Below, one piece after another: positions 1 to 64,000 of a stretch of DNA of 64,000 nucleotides. The stretch covers positions 62,001 through 126,000 of the forward strand of contig CAUJGP010000015.1 in NCBI GenBank assembly GCA_963170155.1, given 5' to 3'. Both the position numbers and the translations under genes were made by a program. The first letter of the stretch is position 1. The number at the start of each line of letters is the position of its first letter. The stretch comes from Bdellovibrionota bacterium (GTDB lineage Bacteria; Bdellovibrionota; Bdellovibrionia; Bdellovibrionales; Bdellovibrionaceae). The notes beneath the pieces are model-generated. The model saw only the letters and a program-made list of their open reading frames with translations, was not told the DNA's origin and searched no databases.

Positions 1-1
1 C

Positions 2-544
2 ACTACCAATGCCAGCCCCTTGATCATGATTTCTAATGAGCATTACATTAAAAAAATCTATCTTCCTAAGACATTGTTTATTGCTAATACTATTCTCTTT
101 GAGCTGGTTAACTTTATCTTCAGCTTATTGGCATTATTAATCTTAGGGTTGATTTGGGGAAAATTATCACTCTCATGGAGCCTCTTATCCATCCCTTTTG
201 TTTTATTTTTTATTCTGCTCCTCAACTTCGGAATCGCCTCATTTCTGTCGGTAACTACTGTTTTTTTCAGGGACTTTATTCACATCACACCCATCGTGAC
301 CCAAGCTACTTTTTTTGCAACTCCCATTCTTTACACTTTGGAATTAATCCCGCCTCAATATCAGTCTCTCATGAAATTCAATCCCTTCTTTCATGTGGTG
401 AAATGCTTTCGAGAGCCCTTGTACTCGGGAGAACTCGCTGGCCCCATCAATTATGCTGTGCTTATTTTAGGATCTCTCACTGTTTTTTTTCTAGGCTTTT
501 GGGTTTTGAAAAAAAATGAAAACAAAATTGTCTTCAGGTTGTAA
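2..544 (+). CDS. wzm: ABC-2 polysaccharide export permease, C-terminal part (5' end outside window)
   Basis: The reading frame is open to the left edge, so only about 180 C-terminal residues are visible; family members are about 260 long. The visible part holds four or five strongly hydrophobic segments and ends in a basic tail, as in the inner-membrane permease of ABC-2 polysaccharide exporters. The motif VTTVFFRDF followed by PILYT matches the conserved C-terminal half of Wzm/RfbA-type permeases. The stop is one base before the start of the ATPase gene, so the two subunits are translationally linked. The predicted role is export of an undecaprenyl-linked glycan across the inner membrane with Wzt. 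The substrate cannot be read from the sequence. Confidence 0.85.
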   Translation, partial: TTNASPLIMISNEHYIKKIYLPKTLFIANTILFELVNFIFSLLALLILGLIWGKLSLSWSLLSIPFVLFFILLLNFGIASFLSVTTVFFRDFIHITPIVTQATFFATPILYTLELIPPQYQSLMKFNPFFHVVKCFREPLYSGELAGPINYAVLILGSLTVFFLGFWVLKKNENKIVFRL

Positions 545-545
545 A

Positions 546-1298
546 ATGATCACTGTTAATAATGTCGTACTTACCTATGAACTTTACCACGATCAAACCC
601 GATCGCTTAAAGAAGCTGCTATTAATTTTTTTCACAAACGCCAATATACAGAAAAAAAAGCTTCTCACTTCAATGCTCTGGATCAGATCAGTTTTGAAGT
701 AAAAGAAAATGAGCGATTAGGGATTGTGGGTGGAAATGGAGCTGGGAAAAGCACCCTCCTCAAGGTAATTTCTGGTATTTTAAAGCCCACCCAAGGATCC
801 ATTAAAGTCAATGGTACCATTCAGCCTCTCATAGAAATATCTGCTGGGTTCAACCCTGAGTTTTCTGGCAAAGAAAATATCTATCTCAACGGATATATGC
901 TGGGTTTTACCAAAGAACAAATCACATCCAAAGAAAAAGAAATCATCGAATTCACAGAGCTTAAGGATTTTATTAATGTTCCCGTGAAATACTATTCTTC
1001 AGGAATGGCTGTCCGATTGGCCTTTGCCATTGCGACCTCCATCGAACCTGAAGTTTTGCTTTTTGATGAAATGCTGAGTGCTGGAGACGCACACTTCAAT
1101 GCTAAGGCTCAAATACGCATGAACGAACTCGTCAACAAATCCAAAGGGATGGTTGTCGTCAGTCATGACCTTAGCATGATAAAAAAACTCTGCAATCGCG
1201 CACTCTGGTTGGAACGAGGTAAAATCAAAATGGAAGGAACCCCTGAGGCTGTGACTCAAGCCTATGAAACAGCCGTTAAAAATCCTACTGGAAAATGA
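546..1298 (+). CDS. wzt: ABC polysaccharide exporter ATPase, Wzt type without glycan-binding tail
   Basis: This is the ATPase partner of the upstream permease. Walker A GGNGAGKST lies at about residues 62-70, the signature SSGM near 150, and Walker B LLFDEML near 170, followed by the switch histidine in VVVSHDL. I start at the ATG at 546, one base after the permease stop and preceded by an AGG box at 536-538. An ATG at 516 would overlap the permease and add ten unconserved residues. At 250 residues it lacks the C-terminal carbohydrate-binding domain of long Wzt proteins. It therefore resembles the short KpsT/TagH-like or non-capped O-antigen type. Confidence 0.9.
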   Translation: MITVNNVVLTYELYHDQTRSLKEAAINFFHKRQYTEKKASHFNALDQISFEVKENERLGIVGGNGAGKSTLLKVISGILKPTQGSIKVNGTIQPLIEISAGFNPEFSGKENIYLNGYMLGFTKEQITSKEKEIIEFTELKDFINVPVKYYSSGMAVRLAFAIATSIEPEVLLFDEMLSAGDAHFNAKAQIRMNELVNKSKGMVVVSHDLSMIKKLCNRALWLERGKIKMEGTPEAVTQAYETAVKNPTGK

Positions 1299-1409
1299 AT
1301 GACATTCATATCACTCACTTCTGCCTCTTCATCGGGGGGACTCTCTTTTTTATTGGCTACCGTATATGAACACCGATCTCATGAGTGCGCACTACCCTCC
1401 TCGAGATAA
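1299..1409 (+). pseudogene. Probable truncated glycosyltransferase N-terminus (36 codons)
   Basis: A 36-codon frame starts at the ATG directly after the wzt stop and ends at TAA 1407-1409, inside the 3' end of the convergent rfbD. The peptide begins MTFISLTSASSSGG and continues with LLATVYEHRSHE. This is the layout of a GT4 N-terminus: a short beta strand, then SxGG, then L..LA..L..RGHE. A glycosyltransferase directly behind wzm-wzt is the usual order. I infer that the gene was cut here when the rfbDAB block was joined. The match is short and rests on pattern only. Confidence 0.45.
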
Positions 1410-2297
1410 ATTTTCAAATGCTTGACGCAAAGACTGTTTCCAATGAGGCATCTCAAAAGAAAAATCGGCTTTCAGCTTATCTTGAGAAAGCCTGGAATTT
1501 AAAGGTCTTCGAGCAGGAGTTTTATACTCTTCGGATAAAATAGGTTTAATGGATTTTACCTTCATAGAGAAACCAAAATCAGGTGCCAACTGAAAAATCT
1601 CATTAGCAAAATCATACCAAGAGCAATAGCCGGCCCCACACACATTATAAACTTGAGTTCCTGTTTGAGTTCTCAAATGCCAATGACTCAACATTTTCCA
1701 AGTCATTTGTGCCAAATCGGGTGCATATGTAGGACTTCCTATCTGGTCATTAACAATTGAAAGCTCTTCACGGTCTGATCCCAATCGCAGCATGGTCCTA
1801 AAAAAATTATGACCTACATGACTGTAGACCCATGAGGTCCTGAGAATCAATGCCTGCGCGCCACTGGCAAGAATAGCATGATCTCCCCTTAATTTGGTTT
1901 GCCCATACAGATTCAATGTTTTTGTAGAATCCTCCTCAGAATGAGGTTCTACTCCACGACCATCAAAAACATAATCCGTAGAATAGTGAATCAATTTTTT
2001 TTTATTTTCTGAAACCCATTGAGCTATGACTTGTGGTGTCTGATGATTCACTCGATCCGCGATTTCAGGTTCTACTTCCGCTTTATCCACGGCAGTGTAG
2101 GCTGCGGCATTGATGATGATACTTGGATCTAAATCTTGAATGAATTTTAAAACTTGAAGAGGTTGAGAAAAATCCGTTTCTGTGCGGTCGGTAAAAACAA
2201 CCATCCCATCTGTAGAGTTCCTATTTGCAAAAAAAATCTGAAACGCTTGAGCCAATTGCCCTTGCTTGCCTAATACCAAAATAATATTTTTATGCAT
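1392..2297 (-). CDS. rfbD: dTDP-4-dehydrorhamnose reductase
   Basis: It catalyses the last step of dTDP-L-rhamnose synthesis, NADPH-dependent reduction of the 4-keto group, in the cytoplasm. It is a 301-residue short-chain reductase. The nucleotide-binding motif GKQGQL is at residues 10-15, NAAAYTAVD is in the middle, and the catalytic pair lies in STDYVFDG and YGQTKLRGD. The C-terminal part carries RRPLNSRL, typical of RfbD. The start has a GAGG box (TGAGGACTTATG). It is third in a minus-strand rfbB-rfbA-rfbD run, 16 bp after rfbA. Its last 18 bases overlap the broken glycosyltransferase frame on the other strand. Confidence 0.93.
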   Translation of the reverse strand: MHKNIILVLGKQGQLAQAFQIFFANRNSTDGMVVFTDRTETDFSQPLQVLKFIQDLDPSIIINAAAYTAVDKAEVEPEIADRVNHQTPQVIAQWVSENKKKLIHYSTDYVFDGRGVEPHSEEDSTKTLNLYGQTKLRGDHAILASGAQALILRTSWVYSHVGHNFFRTMLRLGSDREELSIVNDQIGSPTYAPDLAQMTWKMLSHWHLRTQTGTQVYNVCGAGYCSWYDFANEIFQLAPDFGFSMKVKSIKPILSEEYKTPARRPLNSRLSQDKLKADFSFEMPHWKQSLRQAFENLSRGG

Positions 2298-2313
2298 AAG
2301 TCCTCAAAATAAT

Positions 2314-3198
2314 TTACTCTAATTTTTGCAAACCATTCTCTGCGAGTTGTTTTACATACCTTCCATACTCACTTGATGGGTAATTTTTAACTGTTTCTTT
2401 CAACTGATCTTGAGTGATGAATTTTTTATAGAAGGCGATTTCTTCTAAACAAGCGACTTTTAAGCCCTGCCGTTTTTCAATTGTTTGTACGAATTGAGCA
2501 CTTTCCAATAAAGCCTCTCCGGTACCAGTGTCTAACCAAGCCACTCCTCGCCCAAAAAGCTCTACCTTGAGTTCGCCCTTATTTAAATAAATTTTATTCA
2601 GATCTGTGATCTCAAGCTCTCCACGCCCCGATGGTTTGAGGCTTTTCGCGTATTGCACCACATTTTTATCGTAAAAGTAGAGTCCCGTAACAGCCCAATT
2701 GGATTTTGGTTGCTTTGGTTTCTCTTCAATCGAAAGAGCCCGTCCGGTCTTGTCAAAATCAACCACACCGTAGCGCTCGGGATCTTGCACCCGATAAGCA
2801 AAAACGGTAGCTCCTGACTTCCTCTCTACCGCAGAGAGCACTAACTTACTGACTTCATGACCATAAAAAATATTATCACCTAAAATCAAAGCACAAGCAT
2901 CACCATTTATGAATTCTTCTCCCAATAAAAATGCTTGAGCAATGCCTTCGGGTCTTTCCTGGATTTTATAAGAAAAATTCACACCGAATTGACTTCCATC
3001 ACCTAAAAGACTTTGGATCAATGGAATGTCCCTAGGAGTACTAATGATTAATAAGTCTCGAATCCCAGCCAACATCAAAGTCGAAATAGGATAATAAATG
3101 GTGGGCTTATCATAAACTGGCAATAATTGTTTACTTACACTGGCTGTTAAAGGAAAAAGCCTGCTCCCGGAACCACCGGCTAAAACGATCCCTTTCAT
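2314..3198 (-). CDS. rfbA: Glucose-1-phosphate thymidylyltransferase
   Basis: It forms dTDP-glucose from dTTP and glucose-1-phosphate, the entry step to dTDP-L-rhamnose. It is 294 residues, the usual RfbA/RmlA length. The nucleotidyl-binding loop [11 protein letters not shown] is at about residues 8-18, followed by [19 protein letters not shown] and the sugar-binding EEKPKQPKS. The GTGLYFYD-like segment and LDTGT are also present. The ATG overlaps the rfbB stop by four bases (3195-3198), so the two are translationally coupled. Dimeric RmlA proteins are normally feedback-inhibited by dTDP-rhamnose; this cannot be judged here. Confidence 0.95.
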
Positions 3199-4235
3199 AA
3201 TTTATCTCCTGATGGGGTATTTACGGATTTAATCCATGCTGTGTTATCCAAGTACCACTTCACCGTCGCCTCAAGCCCAACTTCAAAATTTGTGAAGTTC
3301 CGTTGGTATCCCAATATTTTTTGAGACTTGGTATCATCAATGGCGTATCTAAAATCATGCCCTGCACGGTCTTCAACAAACGTGATCAAATCCCGATAGA
3401 GGCCTCCTCCCGCACGAGGACGCTGACTTTGTAAAATATCACAAATGGCGTGAACCACGTCAATGTTGCGTCTTTCTGAATTTCCTCCAAAACAGTAAGA
3501 TTCTCCAGGCGCTCCTTTTGTGAGAGCCAACCAAATCCCTCGACAATGATCTTCCACATGAATCCAATCGCGGATGTTAAGGCCCGCTCCATATACAGGT
3601 AAGCTCTTTCCCTCTAGAGCATTTAAAATCATACGAGGAATCAATTTTTCTGGGAACTGACGAGGGCCATAATTATTTGAGCAATTCGTAATAATCGTTG
3701 GGAGTCCGTAAGTATGAAACCAAGCTCTCACCAAATGATCCGCTCCAGCCTTAGAGGCGGAATAGGGGGAATTGGGAGCATAAGGGGTTGTTTCGGAGAA
3801 TTTTGGATCACCAACTTGTAAAGCACCAAAAACTTCATCGGTGGAGACTTGTAAAAAACGAAAGGCCTGTCTTGACTCTAAAGATAACTCTTTCCAATAG
3901 GCACGAGTGGATTCCAATAAATTGAAAACCCCAACCAAGTTGGTATTTATAAAAGCTCCAGGTCCTGAAATGGAATTATCAACATGGGATTCGGCTGCAA
4001 AATTCACTACCGCGATGGGCTGATGCTCTTTCAAGAGACGACTCACTAATTCCATGTCACCAATATCGCCACGAACAAACTCTAACCGATCAGAAGACAC
4101 GCCATCAATATTTTGCAAATGTCCGGCATAAGTTAATTTATCCAAAGCAATGATTCGATACTGAGAAGCGGGAATCATGCGAATGAAAGAGCTGCCAATA
4201 AAACCCGCCACTCCCGTCGCTAAAATAGTTTGCAT
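3195..4235 (-). CDS. rfbB: dTDP-glucose 4,6-dehydratase
   Basis: It converts dTDP-glucose to dTDP-4-keto-6-deoxyglucose using bound NAD. The Rossmann motif GVAGFIG is at residues 8-14, STDEVFG in the middle, and the catalytic YSASK near 155. [16 protein letters not shown] is the family's substrate-loop signature. I start at the ATG ending at 4235, which has GAGG six bases upstream (346 residues). An in-frame ATG 21 bases earlier has a poorer site and would add seven unconserved residues. It is first of the rfbBAD run, and a possible sigma-70 promoter lies about 85 bp upstream. Confidence 0.95.
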
Positions 4236-4319
4236 ATAAAACCTCAATCCATCCATAAAAAGTTCTGATGAATCATAATTACAAATAATACTTATTTTGT
4301 CGAATGCAGATTGAAGTGT

Positions 4320-4347
4320 TTTATGCGACTGGATTTAGGTCTGTCAA
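4320..4347 (-). promoter_or_regulatory. Candidate sigma-70 promoter of rfbBAD
   Basis: Read on the minus strand, TTGACA (4347-4342) is followed after 16 bases by CATAAA (4325-4320). This is a perfect -35 box with a 4/6 match to the -10 consensus. It sits in the 176-bp gap between the HAD gene and rfbB and points at rfbB. The assignment rests on the boxes alone. Confidence 0.4.
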
Positions 4348-4411
4348 AAAAAACAATGGTGCAATTTGGCGATTTCAACAACTCTTTTTTAATTTTACGA
4401 CACCGACATGC

Positions 4412-5101
4412 TCAATCAATCATCAACAACAGCTCTTCGAGTCGATGAATCCAAACAAAGGAATGAGTATCTTGGGAGGATTCATTCCTAAACTGCCGCG
4501 TGCCAATCACAAAGCAGCCTGCCTGATGAAAGGGTTCTAACTCATTGGAAATTGAATCTCCTACGACTAAAATATGTTTAGGTTCGGATTGAGCCAAAGA
4601 AAGAGCTTTTTTTATGATCGTTGAGCTCGGCTTTTCAGCTCCTATTTCTTCCGAGGTTAAAATAAAATCGATGAATTCATTATGAGGGTCTATTTTCTGA
4701 AGTTTCAATATCTGAGTTCGAAGGTTTTCATTTGTAACAATGCCCAGGCGAAATCGCGAAGCCATTTTTTTTAAGAGCTCTCGATGTCCCGTATGAGCCA
4801 AATCACTCTCAATGTGTCTTTGCAGGTTTTCTTCATAGGCATCACAAAGTTTCAATAAAGCTTCAGCTGAGAATTTTTTTTTCAATTCTAAATATTGTTT
4901 AAAATACAACATCCGATTGCGGGCGGACACATGACCGGATCCCAAAATTTGTTTTACCAAGGATCGGGCTTTCTCAAAAACACATTCATCTAAATCAAGC
5001 TCTTGATAAATCGTTTTATAAATTTTTTCTGAATCAATCAGCGTATCATCCAAATCAAAAATAATCGTTTGAATCTGTTTTTGTTCAAAACCTGGAATCA
5101 A
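4412..5101 (-). CDS. HAD-superfamily (subclass IA) phosphatase
   Basis: A 229-residue haloacid-dehalogenase-type hydrolase, probably a small-molecule phosphatase. Motif I FDLDDTLID gives the nucleophile pair D16 and D18. Motif II is in LGIVTNE, motif III Lys in AEKPSS, and motif IV in VVGDSISNE. A helical cap lies between motifs I and II, as in subclass IA. The only start that keeps motif I is TTG at 5101-5099, preceded by GGAGAGGGGG. It is divergent from the aldolase operon at 5,344 and upstream of rfbB. A dephosphorylation step in one of these sugar pathways is an inference; the substrate is unknown. Confidence 0.8.
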   Translation of the reverse strand: MIPGFEQKQIQTIIFDLDDTLIDSEKIYKTIYQELDLDECVFEKARSLVKQILGSGHVSARNRMLYFKQYLELKKKFSAEALLKLCDAYEENLQRHIESDLAHTGHRELLKKMASRFRLGIVTNENLRTQILKLQKIDPHNEFIDFILTSEEIGAEKPSSTIIKKALSLAQSEPKHILVVGDSISNELEPFHQAGCFVIGTRQFRNESSQDTHSFVWIHRLEELLLMID

Positions 5102-5343
5102 AAAGCCCCCTCTCCAACTCTTTTTTGCTTTTACCTCTCAACGAATGCCTTCACTTTGACCTGATTTCGTCTGAGTCCTTTCCCTGAGCGCACCGTTGAC
5201 AAGCAAGCTTGCCTCCTGCAAAGAGCTTATTGTTTGTTCGTGAGTGAGCCCCCAAATAACGTATTCAAAGAAATACGGAGAAACAACGATTTTTTAAAAA
5301 AAGGAAGCTTGAAAAAGAACGAAATTCCACCTAACTTACCACA

Positions 5344-6369
5344 ATGAACGCTGATGAACTTTTTCTTAATCTCAATTCTCAAGTTGCGGAAGAAAAACTG
5401 CTGTGGATCCAAGGCCCCGGTGGAAATACGTCCTTTAAAGACAATGATCGCTTGTTGATTAAAACTTCTGGCACACGGATTCGTGATATCCACTCTCTCC
5501 ACCAATTGGCGGAATTGAACCTCCACCAACTTCGCGTGGCATTGGCTGAAATTCAGCCATCAAAGCATCCTGAAGTCGCCTATAAAGAAGCCATTGAAAG
5601 CAGTTCCTCAAAAAAATCTCTCCGTCCAAGTATGGAAAGTGGGTTCCACGCGCTCCTACCTCATCGTTACGTTTTTCACATTCATAGCTTAGCAGGAATC
5701 GGCCTGGCTGAATATGCAGTCGCACCAGCCTCAGCACCTTCTTTTCAGCAGTGGTTTCACAAGCACTGGTCTCAAAGCTTAGGAACACTGAATATTATTG
5801 ATTTTTGTTTACCAGGCCATCAACTAACCTCATCCTTAACGCAAGCGTCTTCTTCTCAATCCCTTTACTTTTTACGGAATCATGGTGTTATTCTTTCTTT
5901 TCAGGATGAAAATTATCTAAAGCACTACAAGGCTTTTGAAAAAGAAGCTCTTCAAACTTTTTTACCTCACAGTGACTCTCAACTGCAAAAGTGGAGATTT
6001 CAAGATGCACTCTCTCTTGCTACTCATAACCCTGATCTTTTGGAATCGGAGATCCAATTTTACTTTCCCGATATGGCTATTATGTTTTCAAGAATTCAAA
6101 AATACTTAAAGCCAACTTCTGCAAAAAAATTTCGTTTTGAAATTGATGGCAAACAACCTGATTCTCAGACTCCTGGCGCTCAAACATCAAACCCCAATCT
6201 TAAAAATACTGAATCAATTGATCTTGATGCTCTTGAAAATTGGTTGGCAAACTCGATGCTTCAAAAGCTCTTTCCACAGTTGCCTACTCTCTCTCAAACG
6301 GTCTGTGATCAAATCATTTCTCTACCAACAGAGCTGGCGAGAAAAAAAGCGATGGAGCCTCTCTCATGA
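5344..6369 (+). CDS. Class II aldolase/adducin-family protein
   Basis: A 341-residue protein whose first 230 residues match class II (zinc) aldolases. GPGGNTSFK near residue 25 is the phosphate-binding loop. SMESGFH gives the acidic residue Glu98. HIHS supplies His112 and His114, and RNHG supplies His180, which are the expected metal ligands. All catalytic positions are therefore intact. Family members cleave or join DHAP-type ketose phosphates, or act as epimerases and decarboxylases. The C-terminal 110 residues are not recognised. It is the first gene of an operon whose next start overlaps its stop (ATGA). No Shine-Dalgarno is visible before its ATG, which is odd. Confidence 0.8.
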   Translation: MNADELFLNLNSQVAEEKLLWIQGPGGNTSFKDNDRLLIKTSGTRIRDIHSLHQLAELNLHQLRVALAEIQPSKHPEVAYKEAIESSSSKKSLRPSMESGFHALLPHRYVFHIHSLAGIGLAEYAVAPASAPSFQQWFHKHWSQSLGTLNIIDFCLPGHQLTSSLTQASSSQSLYFLRNHGVILSFQDENYLKHYKAFEKEALQTFLPHSDSQLQKWRFQDALSLATHNPDLLESEIQFYFPDMAIMFSRIQKYLKPTSAKKFRFEIDGKQPDSQTPGAQTSNPNLKNTESIDLDALENWLANSMLQKLFPQLPTLSQTVCDQIISLPTELARKKAMEPLS

Positions 6370-7943
6370 TGCAAGTTTTAATTCCCATGTCCGGACAAGG
6401 AACACGATATCAAAAAGTTGGATACACTCAACCCAAGCCCTTAATCCCTGTCTCGGGCCGCCCGATGATTGAAAGACTTCTGCAAAAATTTCCTATGGAA
6501 TGGCCAGTCACCTTTGTTCTCGCTGAAAATCATCGCCAGACAGAGCTCCCAGCTGTGCTTTTAAAATTGCGTCCTCAGGGACAGCTACTCTTTATTCCTT
6601 CTCATAACAAAGGACCTTCTCACGCTCTCAAAAAAGCTCTTCCTCACCTTTTAGAATCTCTTCCTATTCTCGTCTCCTATTGTGATTACTCTATGAAGTG
6701 GGACCCTTGGGATTTTGCTGATTTTGTAAAACACAGCCAATGTCACTGTGCTTTGCTCTCTTATCGTGGTTTTCATGCTCACTATCTTTCTTCGGTCACT
6801 TACGCCTATTCAAGACGACAGGGAGAACTCGTCGTTGAAGTTCGGGAAAAGGGTTCTTTTACAGAAAATCGAGAAAATGAATTCGCCTCCGCAGGAGCCT
6901 ATTATTTTAACTCCACAAAAACCTTAGAGTTTGCTTTGAATGCTCAAGAAAATATGAATCTCTCCCTCAATGGAGAATATTATACCAGTCTTACTGTTGA
7001 AGCATTCCTTCGTTCTAAACCAGAGGCTGATGTTCGCGTTTATGAAATTCCTGCTTTTTACCAATGGGGAACACCAGAAGATCTGCAAACATTTGAGTAC
7101 TGGGAACACACTTTTCAACGATGGCTTCACACTCAAAATCATCCCATGCAAGTGGATCATGTTCATATGCCCATGGCGGGTCTAGGAAGCCGTTTCAAAA
7201 ACCATTATGAAACGCCAAAACCATTTCTATTGATTGATGAAACTCCCATGTACCGCTTAGCTTTAAAAAGCCTTCCTCAAGGGGCATCAACTTCTTTTGT
7301 CAGCTTAGCAACGGTCCAAAATTTATTGCGACTGAATCCCCACGAACAATCTCAATTTTTAAAAGAAACTCCTCCAGGGCAGGCTTTGACTGTTAAAGAA
7401 GGTTTATCCTTAATTCCTTCCCAAGGCGACATCATCATCAGCGCTTGCGATCATAGTATTGTTATGGATCCTCGTCTTTGGGAGCAATTTCGTTCTCAAC
7501 CTCATTGTGAGGCCGCCATTTTCACAATCAAAGGTTTCCCGGGAACTCGCCGTCGCCCCAACGCCTTTGCTTATGTGAAAGTGAAAGAAAAAGATTCAAG
7601 CCCCTTTCTTGAAGTACAAAATGTTTCTGTGAAACAACCTCTCTCTACAAATCCAATACAAGATCATCTGCTTGTGGGAACTTTTTGGTTTAAAAATAAA
7701 AGCCTATTAGAAGCGAGTCTATTACAATTGATAGATCAAAATCAAACCGTCAATGGCGAGCTTTACTTAGACTCCATCTTCAATGTCATGATTGAAAAGA
7801 AACTGAAAGTACGTATAATTCCTCTGGATGGCTATATTAATTGGGGAGACCCGGATTCTCTTGCGGAAGCTCTTTACTGGAAAGAAGTCTTTTTTGGTCA
7901 TCGTCTTTCAAAACGTCAAAGACTAGAGGGTGTTTCTCAATGA
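6366..7943 (+). CDS. Tandem nucleotidyltransferase (two NTP-transferase domains)
   Basis: A 525-residue protein with two sugar/alditol-phosphate nucleotidyltransferase domains in one chain. Domain 1 (about 1-245) starts MSGQGTRYQKVGYTQPKPLI. Domain 2 (about 265-520) starts MAGLGSRFKNHYETPKPFL. Both keep the GxGxR...PKP nucleotide loop and a later acidic strand (SYCDYS and SACDHS). Each ends with a W-G-x-P/D-x-L motif, YQWGTPEDL and INWGDPDSL. Such domains activate a phosphorylated sugar, polyol or choline-like compound with CTP or another NTP. The ATG at 6366 overlaps the aldolase stop; an adjacent ATG at 6369 is equally possible. Confidence 0.85.
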   Translation: MMQVLIPMSGQGTRYQKVGYTQPKPLIPVSGRPMIERLLQKFPMEWPVTFVLAENHRQTELPAVLLKLRPQGQLLFIPSHNKGPSHALKKALPHLLESLPILVSYCDYSMKWDPWDFADFVKHSQCHCALLSYRGFHAHYLSSVTYAYSRRQGELVVEVREKGSFTENRENEFASAGAYYFNSTKTLEFALNAQENMNLSLNGEYYTSLTVEAFLRSKPEADVRVYEIPAFYQWGTPEDLQTFEYWEHTFQRWLHTQNHPMQVDHVHMPMAGLGSRFKNHYETPKPFLLIDETPMYRLALKSLPQGASTSFVSLATVQNLLRLNPHEQSQFLKETPPGQALTVKEGLSLIPSQGDIIISACDHSIVMDPRLWEQFRSQPHCEAAIFTIKGFPGTRRRPNAFAYVKVKEKDSSPFLEVQNVSVKQPLSTNPIQDHLLVGTFWFKNKSLLEASLLQLIDQNQTVNGELYLDSIFNVMIEKKLKVRIIPLDGYINWGDPDSLAEALYWKEVFFGHRLSKRQRLEGVSQ

Positions 7944-8677
7944 TGAAATTTGAATTGGTCCTTCCTTGCTACAATGAATCCCAATCTCTTGAGTTTTTAA
8001 TTCAAAGAGCGAAATCAGCAGCCCAACAAGCAGGTTTTCAACAAGGTGAATTTCGCCTCCTCATGGTAGAAAACGGCAGCTCCGATCATTCACAACAAGT
8101 TTTTGAAAAATTATCACACAATGTTCTATTGGCTCCCTGGTTTAAAATGATCCCTGTTCATAAAAATCAAGGCTATGGTTTTGGAGTGCACATGGGATTA
8201 CAAGCGACTGAAGCTCCTGTGGTAGGTTGGTCTCACGCCGACCAACAGTGCGACCCTGCTGATGCAATCAAAGCTTACTTTCTCTGGATGGATAAAAATC
8301 AAAAGGGTGAAAAAATTCTTATCAAAGGATCTCGTAAGGGACGAAACTGGAAAGATATTTTTGTCAGTCGTGTTTTTGAATTGCTGGCACGCTTAATTTT
8401 AGGTGTTCAAGTACATGAAATGAATGCTCAACCCAAAGTATTTAATCGCAACTTATTAAATCACCTCTCATCACCCCCCAAAACTTTTGCTTTTGATCTC
8501 TACGTTTTGTACCACGCAAAAAAAATGGGACTTGAAATCCTTACAATCCCTGTGGACTTTCCCCCACGAGTCCACGGTTTTTCAAATTGGTCTGCGCATT
8601 TTTTTTCTCGTTATAAAACAATTCTGGGTATTATCAAATATATGTGGCACTTAGCCCGAACAGAGGGTCGTCTATGA
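7940..8677 (+). CDS. Family 2 glycosyltransferase
   Basis: A 245-residue GT-A glycosyltransferase. FELVLPCYNESQSLEFL is the typical GT2 opening. ENGSSD is the nucleotide-binding loop, NQGYGFGVHMG follows, and SHADQQCDP is the likely metal-binding Asp motif. There is no clear membrane helix, so it is probably cytoplasmic or membrane-associated. I start at the ATG at 7940, which overlaps the preceding stop (ATGATGA). A longer frame opening at 7841 would run through the coding end of the nucleotidyltransferase. Its place between a nucleotidyltransferase and a membrane glycosyltransferase suggests it uses the product of this operon. Confidence 0.85.
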   Translation: MMKFELVLPCYNESQSLEFLIQRAKSAAQQAGFQQGEFRLLMVENGSSDHSQQVFEKLSHNVLLAPWFKMIPVHKNQGYGFGVHMGLQATEAPVVGWSHADQQCDPADAIKAYFLWMDKNQKGEKILIKGSRKGRNWKDIFVSRVFELLARLILGVQVHEMNAQPKVFNRNLLNHLSSPPKTFAFDLYVLYHAKKMGLEILTIPVDFPPRVHGFSNWSAHFFSRYKTILGIIKYMWHLARTEGRL

Positions 8678-10710
8678 ATCCGCAGTGGCAAGAACGTATT
8701 GCCATTTTAAGAACCAAACCTTTTTTGATTGGTTTGGTTCTACGTTTATGCTTATTATTTATCGGTGGAAGCTCTCTTTTTCAAAATCTTTTTATTCCAT
8801 TTTTAGATCATTTCGCACAAAATCCTTTTTCAAACCCTTGGAACTCTTTTGCTCCAGAATATTTTCCATACGGATTATTCCCACTCATTCTTCTTGGGGG
8901 CCCTAAGATTCTTGCATACCAAATCTGGGGTGAGCTGAGCCTAGGAATCAATGCTTTTAATTTTTTTCTCCTTAAGTTTCCCCTTCTTTTATTTGATGTG
9001 ATTTTATTTTGGACCCTCTCTCGCTTTACTCGCATTAATAACCATCGCCTCACATGGTTTTATTGGCTGAATCCTGTGGTCATTTACATTAATTTCGTTC
9101 TTGGTCATTTTGATGTTATTTCTATGGGGCTCATCGTCTTGTGCCTATTTTTCATTGGAAAACAGCACTGGATCAGCGCTGGTATTCTTGCTGGTCTTGC
9201 CTTGATCTCCAAGTTTCAAGTCGCTATTATGCTCCCTTTTATTGCCGCTTATATTTGGAACAATCATTATCGCATTAAAGCATTGAAGCACATTGGAATT
9301 TTTTTTCTAATGGCTTCGGTGACAACCCTCATAGGATTTCTTCCTCTCTATGAAGCGAAGCACCTCATTTATTCAACATTTTCATCTCCCGAAACCCAAC
9401 GTCTCTTCGCTGCCAAACTCAACATGGGAGCAAATATCGATTTCATTTTAGGTATCGCTCTTATGACTCTCGCTCTCGGACGCTTAGTATTCTCAACCCG
9501 AATCAATTTCAGTGGTCTGCTCTTTGGGTCGGGTTTCTTGCTAGGCTGCTTAGTATTTGTAACGAATGCCCATCCTGGTTGGTACCTGTGGTTCATACCT
9601 TTTTTAGCTTTATTTTTTGCAAATTACGTCACAGCTCCTAGTCTTATTTTTATCTTAACCCTCCTTGTCTACTTCATTCACTTTGTTTTATTCCTTCCGT
9701 TAAATACCCCATTTGCCTCCATCAGTTTTACACTTCTTCAAACAGGCATTTTAGTGCAACTGCTAATGCTTTATTGGTTGAATCTCCGTCACGAAGCTCA
9801 ACTTAAAAATCGTTTGCGTCCCCTCATGTTAGGACTGAGTGGTGACTCGGGCACCGGCAAAAATCACTTCTGCCAAATTGTACAAGCGCTCCTCAATCCT
9901 AATAACTGTTTTGTCATCGAAGGAGATAATTACCATAAATGGGAGCGAGGAGATGAAAACTGGGAACTCCTGACCCACCTTAACCCAAACTCCAATCACC
10001 TTCTCAAAATGCAAGATCATGCCAATAAAATCGTGCGTGGCCAACCGATTGTACACCATCAATATGATCACCAAACGGGACGCTTCATCGATGCGCCTCC
10101 AACCAATCCAGCGAAAGCCATCATTTTTCAAGGTCTTCACTCTCTCTATTTAAAATCACTGCGTGATATTTTAGATTTAAAAATATTTCTTGATCCTCAT
10201 GAAAAAGTGAGAACCGTATGGAAAATTCAAAGGGATGTGCATGAACGCGGCCATAGCTTAGAAAAAGTGTTAAATTCCATTGAAAAACGCAAAACAGACT
10301 CCGCATTGCATATTCAACCTCAAAAAACAAAATCAGATTGGACTATTGAAATCACGACTGATGAAGACTTTGATCCTCTTAGTTTCAATCAAAAAAAAGA
10401 AGATCTCCCTCTTTATCTCAAATACACTTTGCTCAATGACGAGCCTATCACTGAATTATTAGAAGAACTACAAAAATCAGGCTTAAAAACCACACTGAAC
10501 TTTCTTTCCACTGATTTAGATAAAGTTGTTATCACGATTAGAGGTCAAATCTCTCAAGAACATGTACACCAAATTGCAGAAAATTTATTTCCGCATCTGC
10601 GGCATATCACTCGTTCAGCCACTCCTCCCCAATTCTATGGTGGTTTTGAAGGGGTTCATCAACTCTTTCTGCTGGCGCTTTTAAGTAAAAGGCTAGAAGG
10701 AAAATCATGA
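8674..10710 (+). CDS. GT-C membrane glycosyltransferase fused to a uridine-kinase/PRK-like domain
   Basis: A 678-residue fusion. Residues 1-380 contain about ten hydrophobic helices with WLNPVVIY, GHFDVISMGL and LALISKFQ, resembling GT87/PIG-M-like polyprenol-phosphate mannosyltransferases. Residues 385-590 resemble uridine kinase/phosphoribulokinase: P-loop GDSGTGKN at 390-397, EGDNYHKWER, HHQYDH, then IIFQGLHSLY. The P-loop has Asn where Ser/Thr should bind Mg. The last 90 residues are unassigned. The start overlaps the preceding stop (ATGA at 8674). No stop or frameshift separates the halves, so the fusion is real in this sequence. Membrane sugar transfer coupled to a kinase step is an inference. 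Confidence 0.75.
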   Translation: MNPQWQERIAILRTKPFLIGLVLRLCLLFIGGSSLFQNLFIPFLDHFAQNPFSNPWNSFAPEYFPYGLFPLILLGGPKILAYQIWGELSLGINAFNFFLLKFPLLLFDVILFWTLSRFTRINNHRLTWFYWLNPVVIYINFVLGHFDVISMGLIVLCLFFIGKQHWISAGILAGLALISKFQVAIMLPFIAAYIWNNHYRIKALKHIGIFFLMASVTTLIGFLPLYEAKHLIYSTFSSPETQRLFAAKLNMGANIDFILGIALMTLALGRLVFSTRINFSGLLFGSGFLLGCLVFVTNAHPGWYLWFIPFLALFFANYVTAPSLIFILTLLVYFIHFVLFLPLNTPFASISFTLLQTGILVQLLMLYWLNLRHEAQLKNRLRPLMLGLSGDSGTGKNHFCQIVQALLNPNNCFVIEGDNYHKWERGDENWELLTHLNPNSNHLLKMQDHANKIVRGQPIVHHQYDHQTGRFIDAPPTNPAKAIIFQGLHSLYLKSLRDILDLKIFLDPHEKVRTVWKIQRDVHERGHSLEKVLNSIEKRKTDSALHIQPQKTKSDWTIEITTDEDFDPLSFNQKKEDLPLYLKYTLLNDEPITELLEELQKSGLKTTLNFLSTDLDKVVITIRGQISQEHVHQIAENLFPHLRHITRSATPPQFYGGFEGVHQLFLLALLSKRLEGKS

Positions 10711-11309
10711 TTCAAATTTTTAAACATCGATGTAATAAAATATCTCAACTCAGCTCCTGCAAAAAACATTGGGGTGTGGAAATTGACCTTCGTTCAAATA
10801 CCCACAATCCATCAGACTTACATCTTTCTCATAACCCATGGGAACAAGGTGAATCTTTTAGAACATGGGTGGAGGAGTATGTTCAATGTGGCCTTCAAGG
10901 TCCTATCATTCTGAACACCAAAGAAGATGGATTGGAAACCTTAGCTATAGAAATTTTAAAACAGAATAATCTCCATTCTTACGTATTTTTAGATACGACT
11001 CTTCCAACTTTAAAAAAATGGACTCGAGATAAAACTCTGAAAAACTTCTTCATTCGCTGGTCCCATCTAGAACCCTTGGAGCTAGCTTTAGCCCACAAAA
11101 ACTTTTGCGAATGGGTCTGGATTGACTGTTTTGATTGCCTTCCTCCCGACCTTAATGCCTTGCAGGTGTTAAATGAAAACTTTAAAACCTGTTTAGTCTC
11201 ACCAGAATTGCAAGGGGGACATGAACAAGACGTGCTCAAATTCAGTCAAATCTTTAAATATCAAATTAATGGAGTCTGTACAAAATTCCCAGAACTTTGG
11301 GAGCGTTAA
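10707..11309 (+). CDS. Glycerophosphodiesterase-like TIM-barrel protein
   Basis: A 200-residue protein with a partial glycerophosphodiester phosphodiesterase pattern. VEIDLRS keeps the E-x-D metal motif and LHLSHNP aligns with the HHD motif of GDPD enzymes. GPIILNTKEDGLE and WVWIDCF fit later barrel strands. The usual N-terminal HRG is missing and the Asp of HHD is Asn, so catalysis may differ or be lost. It is shorter than normal GDPDs (about 240 or more). The start overlaps the kinase-fusion stop (ATGA), so it is the fifth coupled gene of the operon. The function is unknown; a phosphodiester-processing role is a guess from fold and context. Confidence 0.6.
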   Translation: MIQIFKHRCNKISQLSSCKKHWGVEIDLRSNTHNPSDLHLSHNPWEQGESFRTWVEEYVQCGLQGPIILNTKEDGLETLAIEILKQNNLHSYVFLDTTLPTLKKWTRDKTLKNFFIRWSHLEPLELALAHKNFCEWVWIDCFDCLPPDLNALQVLNENFKTCLVSPELQGGHEQDVLKFSQIFKYQINGVCTKFPELWER

Positions 11310-11360
11310 AAATTTTGTTCTGTTTATTTTCTTTGTTATTATTAAAATGCTCGAGGATCT

Positions 11361-13007
11361 ATGAAATTTATTAAATCTATTTTTATTCGTATTGACCAAG
11401 TGATTCGAGAAAATCAAATTCTCATTAATTACACACTCTGTGGCTTCTTGTTCTTGGGAATTTTAACCCAGTTAAGCTCTTTTTCTTCAATTTTACAATT
11501 TCATGCTGATCATCGCTCTATCATTGGAACTATTGACAACGATTCCGCCTGGGGTATTTCAACGGCCGAAGGCACGACTTTAATCAATGATAATCACCGC
11601 CGCTCCTACGGTCCGGTCTGGTATCGCGTTAATTATCTCATGCGTCTTTGGGCTGATAACCCCCTCCTCGATGACCAACGGAATGATCAACAAAACAAGG
11701 AAAAAAATATTTACTTTACCCTTATGCTCCTCAATCTCATCTCAGTTTATTTATTGGCAGCAGTTCTCAGTTTTGTTTTCTTTGATCAATTACGGTATCA
11801 ATTAATGAGTACCCTCTTTATAGCCCCTGCTTTGATAAACGAAAAATTTCAAGCTACTTTGCTTATAATTGCTAAACCAGATCATTTTCTGTCTCTGATG
11901 GTTTGTATCTCTTTTATAAGTACTGCTTTGCTCATTAGAAAAAATTTTGAAGATAAATACCTTAAATGGACCGCTTTTTTCTGGGGTGCAACGCTCAGTA
12001 CAAAACTAACGGCCATCCCTTTTATTCCCGTTATTATGATGTTGATGTTCCTAAGTCAAAAGAAAGAGGGACTCCATTTAAACAAACGATTTTTAAAATA
12101 TTTAGCCTATTCTTATTTTCTTATTGGCTTCCCTCAGAATTTTGATTTTTGGCGCAATCTTACTTATATCCAAGATCAAAATAGGCAAACAAGCTTTGCC
12201 ACTGGGCAAAGCTTGTTTGAGTGGCTCAAAGTTTACTTTGATCAGATCTTCAGGCCCGGCGCCCTTCTTATCTTATTTCTTATCCTGTTTCCTCTACGAA
12301 ATCGCGTTAAAGATTTTTTTCAAAAAAATCTTGCTTTACAAATAGCCGTTCTTTTCCTCATTCCTTTTTGTTTTATGCTCTCACGTAAAATCAATGAACC
12401 TTTTTTTCGCTGGTACACATTCCCTTTTATCTCCACAGGTTTAATCCTCCTCGGTGGAATCATCGCTTTTCTTGTCAGTCGCGCTGAGACTGTTTTTATC
12501 GGCCCATGGAAAACAAAATTACTCAGTCATCCTTATACTTTTCTCATCCTCTTTTTTTGTTTACCTTGGACGCTTCCTTTAAACTCCACCACCTTAAGCC
12601 TTGTTCAAAAAGAGTATAATGTGTGTCGAGCAGAAGCCTTCAAAACAGAAACCTACGTTGAAAAAGCGGTTTCCAATCAAGAATATATTTTAGCCGATGT
12701 CTATGCCCCTTACTCTGCCAAATACGAAGGAAACTGGGTGGATTCATCATGGCAAATGCGGACAGAACTGATTATTCCCAATAAAACAAAGTGGATTATT
12801 CTCAAGAGCAACTATTATTCTGGTTATTTAACCAAAGAAGAAGGCGGAACGGATGGTTTTATAGCTCATGTCAAAGACATTGAAAAAGTACGTTCTTTTT
12901 ATCGTCTCTTTTGGCAAAAAGAGCAAACACTCGATCCGTACCAGCAATCTTGGAAAAAAGTTTATTCAGATGCTTGTGGATTTGAGGTTTGGCAAAGAGA
13001 AGAATAA
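11361..13007 (+). CDS. Multi-pass membrane protein, probable GT-C glycosyltransferase
   Basis: A 548-residue inner-membrane protein with about ten hydrophobic helices and a large non-membrane C-terminal tail of about 130 residues. A first-loop acidic motif, GTIDNDSAWGIS at about 55-65, fits the catalytic D/E loop of GT-C enzymes, which use polyprenol-phosphate sugars. GPVWYRVNY follows, as in ArnT/PMT-like proteins. No specific family is recognised. The start has a GAGGATCT box. It lies 51 bp after the phosphodiesterase-like gene and may belong to the same transcript. A Wzy-like polymerase is an alternative. A long perfect hairpin lies inside the gene. Confidence 0.6.
   Translation: MKFIKSIFIRIDQVIRENQILINYTLCGFLFLGILTQLSSFSSILQFHADHRSIIGTIDNDSAWGISTAEGTTLINDNHRRSYGPVWYRVNYLMRLWADNPLLDDQRNDQQNKEKNIYFTLMLLNLISVYLLAAVLSFVFFDQLRYQLMSTLFIAPALINEKFQATLLIIAKPDHFLSLMVCISFISTALLIRKNFEDKYLKWTAFFWGATLSTKLTAIPFIPVIMMLMFLSQKKEGLHLNKRFLKYLAYSYFLIGFPQNFDFWRNLTYIQDQNRQTSFATGQSLFEWLKVYFDQIFRPGALLILFLILFPLRNRVKDFFQKNLALQIAVLFLIPFCFMLSRKINEPFFRWYTFPFISTGLILLGGIIAFLVSRAETVFIGPWKTKLLSHPYTFLILFFCLPWTLPLNSTTLSLVQKEYNVCRAEAFKTETYVEKAVSNQEYILADVYAPYSAKYEGNWVDSSWQMRTELIIPNKTKWIILKSNYYSGYLTKEEGGTDGFIAHVKDIEKVRSFYRLFWQKEQTLDPYQQSWKKVYSDACGFEVWQREE
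12186..12219. repeat. Perfect 15-bp inverted repeat, 4-base loop, inside a coding sequence
   Basis: CAAACAAGCTTTGCC (12186-12200) is followed by ACTG and then its exact reverse complement (12205-12219). It lies in frame within the membrane glycosyltransferase and encodes RQTSFATGQSLFE. The stem is unusually long and perfect for coding DNA. It could be a small palindromic insertion, a protein-binding site or an mRNA hairpin. I see no second full copy in the window. Confidence 0.9.
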
Positions 13008-13092
13008 TTGACATCTTCAAAAAGAAGCTCGCAGCAACCCATTATTAATACGACTCAAACATTCAATTCGTGACAGCATTTAGCAATGAATT

Positions 13093-14016
13093 CTACTTTT
13101 TCTTGCGCTTAAATACATACAAGGGCCGTCCTTTAATTTCATTATAAATCAAGGCAAGATAGTGACTCACAATCCCTAAACAAAATAAAATCGCACCGCC
13201 AGTCATAATAATTAAGAGGTTAACCGTAGTAAAACCAGTCAGAGCTTGACCTTGCAATTTTTGCCATAAACTTATCAAACCAACAACAAAACCAAAAAAT
13301 AAGGTGAAAGAACCAATCACACTCACCAAACTCAAGGGAAGACTCGAAAATAGAGAAATATTTTTTAAGGCATAGCGAAGAAGTTTTATTCTTGTCCATC
13401 GCGACCCTCCTCCACCACTCCGTTCAGGAACCACAAATGGGATTTGAATACCCGTATATCCCAACCAAGAAACAAGACCTCTAAAAAACTTTTGTTTTTC
13501 AGGCAGTGATAAATAAGCCTGTACGACTTCGCGATCGAGTAATTTAAAGTCAGAGTGTCCGGCAAGAGCCTGTCCAGAAAGGTTTTTTAAAAGAAAATAA
13601 AAGCCATAGGCCTGAACACGACTGAAAAAACTTTCCTGACCTCGGCTTTCTTTCACGGCTTCAACTAATAAAAAACCATCTTGCCAATACTGGATCATTG
13701 GAGCAATCAATTGTGGTGGATGTTGTAAATCAGAATCCATAATAATAACAGCGTGTCCTTTAGAAGACTCCAATCCAGCCAGAATAGCGGCTTCTTTTCC
13801 AAAATTTCTAGTAAATGAAAGAAGCCTTACCCGGCGATCTGAATGGACTATTTCTTCAACGCAACTTTCTGTAGGGTCGCTTGATCCATCATTAATGATT
13901 AAAACCTCATACTCCAAATCTTTATCTTCGGGCAAGAGGCTCAGTATTGACTTCAAATTGAATCGAATATTTTTAGCTTCGTTAAAAACCGGAATAACCA
14001 AAGAAACTATTTTCAC
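13093..14016 (-). CDS. Polyprenol-phosphate glycosyltransferase (GtrB/DPM1-like GT2)
   Basis: A 307-residue GT2 enzyme that probably loads a sugar onto undecaprenyl phosphate at the inner face of the membrane. The GT-A domain covers residues 1-220: LVIPVFNEAKNI, NDGSSDPTE, RNFGKEAAI and the metal motif MDSDLQHPP. Two strongly hydrophobic helices at about 228-290 and a basic tail (FKRKKK) match the GtrB/ArnC architecture. Such enzymes feed GT-C transferases, and two GT-C-like genes flank it. The donor sugar is not predictable. It is convergent with the preceding membrane gene and 70 bp downstream of the next minus-strand gene. Confidence 0.85.
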   Translation of the reverse strand: MKIVSLVIPVFNEAKNIRFNLKSILSLLPEDKDLEYEVLIINDGSSDPTESCVEEIVHSDRRVRLLSFTRNFGKEAAILAGLESSKGHAVIIMDSDLQHPPQLIAPMIQYWQDGFLLVEAVKESRGQESFFSRVQAYGFYFLLKNLSGQALAGHSDFKLLDREVVQAYLSLPEKQKFFRGLVSWLGYTGIQIPFVVPERSGGGGSRWTRIKLLRYALKNISLFSSLPLSLVSVIGSFTLFFGFVVGLISLWQKLQGQALTGFTTVNLLIIMTGGAILFCLGIVSHYLALIYNEIKGRPLYVFKRKKK

Positions 14017-14086
14017 CTACGACCCTTTCATTAAAAATATGAAGGCAAAAAAATGAGAATTAAAAAATAATGTCTCACTTCAGGAA

Positions 14087-15691
14087 TTACTCCATCTCTC
14101 CTGTCATTAAAAAAAGACCCGTCCAAAGTTCAACAAAATTTTTTTCATTCTGAGGGAGGACTTTAGTGATTAAAGGAAAGCTTTGAGGGGGTCCTTTTTT
14201 ATTATCTGCCAAACATTCGTCCACCAATGCTTGATCCAATCGGCCACCTAAACCTGAATCAACCTTCCAACCCATGCGCGCCAAAGCAATCATCACTAAG
14301 CTATAATTTCTATAGTCCCAGTCCGTTCCTTCAATTCCACAACCCACGGAGACCACTCTTGGATACAAATTCATTTTATCTTTTTCGATTGATGGCCGAG
14401 GAAGCACAGTCATTATTCTTTCTAATTCTTTGTCCATGCTGGGAGGAGATGGCATAAATACTCTCATCAACGGGGTGAATTCAATGAAATGAATAACAAC
14501 TAAGGCTCCCATTAAAATATTTTTAAAATTCATTTTGGAACGATCTAAAATATAAACTCCCGCAATTAAAATACAATAATAAAATGGCCATATCCAGCGT
14601 CCCGAAGATCTAAAAATGGATGGCAAGGGTTCTAGATATTTATAAAAAGGAATATAAAGGATAGGATTACCGCCAAAACGGAGGGGAGAGGCCAATGAAT
14701 AAATGATATACAACCCACACAAGAGGATAAAATATCGAGAGGGGCGCGCCTTCCAAGCTTGCTTTATTAATTCTTTAAGGTTTTTTCTCAAAATTATTAA
14801 CAACATCAAAAAAGCAATTCCAAAATAAACAAACCCTTCAGGTTGGCACCAAAAATGCCTAAGTTGTGGAAAAAACAGAGAGGAATTAAAAGTATTTAAA
14901 ATACCAAGTAAATCTGTATTGCATGCACCAAAATCAGTCCCTCTTGGATTCTTAATCGAAAAAATTCCCAAAACTTTGATCGATCCATATAACAAGGTTA
15001 GTACTAATGATCCCTCAAGGAGTTTTCGCAAAAGAAAGGTCTGGTTCAAAAGAATGATAAGACTGAGGATTGGAGCCGTAATAGCAAATAAATACGGATG
15101 GATTCCAAGAGAAGCCACGGTAAGGACTATAAGATAAAGAGTTCTTGTTAAGGATATTTGATTCCCCATGCTGAGGCGAAGAGATTCATAGATGACTGCA
15201 AGCACGATCCAATGAGCCATCAATGAAAAATGTTCGAACCGAAATAATAGTATCGGCGAAAACACAAAAAGAAAAATCAAGAGCCAAATTGATAATGGGC
15301 TCAATTTTAAAAATCGCCCTATTAAGGCGGCATAAACTCCCTGGGCCACCCAACACAAAATAAGCCAAAGACCAAAAAAGTGAAAAGGAGTTTTAACGTC
15401 AAAAGCTTGGGCTAGTTTTTTTACAAGAATTGAAACCCAAGGTGCTGTGTCTGTCTGTAAAATATAAAAACCCGATTCTGGATACATATTGGCAATACGA
15501 GTCACGGGCAAAGCCGGAGGAGAAATGCGATAAAACTCCCACCCTATTAACATTTGGGCCAAATCTCCTTCTAACAACCAATGAATTTTTGTTAACGAAA
15601 AAGAATAAGGAGCCACTATAAAGACAGCGAAGAGACTCAATCCAACCACTGAAATCCAAAAAAAACCATTGCTGTTCGTCAAATTTTTCAA
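14087..15691 (-). CDS. Multi-pass membrane protein resembling DUF6311/GT-C proteins
   Basis: A 534-residue protein with about eleven hydrophobic helices. The first periplasmic loop reads LEGDLAQMLIGWEFYR and later TDTAPWVSILVK. This resembles the DPAQH-x-GW-x-FFR opening that I associate with DUF6311 membrane proteins, which behave like GT-C glycosyltransferases. The last 120 residues form a soluble domain with GIEGTDWDYRNY. It is likely a glycan-modifying transferase using the polyprenol-linked sugar made by the downstream GT2. The family call is from memory of the pattern and remains moderate. Confidence 0.55.
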   Translation of the reverse strand: MKNLTNSNGFFWISVVGLSLFAVFIVAPYSFSLTKIHWLLEGDLAQMLIGWEFYRISPPALPVTRIANMYPESGFYILQTDTAPWVSILVKKLAQAFDVKTPFHFFGLWLILCWVAQGVYAALIGRFLKLSPLSIWLLIFLFVFSPILLFRFEHFSLMAHWIVLAVIYESLRLSMGNQISLTRTLYLIVLTVASLGIHPYLFAITAPILSLIILLNQTFLLRKLLEGSLVLTLLYGSIKVLGIFSIKNPRGTDFGACNTDLLGILNTFNSSLFFPQLRHFWCQPEGFVYFGIAFLMLLIILRKNLKELIKQAWKARPSRYFILLCGLYIIYSLASPLRFGGNPILYIPFYKYLEPLPSIFRSSGRWIWPFYYCILIAGVYILDRSKMNFKNILMGALVVIHFIEFTPLMRVFMPSPPSMDKELERIMTVLPRPSIEKDKMNLYPRVVSVGCGIEGTDWDYRNYSLVMIALARMGWKVDSGLGGRLDQALVDECLADNKKGPPQSFPLITKVLPQNEKNFVELWTGLFLMTGEME

Positions 15692-15731
15692 AAAATACCC
15701 CCGACTTGCCTTGGTTTCTTTATTTTAAAAC

Positions 15732-15747
15732 CCTATTTTAAAATAGG
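15732..15747. repeat. Perfect 16-bp palindrome between genes
   Basis: CCTATTTTAAAATAGG is a perfect palindrome without a loop, preceded by a second TATTTTAAAA at 15721-15730. It lies about 40 bp upstream of the membrane-protein start at 15691 and 26 bp downstream of manB. With no loop or T-run it is not an intrinsic terminator. An operator or promoter element is possible. Confidence 0.5.
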
Positions 15748-15772
15748 ATGCTTAGTTATGATTACTTCAATA

Positions 15773-17233
15773 CTAACGAAAATGGTGCAACCACTCTATG
15801 CCCTCCTGTACGAGAGCTTTTGCACCTTCAACGGTTTGAGCCTCAGCATAGCATCGAAACTCTGGAGCATTTCCAGATGGGCGAAAATGTAGAATGTCTT
15901 CACTTTCAAAAGTAATCCTTAACCCATCAAGCTCATTGGTTTCTTTTATGTTCCCATATTTAGAAATAATTTTTTCTTTAAAAGAATTCCCCTCTAAAAT
16001 CTCATGATAAATTTGATTTTTCTTTTCTATGGGAAAATCACGCAAAACATCCGATTCCGTAAAGCGCTGAGGTAAAGTAGAAACTAAAGTGCTTAAACTC
16101 ATACTCCTCTCACAGGCCTGAGCTAAGCAACATAACACGGGTAATAATGAATCACGTGTGGGAAGCTTTTTTAACTCCACATCATTTATTTTTATATCGG
16201 AACCCAGCAAGAGTCCCCCATTCGCCTCAAATCCCACTACTATATTGTTATTTTCTTGATCGCCACGACTCGAACTCAAGGAGTTTGATTTTACACTTGT
16301 CTTTGATTCTCCATCTTGAGCCATTCCTGCAATAACAAAAGGAGATCCAATCTTTGTCCTAACAATTTTCTTCACACATTGGGATTTTTCCAGTGCCGTA
16401 TTTGTGCTGATAGGAGTAGAAACAAAGTGAGCTTTAAGAAAAGAGGCGCTTAAAATTCCAATCGTATCTCCACGAATCATCTGTAGTTTTTCGTCACAAA
16501 GAAAAGGCCGATCTCCATCTCCATCACTACTGACTATCGCAAAGAAATGGTTGATTTGCATTTCCTGGATCATTTTGTTGATCGTGATGGAAGCCTCTGC
16601 CGTTTCTGTGTCTACAGGGACAAAAAGAGCCGAACGCCCCACTTCACGAACCATGAAACCAAGCTCTGTTAAAATAGGTTTCCACAAATCTCGAGTCACT
16701 GTTGAATGCTGGTACACAATAATAAGCTTACCTTGAAAATAAGAACGATAAGGCGAAAAAAAACGAATATAACGTTGGATATAAAGATGACGAGCTTCCA
16801 GTTCATGATGGTTTTCATCAGCTCTTATCTTCTGCTTAGATAATTCTGCAAATCGATCTGCAATAGCCAACTCGTCTTCCTTTAAAATTTCACCCCAAGG
16901 CCAATAAAACTTGATCCCGTTACGATCGGCTGGAATATGGCTCCCGGTAATCATAATGCCTAGTGCATTCTTATGTGCACAATAAAGTGCAAGTGCTGGA
17001 GTGGGGAGCTCTCCACAATCCAGTACCTCACAATTTAAATCTTTCAATGCATCTTTCACAAGATACATTATTCCAGGCGTACTCTCTCTTAAATCTCCAC
17101 CCAAAGCCACAGAGTGGACATGTATTTTTGTCCTCGCATAAGTTATAAAAGCATTGACATAATGCTTGATGACATCAGGTTTAAACTCCGAATTGAGTCC
17201 TCTAACACCAGATGTCCCAAATTTTAAAGACAC
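15773..17233 (-). CDS. manB: Phosphomannomutase/phosphoglucomutase
   Basis: It interconverts hexose 6- and 1-phosphates, here most likely mannose, feeding GDP-mannose synthesis by ManC at 37 kb. It is a 486-residue alpha-D-phosphohexomutase. FGTSGVRG is at the N-terminus, the phosphoserine loop TGSHIPADRNG has Ser98, the metal loop is DGDGDRP, the sugar-specificity loop is GFEANGG, and the C-terminal phosphate-binding loop is RPSGNAPEFR. The start is GTG with a strong GGAGG five bases upstream. The TGSHIP variant is typical of one PMM branch. Use of glucose cannot be excluded. Confidence 0.88.
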   Translation of the reverse strand: MSLKFGTSGVRGLNSEFKPDVIKHYVNAFITYARTKIHVHSVALGGDLRESTPGIMYLVKDALKDLNCEVLDCGELPTPALALYCAHKNALGIMITGSHIPADRNGIKFYWPWGEILKEDELAIADRFAELSKQKIRADENHHELEARHLYIQRYIRFFSPYRSYFQGKLIIVYQHSTVTRDLWKPILTELGFMVREVGRSALFVPVDTETAEASITINKMIQEMQINHFFAIVSSDGDGDRPFLCDEKLQMIRGDTIGILSASFLKAHFVSTPISTNTALEKSQCVKKIVRTKIGSPFVIAGMAQDGESKTSVKSNSLSSSRGDQENNNIVVGFEANGGLLLGSDIKINDVELKKLPTRDSLLPVLCCLAQACERSMSLSTLVSTLPQRFTESDVLRDFPIEKKNQIYHEILEGNSFKEKIISKYGNIKETNELDGLRITFESEDILHFRPSGNAPEFRCYAEAQTVEGAKALVQEGIEWLHHFR

Positions 17234-17304
17234 AAAGACCTCCCTAGAAAAAATAAAAAAAGAAGCACTAAGCCAATAAAAAATCGATAATAAATTTATT
17301 TTTC

Positions 17305-18762
17305 TTACGTCACACTCTTAAAAAATTTATTATACAATTGTTTTATATGAGGGCTTTTTAAATAATAAATTCCGACACAAACAATTAAAGCAATTCCAAT
17401 GATAATTTTTACAAAGGGTCCGACTGAATCCATATAAAGGCTTAAGCCACTTAAAATTAAAAAAATCATTGCAACAAATATTTTCCATAAAATGGATTTT
17501 GTTAAAAATGTTTTTTTTGAAAGAAAATAAAAATCTATTAATAGGGCATCGAGTATCATGCGTCCAGACCAAGCCATAGAAGCTCCCAGCAACCCATAAT
17601 GAGTACTCAGAAGCCATAATGCTAAAAAATATAGAGGCACTTCAATCATAGATAAAACACCTGCAATCACAACTCCATCTGTAGCTTGCAAATAACTGTA
17701 AGAGACCCACCCCAAACAATTCCAAAAAATCCCTATGCATAAAATTTTTAAAAATACAGTGGCGTTCAACGCCATATCTACATCAATCCAAAACTCAAGA
17801 ATTTCAAATGAAAAAAAAGACAGCAAAATTAAAGGAGCAAAACAAGCCAAAACCATAAGATCAAGTGATTCCTGAAAAGCTCTTTTTTTCTGAGCTAAAT
17901 CGTTTGAAAAATAAGTGAATGTTGGAAAGCTGACCCTTGTAATAGCTTGAGGAACGATCCATGCTTTACTCACTAAATCCACGGGTGTTGTATAATAAGC
18001 TAAGTTTTTGACAGGTAGCAATGTTATAAGAACCAAGCGATCCACATAAATCATAAGAGGAGAAGCCAAAGAGCCCAATCCAAGCCATCCTCCTTCTGCA
18101 AGAAGAGATTTATCCCAATAGAGTCCCCACTTCAAAAAACGTTTCTTGTGCAAAACAAAAAAACAAGACAGTAATATTAGAAATCTAAAAATTAAAAGTG
18201 CTAAAAGAATCTGTTTTAAATTGGGTAACGTCAGAGCCACGAGCGTTGGCACGACAAAACTCGCTAAACCGTTTGTCACTTGAATCGTATTCGCAATTTT
18301 AAATTGATGAAGTCCTTCAAAAACTCCTTTAATGGCTGAAAGCAGCATTAAAATAGGTATGGATAAAGCAATAACCCCCACAGAATTTCGGGCCTCATCC
18401 ATTAATAAAGGACTCACTTGATAGGATGATGAAAGTAAACTTGCTCCCCAATGATTGACTGCAAATGCCATCAATACACCCAAAAAACCTATGACTAAGA
18501 GACCAAAACAAAGCTCTTTTGCTAGTAATTCATAATTTTTTTCTGAAGATCTTTGAGCTGCTCGCTTTGCTAAACTGCGAGCGAGTCCTAAATCAAAAAT
18601 TCCAAAATAACCAATCACAGCCCAAACAATGCTTAAAAAAGAAAATCGTTCTAATCCGAGTAAATGAATGAGAGGAGGAACCGTTATAATTCCAATAAAA
18701 ATAGGAACTAAACTTACCAGCAAAGAAAAAAATGAGTTTTTTTTGAGCGCAACTTCAGACAT
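17305..18762 (-). CDS. wzx: Wzx-type lipid-linked oligosaccharide flippase
   Basis: A 485-residue inner-membrane protein of the MOP/polysaccharide-transporter superfamily, with about 12-14 hydrophobic helices. Typical points are the N-terminal YFGIFDLGLARS, the mid-protein DRLVLITLLPVKNLAYYTTPVDLVSK region, and a C-terminal pair of helices. It should flip undecaprenyl-diphosphate-linked units to the periplasm. I start at the ATG ending at 18762, with AGGT seven bases upstream; the in-frame ATG 21 bases earlier lacks a site. Its presence together with an ABC exporter in one locus implies two export routes. No obvious Wzy is annotated, though several membrane genes could serve. Confidence 0.85.
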   Translation of the reverse strand: MSEVALKKNSFFSLLVSLVPIFIGIITVPPLIHLLGLERFSFLSIVWAVIGYFGIFDLGLARSLAKRAAQRSSEKNYELLAKELCFGLLVIGFLGVLMAFAVNHWGASLLSSSYQVSPLLMDEARNSVGVIALSIPILMLLSAIKGVFEGLHQFKIANTIQVTNGLASFVVPTLVALTLPNLKQILLALLIFRFLILLSCFFVLHKKRFLKWGLYWDKSLLAEGGWLGLGSLASPLMIYVDRLVLITLLPVKNLAYYTTPVDLVSKAWIVPQAITRVSFPTFTYFSNDLAQKKRAFQESLDLMVLACFAPLILLSFFSFEILEFWIDVDMALNATVFLKILCIGIFWNCLGWVSYSYLQATDGVVIAGVLSMIEVPLYFLALWLLSTHYGLLGASMAWSGRMILDALLIDFYFLSKKTFLTKSILWKIFVAMIFLILSGLSLYMDSVGPFVKIIIGIALIVCVGIYYLKSPHIKQLYNKFFKSVT

Positions 18763-18884
18763 CAATCTACCTGATACATACAAATCAACAATATCTTAAT
18801 CCATCGGTATTGCGAAATGAGAAAAAGAATTTTGTGACACCGATTCATTCAAGAATGGCATTCATAAAGTGCTGGTACTTCAAA

Positions 18885-19610
18885 TCAAACACCTTTAATG
18901 ACATCTTCTATAACCTTAACGCGTTCCTCTATTCTTTTCTCAAATGACTCTTGACGGTTAAAAAGATTGATTAAAGCATCCATAACAATCTTATTACGAT
19001 CATTTTGCTCCTCAACTATGACCAAAAGTCGATCCATTTTGACTTCCATCTCTGCAAATTTTTTCTCTATTTGTGAAAAACGCATATCTATTTCAGCAAA
19101 CTTAGCATCCATTTTCCGCTCTAGAGACTCTAATCGCTCCTCAATTCTATCAAAACGCAAATCATGAGCCTTTAATTTTGCATCTTGCTCTTTAAAGCGT
19201 TTCTCGATCTTTGCGTCTTGCTCCTTAAAGCGCTTCTCGATCTTTGCATCTTGCTCTTTAAAGCGCTTCTCGATTTTCTCATCTTGCTCTTTAAAGCGCT
19301 TCTCGATCTTCGCATCTTGCTCTTTAAAGCGCGTCTCGATTTTCTCATCTTGTTTTTTAAAACGCTGATCCATTTTAGCGTCTTGCTCTTTTAAGCGTTT
19401 CTCGATCTTTGCATCTTGCTCTTTAAAACGCTGATCCATGGCTTTGCCATTGGCTTTTAAAAGCATTTCTACTGAAACAATGCGGGAGGTTATTTCTTGT
19501 CTAAAAGCATCAAAGTGCCCCTTCGTCACTGGAACTTCGGAGGCCAAAGGAACATCATCGGCAGACTGAATCACATTGAGCTTCTTTTTTTTGCTTATTT
19601 TTTTAGCCAT
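18885..19610 (-). CDS. Hendecad-repeat coiled-coil protein
   Basis: A 241-residue, highly charged protein with no signal peptide or membrane segment. Residues 1-57 include a Lys-rich start (KKISKKKKL). Residues 58-145 are eight tandem 11-residue units of the type IEKRFKEQDAK. Residues 146-200 continue as a coiled coil without exact repeats, and the C-terminus is helical. Eleven-residue periodicity predicts a right-handed coiled-coil rod. No enzymatic motif is present. It sits between the flippase and a GT4 gene on the same strand. A scaffold or chain-length ruler role is possible but speculative, and it may simply be a structural or regulatory protein inserted in the locus. Confidence 0.7.
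   Translation of the reverse strand: MAKKISKKKKLNVIQSADDVPLASEVPVTKGHFDAFRQEITSRIVSVEMLLKANGKAMDQRFKEQDAKIEKRLKEQDAKMDQRFKKQDEKIETRFKEQDAKIEKRFKEQDEKIEKRFKEQDAKIEKRFKEQDAKIEKRFKEQDAKLKAHDLRFDRIEERLESLERKMDAKFAEIDMRFSQIEKKFAEMEVKMDRLLVIVEEQNDRNKIVMDALINLFNRQESFEKRIEERVKVIEDVIKGV
19176..19439. repeat. Eight tandem 33-bp units
   Basis: Eight adjacent 33-bp units encode the 11-residue repeats of the coiled-coil protein. On the plus strand they read as variants of TTTAAAGCGCTTCTCGATCT followed by TTGCATCTTGCTC-like sequence. Central units are nearly identical and outer ones diverge (GATCCAT in place of CTCGATC). Because the unit is a multiple of three, gain or loss of copies keeps the frame. Confidence 0.9.
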
Positions 19611-19653
19611 TACTCATCGCTCCAAGGGCATGAACTCGCAGTATATCGTCCTA

Positions 19654-20940
19654 TTAAAAAGACTTCAATGAATCTTTCAAAATCTTACCCATAAAGCTAC
19701 GAACAGATTCATCCCAGGAAAGCCATTTGACAGGCTCTGGCTGTGGAGCCTGTCGTGTTTTTTCTAAAGCATGAACAAGATTGACGGGTGAATTCAAACT
19801 AAAATAAGTGGGATAGCCTCCTCCTACCTCTCTAAAAATAGGAATATCACTACAAACAACCTTTATTTGACTCTCCATGGCTTCAACCAAAGGAAGCCCA
19901 AAGCCTTCAGCAAAAGATGAAAATACGAGGCCTGCACTCTGTTGATAAGCAAAGTGCAACTCCTCATCAGTCACGTCCCATTTAAAAAAAAGCTTCTTTC
20001 CATATTCATGGTGCTTTAAAATTCTTTCAATAAGCTCATCGCACTTCCAGCCAATGCGACCAACGATAAATAAACAATCTGTTTTTCCCTTGGCCCATAA
20101 TAAATCAAAAGCATCAAGAGCAAAAATATGATTTTTACGAGGTTCGATGGTGCCTACCATCAACCATATATAACGGTCTTTAAAAATAGAAACCCACTCT
20201 TCAGAAGGTTTTAATTCTATTTTTTTAGGAGAAAAATCAGAGCCTAATAAAAAATAATCAAACTTCTTCCCGTTTATCTGATTTTCTTGACAATACTGGA
20301 CAAGCTGAGTTTTCACATCATGTGAAATGCAAATAAACCGGTTAGTTGCTTTCAATACCCACGGTAAAGCCTTTAAAAATAAATTGCGATTGACCTCTTC
20401 AACACAGTCTGGATACCGAATAGGCACTAAATCAAACATGACCGTAATGGTCTCTTTAGGATTAATTTTTTCAAGACTCTTGCTCAAATCAAACTGCCAA
20501 AAGGCATCCAAAAGTACAATACGATCCTCCGAGTTTAAAATAGCCTTACGCATTCCCTCATTATGTACTGTTTTAATCATCCTTAAAAACTTGATGCACC
20601 AAAAAATCTTTTTTAATACCCACTCTATAGAACTGAGTATCAGTTCTATAGAAGGTAATAGCAGCTCAGGCCATGGAAGCTTTTGAAGTATAAAACGTTT
20701 CATTTTATCAAAAGCCGCTCGAATACGAACCCCCACGGATGCAGTAATAGGTTTAGCATCTAAAACGACATCTGCAGAGACCTCATAAAAAGTTCCCATG
20801 ACACCAACCACAGGAACAATGCGAACTTGAAACTCTTTCTCCATCATTTGCTGACGCTTGATCACATTGCGAACAACGCGCTGAATGCCTGTATTCAAAC
20901 CACTGAACAAAGTCGCTGTGCAGTCAAAATAGACTGTCAT
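19654..20940 (-). CDS. Family 4 glycosyltransferase
   Basis: A 428-residue GT-B glycosyltransferase. The N-terminus, YFDCTATLFSGLNTGIQR, matches the GLNTGIQRV motif of a GT4 branch from surface-polysaccharide loci. The C-terminal domain has MVGTIEPRKNH, FVGRIGWK, SSFAEGFGLPLVEAM with the E-x7-E donor-binding signature, and VCSDIPIFREVGG. I prefer the ATG ending at 20940. An in-frame ATG ending at 20955 has a close AGGGGAG and cannot be excluded. It is divergent from the next glycosyltransferase across about 150 bp, which must carry both promoters. Donor and acceptor are unknown. Confidence 0.88.
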   Translation of the reverse strand: MTVYFDCTATLFSGLNTGIQRVVRNVIKRQQMMEKEFQVRIVPVVGVMGTFYEVSADVVLDAKPITASVGVRIRAAFDKMKRFILQKLPWPELLLPSIELILSSIEWVLKKIFWCIKFLRMIKTVHNEGMRKAILNSEDRIVLLDAFWQFDLSKSLEKINPKETITVMFDLVPIRYPDCVEEVNRNLFLKALPWVLKATNRFICISHDVKTQLVQYCQENQINGKKFDYFLLGSDFSPKKIELKPSEEWVSIFKDRYIWLMVGTIEPRKNHIFALDAFDLLWAKGKTDCLFIVGRIGWKCDELIERILKHHEYGKKLFFKWDVTDEELHFAYQQSAGLVFSSFAEGFGLPLVEAMESQIKVVCSDIPIFREVGGGYPTYFSLNSPVNLVHALEKTRQAPQPEPVKWLSWDESVRSFMGKILKDSLKSF

Positions 20941-21089
20941 TAATTGAAACCTCATAACTCCCCTGCTCCTCCATAGAATAGTCGATCATTGCTGTCTTTC
21001 CCTGCGAGGCTATGGTAATTTTACTTTAATATGACTTCACTTTATTTATAATGATTTTATGCAAGTTAACAAGAAGGAGTTTTGTGTGT

Positions 21090-22202
21090 ATGTCAAAAAA
21101 TAAAAACCTCAAGGGCCTTTTTATTTGTACAATTTCTCCCCTCCAAACAAACATTAAGTCTGGCGGTGTGAATCTCACACGCTCAAACTATAACGCCCTA
21201 TCAGAGCTAAGCCATATAGATCTTTTGAATACTCTGAGAGGCCCCGCCTCAAAATTAAGTAAAATCATCAGGTTTTGCTTTGCTCTTTGCGGAGATTTGG
21301 CTGGTAATACTTTTTGGTTTAGGCTCAAATTAAAACGTCAACTTCATACAAATCATTATGATTTTATTTTTATTGATCACTCTCAGCTAGGCAACTTGGC
21401 TCCCTTAATTCGTAAAAAGGCGCCATCCTCTCTCGTTATTGGGGCTTTTCAAAATATTGAAAGTGAATATATCCAAGCTGCTATGAATTTGCCCATATTT
21501 TTTATTTCAATACTTAAAAAAGCCGCATTTCAAAATGAAAAAATCCTTGTTCAATCAGCCCATCACTTGCTCTGCTTATCAGAAGAAGATTCACACCAAC
21601 TCTTTCAACTTTATGGAAAAAAAGCCGATCTGATTATTCCTATTACAACAAAATCCACCGATGATAGCATCATCAATGATATTTCAGCAAATACGATCAC
21701 ACAGCCGCCTCCCTCTCCCTTTCTCCTCTTTTGTGGTTCTTATTTTAAACCTAATATTGAAGCCCTTCAATGGTTTACAAATCAAGTCTTAGATTACATT
21801 CCCTACCCCCTCGTAGTGATTGGATATCAAATGGAAAATTTAAAAAAACAACTCACTCACCCTAAATTAATGATCCATGGAACAGTCACAGATACGGCTG
21901 CCTATTATCATGCTGCTCTTGCTGTGATTAACCCCGTCACACTGGGTGCTGGAATGAACTCCAAGTCCATTGAAGCAATAGAATATGGCAAAATACTTTT
22001 TACGACTTCTTTTGCTATTCGAGGATTTCCTCAACCTCTCCCCGAAGGGATTACCACTTGTAACACCCCTAATGAGTTTGTCCAAAAAATAAAGGAAACT
22101 CCTCTTTCACAACAGCCTTTACACAGTTTAATAAAATATCATAAAACTAATTTTAGTTTAGAAAAAAGAATGACACTCCTATCTTTAATCATTAAGCCTT
22201 AA
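21090..22202 (+). CDS. GT4-like glycosyltransferase
   Basis: A 370-residue probable GT-B glycosyltransferase. The N-terminal half has GGVNLTRSNYNALSEL and FIFIDHSQLG. The C-terminal half has LLFCGSYFKPNIEALQWF, VVIGYQ, IHGTVTDTAAYYHAALAVINP and GAGMNSKSIEAIEYGK. That order is typical of the Glyco_trans_1_4 group. The ATG at 21090 has AAGGAG ten bases upstream; an in-frame GTG at 21084 is possible. Its TAA stop is immediately followed by the stop of the convergent acyltransferase, both inside the palindrome TTAATTAA (22199-22206), leaving no room for a terminator between them. Confidence 0.8.
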   Translation: MSKNKNLKGLFICTISPLQTNIKSGGVNLTRSNYNALSELSHIDLLNTLRGPASKLSKIIRFCFALCGDLAGNTFWFRLKLKRQLHTNHYDFIFIDHSQLGNLAPLIRKKAPSSLVIGAFQNIESEYIQAAMNLPIFFISILKKAAFQNEKILVQSAHHLLCLSEEDSHQLFQLYGKKADLIIPITTKSTDDSIINDISANTITQPPPSPFLLFCGSYFKPNIEALQWFTNQVLDYIPYPLVVIGYQMENLKKQLTHPKLMIHGTVTDTAAYYHAALAVINPVTLGAGMNSKSIEAIEYGKILFTTSFAIRGFPQPLPEGITTCNTPNEFVQKIKETPLSQQPLHSLIKYHKTNFSLEKRMTLLSLIIKP

Positions 22203-24161
22203 TTAAAGTTTAAGATTACTATCATTATCCATTAATAAACCATTACGAATTAAGAACTTTAAAAATGAAGTTGATAAAAAACGACTCCCATAGGTATTCA
22301 AATGATCTTTATCTCTATATAAAAAATTTTTTTCAAAAATTGGAGAACAATTTAAAGATGTTTGAGGACATAAGATATCAAATGTATTAAATATATATGA
22401 ATTTTTCCGACCAGCTAATGCCGATTCAAGACTTTGCATAACGCTATAAATAGATGGTAAAAGCTTTTCACGACTTATTTCACAGGGTTTGAACCCCAAT
22501 ACAAAGAATTGACAATTATAAATATCATTAAAATCAAAAATAGGTGGAGGGCCCATAACTATTAATTTTAATCCTTTATCTTCCAAATTCAATGCTAAAT
22601 CTCCAAGCTTACTGTACCAATGACGATCATTGATCGGGGCATAAGTAAGCCTATCTATCAAGAGTCGAGACACTAAGATTATATCACCTTGTTGAGCATG
22701 ACTCATTGCTTTTTCATAAATTAATTCCCTTAACCCTCCGTTCCCGTCACTCACAGGAAATACAACTCCAGGAGTTTCTATTAAATGAATCCCTAAACCT
22801 ATTTTTTCATGAATTGAATATAAAAGGCCTTGCAGATGACCAGCATGACTATCTCCCATGACCCAAATAGTCTGACCTTTTTTATGTATGGGAGCCATAG
22901 TACACTTATCAAACTTTTCAGAATTATAACCTTTCTTGTCTGCATCAACAACACAGGTTGGATTGTATGGAAGACCTGAATACAATAATGGAAATTGATC
23001 GGGGTATTTCATGATTTCTTCTATAGGCTTTCTCAATAAGACTTCGTGCTTTAAATTAAAAAAAGAAAGACTAAGACCGACCAAAACGCTGCTTAAAAAT
23101 CCAAACCCAATAGTTTTACTGCTAGAAGATGACCAATTTTTAAGTCTGAATGGCTTTTCTATAAAAAAATACGAAAGAATAGCCAGTAAAAATATTAGGA
23201 ATAAATAAAATGGATACAAGACAAAGTGCTTACCAATATACCATTTACTAAGAGATAAGACACTCCAATGCCATAAATACAAAGAATATGAAATCTGACC
23301 TATAAATTGAAGTAACGGAGTTACTAGAACCTTATAACTAATTGTTTCAGGGGATGAAGATATCATTAAAAGAGCGGTACATAAAACAACCGAGACTGTT
23401 GAAATAATTGGATGAGAAGGCACAAATAAAATAATGAGTATGCCAAGTAAATAAAGCATGGATTCATTATTTTTATTTATATACTTTCTTTCACAAAATT
23501 GAAGGGTTAAAAAAGATAAACAACCAATGCCTAATTCCCAAAGCCTAAATGGCATCAAATAAAAGGTTGCCAAAGGACTGCTTGTTCGAAAAAAAGTAAA
23601 TCCAACAAGAGAGAGGACAGTCAAAAAACATAAAAGTATGCATAATTTAAATGAACCCGTATTAGATTTTAAATACCCAGAGCCCCAGACCATTATCGGA
23701 AATAGTAAATAAAACTGCTCTTCTACACTAAGAGACCAAGTCTGAGTAAAAACATTTGCAGCCGAGGACTGGGCAAAATAATCACTATCCTTTAAAAAAA
23801 GAAAAACATTGGATAATCCAAAGAGAGAAAAAATTCCAGTGCGTATGGATGTCAATGGGTTGGGGTTGAGATAGCAAATCAATAATCCTGTTACGAGGAC
23901 ACAAAAAAGGAGTGTGGGAAGAAGCCTTTTGACACGTTTTTCAAAGAAACTCCCACAGAACCCCCAAAAAGTAGCCTCTCTGGAAAATCGAGCGAGTGAT
24001 GATGTTATAACAAATCCAGAGATAACAAAAAATATGTCCACACCTAGAAATCCACTTTGAACCAAAGAATGATCTAAATGATTTAAAATGACTGCCATAA
24101 CAGCAATCGCTCTTAATCCATCAATTTCGTTGCGATATAATTTAGATAATGAATGGCCCAC
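22203..24161 (-). CDS. Membrane acyltransferase 3 with C-terminal SGNH domain (OafA/YrhL-like)
   Basis: A 652-residue protein predicted to O-acylate surface glycans. Residues 1-370 form the ten-helix acyltransferase-3 domain, starting RNEIDGLRAIAVMAVILNH with the R and H expected at the active site, then GVDIFFVISGFVIT and WSLSVEEQFYLLFP. Residues 410-650 form a periplasmic SGNH-hydrolase-like domain: MGDSHAGHLQ (catalytic Ser) and DKDHLNTYGS (Asp-x-x-His). Both halves look intact. The fusion is the known OafA layout. Acetylation of the O-polysaccharide is the likely outcome. The 290-bp gap upstream (24162-24451) is AT-rich, contains the inverted repeat TTAACA/TGTTAA at 24202-24214, and has no gene that I can see. 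Confidence 0.88.
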   Translation of the reverse strand: MGHSLSKLYRNEIDGLRAIAVMAVILNHLDHSLVQSGFLGVDIFFVISGFVITSSLARFSREATFWGFCGSFFEKRVKRLLPTLLFCVLVTGLLICYLNPNPLTSIRTGIFSLFGLSNVFLFLKDSDYFAQSSAANVFTQTWSLSVEEQFYLLFPIMVWGSGYLKSNTGSFKLCILLCFLTVLSLVGFTFFRTSSPLATFYLMPFRLWELGIGCLSFLTLQFCERKYINKNNESMLYLLGILIILFVPSHPIISTVSVVLCTALLMISSSPETISYKVLVTPLLQFIGQISYSLYLWHWSVLSLSKWYIGKHFVLYPFYLFLIFLLAILSYFFIEKPFRLKNWSSSSSKTIGFGFLSSVLVGLSLSFFNLKHEVLLRKPIEEIMKYPDQFPLLYSGLPYNPTCVVDADKKGYNSEKFDKCTMAPIHKKGQTIWVMGDSHAGHLQGLLYSIHEKIGLGIHLIETPGVVFPVSDGNGGLRELIYEKAMSHAQQGDIILVSRLLIDRLTYAPINDRHWYSKLGDLALNLEDKGLKLIVMGPPPIFDFNDIYNCQFFVLGFKPCEISREKLLPSIYSVMQSLESALAGRKNSYIFNTFDILCPQTSLNCSPIFEKNFLYRDKDHLNTYGSRFLSTSFLKFLIRNGLLMDNDSNLKL

Positions 24162-24451
24162 ACTATTCCCTCTAATCTATTGATAATAACACGGCTCCAG
24201 TTTAACAATGTTAACTTGATACAATAGTTAATTGTTCAGATACATAACCCTTCAAGGTGGTATCAACACATCATGAAAGCAAGCACTAATACAACTTTCA
24301 ATATCTTGAAAAGATTATTAGAGACCCAACTCCCAATAACAGTACTTTTAAATTTATTAAGAATTCTCATTTTATGAGATCGATATTTCTTATATTCAAT
24401 CCAATAATTACATTTTTTAGAAAGATTAATAGAAAAGCCATGTACTTGAAA

Positions 24452-25807
24452 TTACATTTTTTCAATGTGTTGCGATGATACTTTCTGACATTCGCGTTGG
24501 AATTTGCGTTCTTTATATTTCAATCCAAAATAAAGAAATGGTTGTAAAATCATAAAAGCAAAAAAGACCTGAAGCCAGCGACCTTTGAGCTGAGGCTTAA
24601 CTTTTAATAATAAAAATGGCAAAATAACTAAAAGTGGAGATAAGCCTTTAAGATAATCGCGAAACAATCCAAAAACACCTGGCCCCATGGAAGCAATAAG
24701 AAGCACGCTGGGTATTAAAGCGATACTGAGAATGTTGAATCGACTTTGCCATAACGCAAAAAGGGAGTAACCAACGATAAAAATAAAAAAGAGAGTCATA
24801 ATAACTTCTACTAAATAAATGCTTCCTAAATTAAAAAAAGCAGCCTTAAAAGGAAAATCAATAAGCAAACCCCACAGACCCGAGGACGGCTGGACTCCTG
24901 TTTGACTCACTATATAGCCTCTCCAACCCACTGTTGCAATACACGGCAAAAAATAAAGCCAAGCCTGTCTCTTGAATTTTAAATGATCAAAAGGAAAATC
25001 AAATCCAAACTTAAAATATCTACTATAATTGTAACTTAAAAATCGTTCCATAAACCAAAAGCCAAAGAGCACGCCATAAACCACAGCATAAGTTTCTCTT
25101 GTTAGAACTGTAACAACGCCAAGCAAGGCACTCAGAGACCATTGATTTCTAGCCATCAGAAAAAGAGAACTAATAAAAAAGGTATCGGCAAAAGCATCAG
25201 GGAGCCCATGAAACACAACACTTTGGGTTCCCACACCAAAGCCCCAAAACCACAGATACATCTGAGATATCTGTGACATTCTAAAAAGTTGACTTAATAA
25301 AACTAAACCCACTAAAAATATACAATTATTGATGAACCAATAAAGAAAGGGACTCGGATTTTCTTGGCCAAAAAACAAAGAAACAGTTTTAGTAAATATG
25401 GCTAAACCCACCCTCTGGTAACGATAGCTAACATGATCTATCCCTTGGTTAAAATTCGGTTTTAACATGAACGGATCTCGACTCATAAGATAGTAAAACT
25501 GTCCATCCCAACCAACCCCACCAACTTTATCCTCCATAATCATCAATGGACCATGATAAGCTGATGTCACTTCAATCGGAGGGTTAAAATGATTTGATGG
25601 CCATAAAATCCAATAGAAATTTCCACAATACTGACCAAAAATAAGCCCCAACTGCACCACTAAGGAGAGTATCGTTATAATAATAAGGTGCTTATGATTT
25701 CTTATTGTTTCCATTGACGCTCTTCTCTTTTTTAGCCCCTTATGTAGGAAGCCTTTAGATTCAACTCTTTCTCTGATTTTTTCTCTTGATAAAATATAGT
25801 CTGTCAT
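24452..25807 (-). CDS. Multi-pass membrane protein, GT-C-like
   Basis: A 451-residue inner-membrane protein with about nine hydrophobic helices. The first large periplasmic loop contains GWDGQFYYLMSRDP and then YRYQRVGL. That D-G-Q-F-Y-Y ... Y-R-Y-Q-R pattern is shared by a family of GT-C-like proteins linked to cell-surface glycopolymer formation. No soluble enzymatic domain is seen. The ATG used lacks a clear Shine-Dalgarno; an in-frame ATG at residue 32 (ending 25714) has AAGAG upstream and would remove a basic, non-membrane extension. It is divergent from the methyltransferase gene. Confidence 0.6.
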   Translation of the reverse strand: MTDYILSREKIRERVESKGFLHKGLKKRRASMETIRNHKHLIIITILSLVVQLGLIFGQYCGNFYWILWPSNHFNPPIEVTSAYHGPLMIMEDKVGGVGWDGQFYYLMSRDPFMLKPNFNQGIDHVSYRYQRVGLAIFTKTVSLFFGQENPSPFLYWFINNCIFLVGLVLLSQLFRMSQISQMYLWFWGFGVGTQSVVFHGLPDAFADTFFISSLFLMARNQWSLSALLGVVTVLTRETYAVVYGVLFGFWFMERFLSYNYSRYFKFGFDFPFDHLKFKRQAWLYFLPCIATVGWRGYIVSQTGVQPSSGLWGLLIDFPFKAAFFNLGSIYLVEVIMTLFFIFIVGYSLFALWQSRFNILSIALIPSVLLIASMGPGVFGLFRDYLKGLSPLLVILPFLLLKVKPQLKGRWLQVFFAFMILQPFLYFGLKYKERKFQRECQKVSSQHIEKM

Positions 25808-25876
25808 TTTAAAAAAGCAAAGAAATATAAAATATTAAGCTCATTGACTATGAAATATCTTTTGGAAGAAGGTGAG

Positions 25877-26596
25877 ATGGATCTCCGTGAACTCTTTTCT
25901 GAAAACTATATGGAATTTAAATCTTGGGAGTTAAACCATCCAACAGAAGATGATTTAGAGCGTTTCTCTATCGAAACCCAATACCATTTAACACAGACAC
26001 CAAGCAAAATTTTTGAAGTTGGATTTGGCCAAGGCCACTTTCTTTTGTGGGCTAAAGAAAAGGGACATGAGGTTCATGGAACGGAAGTTATTCCTGAATT
26101 GGCTAATACAATTAGAAAACAAGCTATTCCCCATGTCCTTAACCGCAAAATTCAAGATCTCACTCCAGAAATAACAGGAACTGACTTTGACCTTATTATG
26201 GCATTTGATGTATTAGAACATCTTTATCTCCAAGAAATATTAAATTTTTTGCTACTTTCCTACAAAATCTTAAAGCCTGGAGGCCAAATTATTGTTCGAG
26301 TGCCTAATGGCCAAAGCCCTTTTAGCAGATTTTATCAAAATGGCGATGCAACCCATGTCACGGAGCTCTCTGGAGCAAAACTCAAACAACTTGCCAATAA
26401 AATTGGCTTCCAAATAACAATGATTCGCAACTCAGCACGTCCACTTGGTAAAAATACTAAACAAAAATTTTTGCGTAAAATAACGTACCTGTTAAGAGAT
26501 ATTATTGGTTACAGCATTGCTAGAATCTTCTGGGGAGACACGACTACGCCCATGGATCCCAATATTACTATTGTGTTAAAAAAGCCTTCAGAGTGA
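25877..26596 (+). CDS. SAM-dependent methyltransferase (class I)
   Basis: A 239-residue class I methyltransferase. Motif I FEVGFGQGHFLLWAKEKG binds SAM. GTEVIPE is the ribose-binding acidic strand end, MAFDVLEHL is motif II, and LKPGGQIIVRVPNG is the post-motif strand. Such Methyltransf_23 proteins methylate sugars or polyprenyl-linked glycans in O-antigen loci. I start at the ATG at 25877, which has GAAGAAGG four bases upstream; ATGs at 25844 and 25850 have no site. It stands 144 bp before the perosamine synthase on the same strand. The acceptor is unknown. Confidence 0.82.
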   Translation: MDLRELFSENYMEFKSWELNHPTEDDLERFSIETQYHLTQTPSKIFEVGFGQGHFLLWAKEKGHEVHGTEVIPELANTIRKQAIPHVLNRKIQDLTPEITGTDFDLIMAFDVLEHLYLQEILNFLLLSYKILKPGGQIIVRVPNGQSPFSRFYQNGDATHVTELSGAKLKQLANKIGFQITMIRNSARPLGKNTKQKFLRKITYLLRDIIGYSIARIFWGDTTTPMDPNITIVLKKPSE

Positions 26597-26740
26597 CTCT
26601 CAATCAGATCTATTAGCTCTGGTTAAATGCAAGCTTGATCTAACCTCTATCCTGAAGTAATTTGAAAAACAAATATATATCAGTTAATGGTGAAGCTTAA
26701 GCTCACGGCAAGCAACGTGACAAAATCTAGGAGCCAATTT

Positions 26741-27832
26741 ATGTACAAATACCCTGTCTATCAACCTTTTCTATCTGGTAAAGAAAAAGAGTATGTTAAT
26801 GACTGCCTGGATACGACTTGGATTTCATCAAAAGGATCTTATCTCAGTAAGTTCGAAAATAAATTTTCTGACTTTACATCTATAAAGTACTCCACCTCTG
26901 TCGCGAATGGAACAGTAGCTTTGCATTTAGCTCTTTTAACACTCGGCATAGGACCAGAGGACGAAGTTATTGTACCAACATTTACTTATATTGCTTCTGT
27001 AAATGCTATTTCTTATACGGGAGCAAAACCTGTGTTTGTAGACTCATTGGCATCGACCTGGCAAATGGATCCTCAAGACATTAAGCGAAAGATTACAAAG
27101 CAAACTCGTGCAATCATGGCTGTCCATTTATACGGCCACTCCTGTGATATGGATGCCATTGTGGACATCTGCAAACAAAACAATATTTTTTTAGTAGAGG
27201 ATTGCGCAGAAGCTTTTGGCACTTACTACAAGACGAAACATGTGGGTGGCTTTGGTGATATCTCTACATTTTCTTTTTTTGGCAACAAAACGATAACAAC
27301 TGGAGAGGGGGGAATGGTCTCAACAAATGACAAAACTCTTCAATCAAGAGCGATTCATTTTAAAGGTCAAGGTCTCTCTCCCCACAGACAATACTGGCAT
27401 GATGTCATTGGGTATAATTATCGCATGACAAATATATGTGCGGCCATTGGCCTGGCACAACTTGAAAATGCAAATGCTGTCATTAATAAAAAACGAGAGA
27501 TCGCCCATTGGTATAAACAAGAGCTTGAAGGGTTACCAGTTTCAATGCTTTGGGAAGATGCTCACTGTAAGAATTCATTCTGGATGATAGCAATTATGCT
27601 AAAAGAATCCAGCCAAAGAGATTTATTAAGAATTCATTTAGAAAATGCAGGTATAGAGACAAGACCTACTTTTTATCCTGTGCATACTATGCCTATGTAC
27701 TGTACTAAATTTGAAAAACACACCATCGCTGAAAACTTAGGGTGGTCTGGAATTAATTTACCAAGTTACCCCGGATTAAAAAATGAAGACGTCAAAATCA
27801 TCTGCAACACTATTAGGCAATTTTTTGCATAA
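26741..27832 (+). CDS. per: GDP-perosamine synthase (PLP aminotransferase)
   Basis: It transfers an amino group from glutamate to GDP-4-keto-6-deoxymannose, giving GDP-perosamine. It is a 363-residue DegT/DnrJ/EryC1/StrS aminotransferase. The first residues, YPVYQPFLSGKEKEYVNDCL, and the TWISSKGSY, HLYGHSCDMD, HFKGQGLSPHRQYWHDVIG and FYPVHTMPMY segments closely follow E. coli O157 Per as I remember it. PLP-binding Lys183 is in FFGNKTITTGEGG. The ATG at 26741 has AGGAG seven bases upstream; a longer frame from 26687 adds 18 unconserved residues. The substrate is made by Gmd (36-37 kb). Confidence 0.9.
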   Translation: MYKYPVYQPFLSGKEKEYVNDCLDTTWISSKGSYLSKFENKFSDFTSIKYSTSVANGTVALHLALLTLGIGPEDEVIVPTFTYIASVNAISYTGAKPVFVDSLASTWQMDPQDIKRKITKQTRAIMAVHLYGHSCDMDAIVDICKQNNIFLVEDCAEAFGTYYKTKHVGGFGDISTFSFFGNKTITTGEGGMVSTNDKTLQSRAIHFKGQGLSPHRQYWHDVIGYNYRMTNICAAIGLAQLENANAVINKKREIAHWYKQELEGLPVSMLWEDAHCKNSFWMIAIMLKESSQRDLLRIHLENAGIETRPTFYPVHTMPMYCTKFEKHTIAENLGWSGINLPSYPGLKNEDVKIICNTIRQFFA

Positions 27833-27858
27833 AAACTGTTTCTATTATAAAAACACGG

Positions 27859-30540
27859 ATGGAAAAATCAAAAATGGAAAATAAAAAGTTAAGGCTTTTA
27901 TACGCAGGAACACACCCTACATTAAGAAATACTGATATTAGATCTTTATTATCTGCTGGCTTTGAAGTGGTTCCCTCTTTTGTTCATATTCAATTTAGCG
28001 GACAGTACAGGATAAACCCAAAGCCTTTAGATAATCCTTTCACCGAAATCAACAAAGAATGGAAGCGCTCCTGCACCCTTTCTTCTTTGGATTTACTACA
28101 AGCACAAATGATCAATCTATACAAAGTTTCAGATGAACCCTTTACAAAAACTAATAACCCAGAGCATCGGGTTCAAAGTCGTTATTTTTCTGAATCAGGA
28201 AATCTAAATGCCACTGATGAAGACTTTATTAATAGTCACTTTGATGTCATTGTAGTACAGAGTTTTCCAAATGTTGCTGCAGCTCTTTTATCTTGGTTCA
28301 AAGGTATTGTTGTTTTTAGAATTTTTGGAAATGAAACTGAAAACTTTAGCGTCTGGGATTGGTATCAAAATTCGTTATACAACAAAAATTCAATGAATTT
28401 TTTTGCTTATCGAGATAAATACCTTTCACTTTCAGTTTTCAATGGGCTTATTGAAACTGAAAAAATAGAAATTCTAGGTAACCATCCATTAGTTTTAAAT
28501 TCAGTGAATTTCGATGATATTAAATTACTAACGTGTAAACATTCCTGGCAGAAGACTCACTCTCTACCACAAGTGACAACAAATATTTCCTATTTAGATA
28601 TCTCCTCGAGTTGGCAAAAATATTACGAAGAATTTAGTGATGCCTTTAAAAATATTCCTTTTTTAGTTTATGGAAAAAATGATAAAAGCGGTTATTATTG
28701 CAAAAGGGATCCCAAGATCCAAGCACAGATCGATGACTATGAAGAATATCTAGACAACTATTGCCAGTGCCGCGTGTTCTGTAATGTTGGAAAATTAAAG
28801 CAACACTCCCAGTACACTCCATTTGAATGTGCAGCTATGGGCATACCCGTTTTATTTTTGTCCAGCAGCGCTATTACTGATGAATCTCTCAAATTAATAC
28901 CAAAGGACCATCTATACTCACTCGGCATGTGCGACAACTTTACAGAGATGGCAAAAAGAGCGCAAAAGTGCCTTGATGAAGTAGAATATGCAATTGAACT
29001 AGCCCAAAAACAAAATGATTTTTTCAATTTTGTTTTTGGGGAAAAAAGATCTTTTAATCAAGCCACCACGTTTTATTTAACCTGTGAAAATAAACTTCAA
29101 AAATTAAATAGCGCATCTGATAAAACAGCAAAAGACATTAATACCCCAAGTGTTGGTCGAGAAAAACGCATTTTATGGGCTTTTTACCATAAAGTAAATC
29201 GCTATGAAGAAATTCCTCGCTGGATTGAAGCTGGCTACGAGGTCATTCCTATTCGAATGCCGCATGTCTGGGTAAAGTATCAAGGATTTTCATACGATGA
29301 TGAAAATGACCCCATGTACCCTAACTGGAAATCCTCTTGTACTCTATCTGAAACATTAATTGATGCTATTCGCAGCATCCAACTTATTAAAGATGATCCC
29401 AAATACTATGGTAGTATAAGCCGTTCGGAAATAGAACTCCTAAATAATCATATTGGTTACATCTATATACCCGCCTCGGTGCCCATGGCTCTCAATTTAT
29501 TAACGGCAGGCTACAAAGGAATTATTTTAAATAGATACTTTGGCTACTATAAAATTAACCAATCCTTAACATCAATATCTAAGTACTATCCTTATAATGG
29601 ATTAAGGTTATTCCCTAACTATATTTGGCTTCCAGCCATGAGTCGCCTCAGTGAATTAGAATCGTCTGCAATTGCAAAACCGAGAAAAACAGTCCTTGTA
29701 CCATACTTGAACAGAAATTTGGATTTTTTTAAAGATTTAAAATGGTCAAGAGAGAAAAGCAAACCTCAAATAGCTACAGCTATTTCTAGTATCAGCTACG
29801 AATTGATGCACTATTATAGTAATTTTTTATTTTTCTTTGGTCATCTCCCTTACAATATTTTTGGAAAAAACTTTAAAGAAGATCTCCAAAATATTGGGAT
29901 TAAAGATGACGATATCATTGGCTCTTTACCATCAGAAATAGATTTATATAAGAAAATGTGCGAAATGAGAGTCTATGTAGAGTGTGGAATGACATTCCAC
30001 CACTCTCATTATACTCCATTGGAAGCTATCACTATGGGCGTTCCAACTTTATTTTGGCATAAATCGGGTATTGGCACGGAACTACAAACTAAATTTAGCA
30101 GTAGTGATCTCTGTAAAATGGGCATGTGCATGTCATGGGAAGAGATGGCTCTCCAGGCTGAGAATTGTTTATCTAATGCAGATTATGCAATTTCTCTCTC
30201 TGAAACTCAAAGAAAATTGGTTAACTTTGTTTCTCCATCAGAAATTATTCAATCTATGAGGAAAGTGCATAAATACCATAGCTCTATATCCCTTCAATTA
30301 AAATTTATAAATTTTTTACCATTTTCTTTAACCTTGAGACGTTTATTAATTAACGTCCTGTGGGGATTAAATTTTTGTATCGAACACTTTGATAAATTAG
30401 ATCAAAAAATAAGAACTCTATTTTTTATTACTAAAAAGATACTAGTCTTGGTTTTTATTTTTCTTGGATTTAAAGAAGATACTTATCAATTAAGGCCCAG
30501 AGCATGGAAAGCTATTAAAAAAGTGCTCATTAATTTATAG
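27859..30540 (+). CDS. Internally duplicated GT-B-like protein (two copies of one unit)
   Basis: An 893-residue protein made of two diverged copies of a unit of about 400 residues (about 11-420 and 434-800). Paired segments include SAGFEVVPSF/EAGYEVIPIR, WKRSCTLSS/WKSSCTLSE, HSQYTPFECAAMGIPVLF/HSHYTPLEAITMGVPTLF, and SLGMCDNFTEMA/KMGMCMSWEEMA. The TPFE..AMG-PVLF element resembles the donor-binding end of GT-B glycosyltransferases. The E-x7-E glutamate is not fully kept. A C-terminal hydrophobic/basic tail (about 805-880) may bind the membrane. It lies 26 bp behind per, so it is probably co-transcribed. The start could also be the ATG at 27874. The call is a glycosyltransferase by resemblance; specificity is unknown. 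Confidence 0.6.
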   Translation: MEKSKMENKKLRLLYAGTHPTLRNTDIRSLLSAGFEVVPSFVHIQFSGQYRINPKPLDNPFTEINKEWKRSCTLSSLDLLQAQMINLYKVSDEPFTKTNNPEHRVQSRYFSESGNLNATDEDFINSHFDVIVVQSFPNVAAALLSWFKGIVVFRIFGNETENFSVWDWYQNSLYNKNSMNFFAYRDKYLSLSVFNGLIETEKIEILGNHPLVLNSVNFDDIKLLTCKHSWQKTHSLPQVTTNISYLDISSSWQKYYEEFSDAFKNIPFLVYGKNDKSGYYCKRDPKIQAQIDDYEEYLDNYCQCRVFCNVGKLKQHSQYTPFECAAMGIPVLFLSSSAITDESLKLIPKDHLYSLGMCDNFTEMAKRAQKCLDEVEYAIELAQKQNDFFNFVFGEKRSFNQATTFYLTCENKLQKLNSASDKTAKDINTPSVGREKRILWAFYHKVNRYEEIPRWIEAGYEVIPIRMPHVWVKYQGFSYDDENDPMYPNWKSSCTLSETLIDAIRSIQLIKDDPKYYGSISRSEIELLNNHIGYIYIPASVPMALNLLTAGYKGIILNRYFGYYKINQSLTSISKYYPYNGLRLFPNYIWLPAMSRLSELESSAIAKPRKTVLVPYLNRNLDFFKDLKWSREKSKPQIATAISSISYELMHYYSNFLFFFGHLPYNIFGKNFKEDLQNIGIKDDDIIGSLPSEIDLYKKMCEMRVYVECGMTFHHSHYTPLEAITMGVPTLFWHKSGIGTELQTKFSSSDLCKMGMCMSWEEMALQAENCLSNADYAISLSETQRKLVNFVSPSEIIQSMRKVHKYHSSISLQLKFINFLPFSLTLRRLLINVLWGLNFCIEHFDKLDQKIRTLFFITKKILVLVFIFLGFKEDTYQLRPRAWKAIKKVLINL

Positions 30541-30756
30541 TTAGTGCTTTCACGAAGCTCTTTTTCGATTTTGCGATACCGGCTAGCTCTGTACAGATGA
30601 GATATTTATTGTAAACGACTCTTATTCATCGTATGAAAATAAAAGTGTAGTGTACTGAATCAATTTAATAACTATTCTTTAGAGTCATGATTATTTTTTT
30701 GAATTATTGAAATTAATTTTAAGATTTACAACACTGACGACAGTGAGGTGATCAGA

Positions 30757-31755
30757 ATGATCGATAAATTGACCTACGAATTTGTTCTCGTGGGAGAAGA
30801 CAGTGAATATGTTCTTGAACCTTTGTATAAATACTTAACTTTGCATGGCTACTCAGCTTATGAATTAGATTTTGGAATATCCAACCTGAATTCTTTTTTA
30901 ATAAAAAGAGATCCTAAAAAAAAGCTCATATTTGTTTCAAGCGCTCACCCTATCCTAAGCTTAGACTGGGCACAAACATATCTACCTGTTTTTTATGAAA
31001 AATATAAATCCTATATAGGTACTTTAGAGCTTTTAAAATCATTAAATCCCTATATAACATGTTATGTTCCTCATGATCTGAGTTCCCCATTAAATGAAGA
31101 TCACCTCAAAGAGAATATTTATCTTAATCTTTTTGATTTATATTGCAATCCACTTCCCTACACATGCGAATATCATGGCTACGCGAACATCATTGACGTC
31201 GGCTGGATCAAGTATCAAAAAAATAGTAAAAATCAATCTGACCTGAAATTTAATAAAAGATGTTTATTTATTTCTATGATAGAACATTTGAGATGGAAAT
31301 ATGGTAATGAAGGGGTATTAAGCTATTTTCTTCCTCTTTTAACAGAAGAAACTTCAGTTAAGTTTCCAAAATGGCATGGTATTGACAAATTAGAAAAATT
31401 ATTCGCAGAGAATAGCCCGGCAAAAATCATACCTGCAGAAGAAAACTCTATAGATGTCATCTCTAACCATGACTGCATAATCGTTAATGGAACCTCATCA
31501 ATCATTAAAGAAGCACAACTCATGTCTAAGCCTGTTATTGTTTTAGGTAGTCATGAAGGATTTGCCAGCTATGAACATCATCTCGCTGCCCTTCGTAACT
31601 ATAAGAATATTACTATATTTGACTATAGATCACCAAATGCAATCCCTTATAACTTTACAAAAAATAATACAAATTCATCTTCAGAAAGAAATCTTTCTCC
31701 TTTTAATTTCGAATTATTTATAAATGAAATCAATAGAATTATCAAAAGGAAGTAA
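30757..31755 (+). CDS. Uncharacterised protein, possibly GT-B/glycerophosphotransferase-like
   Basis: A 332-residue soluble protein that I do not recognise. The C-terminal region has HDCIIVNGTSSIIKEAQLMS and then KPVIVLGSHEGF. This is the pattern by which TagF-type glycerophosphotransferases and UDP-GlcNAc 2-epimerase-like GT-B folds bind their donor. The N-terminal half has YEFVLVGEDSEYVLEPLY and CYVPHDLSSP, with no known motif. The ATG at 30757 has GAGG eight bases upstream. The 215 bp before it (30541-30756) hold no gene and are very AT-rich, presumably with the promoter of this run. The next gene starts two bases after its stop. Confidence 0.5.
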   Translation: MIDKLTYEFVLVGEDSEYVLEPLYKYLTLHGYSAYELDFGISNLNSFLIKRDPKKKLIFVSSAHPILSLDWAQTYLPVFYEKYKSYIGTLELLKSLNPYITCYVPHDLSSPLNEDHLKENIYLNLFDLYCNPLPYTCEYHGYANIIDVGWIKYQKNSKNQSDLKFNKRCLFISMIEHLRWKYGNEGVLSYFLPLLTEETSVKFPKWHGIDKLEKLFAENSPAKIIPAEENSIDVISNHDCIIVNGTSSIIKEAQLMSKPVIVLGSHEGFASYEHHLAALRNYKNITIFDYRSPNAIPYNFTKNNTNSSSERNLSPFNFELFINEINRIIKRK

Positions 31756-31756
31756 A

Positions 31757-32389
31757 ATGAAAACTTTAAATAAAGAGAAAGTAGATCAATTTTGGCGCTC
31801 TCGCCAATCTATTTCAGATTCAAGACTAGCAACGAATTACAGAAACGATGGACGACTTGAATTAGATACCATGTTAATTAAAAAACATCATTTGTTAAAT
31901 GGAGATCTTTTAGATCTAGGATGTGGCACGGGAACTTTAAGTGAAAAACTACTAGATGTTTCATCTCTTATAGTAGGTGTCGACAAATACCCTACATTTC
32001 TCAAAAAATGTCCGAATAACCCCAAGTTTAAGCCTATTGAATCTGATCTTCTTTCATTCGAAACATCTCTGATGTTTGATACCATTCTTCTCTTCGGAGT
32101 TATTAATTATCTTACGAGCGAAGAAGAATCCCTACTGTACAAAAATTGTAAAAAATGGCTTAAGCCTAATGGAGTCCTTCTCGTTAAAAACCAATGTGGT
32201 ATAAAAGAAGATATTTTTGTGGATGGACATTCAACAGAATTAAAATCCGAATACAACGCTCGGTATCCATGGATACACAAACAAGCTCGTACTTTAAAAG
32301 AATTATTTAAAGTTGAAATCATTGACATTTATCCTCCTGAGATTAACAGATGGGAAAACACTCATTTTTATGCATTTATTTGCAAATAG
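31757..32389 (+). CDS. SAM-dependent methyltransferase (class I)
   Basis: A 210-residue class I methyltransferase. LLDLGCGTGTLSEKLL is motif I, VGVDKYP the acidic strand end, and LLFGVINYLTSEEE and WLKPNGVLLVKNQCG the later strands. The start at 31757 follows AAGGAAG and lies one base after the preceding stop. In-frame ATG 31724 would overlap that gene by 32 bases and is less likely. Together with the preceding gene and the following 264-residue protein it forms a closely packed run. Methylation of a sugar or phosphate group is plausible; the target is unknown. Confidence 0.8.
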   Translation: MKTLNKEKVDQFWRSRQSISDSRLATNYRNDGRLELDTMLIKKHHLLNGDLLDLGCGTGTLSEKLLDVSSLIVGVDKYPTFLKKCPNNPKFKPIESDLLSFETSLMFDTILLFGVINYLTSEEESLLYKNCKKWLKPNGVLLVKNQCGIKEDIFVDGHSTELKSEYNARYPWIHKQARTLKELFKVEIIDIYPPEINRWENTHFYAFICK

Positions 32390-32399
32390 GAAATAAGGG

Positions 32400-33194
32400 A
32401 TGTACTTAACTTTGAAACGATATTTTAAAAATAAAATAAAAAAAATCCTAATAAAAATAGGTTCTTTAATAATTCAGCAGAACCGTCACCAACTCTTGGA
32501 GATTTTTACTGAACTGCAAAACTTTACTAGCGAACACTCTGTACAAAATCAAAAAACTGTACTTGATGCCTTAAATAAACTTCAATTAGGCGTGGAAAAT
32601 TTAAATAAAAATAAAATTTTAATTGAACAGTTCCACGAGTTTAAGGAGATAATGGATCCTTCCGAACGTTTAGAATTATCAAACATAACAAACAGTTGGT
32701 CATCCATTAGTTTTATAGGCTCAACATGCGATTATGAATATTTGAAAAATTTGTATCCGAATAAAAATATAACTGCTTTATCAAACAATGAACTAAGAGA
32801 TGTCGTCCCATGCTCAGTGAATAGATCAGACGCTTTAATCATTACCGACGATAATATAATCCACCTTGTAGCAAGAGAAAAAGGGTTAGGACGTTCTTTC
32901 TTCGCATCAACAAAAAATTTCATTGCCCTAAAAATTAAAAAAAATCATGAAGTAAAGTCAAAAGAAGAGGCCGTATTTAATAGCCATCAAGAATACCATT
33001 TTCAAGAAATAAGAAAATGTCTTCATATAAATGGTTTTTTTCATGTACTCCTACCAACGACGACACCCCAAGCCACTCTTTCACAGGCATTAAATGGAAT
33101 AGGTGAATTTAAAACTATTGAACTCCCTATTCCAAGTGAATTTTTATGTGAAAATTTTATTTTAGCTTCGCGACTACCCTTCATCAATCTATAA
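32400..33194 (+). CDS. Uncharacterised protein with helical N-terminus
   Basis: A 264-residue protein without a recognised domain. Residues 1-90 are basic and helical with possible coiled coil. Residues 100-264 look like an alpha/beta domain, with SFIGSTCDYEYLKNLYP, LHINGFFHVLLPTTTP and an ILASR-like end. The middle strand recalls the K-P-G-G-x-x-H-V-L strand of methyltransferases, but the SAM loop is absent. It is extremely AT-rich and lies 10 bp after the methyltransferase with AGGA eight bases before its ATG. It may be a degenerate partner subunit; the function is unknown. Confidence 0.5.
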   Translation: MYLTLKRYFKNKIKKILIKIGSLIIQQNRHQLLEIFTELQNFTSEHSVQNQKTVLDALNKLQLGVENLNKNKILIEQFHEFKEIMDPSERLELSNITNSWSSISFIGSTCDYEYLKNLYPNKNITALSNNELRDVVPCSVNRSDALIITDDNIIHLVAREKGLGRSFFASTKNFIALKIKKNHEVKSKEEAVFNSHQEYHFQEIRKCLHINGFFHVLLPTTTPQATLSQALNGIGEFKTIELPIPSEFLCENFILASRLPFINL

Positions 33195-33210
33195 AAGAGG
33201 ATAAAATAGC

Positions 33211-33816
33211 ATGACCAACTATGAAAGAATTTTCCTATTTGATTTTGATGGAACATTGACAAGAAAAGAATTACTACCCGAAATCGGCAAGAAGCTCGGC
33301 TCCATCAAAAGCAAACAAATTGCAGAGCTCACTGAAATGGCAATTAAAGGGAATGTTCCATACCATGAAAACTTGCGAAGAAGAGTTGAGGTTCTCAAAG
33401 AAGTTCCAATTAGTGAAGTCAAAGAAATTGTTAAGAATATTCCATTATTTGAAGAACTGGCTTTATTTGTACAAACTCATTCACATCGATGCCGCATTGT
33501 AACAGCCAATCTCGATGTATGGATTGAAGATTTTTGTAGTTCTCTAGGAGTTAAAACTTATATGTCTTCAGCTATTCAAAAAAATGACTATATTATTCAA
33601 CTGAAAAACGTTATTAATAAAAAGGAAATTGCTTCAAAATATAATAATGTCGTTGCTATTGGCGATGGGCATAATGATGCTGGAATGATGGAGGTAGCGA
33701 AGGTAGGTATAGCTTGTGGATTACTCCACGAACCTGCTGAATCGCTTTTTCAAGTAGCATCACATATTAGTTATTCGGAGAAGTCCTTATGCAGAATATT
33801 ACAACTGTTGTTATAA
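33211..33816 (+). CDS. HAD-IB phosphatase (SerB/phosphoserine-phosphatase-like)
   Basis: A 201-residue phosphatase of subclass IB. Motif I FLFDFDGTLTRKE gives the two catalytic Asp residues. RIVTANLDVWIE holds motif II, and VVAIGDGHNDAGMM is motif IV, with Lys motif KKEIASKY before it. It lacks the large cap of subclass IA. The gene overlaps the nucleotidyltransferase by 28 bp, so the two are co-translated. The pair may make a nucleotide-activated compound, with dephosphorylation of an intermediate or product. Serine biosynthesis is unlikely given the position. Confidence 0.78.
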   Translation: MTNYERIFLFDFDGTLTRKELLPEIGKKLGSIKSKQIAELTEMAIKGNVPYHENLRRRVEVLKEVPISEVKEIVKNIPLFEELALFVQTHSHRCRIVTANLDVWIEDFCSSLGVKTYMSSAIQKNDYIIQLKNVINKKEIASKYNNVVAIGDGHNDAGMMEVAKVGIACGLLHEPAESLFQVASHISYSEKSLCRILQLLL

Positions 33817-34433
33817 ATTGTGCAGGAATGGGGACTCGCCTGGGTATGGGCGTCCCGAAATCATTGATTAAAATCGGAGACAAACCCTTAATTCATTGGC
33901 AACTTGAATTGCTCAAGGAAGTTGAAGATATTCGAATTGTCGTAGGCTTTCAGGCTTTGGATATTATCAAAACAGTAAGGGAAATTAGAAATGACATTAC
34001 ATTCGTATTGAATAAAAATTTTTCAAGCACTCAAACTGGATATAGTCTAGGTTTGGGAGCTCAATTTGCGAGAGAATATGTAATTTCTCTCGATGGAGAT
34101 TTATTGGTGCAACCTAAAGATTGGGCCGCTTTAATGACCAATGAAAATGAAGTAGTTGGGGTGTGCCCCACATCTACAGAAGATCCTGTCTGTGCAGTTG
34201 TTGATGAATTTGATAATGTCATCAGCTTTTCTCGTACAAGATCTTCATTTGAGTGGACTGGATTACTAAAACTTAAAACGGAAAAAATACCTATAAAAAA
34301 CTGTTATGTGTACGAATTGATTGAGGGCTACTTACCTTTAAAAAAACTTAATGTTCAATGCTGTGAAATTGACACCCCTTCAGACTATGATAAAGCTATT
34401 GAATGGGTGAATAATTTTTATTTGAATAAATGA
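33789..34433 (+). CDS. NTP-transferase, LicC-like
   Basis: A 214-residue single-domain nucleotidyltransferase. NCAGMGTRLGMGVPKSLIKI is the NTP-binding loop. IVVGFQ follows, then the STQTGYSLGLGAQFA segment and the metal-binding SLDGDLLV. The length and the N-S/T-x-x-x-YSL layout fit LicC-type CTP:phosphocholine or sugar-phosphate nucleotidyltransferases. Its ATG lies inside the HAD phosphatase gene. The substrate cannot be read. It should activate a small phosphorylated compound for transfer by a neighbouring enzyme. Confidence 0.78.
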   Translation: MQNITTVVINCAGMGTRLGMGVPKSLIKIGDKPLIHWQLELLKEVEDIRIVVGFQALDIIKTVREIRNDITFVLNKNFSSTQTGYSLGLGAQFAREYVISLDGDLLVQPKDWAALMTNENEVVGVCPTSTEDPVCAVVDEFDNVISFSRTRSSFEWTGLLKLKTEKIPIKNCYVYELIEGYLPLKKLNVQCCEIDTPSDYDKAIEWVNNFYLNK

Positions 34434-34445
34434 TATAAAATAAAG

Positions 34446-34480
34446 CTATGGATTGGCGCCCCTTACGCCCTAAACCATAG
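34446..34480. other. GC-rich hairpin between two genes
   Basis: CTATGG (34446-34451) pairs with CCATAG (34475-34480). An inner GGCG pairs with CGCC around a seven-base loop. It stands out as GC-rich in very AT-rich surroundings and lies in the 76-bp gap between the nucleotidyltransferase and the acyltransferase. No T-run follows, so a classical terminator is not supported. An mRNA-processing or attenuating hairpin is possible. Confidence 0.45.
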
Positions 34481-34509
34481 ACAATCACATTAAATGGATA
34501 TTTTTAAAT

Positions 34510-35157
34510 ATGGATAATGTTGTTATTTTTGGAGCTGGAGGTCATGCGAGTGTTGTTGCTGATATTATCCGTACGTGCACTCAATATAACATCATTGCCT
34601 ACATCGCCAGTGATATAAAAACAACCTCAAGAGATGGTTTACCTATTATCGAAGATTCCATTTTTTATAAAAATCCCATGGTAAATAAAGGAATTATCGC
34701 CATAGGCAATAATTTTATAAGGGAAAAAGTTGTAAATTCAATTCAAAGTCAAATTCCAGGCTTTGAGTTTATAACCTGTATTCATCCAAAAGCTTATGTT
34801 TCTTCAAGTGTCAATATTGGAGTCGGTACAGTTGTTATGGCTCATGCGACAATAAATCCTTATTCTCGCATCGGAACACATTGTATCGTTAATACAAACT
34901 CTTCAATTGACCATGATTCAATATTATCTGACTTCGCATCGATTGCTCCTAACTCTGTCTTGGGAGGAAACTGCTCTGTTGGTAAAGGTTCAGCCATCTG
35001 TATTGGCGCATGCATGGAACACAAAAGTTCTATTGGCGATTATTCCATTTTGGGTGCAATGAGCTTTTTAAGAAAAAATTTGCCCGATAAGATTTTGGCC
35101 TATGGAACTCCTGCTAAAATAGTTAGAAATAGAGCTGAAAACGAAAAATATCTATAA
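34510..35157 (+). CDS. NeuD/PglD-family sugar O/N-acyltransferase
   Basis: A 215-residue left-handed beta-helix acyltransferase. Residues 1-90 form the NeuD/PglD N-terminal Rossmann-like domain, VVIFGAGGHASVVADII. Residues 95-200 are hexapeptide repeats: HPKAYVSSSVNIGVGTVVM, NTNSSIDHDSILSDFASIAP with the catalytic His, VLGGNCSVGKGSAICIG, and the final YGTPAKIVRNR. PerB/WbdR, which acetylates GDP-perosamine in E. coli O157, belongs to this general family. With per eight kb upstream, N-acetylation of perosamine is an attractive inference, not shown. It is convergent with the rmd-like gene, 10 bp apart. Confidence 0.82.
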   Translation: MDNVVIFGAGGHASVVADIIRTCTQYNIIAYIASDIKTTSRDGLPIIEDSIFYKNPMVNKGIIAIGNNFIREKVVNSIQSQIPGFEFITCIHPKAYVSSSVNIGVGTVVMAHATINPYSRIGTHCIVNTNSSIDHDSILSDFASIAPNSVLGGNCSVGKGSAICIGACMEHKSSIGDYSILGAMSFLRKNLPDKILAYGTPAKIVRNRAENEKYL

Positions 35158-35167
35158 AATCTCTTGT

Positions 35168-36040
35168 TTATAAATCTTCTAAAAATTGATCCAAAAACTG
35201 AGAGAGAGACTGACTCTGAGGCTTCCATTGGAATTGCTTCTGAAACTTGGAAGAGTCAGCAATCACCCGTTGAGGCTCACCTGGTCTCATCAACGATTGA
35301 TCCACTTCAAATTCTACTTTTTTACCAAATCGCTCAGATAATTCTAAAATTAATTGGCAAAGATTTTTTCCATAGCCTGAACCAATATTATAAGTTTGAA
35401 CTTCTAAAGATTCTGTCTTGCTTCTGAGTAAGAGTGAAAATGCACTTATCAGATCTTGAATAGTAGAAAAATCTCGATCTACCTCGATATTGCCAACCTT
35501 CAGTCGAACAACCGATGACGGAGAATCTTTAATCTGCTTTAGTATTGATGGTAAAACAAATCGGGTACTTTGCGTTTTATGGGTATGGTTGTACATTCGC
35601 AGAATAGTAAGATGCCCCTGATACAATCGTGCTAACTCGGTCATAGCCAGTTCGGCACATAGTTTAGAGCGAGCATAAACATTGCCTGGCTTAATCTTTG
35701 TAGTTTCATTATGCGGTACAGGCTCATCTTCATCATAAACTTGCCCTGTACTCGTAAAAATAAGGTGACCCCCTCTATTTTGGCGAAAAAAGATTTCTGC
35801 TAAAGTACAAGATAAGCCGACATTCACTTTATAAGCTTCAAGAATATTTTTTTCACAATCTCCTACGGCACTCATAGCAGCCAAATGCAAAAAGACAGGA
35901 GTCTCTTGTAAAGACTCCTTGATAAAAGCTTCATTCGATAATAATTCAAAAGACAAAGGAGAAAACTGAAACTGATCTTTTAATGCACCAATAACCGAAG
36001 ACCCAATAAATCCACTACTGCCTGTAATTGCCACTTTCAT
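35168..36040 (-). CDS. rmd: NAD(P)-dependent sugar reductase, probable GDP-4-keto-6-deoxymannose reductase
   Basis: A 290-residue extended SDR. GSSGFIGSS is the Rossmann loop (7-15). TSTGQVYD stands where Ser/Thr-SAEVYG is usual. YARSK is the catalytic Tyr/Lys. MRPGEPQRVIADSSKFQKQF resembles the RP-x-D-x-P-x-x-x-x-D-x-S/T-K end of RMD. It lies 18 bp behind gmd on the same strand, so the pair likely makes GDP-D-rhamnose, competing with Per for the keto intermediate. A C4 reductase or an epimerase of another nucleotide sugar is an alternative. The name is an inference from context. Confidence 0.65.
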   Translation of the reverse strand: MKVAITGSSGFIGSSVIGALKDQFQFSPLSFELLSNEAFIKESLQETPVFLHLAAMSAVGDCEKNILEAYKVNVGLSCTLAEIFFRQNRGGHLIFTSTGQVYDEDEPVPHNETTKIKPGNVYARSKLCAELAMTELARLYQGHLTILRMYNHTHKTQSTRFVLPSILKQIKDSPSSVVRLKVGNIEVDRDFSTIQDLISAFSLLLRSKTESLEVQTYNIGSGYGKNLCQLILELSERFGKKVEFEVDQSLMRPGEPQRVIADSSKFQKQFQWKPQSQSLSQFLDQFLEDL

Positions 36041-36058
36041 GAAAGTACTTTCATAGCC

Positions 36059-37165
<1,107 letters not shown>

Positions 37166-37259
37166 TTAAGATAAACAAACTTATAGACTGCGAAATTGAC
37201 AATGTCTTAAAGTCAAAATAACTGTAAGTAATATTCATAATCCTACTGGAGGTCCCTCA

Positions 37260-38642
37260 ATGATACCTGTCATTCTGTCTGGAGGCAGCGGAACACGCTT
37301 GTGGCCTGTTTCCAGAACTAAACTACCAAAGCAATTTTGCGAAATATTTAGCCAATCGCTTCATTCAGCCACCCTTCAACGGCTCCTTCCTCTCGGCTCC
37401 CCATGGATTATTACAGCCCAAGGACTTAGAGACCTCACTCTACGCGATGCTAAAACCTATGATATTCCAGCCGATCAAATTTTACTTGAACCCATGAGTC
37501 GTAATACAGCTCCGGCTATTGCTTTGCTTTGTCGTAATCTTCAAATGAAAGGCCTCCAAAACTCTATTGTTGGAATTTTTCCTGCAGACCATCTCATTGA
37601 AAATCAAGCGGAGTTTCAAGCGGTTTTAAAGTTGGCGAGCGAAATTGCCGAACAAGAGAAAATTGTGACATTAGGACTAAAGCCCACTCAACCCGCTACA
37701 GGCTACGGTTATATTCAAATTAGTCCCGAAGTAGAAATGCAAAAATCATCTCTTAATGCTTTTAAAGTCGAAAAATTCCATGAAAAACCCTCCTATGATC
37801 TCGCCGTACAATTTCTAGCGTCAGGTCACTTTTTTTGGAATGCAGGAATCTTTGTTTTTAAAATTGCTACCATGATCGAAGCGTTTCAAAAATACCAACC
37901 TCAAATTTGGTCTCAAATCAGCGAACTTAAATCAGACCTCTCAAACTTATCCTCCATTTATGAAAAAATTCAAAATATCAGCATTGATTACGCTATTATG
38001 GAAAAGCTCGATCCCCATCAACTCTGCTGCGTTCCCTGTGACGTGGGCTGGAATGATGTTGGATCTTGGGATGCTATTCAAGAAATTCTCGGCACACACT
38101 CTGATAACAAACTTGAAGTCAATGCGTCGAATAACTTTGTTCATTCCTCTCTTGATAAAAAATATGCTTTCATTGAAGTCAATGACCTCATCGTTGTTGA
38201 TACCGAAGACGCGACTTTAATTGCAAAAAAAGGGCACACGCAATCGGTTAAAGAAGTTGTGGATGCCCTTAAAGCCACAAACCCATCTCTCACAAAAGAC
38301 CATACCTTCGAATTACGACCCTGGGGACAATATGAAATCCTGAGAGACGAGGAACATTTCAAATCCAAAGTGATTCAAGTCCTTCCAAACGAACAAATCT
38401 CTTACCAAAGCCATGCCAAACGTGAAGAACATTGGCTCGTCACCAAAGGGAAGGGTGAAGTTATTTTAGAGGATAAGATTATTCCTGTAAGTCCTGGCAC
38501 CTATGTTAAGATTCCTCTTGGTGCTAAGCATAGGATCCGAAATAACAATGATCAAGTGGTCGAATTCGTAGAGGTACAGCTTGGTTCTTATTTTGGAGAG
38601 GATGATATTGTTCGCTATCAAGATGATTACCAGCGCATTTGA
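37260..38642 (+). CDS. manC: Mannose-1-phosphate guanylyltransferase/mannose-6-phosphate isomerase
   Basis: A 460-residue bifunctional (type II) enzyme giving GDP-mannose. The N-terminal nucleotidyltransferase has GGSGTRLWPVSRTKLPKQF (9-27), VGIFPADHLI, FHEKPSYDLA with catalytic Lys, and WNAGIFVF. The C-terminal cupin (about 350-460) has RPWGQYE, KVIQVLPNEQIS, HWLVTKGKGEVILE and PLGAKHRIRN for isomerisation of fructose-6-phosphate. The start has GGAGG seven bases upstream. Together with manB at 15.8 kb it completes the GDP-mannose route. Its stop lies within an inverted repeat that may terminate transcription. Confidence 0.95.
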   Translation: MIPVILSGGSGTRLWPVSRTKLPKQFCEIFSQSLHSATLQRLLPLGSPWIITAQGLRDLTLRDAKTYDIPADQILLEPMSRNTAPAIALLCRNLQMKGLQNSIVGIFPADHLIENQAEFQAVLKLASEIAEQEKIVTLGLKPTQPATGYGYIQISPEVEMQKSSLNAFKVEKFHEKPSYDLAVQFLASGHFFWNAGIFVFKIATMIEAFQKYQPQIWSQISELKSDLSNLSSIYEKIQNISIDYAIMEKLDPHQLCCVPCDVGWNDVGSWDAIQEILGTHSDNKLEVNASNNFVHSSLDKKYAFIEVNDLIVVDTEDATLIAKKGHTQSVKEVVDALKATNPSLTKDHTFELRPWGQYEILRDEEHFKSKVIQVLPNEQISYQSHAKREEHWLVTKGKGEVILEDKIIPVSPGTYVKIPLGAKHRIRNNNDQVVEFVEVQLGSYFGEDDIVRYQDDYQRI

Positions 38643-38654
38643 CTCGCTGGTAAT
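38626..38654 (+). terminator. Candidate hairpin terminator at the manC end
   Basis: ATTACCAGCG (38626-38635) and CGCTGGTAAT (38645-38654) form a perfect 10-bp stem with a nine-base loop that contains the manC stop. A run of five T follows about a dozen bases later (CAGTTTTT). The stem is good, but the T-run is too far for a textbook terminator. It lies between convergent genes. Confidence 0.45.
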
Positions 38655-38744
38655 ATCAAAAACAGTTTTTAACAACGATTTATCACGGAAAAAGACATCT
38701 CAAGCGCCTCAAAGCAAACAATGACTCTGTTATTAAGTAAACTA

Positions 38745-39296
38745 TTAAACGAACTTGGGATTTTTTTTGTACTCCAAAAAACTTTTTTCGTTTTTATCTT
38801 TATCACTCAAAGATGGATTCATGTTACCCCAGGGAATTGCTAATTCAGGGTCAGCCCAATGAATTCCGCCCTCCCCGCTTTTATCCCATAAGGCATCTAC
38901 TTTGTAGCTAAGATCAGCACCGTCTTCTGACAGCACTAAAAAGCCATGCGCAAAACCAGCGGGCACCCATAACCATTCTGGCTTATCTCCCTGAAGAAGC
39001 GCTGTAATAAACTTTCCGTACGAAGGAGAAGAAGCTCTAATATCCACAACCACATCGAGAATTTGCCCTCGCGTGCAAGTGACAAGCTTGCTTTGAGGCT
39101 GATTCCATTGATAATGCAAACCCCGAAGAGTGCCATAATCAGATCGCGAAAAATTGTCCTGAATAAATTGATTTTGTATACCTAAATCTTTGAATTGATC
39201 AATGCGATATCTTTCGCAAAAAAAACCTCTGCTATCCTGATACAATTTAGGAGAAATAAGGGCTGGACCTTCTATTTCAAATCGTTGAATATCCAT
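38745..39296 (-). CDS. rfbC: dTDP-4-dehydrorhamnose 3,5-epimerase
   Basis: It epimerises C3 and C5 of dTDP-4-keto-6-deoxyglucose, the third step to dTDP-L-rhamnose. It is 183 residues, the usual RmlC length. DSRGFFCERYR is the opening motif, TLRGLHYQ contains the catalytic His, GQILDVVVDIR follows, then PAGFAHGFLVLSE and LSYKVDALWD with the catalytic Tyr. The end (IHWADPELAIPW) is also typical. It stands alone, convergent with manC and 35 kb from rfbBAD, and completes that pathway. No clear Shine-Dalgarno precedes its ATG. The upstream 140 bp (39297-39437) hold no gene. Confidence 0.95.
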   Translation of the reverse strand: MDIQRFEIEGPALISPKLYQDSRGFFCERYRIDQFKDLGIQNQFIQDNFSRSDYGTLRGLHYQWNQPQSKLVTCTRGQILDVVVDIRASSPSYGKFITALLQGDKPEWLWVPAGFAHGFLVLSEDGADLSYKVDALWDKSGEGGIHWADPELAIPWGNMNPSLSDKDKNEKSFLEYKKNPKFV

Positions 39297-39437
39297 AATT
39301 TATATTTAATAAAAAAATCACAAAGAAGTAAACCACTAGTTGCTGGCATTCATTGAATTTTTGCGGTCACTCTCTCATAAATCGCAGTTGCGAGGCTCTT
39401 TGTTGTGATTCTTTTTTGATGTTGCCACACCAGCTCA

Positions 39438-41318
39438 TTATTCTCGTGGTTGAAGTGAATTCAATTCTTCCCAACGAGAGTACAAAGATTCAATTTTCTT
39501 TTGTTGCTGATGGATGGATTCCGAGAGCGTGGCTAACCGCGCATATTGAGAAGAGCCCTCGGGAGACTGAAGCTCCTCTTGCAATTGAGATAACTGAGTT
39601 TCTTCATCCATGATCTTTTGCTCGATTTTTTCGAACTCAACCTGCTCTTTATAGGTTCGCTTTCTTTGACGCCCCTCATTCTTGTGAAAAGATGCGAAGG
39701 CCTCAGATGGAATTGTTTCGGGAGAAGAAGAATTAGAAACATTCCCCACTGATGCCGGAGGAGGCCCATCTGATTTTTCTACCACGTGTTCTTTCTTTGT
39801 TTTTTGCCACTCTTCCCATTGAAAATAATCAGCAAATTGAAGAACTCCTCCTTGCCCATCAAAAGCCAATAACACTGTTGCAACCTGATCCATGAAATAG
39901 CGATCGTGAGTGACGAGAATAATGGATCCAGGAAAAGCCTCGAGGGCCTCTTGAAAAGTATCGAGAGTATCAACATCCAAGTCGTTCGTGGGCTCATCCA
40001 AAATAAGCACTTGCTCCGTTTGCAGCATCATTCGTGCTAGAAGTAAGCGGCTTTGTTCACCTCCCGAAAGTCGCCCGGCAGGTAAATCCATTTGCTCGGG
40101 ACGAAAGTGAAAGCGCGACAGATACGAGCGAGCGAAAACGGGTTGCCCTTGTAAATGAACATAATCGCCCTCAGGACAAAGATTTTTGAGCACACTTAAT
40201 TTTAAATCCAAGCTTTCTTTTTTTTGTTCAAAATAAGAAAACTTAACTCCCTCTGTAATTTTAACCACACCTTGATCAGGTGCGACCTGACCAACTAAAA
40301 TGCGAATCAAGGTGGACTTCCCACATCCATTCGTTCCCAATAAACCCACTCGCGCCCGTGCGGGCAAAATAAAATCAAAGTTTTCAAAAAGTGTTCGTTG
40401 ATCAAATCTCTTCGTGATTTTCTGAGCTTCAATCAACTTTTTAGGGGATCTCCCCATTGACCCAAAGTCAAAACGCGAGAGGCGTTCGCGACGTTTTTCT
40501 TTCAATAAAGCCACCTCATCAGCTAAGTCATGGGCTCTCGCTATTCGTGCTTTTTGTTTTGTTTGGCGCGCTTTCGCCCCCCGCCTTAACCAAGCTGTTT
40601 CTTGTCGCAAAACATTCCGACGAGCTTCTTCTAAATGAGCCTGCGCAGATAAAAGCGATGTCTTGACGTCTAAAAAATCAACATAAGCCCCTTCAAACTT
40701 AATGAGCCCATCAGGATTCTTTCGATCTAAATCAAAAATTCGATCACAAGTATTTTGCAAAAAAAGCCGGTCATGGGTCACAATCAAACACGCCAATTGG
40801 TTTTGACGATCGAGCCAATCTTCCAGCCACAAAATACTTTCAATATCCAAATGATTGGTAGGTTCATCCAGCAAAAGCAAGTTCGGTCGCTTAGCCATCT
40901 CTTTGGCTAAAGCCACTTTCTTTTGCCATCCTCCCGAAAGTTCCGAAACTTTTTTATCGTAACTAATCCCAGCTTCATCAAAGCCAAACTTAGAAATCAA
41001 CTCCCAAGTTAAAGAAATATTATCCGGATCATCGGGATCGCTCGTGCTAGCTAAAATTAAATCATAAATGGTTTCTGTTGAATGAAATTGTGGGTTTTGT
41101 TCTAAATAAGCTAATCGCAATCCCTGTGCAAAAGTAATTTGACCACTATCAGGAGCCATGGCCTTCGCTATGATTTTTAGTAACGTGGATTTACCGGCTC
41201 CATTGGGACCAATCAAGGCCACGCGGTGACCTTCATCAATGGAAAAACTTATTTTTGAAAATAAATTTTGTGCTCCAAACGATTTTGAAATTTGAAAAGA
41301 GGAGACAAGAACACCCAT
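39438..41318 (-). CDS. uup: ABC-F family ATPase, Uup-like
   Basis: A 626-residue cytoplasmic protein with two ABC domains and no membrane segment. Domain 1 has GPNGAGKSTLLKII, LSGGWQKKVALA and LLLLDEPTNHLD. Domain 2 has GTNGCGKSTLIRIL, LSGGEQSRLLLA and LILDEPTNDLD. The linker between them and the C-terminal coiled coil (about 555-626, KTYKEQVEFEKIEQKIMDEE) match Uup. Such proteins act on ribosomes or branched DNA rather than transport. The start follows AAGGG. It is the first clearly housekeeping gene to the right of the polysaccharide locus. Confidence 0.9.
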   Translation of the reverse strand: MGVLVSSFQISKSFGAQNLFSKISFSIDEGHRVALIGPNGAGKSTLLKIIAKAMAPDSGQITFAQGLRLAYLEQNPQFHSTETIYDLILASTSDPDDPDNISLTWELISKFGFDEAGISYDKKVSELSGGWQKKVALAKEMAKRPNLLLLDEPTNHLDIESILWLEDWLDRQNQLACLIVTHDRLFLQNTCDRIFDLDRKNPDGLIKFEGAYVDFLDVKTSLLSAQAHLEEARRNVLRQETAWLRRGAKARQTKQKARIARAHDLADEVALLKEKRRERLSRFDFGSMGRSPKKLIEAQKITKRFDQRTLFENFDFILPARARVGLLGTNGCGKSTLIRILVGQVAPDQGVVKITEGVKFSYFEQKKESLDLKLSVLKNLCPEGDYVHLQGQPVFARSYLSRFHFRPEQMDLPAGRLSGGEQSRLLLARMMLQTEQVLILDEPTNDLDVDTLDTFQEALEAFPGSIILVTHDRYFMDQVATVLLAFDGQGGVLQFADYFQWEEWQKTKKEHVVEKSDGPPPASVGNVSNSSSPETIPSEAFASFHKNEGRQRKRTYKEQVEFEKIEQKIMDEETQLSQLQEELQSPEGSSQYARLATLSESIHQQQKKIESLYSRWEELNSLQPRE

Positions 41319-41326
41319 GAATTCCC

Positions 41327-42118
41327 TTACTGAAAAATTTCAGTTAAAAAAGCTCTCGCTCGATCAAAAGACCTGACATCAACGACAGAGTTATACGCTG
41401 CTCCCTTTGTGATGTCATTCCCCGCCCCTTCATCGGTGAAGCTATGAACCGCCCCTCCATATTTAACAAGCTCATAATCCACCTTATGCGTTTGCATCTC
41501 TGATTCAAACGCCGCTAAATCTTTAGCCGAAACAAAAGGATCGATCGCCCCATGAAGAGCAAGAACTTTGGATTTGATCTGAGTTCCGTCAGCAGGGGTT
41601 GGACTGTCCAATCCGCCATGAAAAGAAATCACTCCTTTGAGAGATTCACCACTTCGAGCACTTTCCAAAGCCGCTGTGCCTCCAAAACAATAGCCCAGAA
41701 CTGCTATTTTTTCTCCATTGACGTTCTTCTGCTTTTTCAATTCTTCGATCGCTAACTTGACTCGATCTCGCAATAGCTTTCGGTCACTTTTATATTTACC
41801 TGATAAAGCCCCTGCCTCTTGTGGTGATTGAGGTCTCACTCCCTTACCGTAAATATCAGCCACAAAAACATGGTAACCAAGCTTTTGAAAACGTTTCGCT
41901 TGTTTTTCAGCTTCTGCCGTCACACCCATCCAATTAGGAACTAAAACAAGACCGGGAGATTTCTTTTTAGAAGCCGGAAAAAACAAGCCCTCAAAAGCAC
42001 TCTCACCGGATTGATACGGGTGAGTGAGCTTTGCTTCACTCTTTTGAGCAAAAACAAGCAAACTACTGAAGAAGAAAAATAAAAATCGCTGAGACCATAA
42101 TGAATGCTGTTGAATCAT
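41327..42118 (-). CDS. Secreted dienelactone-hydrolase-family protein
   Basis: A 263-residue alpha/beta hydrolase. Residues 1-28 are a likely Sec signal peptide (FLFFFFSSLLVFA). The catalytic triad of the family is visible: Cys in VLGYCFGGTAAL, Asp in ALHGAIDPFV and His in GAVHSFTDEGA. The VADIYGKGVRP segment and a GxCxGG nucleophile elbow are classic DLH features. The true substrate is unknown; many family members do not act on dienelactones. The ATG has a very strong GAGGAGGTGG upstream. It lies between the ABC-F gene and a secreted protein on the same strand, at 8 and 12 bp, suggesting an operon. Confidence 0.85.
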   Translation of the reverse strand: MIQQHSLWSQRFLFFFFSSLLVFAQKSEAKLTHPYQSGESAFEGLFFPASKKKSPGLVLVPNWMGVTAEAEKQAKRFQKLGYHVFVADIYGKGVRPQSPQEAGALSGKYKSDRKLLRDRVKLAIEELKKQKNVNGEKIAVLGYCFGGTAALESARSGESLKGVISFHGGLDSPTPADGTQIKSKVLALHGAIDPFVSAKDLAAFESEMQTHKVDYELVKYGGAVHSFTDEGAGNDITKGAAYNSVVDVRSFDRARAFLTEIFQ

Positions 42119-42130
42119 CCTACCACCTCC

Positions 42131-42871
42131 TCAAGGCTTCATCTTAAAAACAGAAGTTAAAGATGAAATATCTAAATGCTCACACCTTTGACTTAAATAT
42201 TGAGCCAAGCCCACATCATCATTCCAACGGAAAAATCGGTCGCCATCGGAATCATAAATAAAAAGCTCCTGAGACCGAACGATACAACTCTGACCTTTGG
42301 GGTCTCGAAACCGACATTTATTCTGCGGATCAGATGAAGGACTTTCGCCTATCTTAAACCCGCAATCAAGAAAAAGTTTTGCATGAGCTTGAATTTCAAA
42401 ACCACCTTGGTTGTGAGGATTCACTTTTGGGTCTTCAAAAAATACAGCATGACTCATTGAAAGCACTCGCATCGTTTTTGCCTCAAAAATGAGACTCTCA
42501 CCCGACGCCAGAATAATTTTTATTTGATCCTTTTCTAAATCCACCACAAATTTTGGAGTCATCCGACGAGGAAAAGTATAGTATTCGCGTGCTCCGGTAT
42601 CTCGAGAGTCTGGCCCTGCGCCAAAAGAATTAAAAACTAAAAATAAACCATCACTCCCAAACATAAAATCACGGTAGATTAAATCTTTATAAGCTAAATT
42701 ATTGTGGGCATTGACCCAGCAACTTTGACCAGAAGGGCTGAGAGTTCTCGACATTTGGACCACACCTAAAGTGGCTCTCTCCTCTATACAAGAGTCCTCT
42801 GTGGATTTACTTTGATGAGGTAAAAACAAAATAACTAGAATGAAAGAAAGCGATAAATAAGACCTATTCAT
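42131..42871 (-). CDS. Secreted protein of unknown function
   Basis: A 246-residue protein that I do not recognise. Residues 1-23 form a signal peptide (YLSLSFILVILFLPHQSKS). The mature part has six or so cysteines (SCIEER, SGQSCWVNA, LDCGFK, NKCRF, SCIVRS, QRCEHL), suggesting disulfides in the periplasm or outside. No membrane helix follows. AAAGGATTCC precedes the ATG. It sits 12 bp upstream of the dienelactone-hydrolase-like gene. Function unknown. Confidence 0.65.
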   Translation of the reverse strand: MNRSYLSLSFILVILFLPHQSKSTEDSCIEERATLGVVQMSRTLSPSGQSCWVNAHNNLAYKDLIYRDFMFGSDGLFLVFNSFGAGPDSRDTGAREYYTFPRRMTPKFVVDLEKDQIKIILASGESLIFEAKTMRVLSMSHAVFFEDPKVNPHNQGGFEIQAHAKLFLDCGFKIGESPSSDPQNKCRFRDPKGQSCIVRSQELFIYDSDGDRFFRWNDDVGLAQYLSQRCEHLDISSLTSVFKMKP

Positions 42872-43011
42872 AAGGAATCCTTTCCCAAAATAAGATTATT
42901 AATAAATGCCAACCCTTTGTGGGTATTGCCAATGCAAAATCACCACTATACTCACCATCATAATTACAATTTCTATCGCGAACCTTTCCTTGGTATTGCG
43001 ACAACTAACTA

Positions 43012-43521
43012 TTAATCCTTAAAGACACCTACAACGACAGAACCCGCAGGAACATCCTTCATGACAAAAGCGTTCGCTCCAATACGAGAATCACTTCCTA
43101 TGTGAACAGGACCCAAAATTTTAGCGCCTGTTCCTATAACAACCCGGTCTCCGACAGTGGGATGCCTCTTAATAGGATCAAATCGAACCCCTCCCAGAGT
43201 CACTTCATGGAAAATAATGCAATCATCACCAATCTCCGCTGTCTCACCAATAACTGTGGCCATTCCATGATCAATCACCAACCGCCGCCCTAATTTGGCT
43301 CCAGGATGAATTTCAATCCCTGTCAACCAGCGGCTGAGTTCGGAAACAAATCTGGCCAAAAAATAAAATTTATTTTGGTAAAGATGGTGAGCTAACACAT
43401 GACAACAAATCGCTTTGGGACCTGGATACAGAAGTATAATTTCCCAATAAGATTTGGCTGCTGGATCATAATCTTTATAAGCTTTAAAAAATTCGTATAA
43501 TTTATCCACGATTCTACTCAT
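43012..43521 (-). CDS. cysE: Serine O-acetyltransferase, short form
   Basis: It makes O-acetylserine for cysteine synthesis from serine and acetyl-CoA. It is 169 residues: a short N-terminal helical part, then left-handed beta-helix repeats with [54 protein letters not shown] and [14 protein letters not shown]. The catalytic His residues ([12 protein letters not shown]) are present. The chain stops three residues after VVVGV, where the family normally continues V-P-G/A-R and a regulatory tail used for cysteine feedback and CysK binding. The product is probably feedback-insensitive (inference). Confidence 0.88.
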
Positions 43522-43565
43522 TCCCTACGGATTCCCAATCAAAGCTAACTTTTATTGGTGAATCA

Positions 43566-44324
43566 CTATTTTTCTTTTCTACCTATGACTTTATCACACA
43601 ACAACTCTGGAAAATTAGAATCAATAATAGTTAAATGTGTCAATGCCCTTGTCCCCAATTCTTGCGCCACACGAATTAAAAAAGTTCCCGCTAAGAGACT
43701 TACATGGCGCCCATCCGTCACGTTTACCTCGATTCCGTCTTTCCTTATCTTTTTTAAGTAACTCTTAGTCACATCAAAAAACTTTCCGCAGCCACTCCCT
43801 AAAAGCTGGCCCTCACCGCCGGTCGCAGGAGAATCTTTCCTTGCAATGGAGTCACTCAAAAACAGCACCTGAGCCGAAACTGGGTTCACAGTGTAACTCG
43901 GTTCGAAACTTAAAATAAAAGTCCCCTTGGGGCTTTTAATATAATGAGCAAGATCAATATAAATCCCTGTGGATTTTTTAGATTTAAATTCATAATTTTT
44001 GCCTCCAAGAACCCCTGGTGTTTTCTCCTTCAATCTCAAAGTCAAACCCACGATCACATTTTCTTCAAAACGCTTGGACTCCCCTACAAAAGGAACTATT
44101 TTTCCTTTTGAATTAATCACTTTTTTTTCTTCCAATAAATCCCAGACAAGCGTTGGAATAAAAAAGTCCTGATGAGTTCCAAAATTATCTTTGGTTTCAT
44201 AAGCATCCTCAACGGATTCACTCTCTGATAAGAGATTCTTTTGGCAAGCAATAACAGAAATATTCAAGATCATCAATAATAACAAACTCAGTTTAAGGGG
44301 TTTCATCTTGTTTTTAATTCCCAT
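43566..44324 (-). CDS. Putative lipoprotein of unknown function
   Basis: A 252-residue protein with a lipoprotein signal: basic start, hydrophobic LSLLLLMILNISV, and lipobox VIAC with Cys at about 27. The mature part is soluble, with no recognised domain; IYIDLAHYIKSPKGTFILSF and SGCGKFFDVTKSYLKK are notable. AAGGAG lies eight bases before the first ATG, which supports it over the ATG at residue 7. It is probably an envelope lipoprotein with a lineage-specific role. Confidence 0.65.
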   Translation of the reverse strand: MGIKNKMKPLKLSLLLLMILNISVIACQKNLLSESESVEDAYETKDNFGTHQDFFIPTLVWDLLEEKKVINSKGKIVPFVGESKRFEENVIVGLTLRLKEKTPGVLGGKNYEFKSKKSTGIYIDLAHYIKSPKGTFILSFEPSYTVNPVSAQVLFLSDSIARKDSPATGGEGQLLGSGCGKFFDVTKSYLKKIRKDGIEVNVTDGRHVSLLAGTFLIRVAQELGTRALTHLTIIDSNFPELLCDKVIGRKEK

Positions 44325-44412
44325 CTACAAAGCTCCTTGAGAACAGGGCACAGAATGCCTTGTCTCTATTGAAACTCAATTATTGATGCTAAAAGAACAA
44401 TCTTTATTGGCA

Positions 44413-46068
44413 TTATAAGGAGTTTTTGACTTCCCAAAAAGGAATAAATGTCTGAGATAAACCTAATCCCTTCGAAACCCATTCAGATGCCTCTTTGCGA
44501 TTTCCTCTCCTCAGTTCAAATTTAGCCATCCCAACATAAGCGGGCAGGCTACGAACATTCATCTTCATGAGCTGCATCAAAGTTTCTTGGACACAAGTTT
44601 CATTTTTTTGAGCCTCACAAAATTTGGCCTTCATCAACCACGCACTCTGTATTTTTCTTTCCGCAAGAGCAATTCCAAGACTGGCTTGAGATTCTGACTC
44701 CTGGCCGAGCAGCCTCATAATATAAGCCTTCATGGCAGCCACTTGAGGATGTCTCGGTGATCCGACTTCAATCTCAAGAATCAATTTTTTGGCTTCAAGA
44801 TCCATTCCTGATTTTGAAAGACAATAAGACAAGAGAACTCTTCCCAATAAAGCATCGGGTTCCGCATCATTCACTGTTTGACAGTAGGGTAGTAAATTTT
44901 TCCAATTTAAAAAGGAACGATCCACCAGTAAATCAAAACGGTGCCCTTGACCCGATTCCAAATCGCTGTTCAACAAATCCAACACAGCTTCATTCCTGGA
45001 GTCTGGTTTTCCCAAGAAATTATAAATGTAAGCTTTCAAGAGTTGAGCTTCCTGCTGATATTCAAAATTATTTTTTAAATACTCATCCAGCATCCGCACT
45101 AAAACTGGCAAAATTCGCACAGGCATGAGCCCTTTACGGCTGACCTCAATAGACGCTAAAGTGGAACCCAGAACGATGTTTCCATTATTAACATTGACCA
45201 ATAGTGGCTCAAAAATTTGCTCAGCAATTTCAGGACTCCCATTTTTTAGTTCAATCAATGCCTTATTAATTTGAGCCGGTAAAAACTGACCATTGATACT
45301 AAGTGCTCTTTGAATCCAATCACTGGCATTTTTAAAATCGTTTTCATTCATATATGAAAGAGCCACAGCTGTGGAAATAGAGGTTTGATAATCCTTATTA
45401 TCCACTTGATTTATAATTCTTTCGAGACTTTTTCGACCTACCACATTCTGGTTTTGAATGGAAATTTGATAAATAGCCATTTCTGCATCTAAGATTGGAT
45501 TGTTTTTTTCACTGCTTTTGATTTTGGTCATCAATGCAAAAGCCCTATCATAAAACCCTTGGGATTTAAGTTGCAAAACTTGGTTTAATCCGTCTTGTGC
45601 GCCTTCTTTCTGTTTTTTACGAAGAGTCATGTAGTACCCACTGCCAGCAAGCAGAAGCAAAATCACAACAAAGGTTAATGATTTAGAAAAAACACTGGAT
45701 TTGGCACGACGATTTTTTTTTGATATTTTGTCGGCATTAGCCCCATTGGAAGACAAACTGAGATTGGTAAAATCCAGGTTCGTGGATTCATTAGAGCCAC
45801 GACTCAAGGATTGAGACATTGTCTGCGTCAACGTCGCTGTGTTTTCTATGGAATCAGGTCGATTGCGAATCTCCTTCACAGCCTCCTGCAAGGAGGTTTC
45901 ATCACGAATTAAAGTCCATCGCCCGAAAGGCTGAGAAATTTCATCCATAATAGTGAAGTGCTTCAATTTAAGTCCCGTCACAACTTCACTAAGCTTAAAT
46001 GGCCCCATGACACGATTGGCGCTCTTCACTAACCATTGATCATTGGACCCATTCGCTGATGAACTCAT
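44413..46068 (-). CDS. Membrane-anchored protein: GYF-like domain, one TM helix, TPR repeats
   Basis: A 551-residue protein. Residues 8-65 resemble a GYF_2-type module (VMGPFKLSEVV ... GRWTLIRDE). A polar Ser/Thr/Asn-rich linker follows, then one membrane helix at about 130-147 (LTFVVILLLLAGSGYYM) flanked by Lys/Arg. The remaining 390 residues are helical tetratricopeptide-like repeats. The topology puts the GYF domain in the cytoplasm and the repeats in the periplasm. I start at ATG 46068, after GGTGG; a GTG three codons earlier is possible. Such proteins occur widely in delta-like bacteria without known function, some near gliding or secretion genes. It lies 58 bp behind purH. Confidence 0.65.
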   Translation of the reverse strand: MSSSANGSNDQWLVKSANRVMGPFKLSEVVTGLKLKHFTIMDEISQPFGRWTLIRDETSLQEAVKEIRNRPDSIENTATLTQTMSQSLSRGSNESTNLDFTNLSLSSNGANADKISKKNRRAKSSVFSKSLTFVVILLLLAGSGYYMTLRKKQKEGAQDGLNQVLQLKSQGFYDRAFALMTKIKSSEKNNPILDAEMAIYQISIQNQNVVGRKSLERIINQVDNKDYQTSISTAVALSYMNENDFKNASDWIQRALSINGQFLPAQINKALIELKNGSPEIAEQIFEPLLVNVNNGNIVLGSTLASIEVSRKGLMPVRILPVLVRMLDEYLKNNFEYQQEAQLLKAYIYNFLGKPDSRNEAVLDLLNSDLESGQGHRFDLLVDRSFLNWKNLLPYCQTVNDAEPDALLGRVLLSYCLSKSGMDLEAKKLILEIEVGSPRHPQVAAMKAYIMRLLGQESESQASLGIALAERKIQSAWLMKAKFCEAQKNETCVQETLMQLMKMNVRSLPAYVGMAKFELRRGNRKEASEWVSKGLGLSQTFIPFWEVKNSL

Positions 46069-46126
46069 ACATCCCACCCAATAACAACCATTGATCCACC
46101 TTCTTCGTCTTAATCACTCACAGGCT

Positions 46127-47641
46127 TTAATGACGAAAATGTCTTCGACCTGTTAAAACCACATTGATATTTAAAGCTTTTGCTGCACTAAAAACAGCAT
46201 CATCATTGACAGATCCCCCCGGCTGAATCACCCACCGAATAGAGGCCTTAGCCATCAATTCCATGGAATCTGGAAATGGAAAAAAAGCATCACTGGCTAA
46301 AACCACATTAGTGATATGAGGATGAAACTCTTTCCATCGCTCAATCGCCAACTTCACCGAATCCACGCGATTCACTTGTCCCATTCCTAACCCTAGAGTT
46401 TTTCCTTCTCCAACGATAGCTATCGCATTACTCTTCATGTGAGCGACAACCTTCCATGCCAGCTCCATATCTTTTCTCTGATCAGCAGAAGGTGTCTCTC
46501 CCAGTACCATCCAATCCGAAGAATAAGATTCAAAATTGTCTCGCTCTTGGATCAAATACCCACCCGCAATTGTTTTAATATCGAGAGATTCAGAAAAAGA
46601 GGCCATGTTCTTCCACTCCAAAATACGGAGATTTTTCTTTCGAGAAAACAATTCTCTGGCTTCAGGTGAATAACCAGGAGCCACAATGCATTCCAAGAAC
46701 AATGCACTCAATTTTTCAGAATCCTTTCTATCAATCACAAAATTGGTTGCAATAATGCCACCAAACACACTCACGGGATCAGCAGCTAAAGCTTTTTCAA
46801 GAGCTTCTAACCCTGTTTTTCCTACACCAACCCCACAAGGGTTATTATGCTTTACTGCAACCGCTGCTGGCTCTGAAAAATTACACACAAGGCTAGAAGC
46901 TGCATCTAAGTCCAGGAGATTGTTATAAGATAACGTTTTTCCTTGTAAAATCTCAGCTTTGTGCCAGCCATTTGTCTCTCCTTTTTTGCGATACCATTGC
47001 GCTTTTTGATGAGGATTTTCTCCATAACGTAACTCTTGAACGAGCTGCCCCCCAAGGGCATGATCCCGTTGCGACTCTGCCCCAAGAGCTTCTGCAATCA
47101 AAGCATCGTAGCTTGCTGTGTGAGAAAACACTTTTGAAGCCAGAAGTTTTCTTTGCTCAAAAGATAAATCACCTTGCATCTGAGAAATCCATTCATAGTC
47201 GTTAGGATCACAAACAACGGCAATTGACTTAAAATTTTTAGCTGCGGATCGTAAAAAAGAAGGGCCACCAATATCAATGTACTCAATTAAATGATCGCCT
47301 TCCATCCCTTGACCCATGGCCTCCTCAAAGGGATAGAGATTACCCACCACCAAATCAAAAGGCTCCACACTGTATTGCTTTAAAATCTGCATGTCTTCCG
47401 AACGATGAACGCGTCCCAAAAGAGCCATATGAATTTTAGGATGAAGAGTTTTAACCCGTCCATCTAAAATTTCAGGGAACTCCGTCTGTTCCGAAACATC
47501 CATCACAGATAATCCTGCCGCTTGAAGATGCTTCGCTGTCCCCCCCGTCGAAACAATCTTTAATCCTTGAGCGACTAAGGGTTTTAAAAAATCAACTAAA
47601 CCACTCTTATCTGATACACTCACCAAAGCTCTTTTGAACAT
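46127..47641 (-). CDS. purH: Bifunctional AICAR formyltransferase/IMP cyclohydrolase
   Basis: It performs the last two steps of IMP synthesis. It is 504 residues. The N-terminal MGS-like cyclohydrolase domain (1-195) has SVSDKSGLVDF, STGGTAKHL and ILDGRVKTLHPKIH. The C-terminal formyltransferase has LRYGENPHQKA, NNLLDLDAA and the catalytic VKHNNPCGVG, ending RHFRH as in the family. The length and all motifs are normal. GAGGAG precedes the ATG. It follows proA by 51 bp on the same strand. Confidence 0.97.
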   Translation of the reverse strand: MFKRALVSVSDKSGLVDFLKPLVAQGLKIVSTGGTAKHLQAAGLSVMDVSEQTEFPEILDGRVKTLHPKIHMALLGRVHRSEDMQILKQYSVEPFDLVVGNLYPFEEAMGQGMEGDHLIEYIDIGGPSFLRSAAKNFKSIAVVCDPNDYEWISQMQGDLSFEQRKLLASKVFSHTASYDALIAEALGAESQRDHALGGQLVQELRYGENPHQKAQWYRKKGETNGWHKAEILQGKTLSYNNLLDLDAASSLVCNFSEPAAVAVKHNNPCGVGVGKTGLEALEKALAADPVSVFGGIIATNFVIDRKDSEKLSALFLECIVAPGYSPEARELFSRKKNLRILEWKNMASFSESLDIKTIAGGYLIQERDNFESYSSDWMVLGETPSADQRKDMELAWKVVAHMKSNAIAIVGEGKTLGLGMGQVNRVDSVKLAIERWKEFHPHITNVVLASDAFFPFPDSMELMAKASIRWVIQPGGSVNDDAVFSAAKALNINVVLTGRRHFRH

Positions 47642-47692
47642 TTCTGACTCTCCTCAGAGGCACTCGTTCTCTATGCCATCATATTATACAGA

Positions 47693-48961
47693 CTACGGGC
47701 CATTGCGCACTTGCCCTTGCCCTTCAACAATCCACCGCTGAGAGGTCAAGGATTCCATACCAACAGGACCTCGCACCTGCAGTTTTTGGGTACTAATTCC
47801 GATTTCTCCACCCATACCAAATTGTCCCCCATCTGTAAAACGAGTCGACGCATTCCAATAGACAACAGCAGCATCCACACGACTCTCAAAAAATCGAGCC
47901 GTTGTTTCATCGGAAGTGATAATAGCCTCCGAGTGCCTCGATCCAAAGCGTTCTATGTGCTCCAAAGCCGCTTCAACCCCAGGAATGAGTTTAATATTCA
48001 ATTTTAAATCCAAATACTCTGTTTTAAATGATGTCTCTGTCGCTAAAAAGACAGATTCGTGAACTGATGAAATGGTATAAGTTTTATCACAAACAAAAAA
48101 CTCAACACCTTTTTTCCCTAATTCTGAATAAACTTTCGGCAAAAACTCAGCCGCAATTCCTTGATCGATTAAAAGAGTTTCAATAGAATTGCAGACCCCA
48201 GGCCGTTGAGTCTTGGCATTCACCAAAATAGACAACGCCATTTCTGGATCCGCTTTTTCATGAACGTAGAGATGACAAAGGCCTCGGTCATTTTTGATCA
48301 TGGGAATCCGTGAGTGCTGGGTCACATACTCTATGAGAGAGTCTCCGCCTCGAGGAATCAAAATATCAATCCATTGATTCTGTTTGATTAAAAAATCCGT
48401 AACGGCTCTAGAGGTATTTTCCAATCCCCAAAAAATTTCTGGGGGAATTTGCGTTTCCTGCAAACTTTCGGTGATCAAACGATACAACACTTGACTGGTT
48501 TGAAAAGATTCTTTTCCACCTTTGAGAATCAAACTGTTGCCCGCCTTAAAGGCCAAAGAAAAAGATTCGATAATGACATTAGGCCGGGATTCAAAAATCA
48601 AAAAAATCAGGCCTAAGGGAGCTCTTACCTTTTTCAACTTTAAACCATTAGGCAAGATTTTTTCTTCAGTCACCTCGCCCACAGGCTCCTTTAAAGCCAT
48701 CACCGAAAACAAGCTTTCAGCCATCGAATGAATCCTAGACTCTGTGAGGGTCAAACGATCTTCAAAAGATTTCTGATAAGAAGGATGATTTTGATAAGCG
48801 ATCAAGTCCTGCTGATTCGCTGTTAAGATCTCCCGCGATTGTTTTTTTATCTTCTCACTGAGAAGAGCCAGTGCTCCATTCTTGATTTCACCAGGCAATA
48901 AACGAGCGTTCACTTTGCACTGATGCATCTTCGTCAATTGTAAGGTCAGAGATTCAATCAT
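47693..48961 (-). CDS. proA: Gamma-glutamyl phosphate reductase
   Basis: It reduces gamma-glutamyl phosphate to glutamate semialdehyde in proline synthesis. It is a 422-residue aldehyde-dehydrogenase-type protein, the usual length. It shows APLGLIFLIFESRPNV, LKGGKES, LIPRGGDSLI and the nucleophile Cys in QRPGVCNSIE (about 255). GRFGSRHSEAI and RFTDGGQFGMGGEIGIS occur near the end. Its start overlaps the proB stop by eight bases, so the two subunits of the kinase-reductase pair are co-translated. Confidence 0.97.
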   Translation of the reverse strand: MIESLTLQLTKMHQCKVNARLLPGEIKNGALALLSEKIKKQSREILTANQQDLIAYQNHPSYQKSFEDRLTLTESRIHSMAESLFSVMALKEPVGEVTEEKILPNGLKLKKVRAPLGLIFLIFESRPNVIIESFSLAFKAGNSLILKGGKESFQTSQVLYRLITESLQETQIPPEIFWGLENTSRAVTDFLIKQNQWIDILIPRGGDSLIEYVTQHSRIPMIKNDRGLCHLYVHEKADPEMALSILVNAKTQRPGVCNSIETLLIDQGIAAEFLPKVYSELGKKGVEFFVCDKTYTISSVHESVFLATETSFKTEYLDLKLNIKLIPGVEAALEHIERFGSRHSEAIITSDETTARFFESRVDAAVVYWNASTRFTDGGQFGMGGEIGISTQKLQVRGPVGMESLTSQRWIVEGQGQVRNGP

Positions 48962-49823
48962 TGAAATCCTTTTTCAGAGATCTTTTTCCACTGATTCTGG
49001 TGCCGATATTTTCTTTTTGCCATAAACGAGTCAAAACCTTATCTGTAGAACCACGGACTAAGAATGTAGGAATTCCTGCTTGAGAAGCTTTCTGAGCTGC
49101 CAGTAGTTTAGATGAAATCCCTCCTCGTCCCAAAGATGATTTTTGAAAAGCCAGTGCTTCACGAATCATCACCTGATTCACACGAGGAAGAAAATCAACG
49201 AGTTGTGCTCCATTCTGAGAAGGCTCACGATCGTAGAGCCCCTCCACATGGGTGAGGATCACTAAGCGATTCGCTTTCAACTCACACGCCACTTTTGCTG
49301 AAAGTTGATCATTATCCCCAAACTGAATTTCATCCGTCGCCACCACATCGTTTTCATTCAAGAGAGGAACTGCATTCCAGTCTAATAATTGATAAATCGT
49401 ATTGCACAAATGCGTACGGCTTTCTTTTCTTTTAAAGTCAGAGTAACTCAACAAAACTTGAGCTCCCATCAAACCCTGAGATTGAAGTGCTAAATTATAA
49501 AGATCCATCAGCATCGGTTGCCCCAAAGCGCTTAAGGCTTGTTTTTCCGGAAGAGATCGCCATTGATAATCCAATCGTTGGCGAGCGGAGGCAATAGCAC
49601 CCGATGTAACCCAAACAATTTTAATTGATTTGTACTTCATCAAATAGGCCACTTCTTGCATCAAGGCCCGAATTAAAAGAGGGCCTCCCTCCATAATGAG
49701 CTGGCTTCCAATTTTCACGACCCACAGCTCTGTAGATTTTGGTTTGCGAACCATGGATCCCTTGCTTTGGCTCCGGATTGTTTTTTTCTTTGTTTTTTTC
49801 TTTGTTTTTTTCTGCGTCACCAT
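48954..49823 (-). CDS. proB: Glutamate 5-kinase, short form without PUA domain
   Basis: It phosphorylates glutamate on the gamma-carboxyl, first step of proline synthesis. The amino-acid-kinase domain is complete: VVKIGSQLIMEGGP, VTSGAIASARQ, QALSALGQPMLM, NENDVVATDEIQFGDNDQLSA and GRGGISSKLLAA. At 289 residues it stops at the kinase domain; E. coli ProB continues with a PUA domain to 367. The first 23 residues are an odd Lys/Thr repeat (KKTKKKTKKKT). A second start at residue 24 (ATG ending 49754, AAGGG four bases upstream) would remove it and gives a normal N-terminus. I keep the longer frame only as the outer limit. Confidence 0.92.
   Translation of the reverse strand: MVTQKKTKKKTKKKTIRSQSKGSMVRKPKSTELWVVKIGSQLIMEGGPLLIRALMQEVAYLMKYKSIKIVWVTSGAIASARQRLDYQWRSLPEKQALSALGQPMLMDLYNLALQSQGLMGAQVLLSYSDFKRKESRTHLCNTIYQLLDWNAVPLLNENDVVATDEIQFGDNDQLSAKVACELKANRLVILTHVEGLYDREPSQNGAQLVDFLPRVNQVMIREALAFQKSSLGRGGISSKLLAAQKASQAGIPTFLVRGSTDKVLTRLWQKENIGTRISGKRSLKKDFND
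49780..49813. repeat. 12-bp tandem repeat at the proB start
   Basis: The unit GTTTTTTTCTTT (plus strand) occurs about 2.8 times. It encodes the repeated Lys-Lys-Thr-Lys of the proB N-terminal extension and lies between the two candidate start codons. Slippage in whole units would keep the frame, whereas slippage in its seven-T runs would not. Confidence 0.8.
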
Positions 49824-49836
49824 TTTAATTTAAACC

Positions 49837-50850
49837 TCACCCTACCTTATTAGAGGGGCTCTGAGTCAGAGACTGACATTCCAAATAAACTTTATTCACA
49901 ATGTTAGGTGTCAAATGTTTTTTTAAAAAAGAATTCGATAAAACAACAAGGGATCTCTGTTGTTCCTCAGAAAGAAGAGTCTTTCCCCACCATTTCCAAG
50001 GGTGCATGCCGCCCCAACGAGTCAAATTAGTTGTTTCACACCGACTCTCAAATCCCGATCCTCTCAAAGGGGCTTCTTGGATTTGTTGAAGTAACATCTC
50101 TAAAAAATACGCACCATGCAATCCTTGGACTTCCAAAAGAAGACGATCATAGAGACGCTGTGATGAACTCAATGAATACAGATGAATTTTTGGTTGCAGC
50201 GATCTCAACTCTTTTTCAAAAGATTCAAGACCCTTTTGATCTTCTGAGCTCTCACTCTTATTCCGATGGATCTCATCTTCCCACATCAACCCAGACCAAT
50301 CCATCCCACGCGCAGAGTGATCCATAAATCGAAAACGAGAACCTGCAACGACAATGGCTTTTTGAGCATCTAAAATTCGAATTTGGGCACCAAAAGGAAG
50401 CGGATCCTGTGCTCGAGACCATGCCCAAGCATGTTGAATTTCAATATGAGGCATCCTTTTGTCATTTAAAATTTGAAGTTCCTCATCAGACGTGAGTATT
50501 TCACCAGTAAACCCATGGTCCCGCACCAACACCGCCGCCAGCATTTCTCGAGGCAACTCAGAAAGAGGACTCTCTTCTGAATCCAAAGAGGGCTTATGCA
50601 GAAGCGAATGTCCTTCTCGTACAAAAGCTTGCACATTCGGCAGAAGTAAAGGAGAGCCCCAAGAGCTAATCAACAGGTTTTTTTTCGTTGGCCAGAAAAA
50701 TTTCAGACCAAATAAAAGATCGGTAAGAGCATGGCTAAGCCCGTGATAAGGAAAGCATCGAATTGCATTGCCTCCGGAGACCCCTAACTTTTGCCGCCAA
50801 TAATCCTGATTTTCCAACCAGGAATTAAATTTTTCAATTGTATAAGTCAT
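49837..50850 (-). CDS. Uncharacterised cytoplasmic protein
   Basis: A 337-residue protein, no signal peptide or membrane segment, not recognised. The N-terminal part, GNAIRCFPYHGLSHALTDLL and then NLLISSWGSPLLLPNVQAF, recalls the start of fold-type I PLP aminotransferases. RMPHIEIQHAWAW and DAQKAIVVAGSRFRFM fit their middle strands. A convincing PLP-Lys motif is missing, so it may be a degenerate relative. I start at the ATG ending at 50850, eight bases after AAGGA; a TTG five codons earlier is an alternative. The stop is 13 bp before the proB start, suggesting joint transcription with proBA. Confidence 0.55.
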   Translation of the reverse strand: MTYTIEKFNSWLENQDYWRQKLGVSGGNAIRCFPYHGLSHALTDLLFGLKFFWPTKKNLLISSWGSPLLLPNVQAFVREGHSLLHKPSLDSEESPLSELPREMLAAVLVRDHGFTGEILTSDEELQILNDKRMPHIEIQHAWAWSRAQDPLPFGAQIRILDAQKAIVVAGSRFRFMDHSARGMDWSGLMWEDEIHRNKSESSEDQKGLESFEKELRSLQPKIHLYSLSSSQRLYDRLLLEVQGLHGAYFLEMLLQQIQEAPLRGSGFESRCETTNLTRWGGMHPWKWWGKTLLSEEQQRSLVVLSNSFLKKHLTPNIVNKVYLECQSLTQSPSNKVG

Positions 50851-51001
50851 CCCGACATCCTTCAAAGCAATCCAAAAATAAGATCCTCTGATTTTATGGT
50901 TTCGTGGGACCCCATTTTTGTCAAAACAATTTCCCTATTATGTTGATGTGATAAGATGGGGCAGACTTGTCATGAACTGATTTTAATGGAAAAGAGTCAT
51001 G

Positions 51002-53338
51002 TTAATTTGTAGCTGGCTCCGTAGATTCACTCTTTTTCGGATCAGAAGACGGAGACGGCGTAGCTAAAGCAAGCATCTGAGGGCGCGTAGTAATAATCAG
51101 TTTTTCGCTTCCAAGAACATGATCCACATGAACCTCTCCACCTTGAGACAAAGGACCAAAAAGGATTTCATCCACTAACGGTTTTTTTAACCATTCATCT
51201 ACGGCTCGAGCCATGGGACGAGCACCATAAGCTCGATCATACCCTTTTTTAAGAAGAAAACGTCGAGCGCTCTGAGTAACGCCCAAGGCAATCTTCTTGG
51301 ATAGCAATTGCAAACTCAATTCGTGGATGAACTTGTCCACAACTTGTAGAATAATATCCTCCGTCAAATCTTTAAAAGCCACGATGGCATCAAGACGGTT
51401 TAAAAACTCTGGAGTAAAAACATTTTTGATGGCCGCCATGGAAATTCCCTGACGATCTTCATCACCAATTCCAATGCGTCCTTTGGCGACATCCGCGGCT
51501 CCCGCATTCGTTGTCATAATCAAAATCACGTGCCGCATATCTGTGGTTCGCCCATTACTGTCTGTTAACCTGCCTGCATCCATAACCTGAAGTAAGATGG
51601 GCCAAATATCGGGATGGGCCTTTTCAATTTCATCCATTAACAAAACACAATAGGCGGATTTATTCACAGCTTCTGTTAACAATCCTCCTTGCTCAAAACC
51701 CACATATCCCGGAGGAGCTCCCACCAAACGCGAGATGGCATGTTTTTCCATGTATTCACTCATGTCAAAACGAACTAAAGGAAGTCCCATAAGAGAAGCC
51801 AACTGCTTACAAACCTCTGTTTTTCCCACACCTGTCGGACCACTAAACAAAAAAGATCCAATGGGTTTGTTCTCGCGGCTTAAACCCGATCGAGACAACT
51901 TAATAGCATTTACTAAAGTAGCAATCGCTTGATCTTGACCAAAAATAGAGGCTTTTAATCTTTTATCCAAATCTTTAAGTTGTTGAACGTCATTAAGAGT
52001 GATGGTTCCAACAGGAATTTGAGTGATGGTAGCGATGACTTTTTCAATCACTTTCTCATCGATAATACCTCGAGGAGCCAACTCCGGATGCAAACGAACT
52101 CGAGATCCGGCTTCATCAATCACATCAATAGCCTTGTCTGGCAGATAACGTCCATGAAGATATTTGGATGATAATTCCACCGCGGCCCTCAAAGCCCCAT
52201 CCGTATATTGAGTTTTATGAAACTCCTCGTAACGAGACTGCAATCCTTTCAAAATAGAATAACTCTCATCAAGACTCGGTTCATTCACATCGATGCGTTG
52301 AAAACGCCGATTGAGAGCTCGGTCTTTTTCGAAATGTTGGCGGTATTCTTGGTGAGTGGTTGTTCCAATACAACTCAGCCTCCCATCCGCCAGCATTGGT
52401 TTCAGTAAATTTGCGGCGTCCAGACTCCCACCATTGGTGGCTCCGGCACCGACCAGCGTATGAATCTCATCAATCATCAAGATCCCTTTGGGTAGTGCGG
52501 AGAGTTCTTTCAAAACATTTTTTATTTTAGATTCAAAATCACCGCGGAACTTGGTGCCCGCCATCAGGCTTCCCATATCAAGCGCATAAATAACAGCCTC
52601 GGCCAGGGCTTCGGGAACTTTTTTCTGTTCGATCCTCTGAGCAATCCCCTCCGCTAACGCCGTTTTTCCCACTCCTGGCTCACCAATGAAAAGCGGATTA
52701 TTCTTTGTCCGGCGACATAAAACCTGCACAGCACGATCAATCACATCCTCACGACCGATCAATGGATCGGCTTTTCCCTGACGAACTTTTTCATTTAAAT
52801 TCACACATACTGAATCAAGTAAACTTTGTTTAGAAGAACCCTCCCCATCCTCATTTTCTGCCTGAATAAGGGGTTCTTGTGGTGAGGGAGTCTGTCCATG
52901 CGAAATGTATTGAATAATATCGAACTGACGAACCCCTTCTTGCACTAAGAAATACACGGCAGGCGAATTACTTTCGTAATAAAGAGCAATGAGAACATGG
53001 GCTACAGTGACTTCTTTTTTTCCTGAATTTTGAACTTGCATCGCGGCTCTTTGAAGCAGCCGGTGCACCGCCAATGTAAATTCGGGCATCCAGAGGCTTT
53101 CGCCACCCGCAGAATCCATTTGCTCCCTTGTTACAACAGGACTGCTTTTTTGAATATCCATTTCAAGTTGTCTTTTGAGTTTTTGAACATTGCCGCCGCA
53201 GGCCTCTAAAATTTCAACAATGAGAGGAGAACGCGTTAAAGCCAATAAGATATGCTCAGAGGTGATGAACTCATGTCTCTGGATTTTAGCGAGCTCCGCA
53301 GCTTCTGACAATAAGCGCTCTAATTCGCGACTTAACAT
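51002..53338 (-). CDS. clpA: ATP-dependent Clp protease ATP-binding subunit ClpA
   Basis: The unfoldase of the ClpAP protease. It is 778 residues. An N-terminal double Clp-N repeat (1-140) binds ClpS. AAA-1 has Walker [14 protein letters not shown] near 218 and [17 protein letters not shown]-2 has [15 protein letters not shown] near 500, [13 protein letters not shown] and TNAGA. A ClpP-docking loop of IGL type is present as GRIGIGDED near 620. The C-terminal D2 small domain ends in a Ser/Pro-rich tail. The ATG shares one base with the clpS stop (TAATG), which couples translation. Confidence 0.97.
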
Positions 53339-53637
53339 TACTCTGCCTCCATGATTGTTTTAAGGGGATATTCATTTTGCTTGGAAACCTCATTCACTTG
53401 ATGCACCTTCATCTCAGCAATTTCCTTTGTGTAAACCCCAGCGATTCCTGCTCCTTTTTGATGAACTTCTATCATAATTTGCTCAGCTTCTGAAGGCGTT
53501 TTTGAAAAATACCGTTGCAGCACAAAAGTTACAAAATTCATAGGGGTAAAGTCGTCATTCAATAAAATAACTTTATATTTCTGAGGTATTTCCACTTTAT
53601 CAAGGACATCCAGTTCACCCTGGGGTTTTTGAGACAT
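53338..53637 (-). CDS. clpS: ClpS adaptor for N-degron proteins
   Basis: A 99-residue adaptor that delivers N-end-rule substrates to ClpA. YKVILLNDDFTPMNFVTFVL is the core motif whose Asn-Asp-Asp pair binds the substrate amino group. It is followed by QIMIEVHQKGAGIAGVYTKEIAE, which contains the conserved His. The last residues (YPLKTIMEAE) match the ClpA contact. AAGGGAAG precedes the ATG. It is first of the clpSA pair; a weak promoter candidate lies about 55-80 bp upstream. Confidence 0.97.
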   Translation of the reverse strand: MSQKPQGELDVLDKVEIPQKYKVILLNDDFTPMNFVTFVLQRYFSKTPSEAEQIMIEVHQKGAGIAGVYTKEIAEMKVHQVNEVSKQNEYPLKTIMEAE

Positions 53638-53972
53638 TTTAGCTTCCCTTCATACAACCGCTTCTCTTAAACTCTCCCTTCTAGAATAACCTCATATTTC
53701 TCATTGAGTAAATAGTCGATACCATGAAGTTAAAAAATACTTTTTCGTTCAGCTAGAATTTCAACCGGCTATAGATAAATGAACCCTCTATGCAATTTAA
53801 ACTATAAACAATCTAGCTTTTCTGCAAAGGAGAGGCCAAGTATTGTAGTGTCAAACTGACTTCAGTAAAAGAGTTTAAAAAAAACTTTAAGGCGATTTAT
53901 TTTTGTCAGATCAAAACTGTAACTTCTTGCGCAAAATAAAATTTGTTCTTTGTGGGTGACAACCGATTGAAT
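53638..53972. other. Gene-free interval upstream of clpS
   Basis: These 335 bp are AT-rich and hold no credible gene on either strand. They must carry the clpSA promoter and the 3' end of the histidine-kinase transcript. I see no GC-rich hairpin with a T-run, no riboswitch-like fold and no repeat. Confidence 0.6.
53691..53719 (-). promoter_or_regulatory. Weak sigma-70 promoter candidate for clpSA
   Basis: On the minus strand TCGACT (53719-53714) and TATGAG (53696-53691) are separated by 17 bases, each with a 4/6 match to consensus. The position, 55-80 bp before clpS, is suitable. AT-rich DNA gives such matches by chance, so this is only a candidate. Confidence 0.25.
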
Positions 53973-55232
53973 TTAAACGGCTTTTCTTTCGACCTTATTC
54001 TGATCAATAGGAATCTGCAGATAAAATCGGGTATTCGGAAACTCTCGATCAAGAGCTAATTTTCCAAAATGAGCTTTGACAATTTCTTGCGATATGCTTA
54101 AGCCCAAGCCAGTTCCCTTGCCCGCACCCTTCGTGGTAAAAAAGGGCTGCATGAGTTGAATAGCTACATCTTCAGGAATACCTTCTCCTGAGTCGGTCAC
54201 ACTGAATTCTATAGTGTCATCATTAACTTTTTTAACGCCTACATGAATCCATGGGTTTTTCTGATCTCCGATAGCATCTAAACTGTTATTGATTAAATTC
54301 AATAACACTTGGCTAATCTGAACAGGTCGGCAATCAGCCACTAATTCAGGGTCCTCTAAATCATAACTCAATTGAATGCTGTTTGTTTGAATAGAGGCCT
54401 CACAAAGCCCAAAAGTATTATCAATGATATCCTGCACCTTCGATTGAATAAACGGGTCTCGAGAACCATCTCGAGAAAGAGCCCTGATGCCCTTTACGAT
54501 TTTACTAATGCGCTCTGTATATTGACGAGCTTTTTCAAGCACACCGCTGATTTTTTCTCGATTGACAGGCTTATCACTTTGCAACTCTTTAATGATCATT
54601 TTGAGCATTCCCATAATGATGGTCACAGGGTTATTAATCTCATGAGCAATGCCCCCAGCCATAGCTCCCAGTGAACTCAAACGAGAGGCCTGAGCTAACT
54701 GAACAACCTGATCTCGCTCTCTTTCATGAACAAGACAAAAATCCAATTGACGATTTATCTCGGATCGAAAAGCTTCGAAATAAGTAAGATTTTCAATGAA
54801 ATTCGATAACTTCTGCTGACCCGCATAAAACTGTAAACATGCCGTTATCTTTCCTTCTGAACCCACCGGTAAACACAATAATTGTTGATAAGGCCGAAAA
54901 ACCTCAGGCAAAGAATCGACTGTGCATTGGTGGGTTTTAAACTTTTGGATCAAAAAAGATTGAATGGACATATTCTGAGCTTTGTCAATTTCACTCATCA
55001 ATAATTGCGGTTTCTCTGCTTGATTAAAAAACCAAATTCGGCTGGGCCTCATTTCTTGATCATTGATCCAATGCCAACTAAAAGCCTCACACCCAAACTC
55101 AACCAATAGTTTTTTACCTAAACTTTCCAGAAGCAGTTCAACATTCGTATAAAATTGTCCATGAGAAGACAAAAGATAAAGGATCTTCCATTTTTTTATC
55201 TCATCTTCTAGTGAATAAGTGTTATCCTGCAT
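53973..55232 (-). CDS. Sensor histidine kinase, cytoplasmic
   Basis: A 419-residue kinase without membrane helices. Residues 1-175 look like a GAF-type sensor. The H-box LGAMAGGIAHEINNPVTII gives phosphorylated His197. The ATPase has the N-box QVLLNLINNSLDAIGD, G1 DSGEGIPED and G2 GAGKGTGLGLSIS. All catalytic boxes are complete. No receiver is attached and no response-regulator gene adjoins it. Its start overlaps the upstream PAS-protein stop by 11 bp, so the two are co-translated and may signal together. The ligand is unknown. Confidence 0.88.
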   Translation of the reverse strand: MQDNTYSLEDEIKKWKILYLLSSHGQFYTNVELLLESLGKKLLVEFGCEAFSWHWINDQEMRPSRIWFFNQAEKPQLLMSEIDKAQNMSIQSFLIQKFKTHQCTVDSLPEVFRPYQQLLCLPVGSEGKITACLQFYAGQQKLSNFIENLTYFEAFRSEINRQLDFCLVHERERDQVVQLAQASRLSSLGAMAGGIAHEINNPVTIIMGMLKMIIKELQSDKPVNREKISGVLEKARQYTERISKIVKGIRALSRDGSRDPFIQSKVQDIIDNTFGLCEASIQTNSIQLSYDLEDPELVADCRPVQISQVLLNLINNSLDAIGDQKNPWIHVGVKKVNDDTIEFSVTDSGEGIPEDVAIQLMQPFFTTKGAGKGTGLGLSISQEIVKAHFGKLALDREFPNTRFYLQIPIDQNKVERKAV

Positions 55233-56508
55233 AATTGGTCACTCCCTCCAATACCAACTCACCACTCATCAACAATTGATAAAAACTTGAAGCTTCAGAG
55301 AGTGTTTTTGAATCAAATGTTTCATAATGCTTTAATAAGGCCAATCCTTTTTCTTTGGATTCAACAACTAATTTATTAATGCTATCGATTCCAAAATCCC
55401 CATTGTCGAGATTTTTTAAAAGCTGATCTACATATTGAAAATGATGGTCAATTTGCTCGGCAATTTCTTCTTGGTCCTTCAAAGTGTTTTGCGGAAAATA
55501 CAGCAAGCTTTTAGTTAATGTCTTGAGTGATTCAATGGAGTCAATAACAAGAGGGATATTCACCGAATTTTCGTTTTTAATATGCTCAAAAAAATGGGCG
55601 ATAAAAGAATTCATCGAGCTCAAATGAAGTAACACAGAAGAGCGATGAAATTCGCTTCTTTTTGATATCTCAAATAGAAATCTTAAGTTATCTCGGCAAC
55701 TTTCAATGAGAAGAAATTCATCAGAAGAACTGCTTTTATCTTTTGAATTTAAATTCAAAGATTTTCTTTTTTTTGAAAGCTCCCTGTTCAAAACCATTAA
55801 AGTTGCCTGAAAATCATAGAGCATTTCAATAGCCACATCAATTTTACGAAGCCATTCCCCCACGTTTCGATGCATGAACTTGAAGCCCTTGAAAACTTGA
55901 TTCAATGTTTGATTCGCAATTAAATCGGTTTTCGTGGTCGGGTGAAAAGAAAGCCTTTCAAGTTTATCAGGAAAAGCCCTTGATGAAACTGAAACATTAG
56001 CCTCGATTTCAGCAGCTAAACATGAGCTTGACCACGCATGGTAGTTCACGAAATCTTTGGAAAGAATCCAATGATTCAACTCCTTCTCGGCATCTTTCAA
56101 CGATGTTTTTTCTATATTACAAAGCCTTTGATAAAGACGTTCCAAAGTTTGAATTTTTTGAGTGGTGGGAATAAGGCTAATCGACAAATACTGCTGTTCC
56201 ACCGGAGCCACCAAGACATAGACCCAATAAAAACGCCCATCAGAGGAGAGATTCTTAATATAACCCCCAAACGGCCGACCTGATTTAACTGTATCCCACA
56301 TCAACTGTAAAATGATCTTTGGCATATCCGGATGATGGATCACACTGTCAGGTTTTCCTTTAAGGTCTTCGATAGAATACCCTGAGATCCTACAAAATGT
56401 TCCATTCACTAATAAAATATTTCCCCTGAGATTTGTAATAGAAAAAAATAGCTCTTCTTCTTTAGAAAGATCAATAGCAACGTCAATCATTGGGATATCA
56501 TCTTTCAT
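55222..56508 (-). CDS. PAS-domain protein with unrecognised helical C-terminus
   Basis: A 428-residue protein. Residues 15-120 are a PAS domain of the Aer type: VNGTFCRISGYSIEDLKGKP, HHPDMPK, LMWDTVKSGRPFGGYIKN and FYWVYVLVAP. Aer's version binds FAD for redox sensing. The remaining 300 residues are mainly helical, contain YHAWSSSCLAAEIEA and HRNVGEWLRK, and lack kinase, HAMP, methyl-accepting or GGDEF motifs. It overlaps the histidine-kinase gene by 11 bp, so it may be a separate sensory subunit of that kinase (inference). AAGGTG precedes the ATG. Confidence 0.75.
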   Translation of the reverse strand: MKDDIPMIDVAIDLSKEEELFFSITNLRGNILLVNGTFCRISGYSIEDLKGKPDSVIHHPDMPKIILQLMWDTVKSGRPFGGYIKNLSSDGRFYWVYVLVAPVEQQYLSISLIPTTQKIQTLERLYQRLCNIEKTSLKDAEKELNHWILSKDFVNYHAWSSSCLAAEIEANVSVSSRAFPDKLERLSFHPTTKTDLIANQTLNQVFKGFKFMHRNVGEWLRKIDVAIEMLYDFQATLMVLNRELSKKRKSLNLNSKDKSSSSDEFLLIESCRDNLRFLFEISKRSEFHRSSVLLHLSSMNSFIAHFFEHIKNENSVNIPLVIDSIESLKTLTKSLLYFPQNTLKDQEEIAEQIDHHFQYVDQLLKNLDNGDFGIDSINKLVVESKEKGLALLKHYETFDSKTLSEASSFYQLLMSGELVLEGVTNYAG

Positions 56509-56569
56509 GGAATAACACCTTTTCTTACGTCAAGTTTAAATTCTTTGCACAACTAATACAAACAATGAA

Positions 56570-59200
56570 TTACATCGCTGTCGCATCCTGAAGATAATTT
56601 TCTCGGGATCGACTGTTGATATTAAAACGATAAAACTGCTTAATCCTGAAGGTTTCTACAAGTCCATCCACCCGGAAAATAAGTCCAATGGATCCATCTC
56701 CTAGAAAAGTACTTCCGAAGAAAATATCGAAAGCTTTGAGATGATCGGTAAAAGGTTTTACAACCGCATCCTCAAACTCTAAAACATCATCCACAAAAAT
56801 ACCAAGGGCCTCTCCCTTAGATGAACGAAGCACCGTGATGGTTTTTAGCCTTGATTCATCAAAATCAGTCTTTGAGGTTCCTAAAATCTGATCTAATTGC
56901 ACAACAGGGATTAACTCATCTTCCAAAGACAATATATAAGTATCTTCGATTTTAGTTAATTTCACGGTATCAGTTTCACCATCTAAATGGACAATCCGAT
57001 AAACATTTTCATTGGGAATCCCCAATTGCATTCCAGAAATCAAGATAAAAAGACATCGAGTAATTAAAACTGATTTAGGCATGGGCATTGCCAATGTGAT
57101 AGAAGAGCCTTGTTCTGGTACAGAAGCAATTTCCACTTCGCCGCCAATAGCTTCAACAGCTTCTTTGACCGCACTCATACCTATGCCGCGGCCACTGATG
57201 TCTGTGACCTTCTCGGCCGTCGAAAAGCCAGGAGCAAAGATCAAAGACCAAACATCTTCGTCCTTCATAAGGGTGGCTTGCTCTTTAGTGATCAAACCTC
57301 GATCTATGGCCCTCTCACTGATTTTTTCCGTTTGCAAACCGCGACCATCATCTTTCAGACGAACATAAACATTATCGTTCTCTTCAAAAGCTTCAATTGT
57401 CAAAATCCCTGCCTGAGGTTTTCCTTTGTGAACACGTTCATTCGTAGACTCCAACCCATGATCAATACTGTTTCTTACAATATGAATGAGCGTATTATTC
57501 AAAATCTCAGCAATTGCAGTATCAATGCGAAGCTCTGCTCCTTGCACCTTTAGAATAACAATTTTATCAAGCTGCTTCGATAAGTCGCGAACGACACGAT
57601 TTAAAGGAGCTACCAAATCCTTGACTGGTACTTTTCTTAAATCAAGAATATGCGTTTGAAGACTGCCATTGAGTTTATGCAGTTCTTCCAAAAGACTCGA
57701 CATTCTCTCAAGTTCTCGATCACCATTGTATCTGAGTTTTAGACTCCGATCGATTTTATTGATCATGTTTCTCACGACTGTTAACTCACCAGAAATATGC
57801 ATAAGCGTATCTAAAAGAGCGATAGGAACTTTAAGGTTTTTGTCGTCTTTTTTACGATCTTCTTTTTTTCTGTTATTATTAGAACTCGGCGGGATTGATT
57901 TGAACGATTCCTCTCCTCCCCCTTCTCTTCTTGGAGCAACAGGCGCTAAAGAAGGCATTGTCAGAATTTCATCAGCAAATGACGGAGTTTCTGTCGCCAC
58001 CGCAGGAACAACGTAAGGATCGTTCGTATGGATGTTTGCAACAATTCCAGATTCCCTCTCTTTTGGAGATTCCTCTACCATGGGTTCACGCGATGAAAAA
58101 TCTGCGATTGGAATCTCCGTTGGCTCTACGGTAGAAGGCTCCACGACCACAGGGAAATCCAAAATGGAAGCCTCTGTCGTGGGAGAATCTAAAGGATCGG
58201 AAGAGGCCGATGACTCTCCTGGGGATGATTCTTCTGATAATTTTGTCCAAGAATTCTCAGCATCGAGAGATTCCGTTGCTTGAAAAAATGAAGAATCAAT
58301 TGTTTTTTCACCCTCTTCCACCTTTATGTCTAAAGCGGAATTTTGAGATGAAAAGAAATTAAAATAGGCAGCAAGTTCCCCTTCTTCGTATTCGCGGTGA
58401 AAATGGGCTTCAAGATCCTCAATGAGTTCCTTTGATTTATCCAAGGCCTTCAACATAGATGTAATAATATCACTCGTTAATACAATTTCACCCGATCTCA
58501 TCTTGTTAATCAGGTCTTCAAATTGATGCATGAATCTTTCTAAATTTTTTGGCTGCAGAAAGCTACTGCCACCCTTAAGAGTATGAATATTTCCAAAAAT
58601 GGAATCTAATGCGATTGTAGGCTCCGCATTATCCTCAAGACTCAATACCAGCTCTTCTGTGTTCTGTATGATACTTTCAGCGTTTTGTATAAACGCTCCA
58701 CGCAACTTAACTTCTTCTCCGAGAAGTGAAATTTTTGTTAAAACATCAAAGCGCAAAAAATTATGCCAAGCCTCTTCGGACAAACTTTTATTCAAATAGC
58801 AATGAGGTGAAAGATCTTTACCTTCTTGCGTTGTGTGATTAGACGTATCGATTTCAAAAGGGTTAAGATCTGTGAGAATCGCAAAAGGAGTGTCATTCGT
58901 ATTTTCTAAAACAAGTTCTCGAATGATTCGGCCTTGCTGATCACTGAGATCAAATCCCGAAAGAATCATCACAATTTTAGAACCATATTTATTAAGGGAT
59001 TTTTTGGCTTCCACCAAATCCTGACAACAAACGGGGTATAATCCCAATTCCGTAATTTCATGCTCTAATTTATCTTTTAAGCTTTCAGAATCAGTGAAAA
59101 TAAGAGCATACAGTTTATCAAGACCGGATACGGCCCCAAAAGTTTTATGTTTCGTTGCAACAGAACTTTTAAGCCACTCATCAGAAAAAATCTCAGCCAT
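56570..59200 (-). CDS. CheA-type histidine kinase with N-terminal pseudo-receiver
   Basis: An 876-residue kinase. Residues 25-150 look like a receiver fold, but the phospho-acceptor strand reads KIVMILSGFD, with no Asp at the expected place. An Hpt domain (about 165-265) has phosphorylated His206 in IHTLKGGSSFL. A Ser/Pro/Glu-rich linker spans 270-460. A P3 dimer helix, a CheA ATPase (LIHIVRNSIDHGLES; DDGRGL; ISGRGIGMSAVKEA) and a C-terminal CheW-like domain (about 710-860) follow. It differs from chemotaxis CheA by the extra N-domain. No cheW, cheY or receptor is nearby, so it may control something else. Confidence 0.88.
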   Translation of the reverse strand: MAEIFSDEWLKSSVATKHKTFGAVSGLDKLYALIFTDSESLKDKLEHEITELGLYPVCCQDLVEAKKSLNKYGSKIVMILSGFDLSDQQGRIIRELVLENTNDTPFAILTDLNPFEIDTSNHTTQEGKDLSPHCYLNKSLSEEAWHNFLRFDVLTKISLLGEEVKLRGAFIQNAESIIQNTEELVLSLEDNAEPTIALDSIFGNIHTLKGGSSFLQPKNLERFMHQFEDLINKMRSGEIVLTSDIITSMLKALDKSKELIEDLEAHFHREYEEGELAAYFNFFSSQNSALDIKVEEGEKTIDSSFFQATESLDAENSWTKLSEESSPGESSASSDPLDSPTTEASILDFPVVVEPSTVEPTEIPIADFSSREPMVEESPKERESGIVANIHTNDPYVVPAVATETPSFADEILTMPSLAPVAPRREGGGEESFKSIPPSSNNNRKKEDRKKDDKNLKVPIALLDTLMHISGELTVVRNMINKIDRSLKLRYNGDRELERMSSLLEELHKLNGSLQTHILDLRKVPVKDLVAPLNRVVRDLSKQLDKIVILKVQGAELRIDTAIAEILNNTLIHIVRNSIDHGLESTNERVHKGKPQAGILTIEAFEENDNVYVRLKDDGRGLQTEKISERAIDRGLITKEQATLMKDEDVWSLIFAPGFSTAEKVTDISGRGIGMSAVKEAVEAIGGEVEIASVPEQGSSITLAMPMPKSVLITRCLFILISGMQLGIPNENVYRIVHLDGETDTVKLTKIEDTYILSLEDELIPVVQLDQILGTSKTDFDESRLKTITVLRSSKGEALGIFVDDVLEFEDAVVKPFTDHLKAFDIFFGSTFLGDGSIGLIFRVDGLVETFRIKQFYRFNINSRSRENYLQDATAM

Positions 59201-59224
59201 AAAACCTCTTCTTCCTATGAACTC

Positions 59225-60595
59225 TTACGAGTCAATTCCTTTTAAGGCTTGAACAATGGTCGGTGATAAAAAGCTCCAAGTCGAAGGATCCTTCAAGAGT
59301 CTTTTAAACTCGTCTTTATAATTAAGCCTTGGCTTACCCCATTGAACCTGACAAAGATCATCTAAAAATTCCACAACCTGAATTAATTGCGCCTCAGCAT
59401 TCACTTTTTCCGCACGAACACGAGGAAACCCTGTTCCATTGATGCGCGAATGAGAATGAAGAATGGCTTCTCTCACAACAGGATCTATTTGGAGTTTCTT
59501 TTGAGCCGCGCAATTAATACTGAACTGAGGATGCTGTTCGTAAATTTTGCGTAATTCTCCATCTAGCGCAGCGACTCCCCCTTTTCGGATAATGTCTAAA
59601 CACTCTCTGGGTAAATTCAACAAACCAATGTCACACAATAGAGTTGCTAAAATGGCATGTTCAGGGTTTCCAACATCTCCCATCATTGATAAATATCCCA
59701 CCATAGCCGCTCTTTCGGGAGCTCGGTCGCAAAAATGAAAACTGCCTTGAACAGACTGACTGATCACATCAAAAACGCTGCCTGCACTCATCATGGCTGA
59801 AACCAAATCGCGGCTGAGCTTCTGACATTGCTCCATTTGTCTTTTGCCTTCTTCATAGGAAACAATTTCCGTCTCTTCTGTCAGGTGATTAACCAAATTC
59901 AGATACGATTCTTTAAATTCGTGAAACTGAGACCGACAACGCCGAATCAAACCATTCGCCGATTGATCTTGATTTTCTTGTAAATAATTATGATAGCGCT
60001 CTAAATCAGTGCGCCGTATGTAAACATCCCCAATTTTTTTTATTTTCTCAAAACGAGCTGAGTTCACCACCGTATTCGCAGCAACAATGGGATAATAGCG
60101 ACGGTTCGCAGACATATAGTAAAACAAGGACAAGCTCACTTTGGAATCCAATTTGAAATCATGAGGCTTCACAGGAAGGTATTCAGAGCCAATGTACTGA
60201 CTTGCAAAAAAATCAAAGCGCACTCGTTCTAAAAATTCATTTTCTGACATGATAAAATTAGCACCGGATTTACGAATCCATTGCAATATATCCTTATCAA
60301 ACCGTTTCGGACATACCACAAGAAGGGGAGTTTTTGGAAAGATGTAACGCAGAACCTGCAAGTACCCCACGACATCATTTTGATCCTGAGCTGGTGCCGC
60401 ATCGAGTATCACAAAGTTAACTAAAATATTCGCCAGGGTTTCGGCAACGCCCTCAATCACTTTGATCTGGCAATGACTGTAACCATAAATTTTTGCAAAG
60501 GACTCCACTCGCTCATCATAAATCGGATTAGGACTAACAAGGAGAATATCAAATTTTTTATCTTCATTATTTTGGAGATCAACGGCTTCTGACAT
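59225..60595 (-). CDS. Receiver-like protein with degenerate HD-GYP domain
   Basis: A 456-residue protein. The N-terminal 110 residues resemble a receiver: DILLVSPNP, then FVILDA with a possible phospho-Asp, and TPLLVVCPKRF. A helical middle follows. The C-terminal 170 residues follow the HD-GYP plan, but the HD pair reads CDIG (LLCDIGLLNLP), and HHE...GYP reads SHSRINGTGFP. Loss of these metal ligands suggests no, or altered, cyclic-di-GMP hydrolysis. The ATG at 60595 lacks a Shine-Dalgarno; a TTG at 60655 would add 20 residues. It lies 24 bp upstream of the CheA-like gene and is likely co-expressed. Confidence 0.7.
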   Translation of the reverse strand: MSEAVDLQNNEDKKFDILLVSPNPIYDERVESFAKIYGYSHCQIKVIEGVAETLANILVNFVILDAAPAQDQNDVVGYLQVLRYIFPKTPLLVVCPKRFDKDILQWIRKSGANFIMSENEFLERVRFDFFASQYIGSEYLPVKPHDFKLDSKVSLSLFYYMSANRRYYPIVAANTVVNSARFEKIKKIGDVYIRRTDLERYHNYLQENQDQSANGLIRRCRSQFHEFKESYLNLVNHLTEETEIVSYEEGKRQMEQCQKLSRDLVSAMMSAGSVFDVISQSVQGSFHFCDRAPERAAMVGYLSMMGDVGNPEHAILATLLCDIGLLNLPRECLDIIRKGGVAALDGELRKIYEQHPQFSINCAAQKKLQIDPVVREAILHSHSRINGTGFPRVRAEKVNAEAQLIQVVEFLDDLCQVQWGKPRLNYKDEFKRLLKDPSTWSFLSPTIVQALKGIDS

Positions 60596-60684
60596 AAAAA
60601 TAGTTTGAGGGATAAACCAGTTTTGATCAAATTGTGTTACAGAAATTAAGACCAAAGACTATTCTCTGAATTCCCCAATACCAT

Positions 60685-63198
60685 TCACTCGTGTTCCAGA
60701 TCCGCTTTCCATTCGGCCAAATAATGAAAGGCCTTCAAAGGCGTTAACTCATCGAGGTTGAGGTCTTTGATGCGACAGTAGAGCTTTTCTTTTGCAGGAT
60801 CTATTGTTTGCCCTGGAGCCAAACCTGAACTTTCCTCTAAGATATAATCTTCAAAACTCAATTGCGACGAAACCGTCACCTTTTGAGATTCTACTTTTTT
60901 TAATAATGACTTTGCTCGCTTGGTGATGCTGCTGGGCAACCCTGCCAATTCAGCGACGTAAATCCCATAGGACTTCAGCGCCGGACCTTTTGCCAGTGTA
61001 TGAAGAAATTCCACATCAGAATCCCTTTCACTCACGGACATGTGGTAATTGAATAAATTAGAATAGTGCCCTTCTAATTCTGTCAATTCATGGTAATGGG
61101 TCGCAAAAAATGTGATGGATTTTTTTTGAGTCACCAAATGCTCTAAAATAGATTGCGCCAGAGACAAGCCATCAAAAGTACTCGTACCACGCCCTATTTC
61201 ATCAAAGATCACCAGTGATGATTGAGAGCATTTTTTGATGATCTCTGCGGCTTCACTCATTTCCACCATAAAGGTACTCAGTCCCTCTGATAAATGATCG
61301 CTAGCTCCAATGCGTGTAAAAATCTGATCAAAGAGCGGCATCTCCGCTCTTTCACAAGGTACAAATCCACCCATTTGAGCCATAATGGCAATGACCGCTG
61401 TTTGTCGCATTAAAGTGCTTTTTCCAGCCATGTTAGGTCCTGTCAGAAGCATACAATGGCCCGGATCTAAATGAATATTATTGGATATGAAAGTTCCAGC
61501 TCCTTCTTGTTCCACCACGGGGTGACGAGCCCCCCAAAGTCTTAGGCTTCCTGAAGTATGAAACTGAGGACGACAGTAATTCTGCTCTAATGAGAGCCAA
61601 GCCAAACTTGACAAGACGTCCATCTCCGCCACTTCATTTGCTAAGTTCCGATAGGCTTGAGCCGTACTCACGATTTCTCGTCTCAATTGATCATAGATCG
61701 ACCATTCTAAATCAGCGCGTTTGGACTGAGCCGCCAAAACTTTTTTTTCAAGATCCATGAGCTCATCTGTACAATACCGTTCTGCATTGGTTAAAGTCTG
61801 CTTGCGCAGATAAGTCGATGGCACTTTATCTTTATGAAGATGAGTCACTTCGATGTAATACCCAAAGACGTTATTATAACGAATTTTAAGGGAGTTAATT
61901 CCAGTCGCAGCCCGCTCTCGCTCCTCTAATTCGGCCAGTAGAGTTTGCGTATTCTGAGTGAGCCGAATGATTTCATCAAGCTCCGGTGAAACTCCTTCAC
62001 GAATCAAATAGCCTTGTCTTGTAGACAAAGGAGCATCTTCTCGAATTGTTTTTAAAATTCGATCCGACTGCTCCTGAAAGAGTTGTCCTTGATGGGGAGC
62101 CATTCGCAGAGTCCAGCCCTCTTGTTGCGCCATCGCCAGAACGGATAAAGATCCTTGCGTCGCTTGAGCCAGAGATAAGAGATCCCGAGCTTGACTCTGG
62201 GGTGTGACCAAACGACTCATGCGCCGCTCAATATCTCCAATTTGAGCTAATCTTTTACGAAGCTCTTTAAGCTCGTTCAAGCGGACTCTCCATCTCTCCA
62301 CCTGATTCAATCGCGTCTCTAAAATGTCTGGATCTCGGAGCGGAAAAGCCAGCCATTGCCTTAACAACCGCCCTCCCGCCGACGTTTGTGTACGATTTAA
62401 AGCTCTAAATAAACTTCCTTTACTTTCGCCTTTATAAGTCTCATACACTTCCAGATGTCTCAGCGTCGTTGGAGAAAGAATCAAGCGCTGCTGCCACTCT
62501 CTTTTTTCAAAGGTATTTAAAATAGCGAGGGTCTCCTCATTCCCTAAGCTACGAATATAAGAACGTAACAAAGAACAAGCGATAGGTTCTTGCTCTTGTT
62601 CCACCAATAGGTCATCATGAACCGAAAGACTGAGAAAGAGATTTTGGTTTTTCCAGTGACTCAAATCGCCACTCTTCACCACTAATTCCGCCACAGGTAA
62701 AACATGGAGGAGTTGATGCCAACGTTCAGAATCTTTGGAGTGAAAATAAAAAGCCTCTCCGGTTGTTGAATCGACAAAAGCCATAAATGGCCCTTCAACA
62801 CAAGCCATATAATGAGACTCAGTGGCTTCGAGCGTGTCACTGTCAAACACCATTCCGGGAGTCAGGATACGAGTGACTGCTCGCTTTACAATGCCCTTCG
62901 CCATCTTAGCATCTTCCACTTGATCACAAATAGCCACTTTATGACCACACGACAGAAGCTTATTGATATGAGCCGCAATGGAGTGATGAGGAACCCCGCA
63001 CATCGGAGTTTCATCTAAGGCTTTCTTGTTCCGAGACGTCAAAGCAATCCCCAAAAGAGGAGCTGCCGTCACCGCATCGTCAAAAAACATTTCAAAGAAA
63101 TCTCCCATCCGGAAAAAAAGAATCTTATCGGCATGGGCGGATTTAATTTCCCAATACTGCTTCATCAAGGGAGTTGAGGTATCTTTTGCTTTTGTCAT
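60685..63198 (-). CDS. mutS: DNA mismatch repair protein MutS
   Basis: It recognises mismatches and starts repair. It is 837 residues from the ATG ending at 63198, which lies eight residues before the conserved TPLMKQYW, close to the E. coli start. A GTG 36 bases earlier is an alternative, and neither has a clear site. The mismatch-reading F-x-E is present in MGDFFEMF (Phe34, Glu36). Later come PMCGVPHHS, the core/lever helices, and Walker A TGPNMAGKSTLMRQ near 586. STFMVEMSEAAEII, VIFDEIGRGTSTFDG and the FFATHYHELTEL switch are also intact. It is complete and probably functional. Confidence 0.97.
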   Translation of the reverse strand: MTKAKDTSTPLMKQYWEIKSAHADKILFFRMGDFFEMFFDDAVTAAPLLGIALTSRNKKALDETPMCGVPHHSIAAHINKLLSCGHKVAICDQVEDAKMAKGIVKRAVTRILTPGMVFDSDTLEATESHYMACVEGPFMAFVDSTTGEAFYFHSKDSERWHQLLHVLPVAELVVKSGDLSHWKNQNLFLSLSVHDDLLVEQEQEPIACSLLRSYIRSLGNEETLAILNTFEKREWQQRLILSPTTLRHLEVYETYKGESKGSLFRALNRTQTSAGGRLLRQWLAFPLRDPDILETRLNQVERWRVRLNELKELRKRLAQIGDIERRMSRLVTPQSQARDLLSLAQATQGSLSVLAMAQQEGWTLRMAPHQGQLFQEQSDRILKTIREDAPLSTRQGYLIREGVSPELDEIIRLTQNTQTLLAELEERERAATGINSLKIRYNNVFGYYIEVTHLHKDKVPSTYLRKQTLTNAERYCTDELMDLEKKVLAAQSKRADLEWSIYDQLRREIVSTAQAYRNLANEVAEMDVLSSLAWLSLEQNYCRPQFHTSGSLRLWGARHPVVEQEGAGTFISNNIHLDPGHCMLLTGPNMAGKSTLMRQTAVIAIMAQMGGFVPCERAEMPLFDQIFTRIGASDHLSEGLSTFMVEMSEAAEIIKKCSQSSLVIFDEIGRGTSTFDGLSLAQSILEHLVTQKKSITFFATHYHELTELEGHYSNLFNYHMSVSERDSDVEFLHTLAKGPALKSYGIYVAELAGLPSSITKRAKSLLKKVESQKVTVSSQLSFEDYILEESSGLAPGQTIDPAKEKLYCRIKDLNLDELTPLKAFHYLAEWKADLEHE

Positions 63199-63264
63199 GG
63201 GTAAGGGGATAATCAACTTAAAGCGAGAATTCACCCATCGACTTACAACGTCATAGGAATAATC

Positions 63265-64000
63265 CTAAAGCTTTTGGATAGCTCCCAGTTTCTTAAGTTG
63301 CCCCTCAATCTGAGACGCATCTCCATAAACCACGATCCCCAATTGCTCCGGCTTGAAATAAGTCTTCAAAAGACCATTCACTTGAGGGAGAGTTAAAGCT
63401 TTCACATTTGTCACGAATTGAGTGAGATAACTCTCATCAATGCCATAAAATCTCAAAGCCAACATCTGATAAGCCAGAGCCTCGGTCGTCTCAACAGCTC
63501 GTGGAAACTGGCCAATGAGTGTGGATTTAGAGGCCTCTAATTCTTCTTGCGTAATTCCTTTTTGCGAAAAATCACGATAAACTTCCAAAGATGAAGAAAT
63601 CGCTTCACCCACCTTATCGTTCCGCGTAAATGTATCGATCATAAAAGGCCCTATGAACTTTCGAGCGTCAAAAGAAGATGAAACTCCATAAGTTAAACCC
63701 AAATCATCTCTCACACGCTGATTCAATCGGCTGGCAAAAGCACCGCCCAAGACCATATTGGCAGCACGGAGAGCCATGAAGTCCGGATGAGTCCGATTAA
63801 TGAACAAGTGCCCCATGCGAATTTGGGTTTGAACTAAACCCTTTTTATTTTTAAGAAAAATCCCGGACGTATTGTTTTGAACGTCTTTTGCGACTATGGC
63901 CGGTGGCTGGCGATCTGAAACCCAAGTGGAAAACTTCGTTCTGACCTGTTGAATGAAAAGATCGTCAAAATCCCCTACCACGGCCACTCTGATATTTTTA
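63265..64000 (-). CDS. M16-family zinc peptidase, C-terminal domain (5' end outside window)
   Basis: The frame is open to the right edge (NIRVAVVGDFDD at the border), so only about 245 C-terminal residues are visible. The segment matches the M16 C-domain: VVGDFD, then RMGHLFINRTHPDFMALRA, NMVLGGAFASRLNQRVRDDLGLTYGVSS, and a late EELEASKSTLIG. The R..LGLTYG motif contacts the substrate C-terminus in this family. The catalytic HxxEH half must lie beyond the window or in a partner gene. It is probably a periplasmic or processing peptidase. It precedes mutS on the same strand by about 65 bp. Confidence 0.88.
   Translation of the reverse strand, partial: KNIRVAVVGDFDDLFIQQVRTKFSTWVSDRQPPAIVAKDVQNNTSGIFLKNKKGLVQTQIRMGHLFINRTHPDFMALRAANMVLGGAFASRLNQRVRDDLGLTYGVSSSFDARKFIGPFMIDTFTRNDKVGEAISSSLEVYRDFSQKGITQEELEASKSTLIGQFPRAVETTEALAYQMLALRFYGIDESYLTQFVTNVKALTLPQVNGLLKTYFKPEQLGIVVYGDASQIEGQLKKLGAIQKL

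Follow-up and report, generated by a model that had tools for sequence, protein, structure and literature searches.

A gene set in the analysed window, a stretch of 64,000 nucleotides from a Bdellovibrionota genome, couples a fusion protein, made of a GT-C membrane domain and a kinase of phosphoribulokinase (PRK) type, with a ribulose-1,5-bisphosphate (RuBP) phosphatase-like HAD protein, a class II aldolase-fold enzyme, a tandem nucleotidyltransferase, a GT2 glycosyltransferase and a phosphodiesterase-like protein. Our best explanation, with a probability of about 0.45, is that these genes form a horizontally mobile cassette dedicated to making and transferring the donor for a surface glycan, operating via RuBP and ribulose-1-phosphate (Ru1P). 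It is very probable that the genes work as a single functional system for a dedicated activated sugar, and the chances of RuBP/Ru1P chemistry are about even. An NDP-pentulose as the product is a more tentative proposal, as is the view of RuBP as an intermediate in an undescribed route to a nucleotide-activated pentulose for surface glycans that has spread between phyla and plasmids.

Organization of the gene set

Four successive ATGA overlaps link five plus-strand ORFs between positions 5344 and 11309, exactly where the initial annotation of this DNA had placed them, and its domain assignments (class II aldolase, double nucleotidyltransferase, GT2, membrane/kinase fusion) were borne out, with Pfam and NCBIfam models placing a domain of the PRK/uridine-kinase family at the end of a membrane protein. 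The HAD gene that it had seen as a divergent neighbour lies at 4412-5101 and, through its recurrence in relatives, proved to be a core member of the set:

4412..5101, minus strand: HAD-IA phosphatase, RuBP 5-phosphatase-like; divergent in the window, co-directional in most relatives
5344..6369, plus strand: class II aldolase-fold enzyme (ALD) with an intact Zn site; nearest models RhaD, MtnB and Ru1P aldolase
6366..7943, plus strand: tandem nucleotidyltransferase with two NTP_transferase domains, NTPa (about residues 1-255) and NTPb (about residues 256-525)
7940..8677, plus strand: GT2, DPMS-like, with HADxQ replacing DxDxQ (Pfam/NCBIfam and motif)
8674..10710, plus strand: fusion protein, whole ORF (GT-C plus PRK-type kinase)
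8674..9798, plus strand: GT-C fold membrane domain of the fusion (AlphaFold and PDB fold matches)
9799..10710, plus strand: PRK-type kinase domain of the fusion (PF00485, 104 bits)
10707..11309, plus strand: GDPD-superfamily-like phosphodiesterase (PDE; conserved residues and annotation of relatives)
11361..13007, plus strand: membrane protein of 548 aa, possibly a separate periplasmic transferase; homologues adjoin the sets at loci L021 and L036

By ORF inspection, the set lies in a surface-polysaccharide region with genes for polysaccharide export (ABC exporter), dTDP-sugar and GDP-mannose-type genes and further glycosyltransferases. Elsewhere in the window we observed a second overlapping pair, encoding a SerB-like HAD and a nucleotidyltransferase (33211-34433), an 893-aa protein whose halves, judged by eye, resemble an internal duplication (27859-30540), and a protein composed mostly of near-identical, coiled-coil-like repeats of the KEQDAKIEKRF type (18885-19610).

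Recurrence and mobility of the set

Within the window's own family and order, relatives of the tandem nucleotidyltransferase lie in the same gene set. When 84,980 species genomes were scanned, 26 loci emerged, which rules out that the set is unique to this genome. The majority belong to Bdellovibrionota, and the others come from Legionellales, Prochlorococcus, Gastranaerophilales, Brucella pecoris, Aureimonas and Bacteroidota; the set is rearranged among these loci. It spans Bdellovibrionota, Alpha- and Gammaproteobacteria, Bacteroidota and Gastranaerophilales, in shuffled gene orders. Since the same families lie together at over 25 loci, in several phyla and in differing orders, the co-localisation is not due to chance. 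The Prochlorococcus single-cell genome carries a partial copy, with the fusion found neither on the short contig nor elsewhere in that incomplete genome, and the Bacteroidota version retains the kinase, HAD, nucleotidyltransferases and GT2 and lacks the aldolase, in genomes that may be incomplete.

In E. coli, Hirschia and Azospirillum, the set is borne on plasmids together with a GtrA gene; the E. coli copy is flanked by IS26 and occurs on plasmids in 2 of 5,426 genomes. Hirschia baltica and Azospirillum brasilense are environmental carriers that can be cultivated. Among the matches listed, a complete or near-complete fusion is present in about 20 of 369 Bdellovibrionota genomes, scattered over eight families. 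This distribution is consistent with a cassette that moves horizontally, both between phyla and on plasmids, as the best explanation holds.

The linkage of the fusion to the set was assessed from the surroundings of fusion genes that had been found without using the other set proteins. HAD, ALD, nucleotidyltransferase, GT2 and PDE genes all adjoin the fusion at three such loci (L068, L071 and L072), all are present at a fourth with the aldolase farther off (L069), and a fifth is complete except for the HAD (L070); on a short contig, PDE and HAD lie beside the fusion (L075). One locus had no set genes near the fusion (L073), and in genome G003 (L067) the fusion is located apart from the remaining set. 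Linkage is strong, though not absolute.

The initial annotation had held that a characterised cluster with a known product, or restriction of the gene order to a single genome, would speak against a new pathway, and it named no published pathway with this combination. The set recurs across phyla, and the searched libraries and open-access papers contained no characterised cluster that matches it, nor was a description of the gene combination or of pentulose-donor genes found in the open-access literature.

Several related arrangements were also observed. A broken AIDA-repeat autotransporter gene adjoins the E. coli cassette within the IS26 pair (L062, 13045-14308). The membrane proteins beside the set on the E. 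coli plasmid (L054, 13224-14984) and in Brucella pecoris (L047, 13488-15221) share 72% identity, as compared with about 30-50% for the other genes, a difference that suggests module exchange. Sibling clusters at L024, L025, L026 (8426-12227) and L058 (8052-11208) combine nucleotidyltransferases with HAD, GT2, GDPD-like and small cupin proteins in the absence of PRK or aldolase; the HAD at L026 is beta-phosphoglucomutase-like. Synechococcus phage S-SM2 carries a homologous tandem nucleotidyltransferase followed by a GT61-type protein and a class II aldolase, and phage Bellamy has a homologous tandem nucleotidyltransferase and, by annotation, the same gene order (L059, 9004-12312, and L060, 9001-12303, for the two phages).

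The kinase domain of the fusion

An alignment of the kinase domain to the PRK of Synechococcus covers 180 residues (E ~1e-32), and D42, H45, R49, Y98, H100, K165, R168, D169, R173 and R187 (numbering approximate, by alignment) are kept in all 28 cluster kinases. In PRK, roles have been described for His45, Lys165, Arg168 and the phosphate-binding residues (PMC5241800). Uridine kinases differ at all five of positions H45, R49, H100, K165 and R187, and in a tree the cluster kinases stand apart from three uridine kinases, with weakly supported deep branches on which we build no conclusions. The remaining Ru5P-binding and catalytic positions presumably have the roles known from PRK mutagenesis. 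These residues point to a PRK-type kinase for a ketopentose-5-phosphate.

The Mg ligands are altered in most members: the window kinase has Asn at the P-loop Ser/Thr position and Gln at the Walker-B Glu position, the Ser/Thr being retained in 12/28 and the Glu in 6/28 cluster kinases. Their loss in 16/28 and 22/28, respectively, the window included, would fit a PRK domain that does not work as a kinase and instead senses sugar phosphates or regulates the GT-C domain. We consider this quite improbable, because the catalytic Asp42, Lys165 and Asp169 and the P-loop Lys are invariant, and because the variants covary: 12 members pair Asn with Gln, 4 pair Asp with either Ser or Val, 6 have Ser/Thr together with Glu, and 6 have Ser/Thr together with Ser/Ala. 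The Bacteroidota version is one with the canonical Ser and Glu. We read the kinase as active but retuned. Covariation of this type (N with Q, D with S), seen here in window positions 9799-10710 and 27 homologues, is unusual for a kinase Mg site.

The HAD phosphatase and the aldolase

All 22 HAD proteins of the set match NF053830, the RuBP 5-phosphatase model. Outside Bdellovibrionota it is clearly the best model, with up to 198 bits as compared with 105 for the next; the window HAD scores 78.7 bits, slightly below the broad model TIGR02253. Of 10 relatives that were scanned one by one, 8 had NF053830 as their clear top model; TIGR02253 scored above it in the window HAD and those of L019 and L030. 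No HAD of the set reaches the curated cut-off of 330 bits, which is tuned to haloarchaea. A HAD search of plasmids, aimed at haloarchaeal relatives, matched only the three cassette plasmids.

The window aldolase matches PF00596 (40 bits), and the aldolases of the set match models of ketose-1-phosphate enzymes (RhaD, MtnB and Ru1P aldolase). The Zn-binding His triad and acidic residue (E98, H112, H114 and H180) are invariant in 20 of 20 homologues, in agreement with the intact Zn ligands of the initial annotation. In a rival reading the architecture stays and the sugar differs: the kinase would use some other ketose or polyol phosphate, and the aldolase would join DHAP and an aldehyde into a novel ketose-1-phosphate. 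In its favour, class II aldolases are broad, the specificity of HAD enzymes is difficult to foresee, and the window HAD resembles RuBPase only weakly. The strictly conserved Ru5P-binding residues of the kinase speak against it, and we hold it to be unlikely, while still worth reckoning with.

Cleavage of RuBP via Ru1P to DHAP and glycolaldehyde has been proven for a haloarchaeal pair of HAD and FucA (PMC9700705). PRK, HAD and aldolase of the cassette could make up a shunt with this cleavage that starts from Ru5P, in which case a C2/C3 unit, and not a pentulose, would be activated and transferred; the intact Zn site and Glu would be in keeping with this. The Bacteroidota versions, which have kinase, HAD, nucleotidyltransferases and GT2 and no aldolase, argue against it, and we regard it as rather unlikely. 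With the reservation that these genomes are possibly incomplete, they also suggest that the aldolase is accessory to the pentulose route that we prefer; it could destroy the donor instead of building it.

RuBP is familiar from CO2 fixation and nucleoside breakdown. No RuBisCO-family gene was found in 12 of 14 hosts examined, and CO2 fixation as the use of RuBP is ruled out in the window's genome, one of these 12, by the absence of RuBisCO. The family members in Brucella pecoris and Aureimonas may be RuBisCO-like proteins.

Activation and transfer

The nucleotide- and Mg-binding residues (GxGxR, K, D, K) are kept in both nucleotidyltransferase domains in 20 of 20 homologues, and the two halves are encoded separately in Brucella, Aureimonas, Flavobacteriales and a single Bdellovibrionota genome. 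Both domains are distantly IspD-like, as might be expected of an ordinary, teichoic-like donor cluster for CDP-glycerol or CDP-ribitol. That reading is disfavoured and appears very improbable, as the set contains neither a reductase nor a CDP-alcohol phosphotransferase, and PRK, HAD and aldolase are not known to belong to such pathways.

The GT2 motif is DPMS-like, with His in the first Asp position. In ribulose-1-phosphate the phosphate sits on a primary carbon and not on the anomeric one, and an NDP-pentulose made from it would therefore not be an ordinary glycosyl donor. With such a donor, either the GT2 chemistry would be unusual, or the aldolase or second nucleotidyltransferase would alter the substrate first.

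For the membrane domain, AlphaFold predicts a confident GT-C fold (pLDDT 89.8) when given 20 sequences; a 4-sequence version was poor in the membrane part. Its matches in the PDB include GPI-MT1, ALG3, ALG6 and PIG-U, which are the closest, as well as ArnT and PimE; PIG-U is a subunit of the GPI transamidase and no transferase in its own right. In the first outer loop, where an acidic residue would be expected of a GT-C enzyme, the position is not conserved across the homologues, which have D, E, N, T, Q, S or G there, and the domain may therefore bind a lipid-linked substrate instead of catalysing transfer. The other membrane protein that lies beside the set in some loci could be the transferase. 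GtrA is present in the E. coli, Azospirillum, Hirschia, Legionellales, Brucella and Aureimonas loci and was not found in the window's genome, where any polyprenyl-linked intermediate would thus need another route across the membrane.

In the PDE protein, H7, E25, D27 and H42 are conserved and reproduce the His/Glu/Asp/His pattern of GDPD, and its relatives are annotated as PI-PLC/GDPD family. It had no significant Pfam match, the GDPD model included, its profile matched nothing meaningful among PDB sequences, and no homologues were found in phages. In the Bacteroidota loci a canonical GDPD takes the place of the window-type protein, a substitution that supports a role as phosphodiesterase.

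Proposed pathway

From set membership, folds, conserved residues and genomic setting, which the sequences establish, we infer all substrates and the order of steps as follows. The PRK domain would add a phosphate to ribulose-5-phosphate, or to a ketopentose phosphate close to it, and so yield the 1,5-bisphosphate; the HAD would remove the 5-phosphate of RuBP to give ribulose-1-phosphate; and the aldolase, as an accessory step, would remodel or cleave the ketose-1-phosphate. The tandem nucleotidyltransferase would then form the NDP-pentulose, the DPMS-like GT2, with GtrA where present, would probably load the pentulose on polyprenyl phosphate, and a GT-C protein, fused or neighbouring, would deliver the sugar to a periplasmic glycan, with the GDPD-like protein handling or recycling a phosphodiester intermediate. 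Enzymatic activity is itself a prediction here, as most of the kinases lack the Walker-B Glu and the GT-C acid is not conserved.

The initial annotation had proposed a new activated polyol or ketose, which our findings support in part. The PRK-type kinase and the RuBP-phosphatase-like HAD, together with the lack of a reductase, make a pentulose much likelier, and the polyol half of that proposal is disfavoured. If the pathway is correct, RuBP gains a biosynthetic role outside RuBisCO, and the cassette is a candidate route to pentulose residues in glycans of bacteria. The GT-C/PRK fusion would serve as a marker of the cassette in any genome, and the IS26-flanked plasmid copy shows that these genes can reach enterobacteria and makes the enzymes accessible in laboratory strains.

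Comparison with known systems

With ISPD/TarI-type synthesis of CDP-pentitols, a plausible analogue, the cassette would share a nucleotidyltransferase acting on a pentose-derived phosphate, and an ISPD-type enzyme can make CDP-ribulose (cited in PMC4924997); in contrast, the cassette nucleotidyltransferases are tandem and of another family, and the set lacks a reductase and a ribitol-phosphate transferase. Akin to the GtrA/GtrB/Gtr(type) three-component systems (PMC7389260), it has a DPMS-like GT2, a GT-C protein and, in some lineages, GtrA; it differs in bringing its own donor pathway, in the lack of GtrA in the window's genome and in the outer-loop acid of its GT-C domain, which is not conserved. 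The haloarchaeal non-carboxylating pentose bisphosphate pathway (PMC9700705) likewise has its HAD phosphatase encoded together with its class II aldolase and handles RuBP without RuBisCO. It serves nucleoside catabolism and is fed by R15P isomerase, whereas RuBP in the cassette would come from a PRK fused to GT-C, near nucleotidyltransferases and a glycosyltransferase. As compared with the Calvin-cycle phosphoribulokinase, the cassette kinase is fused to a GT-C membrane domain, has altered Mg-site residues and occurs in hosts mostly without RuBisCO; it shares all examined Ru5P-binding and catalytic residues except for the P-loop Ser/Thr and the Walker-B Glu.
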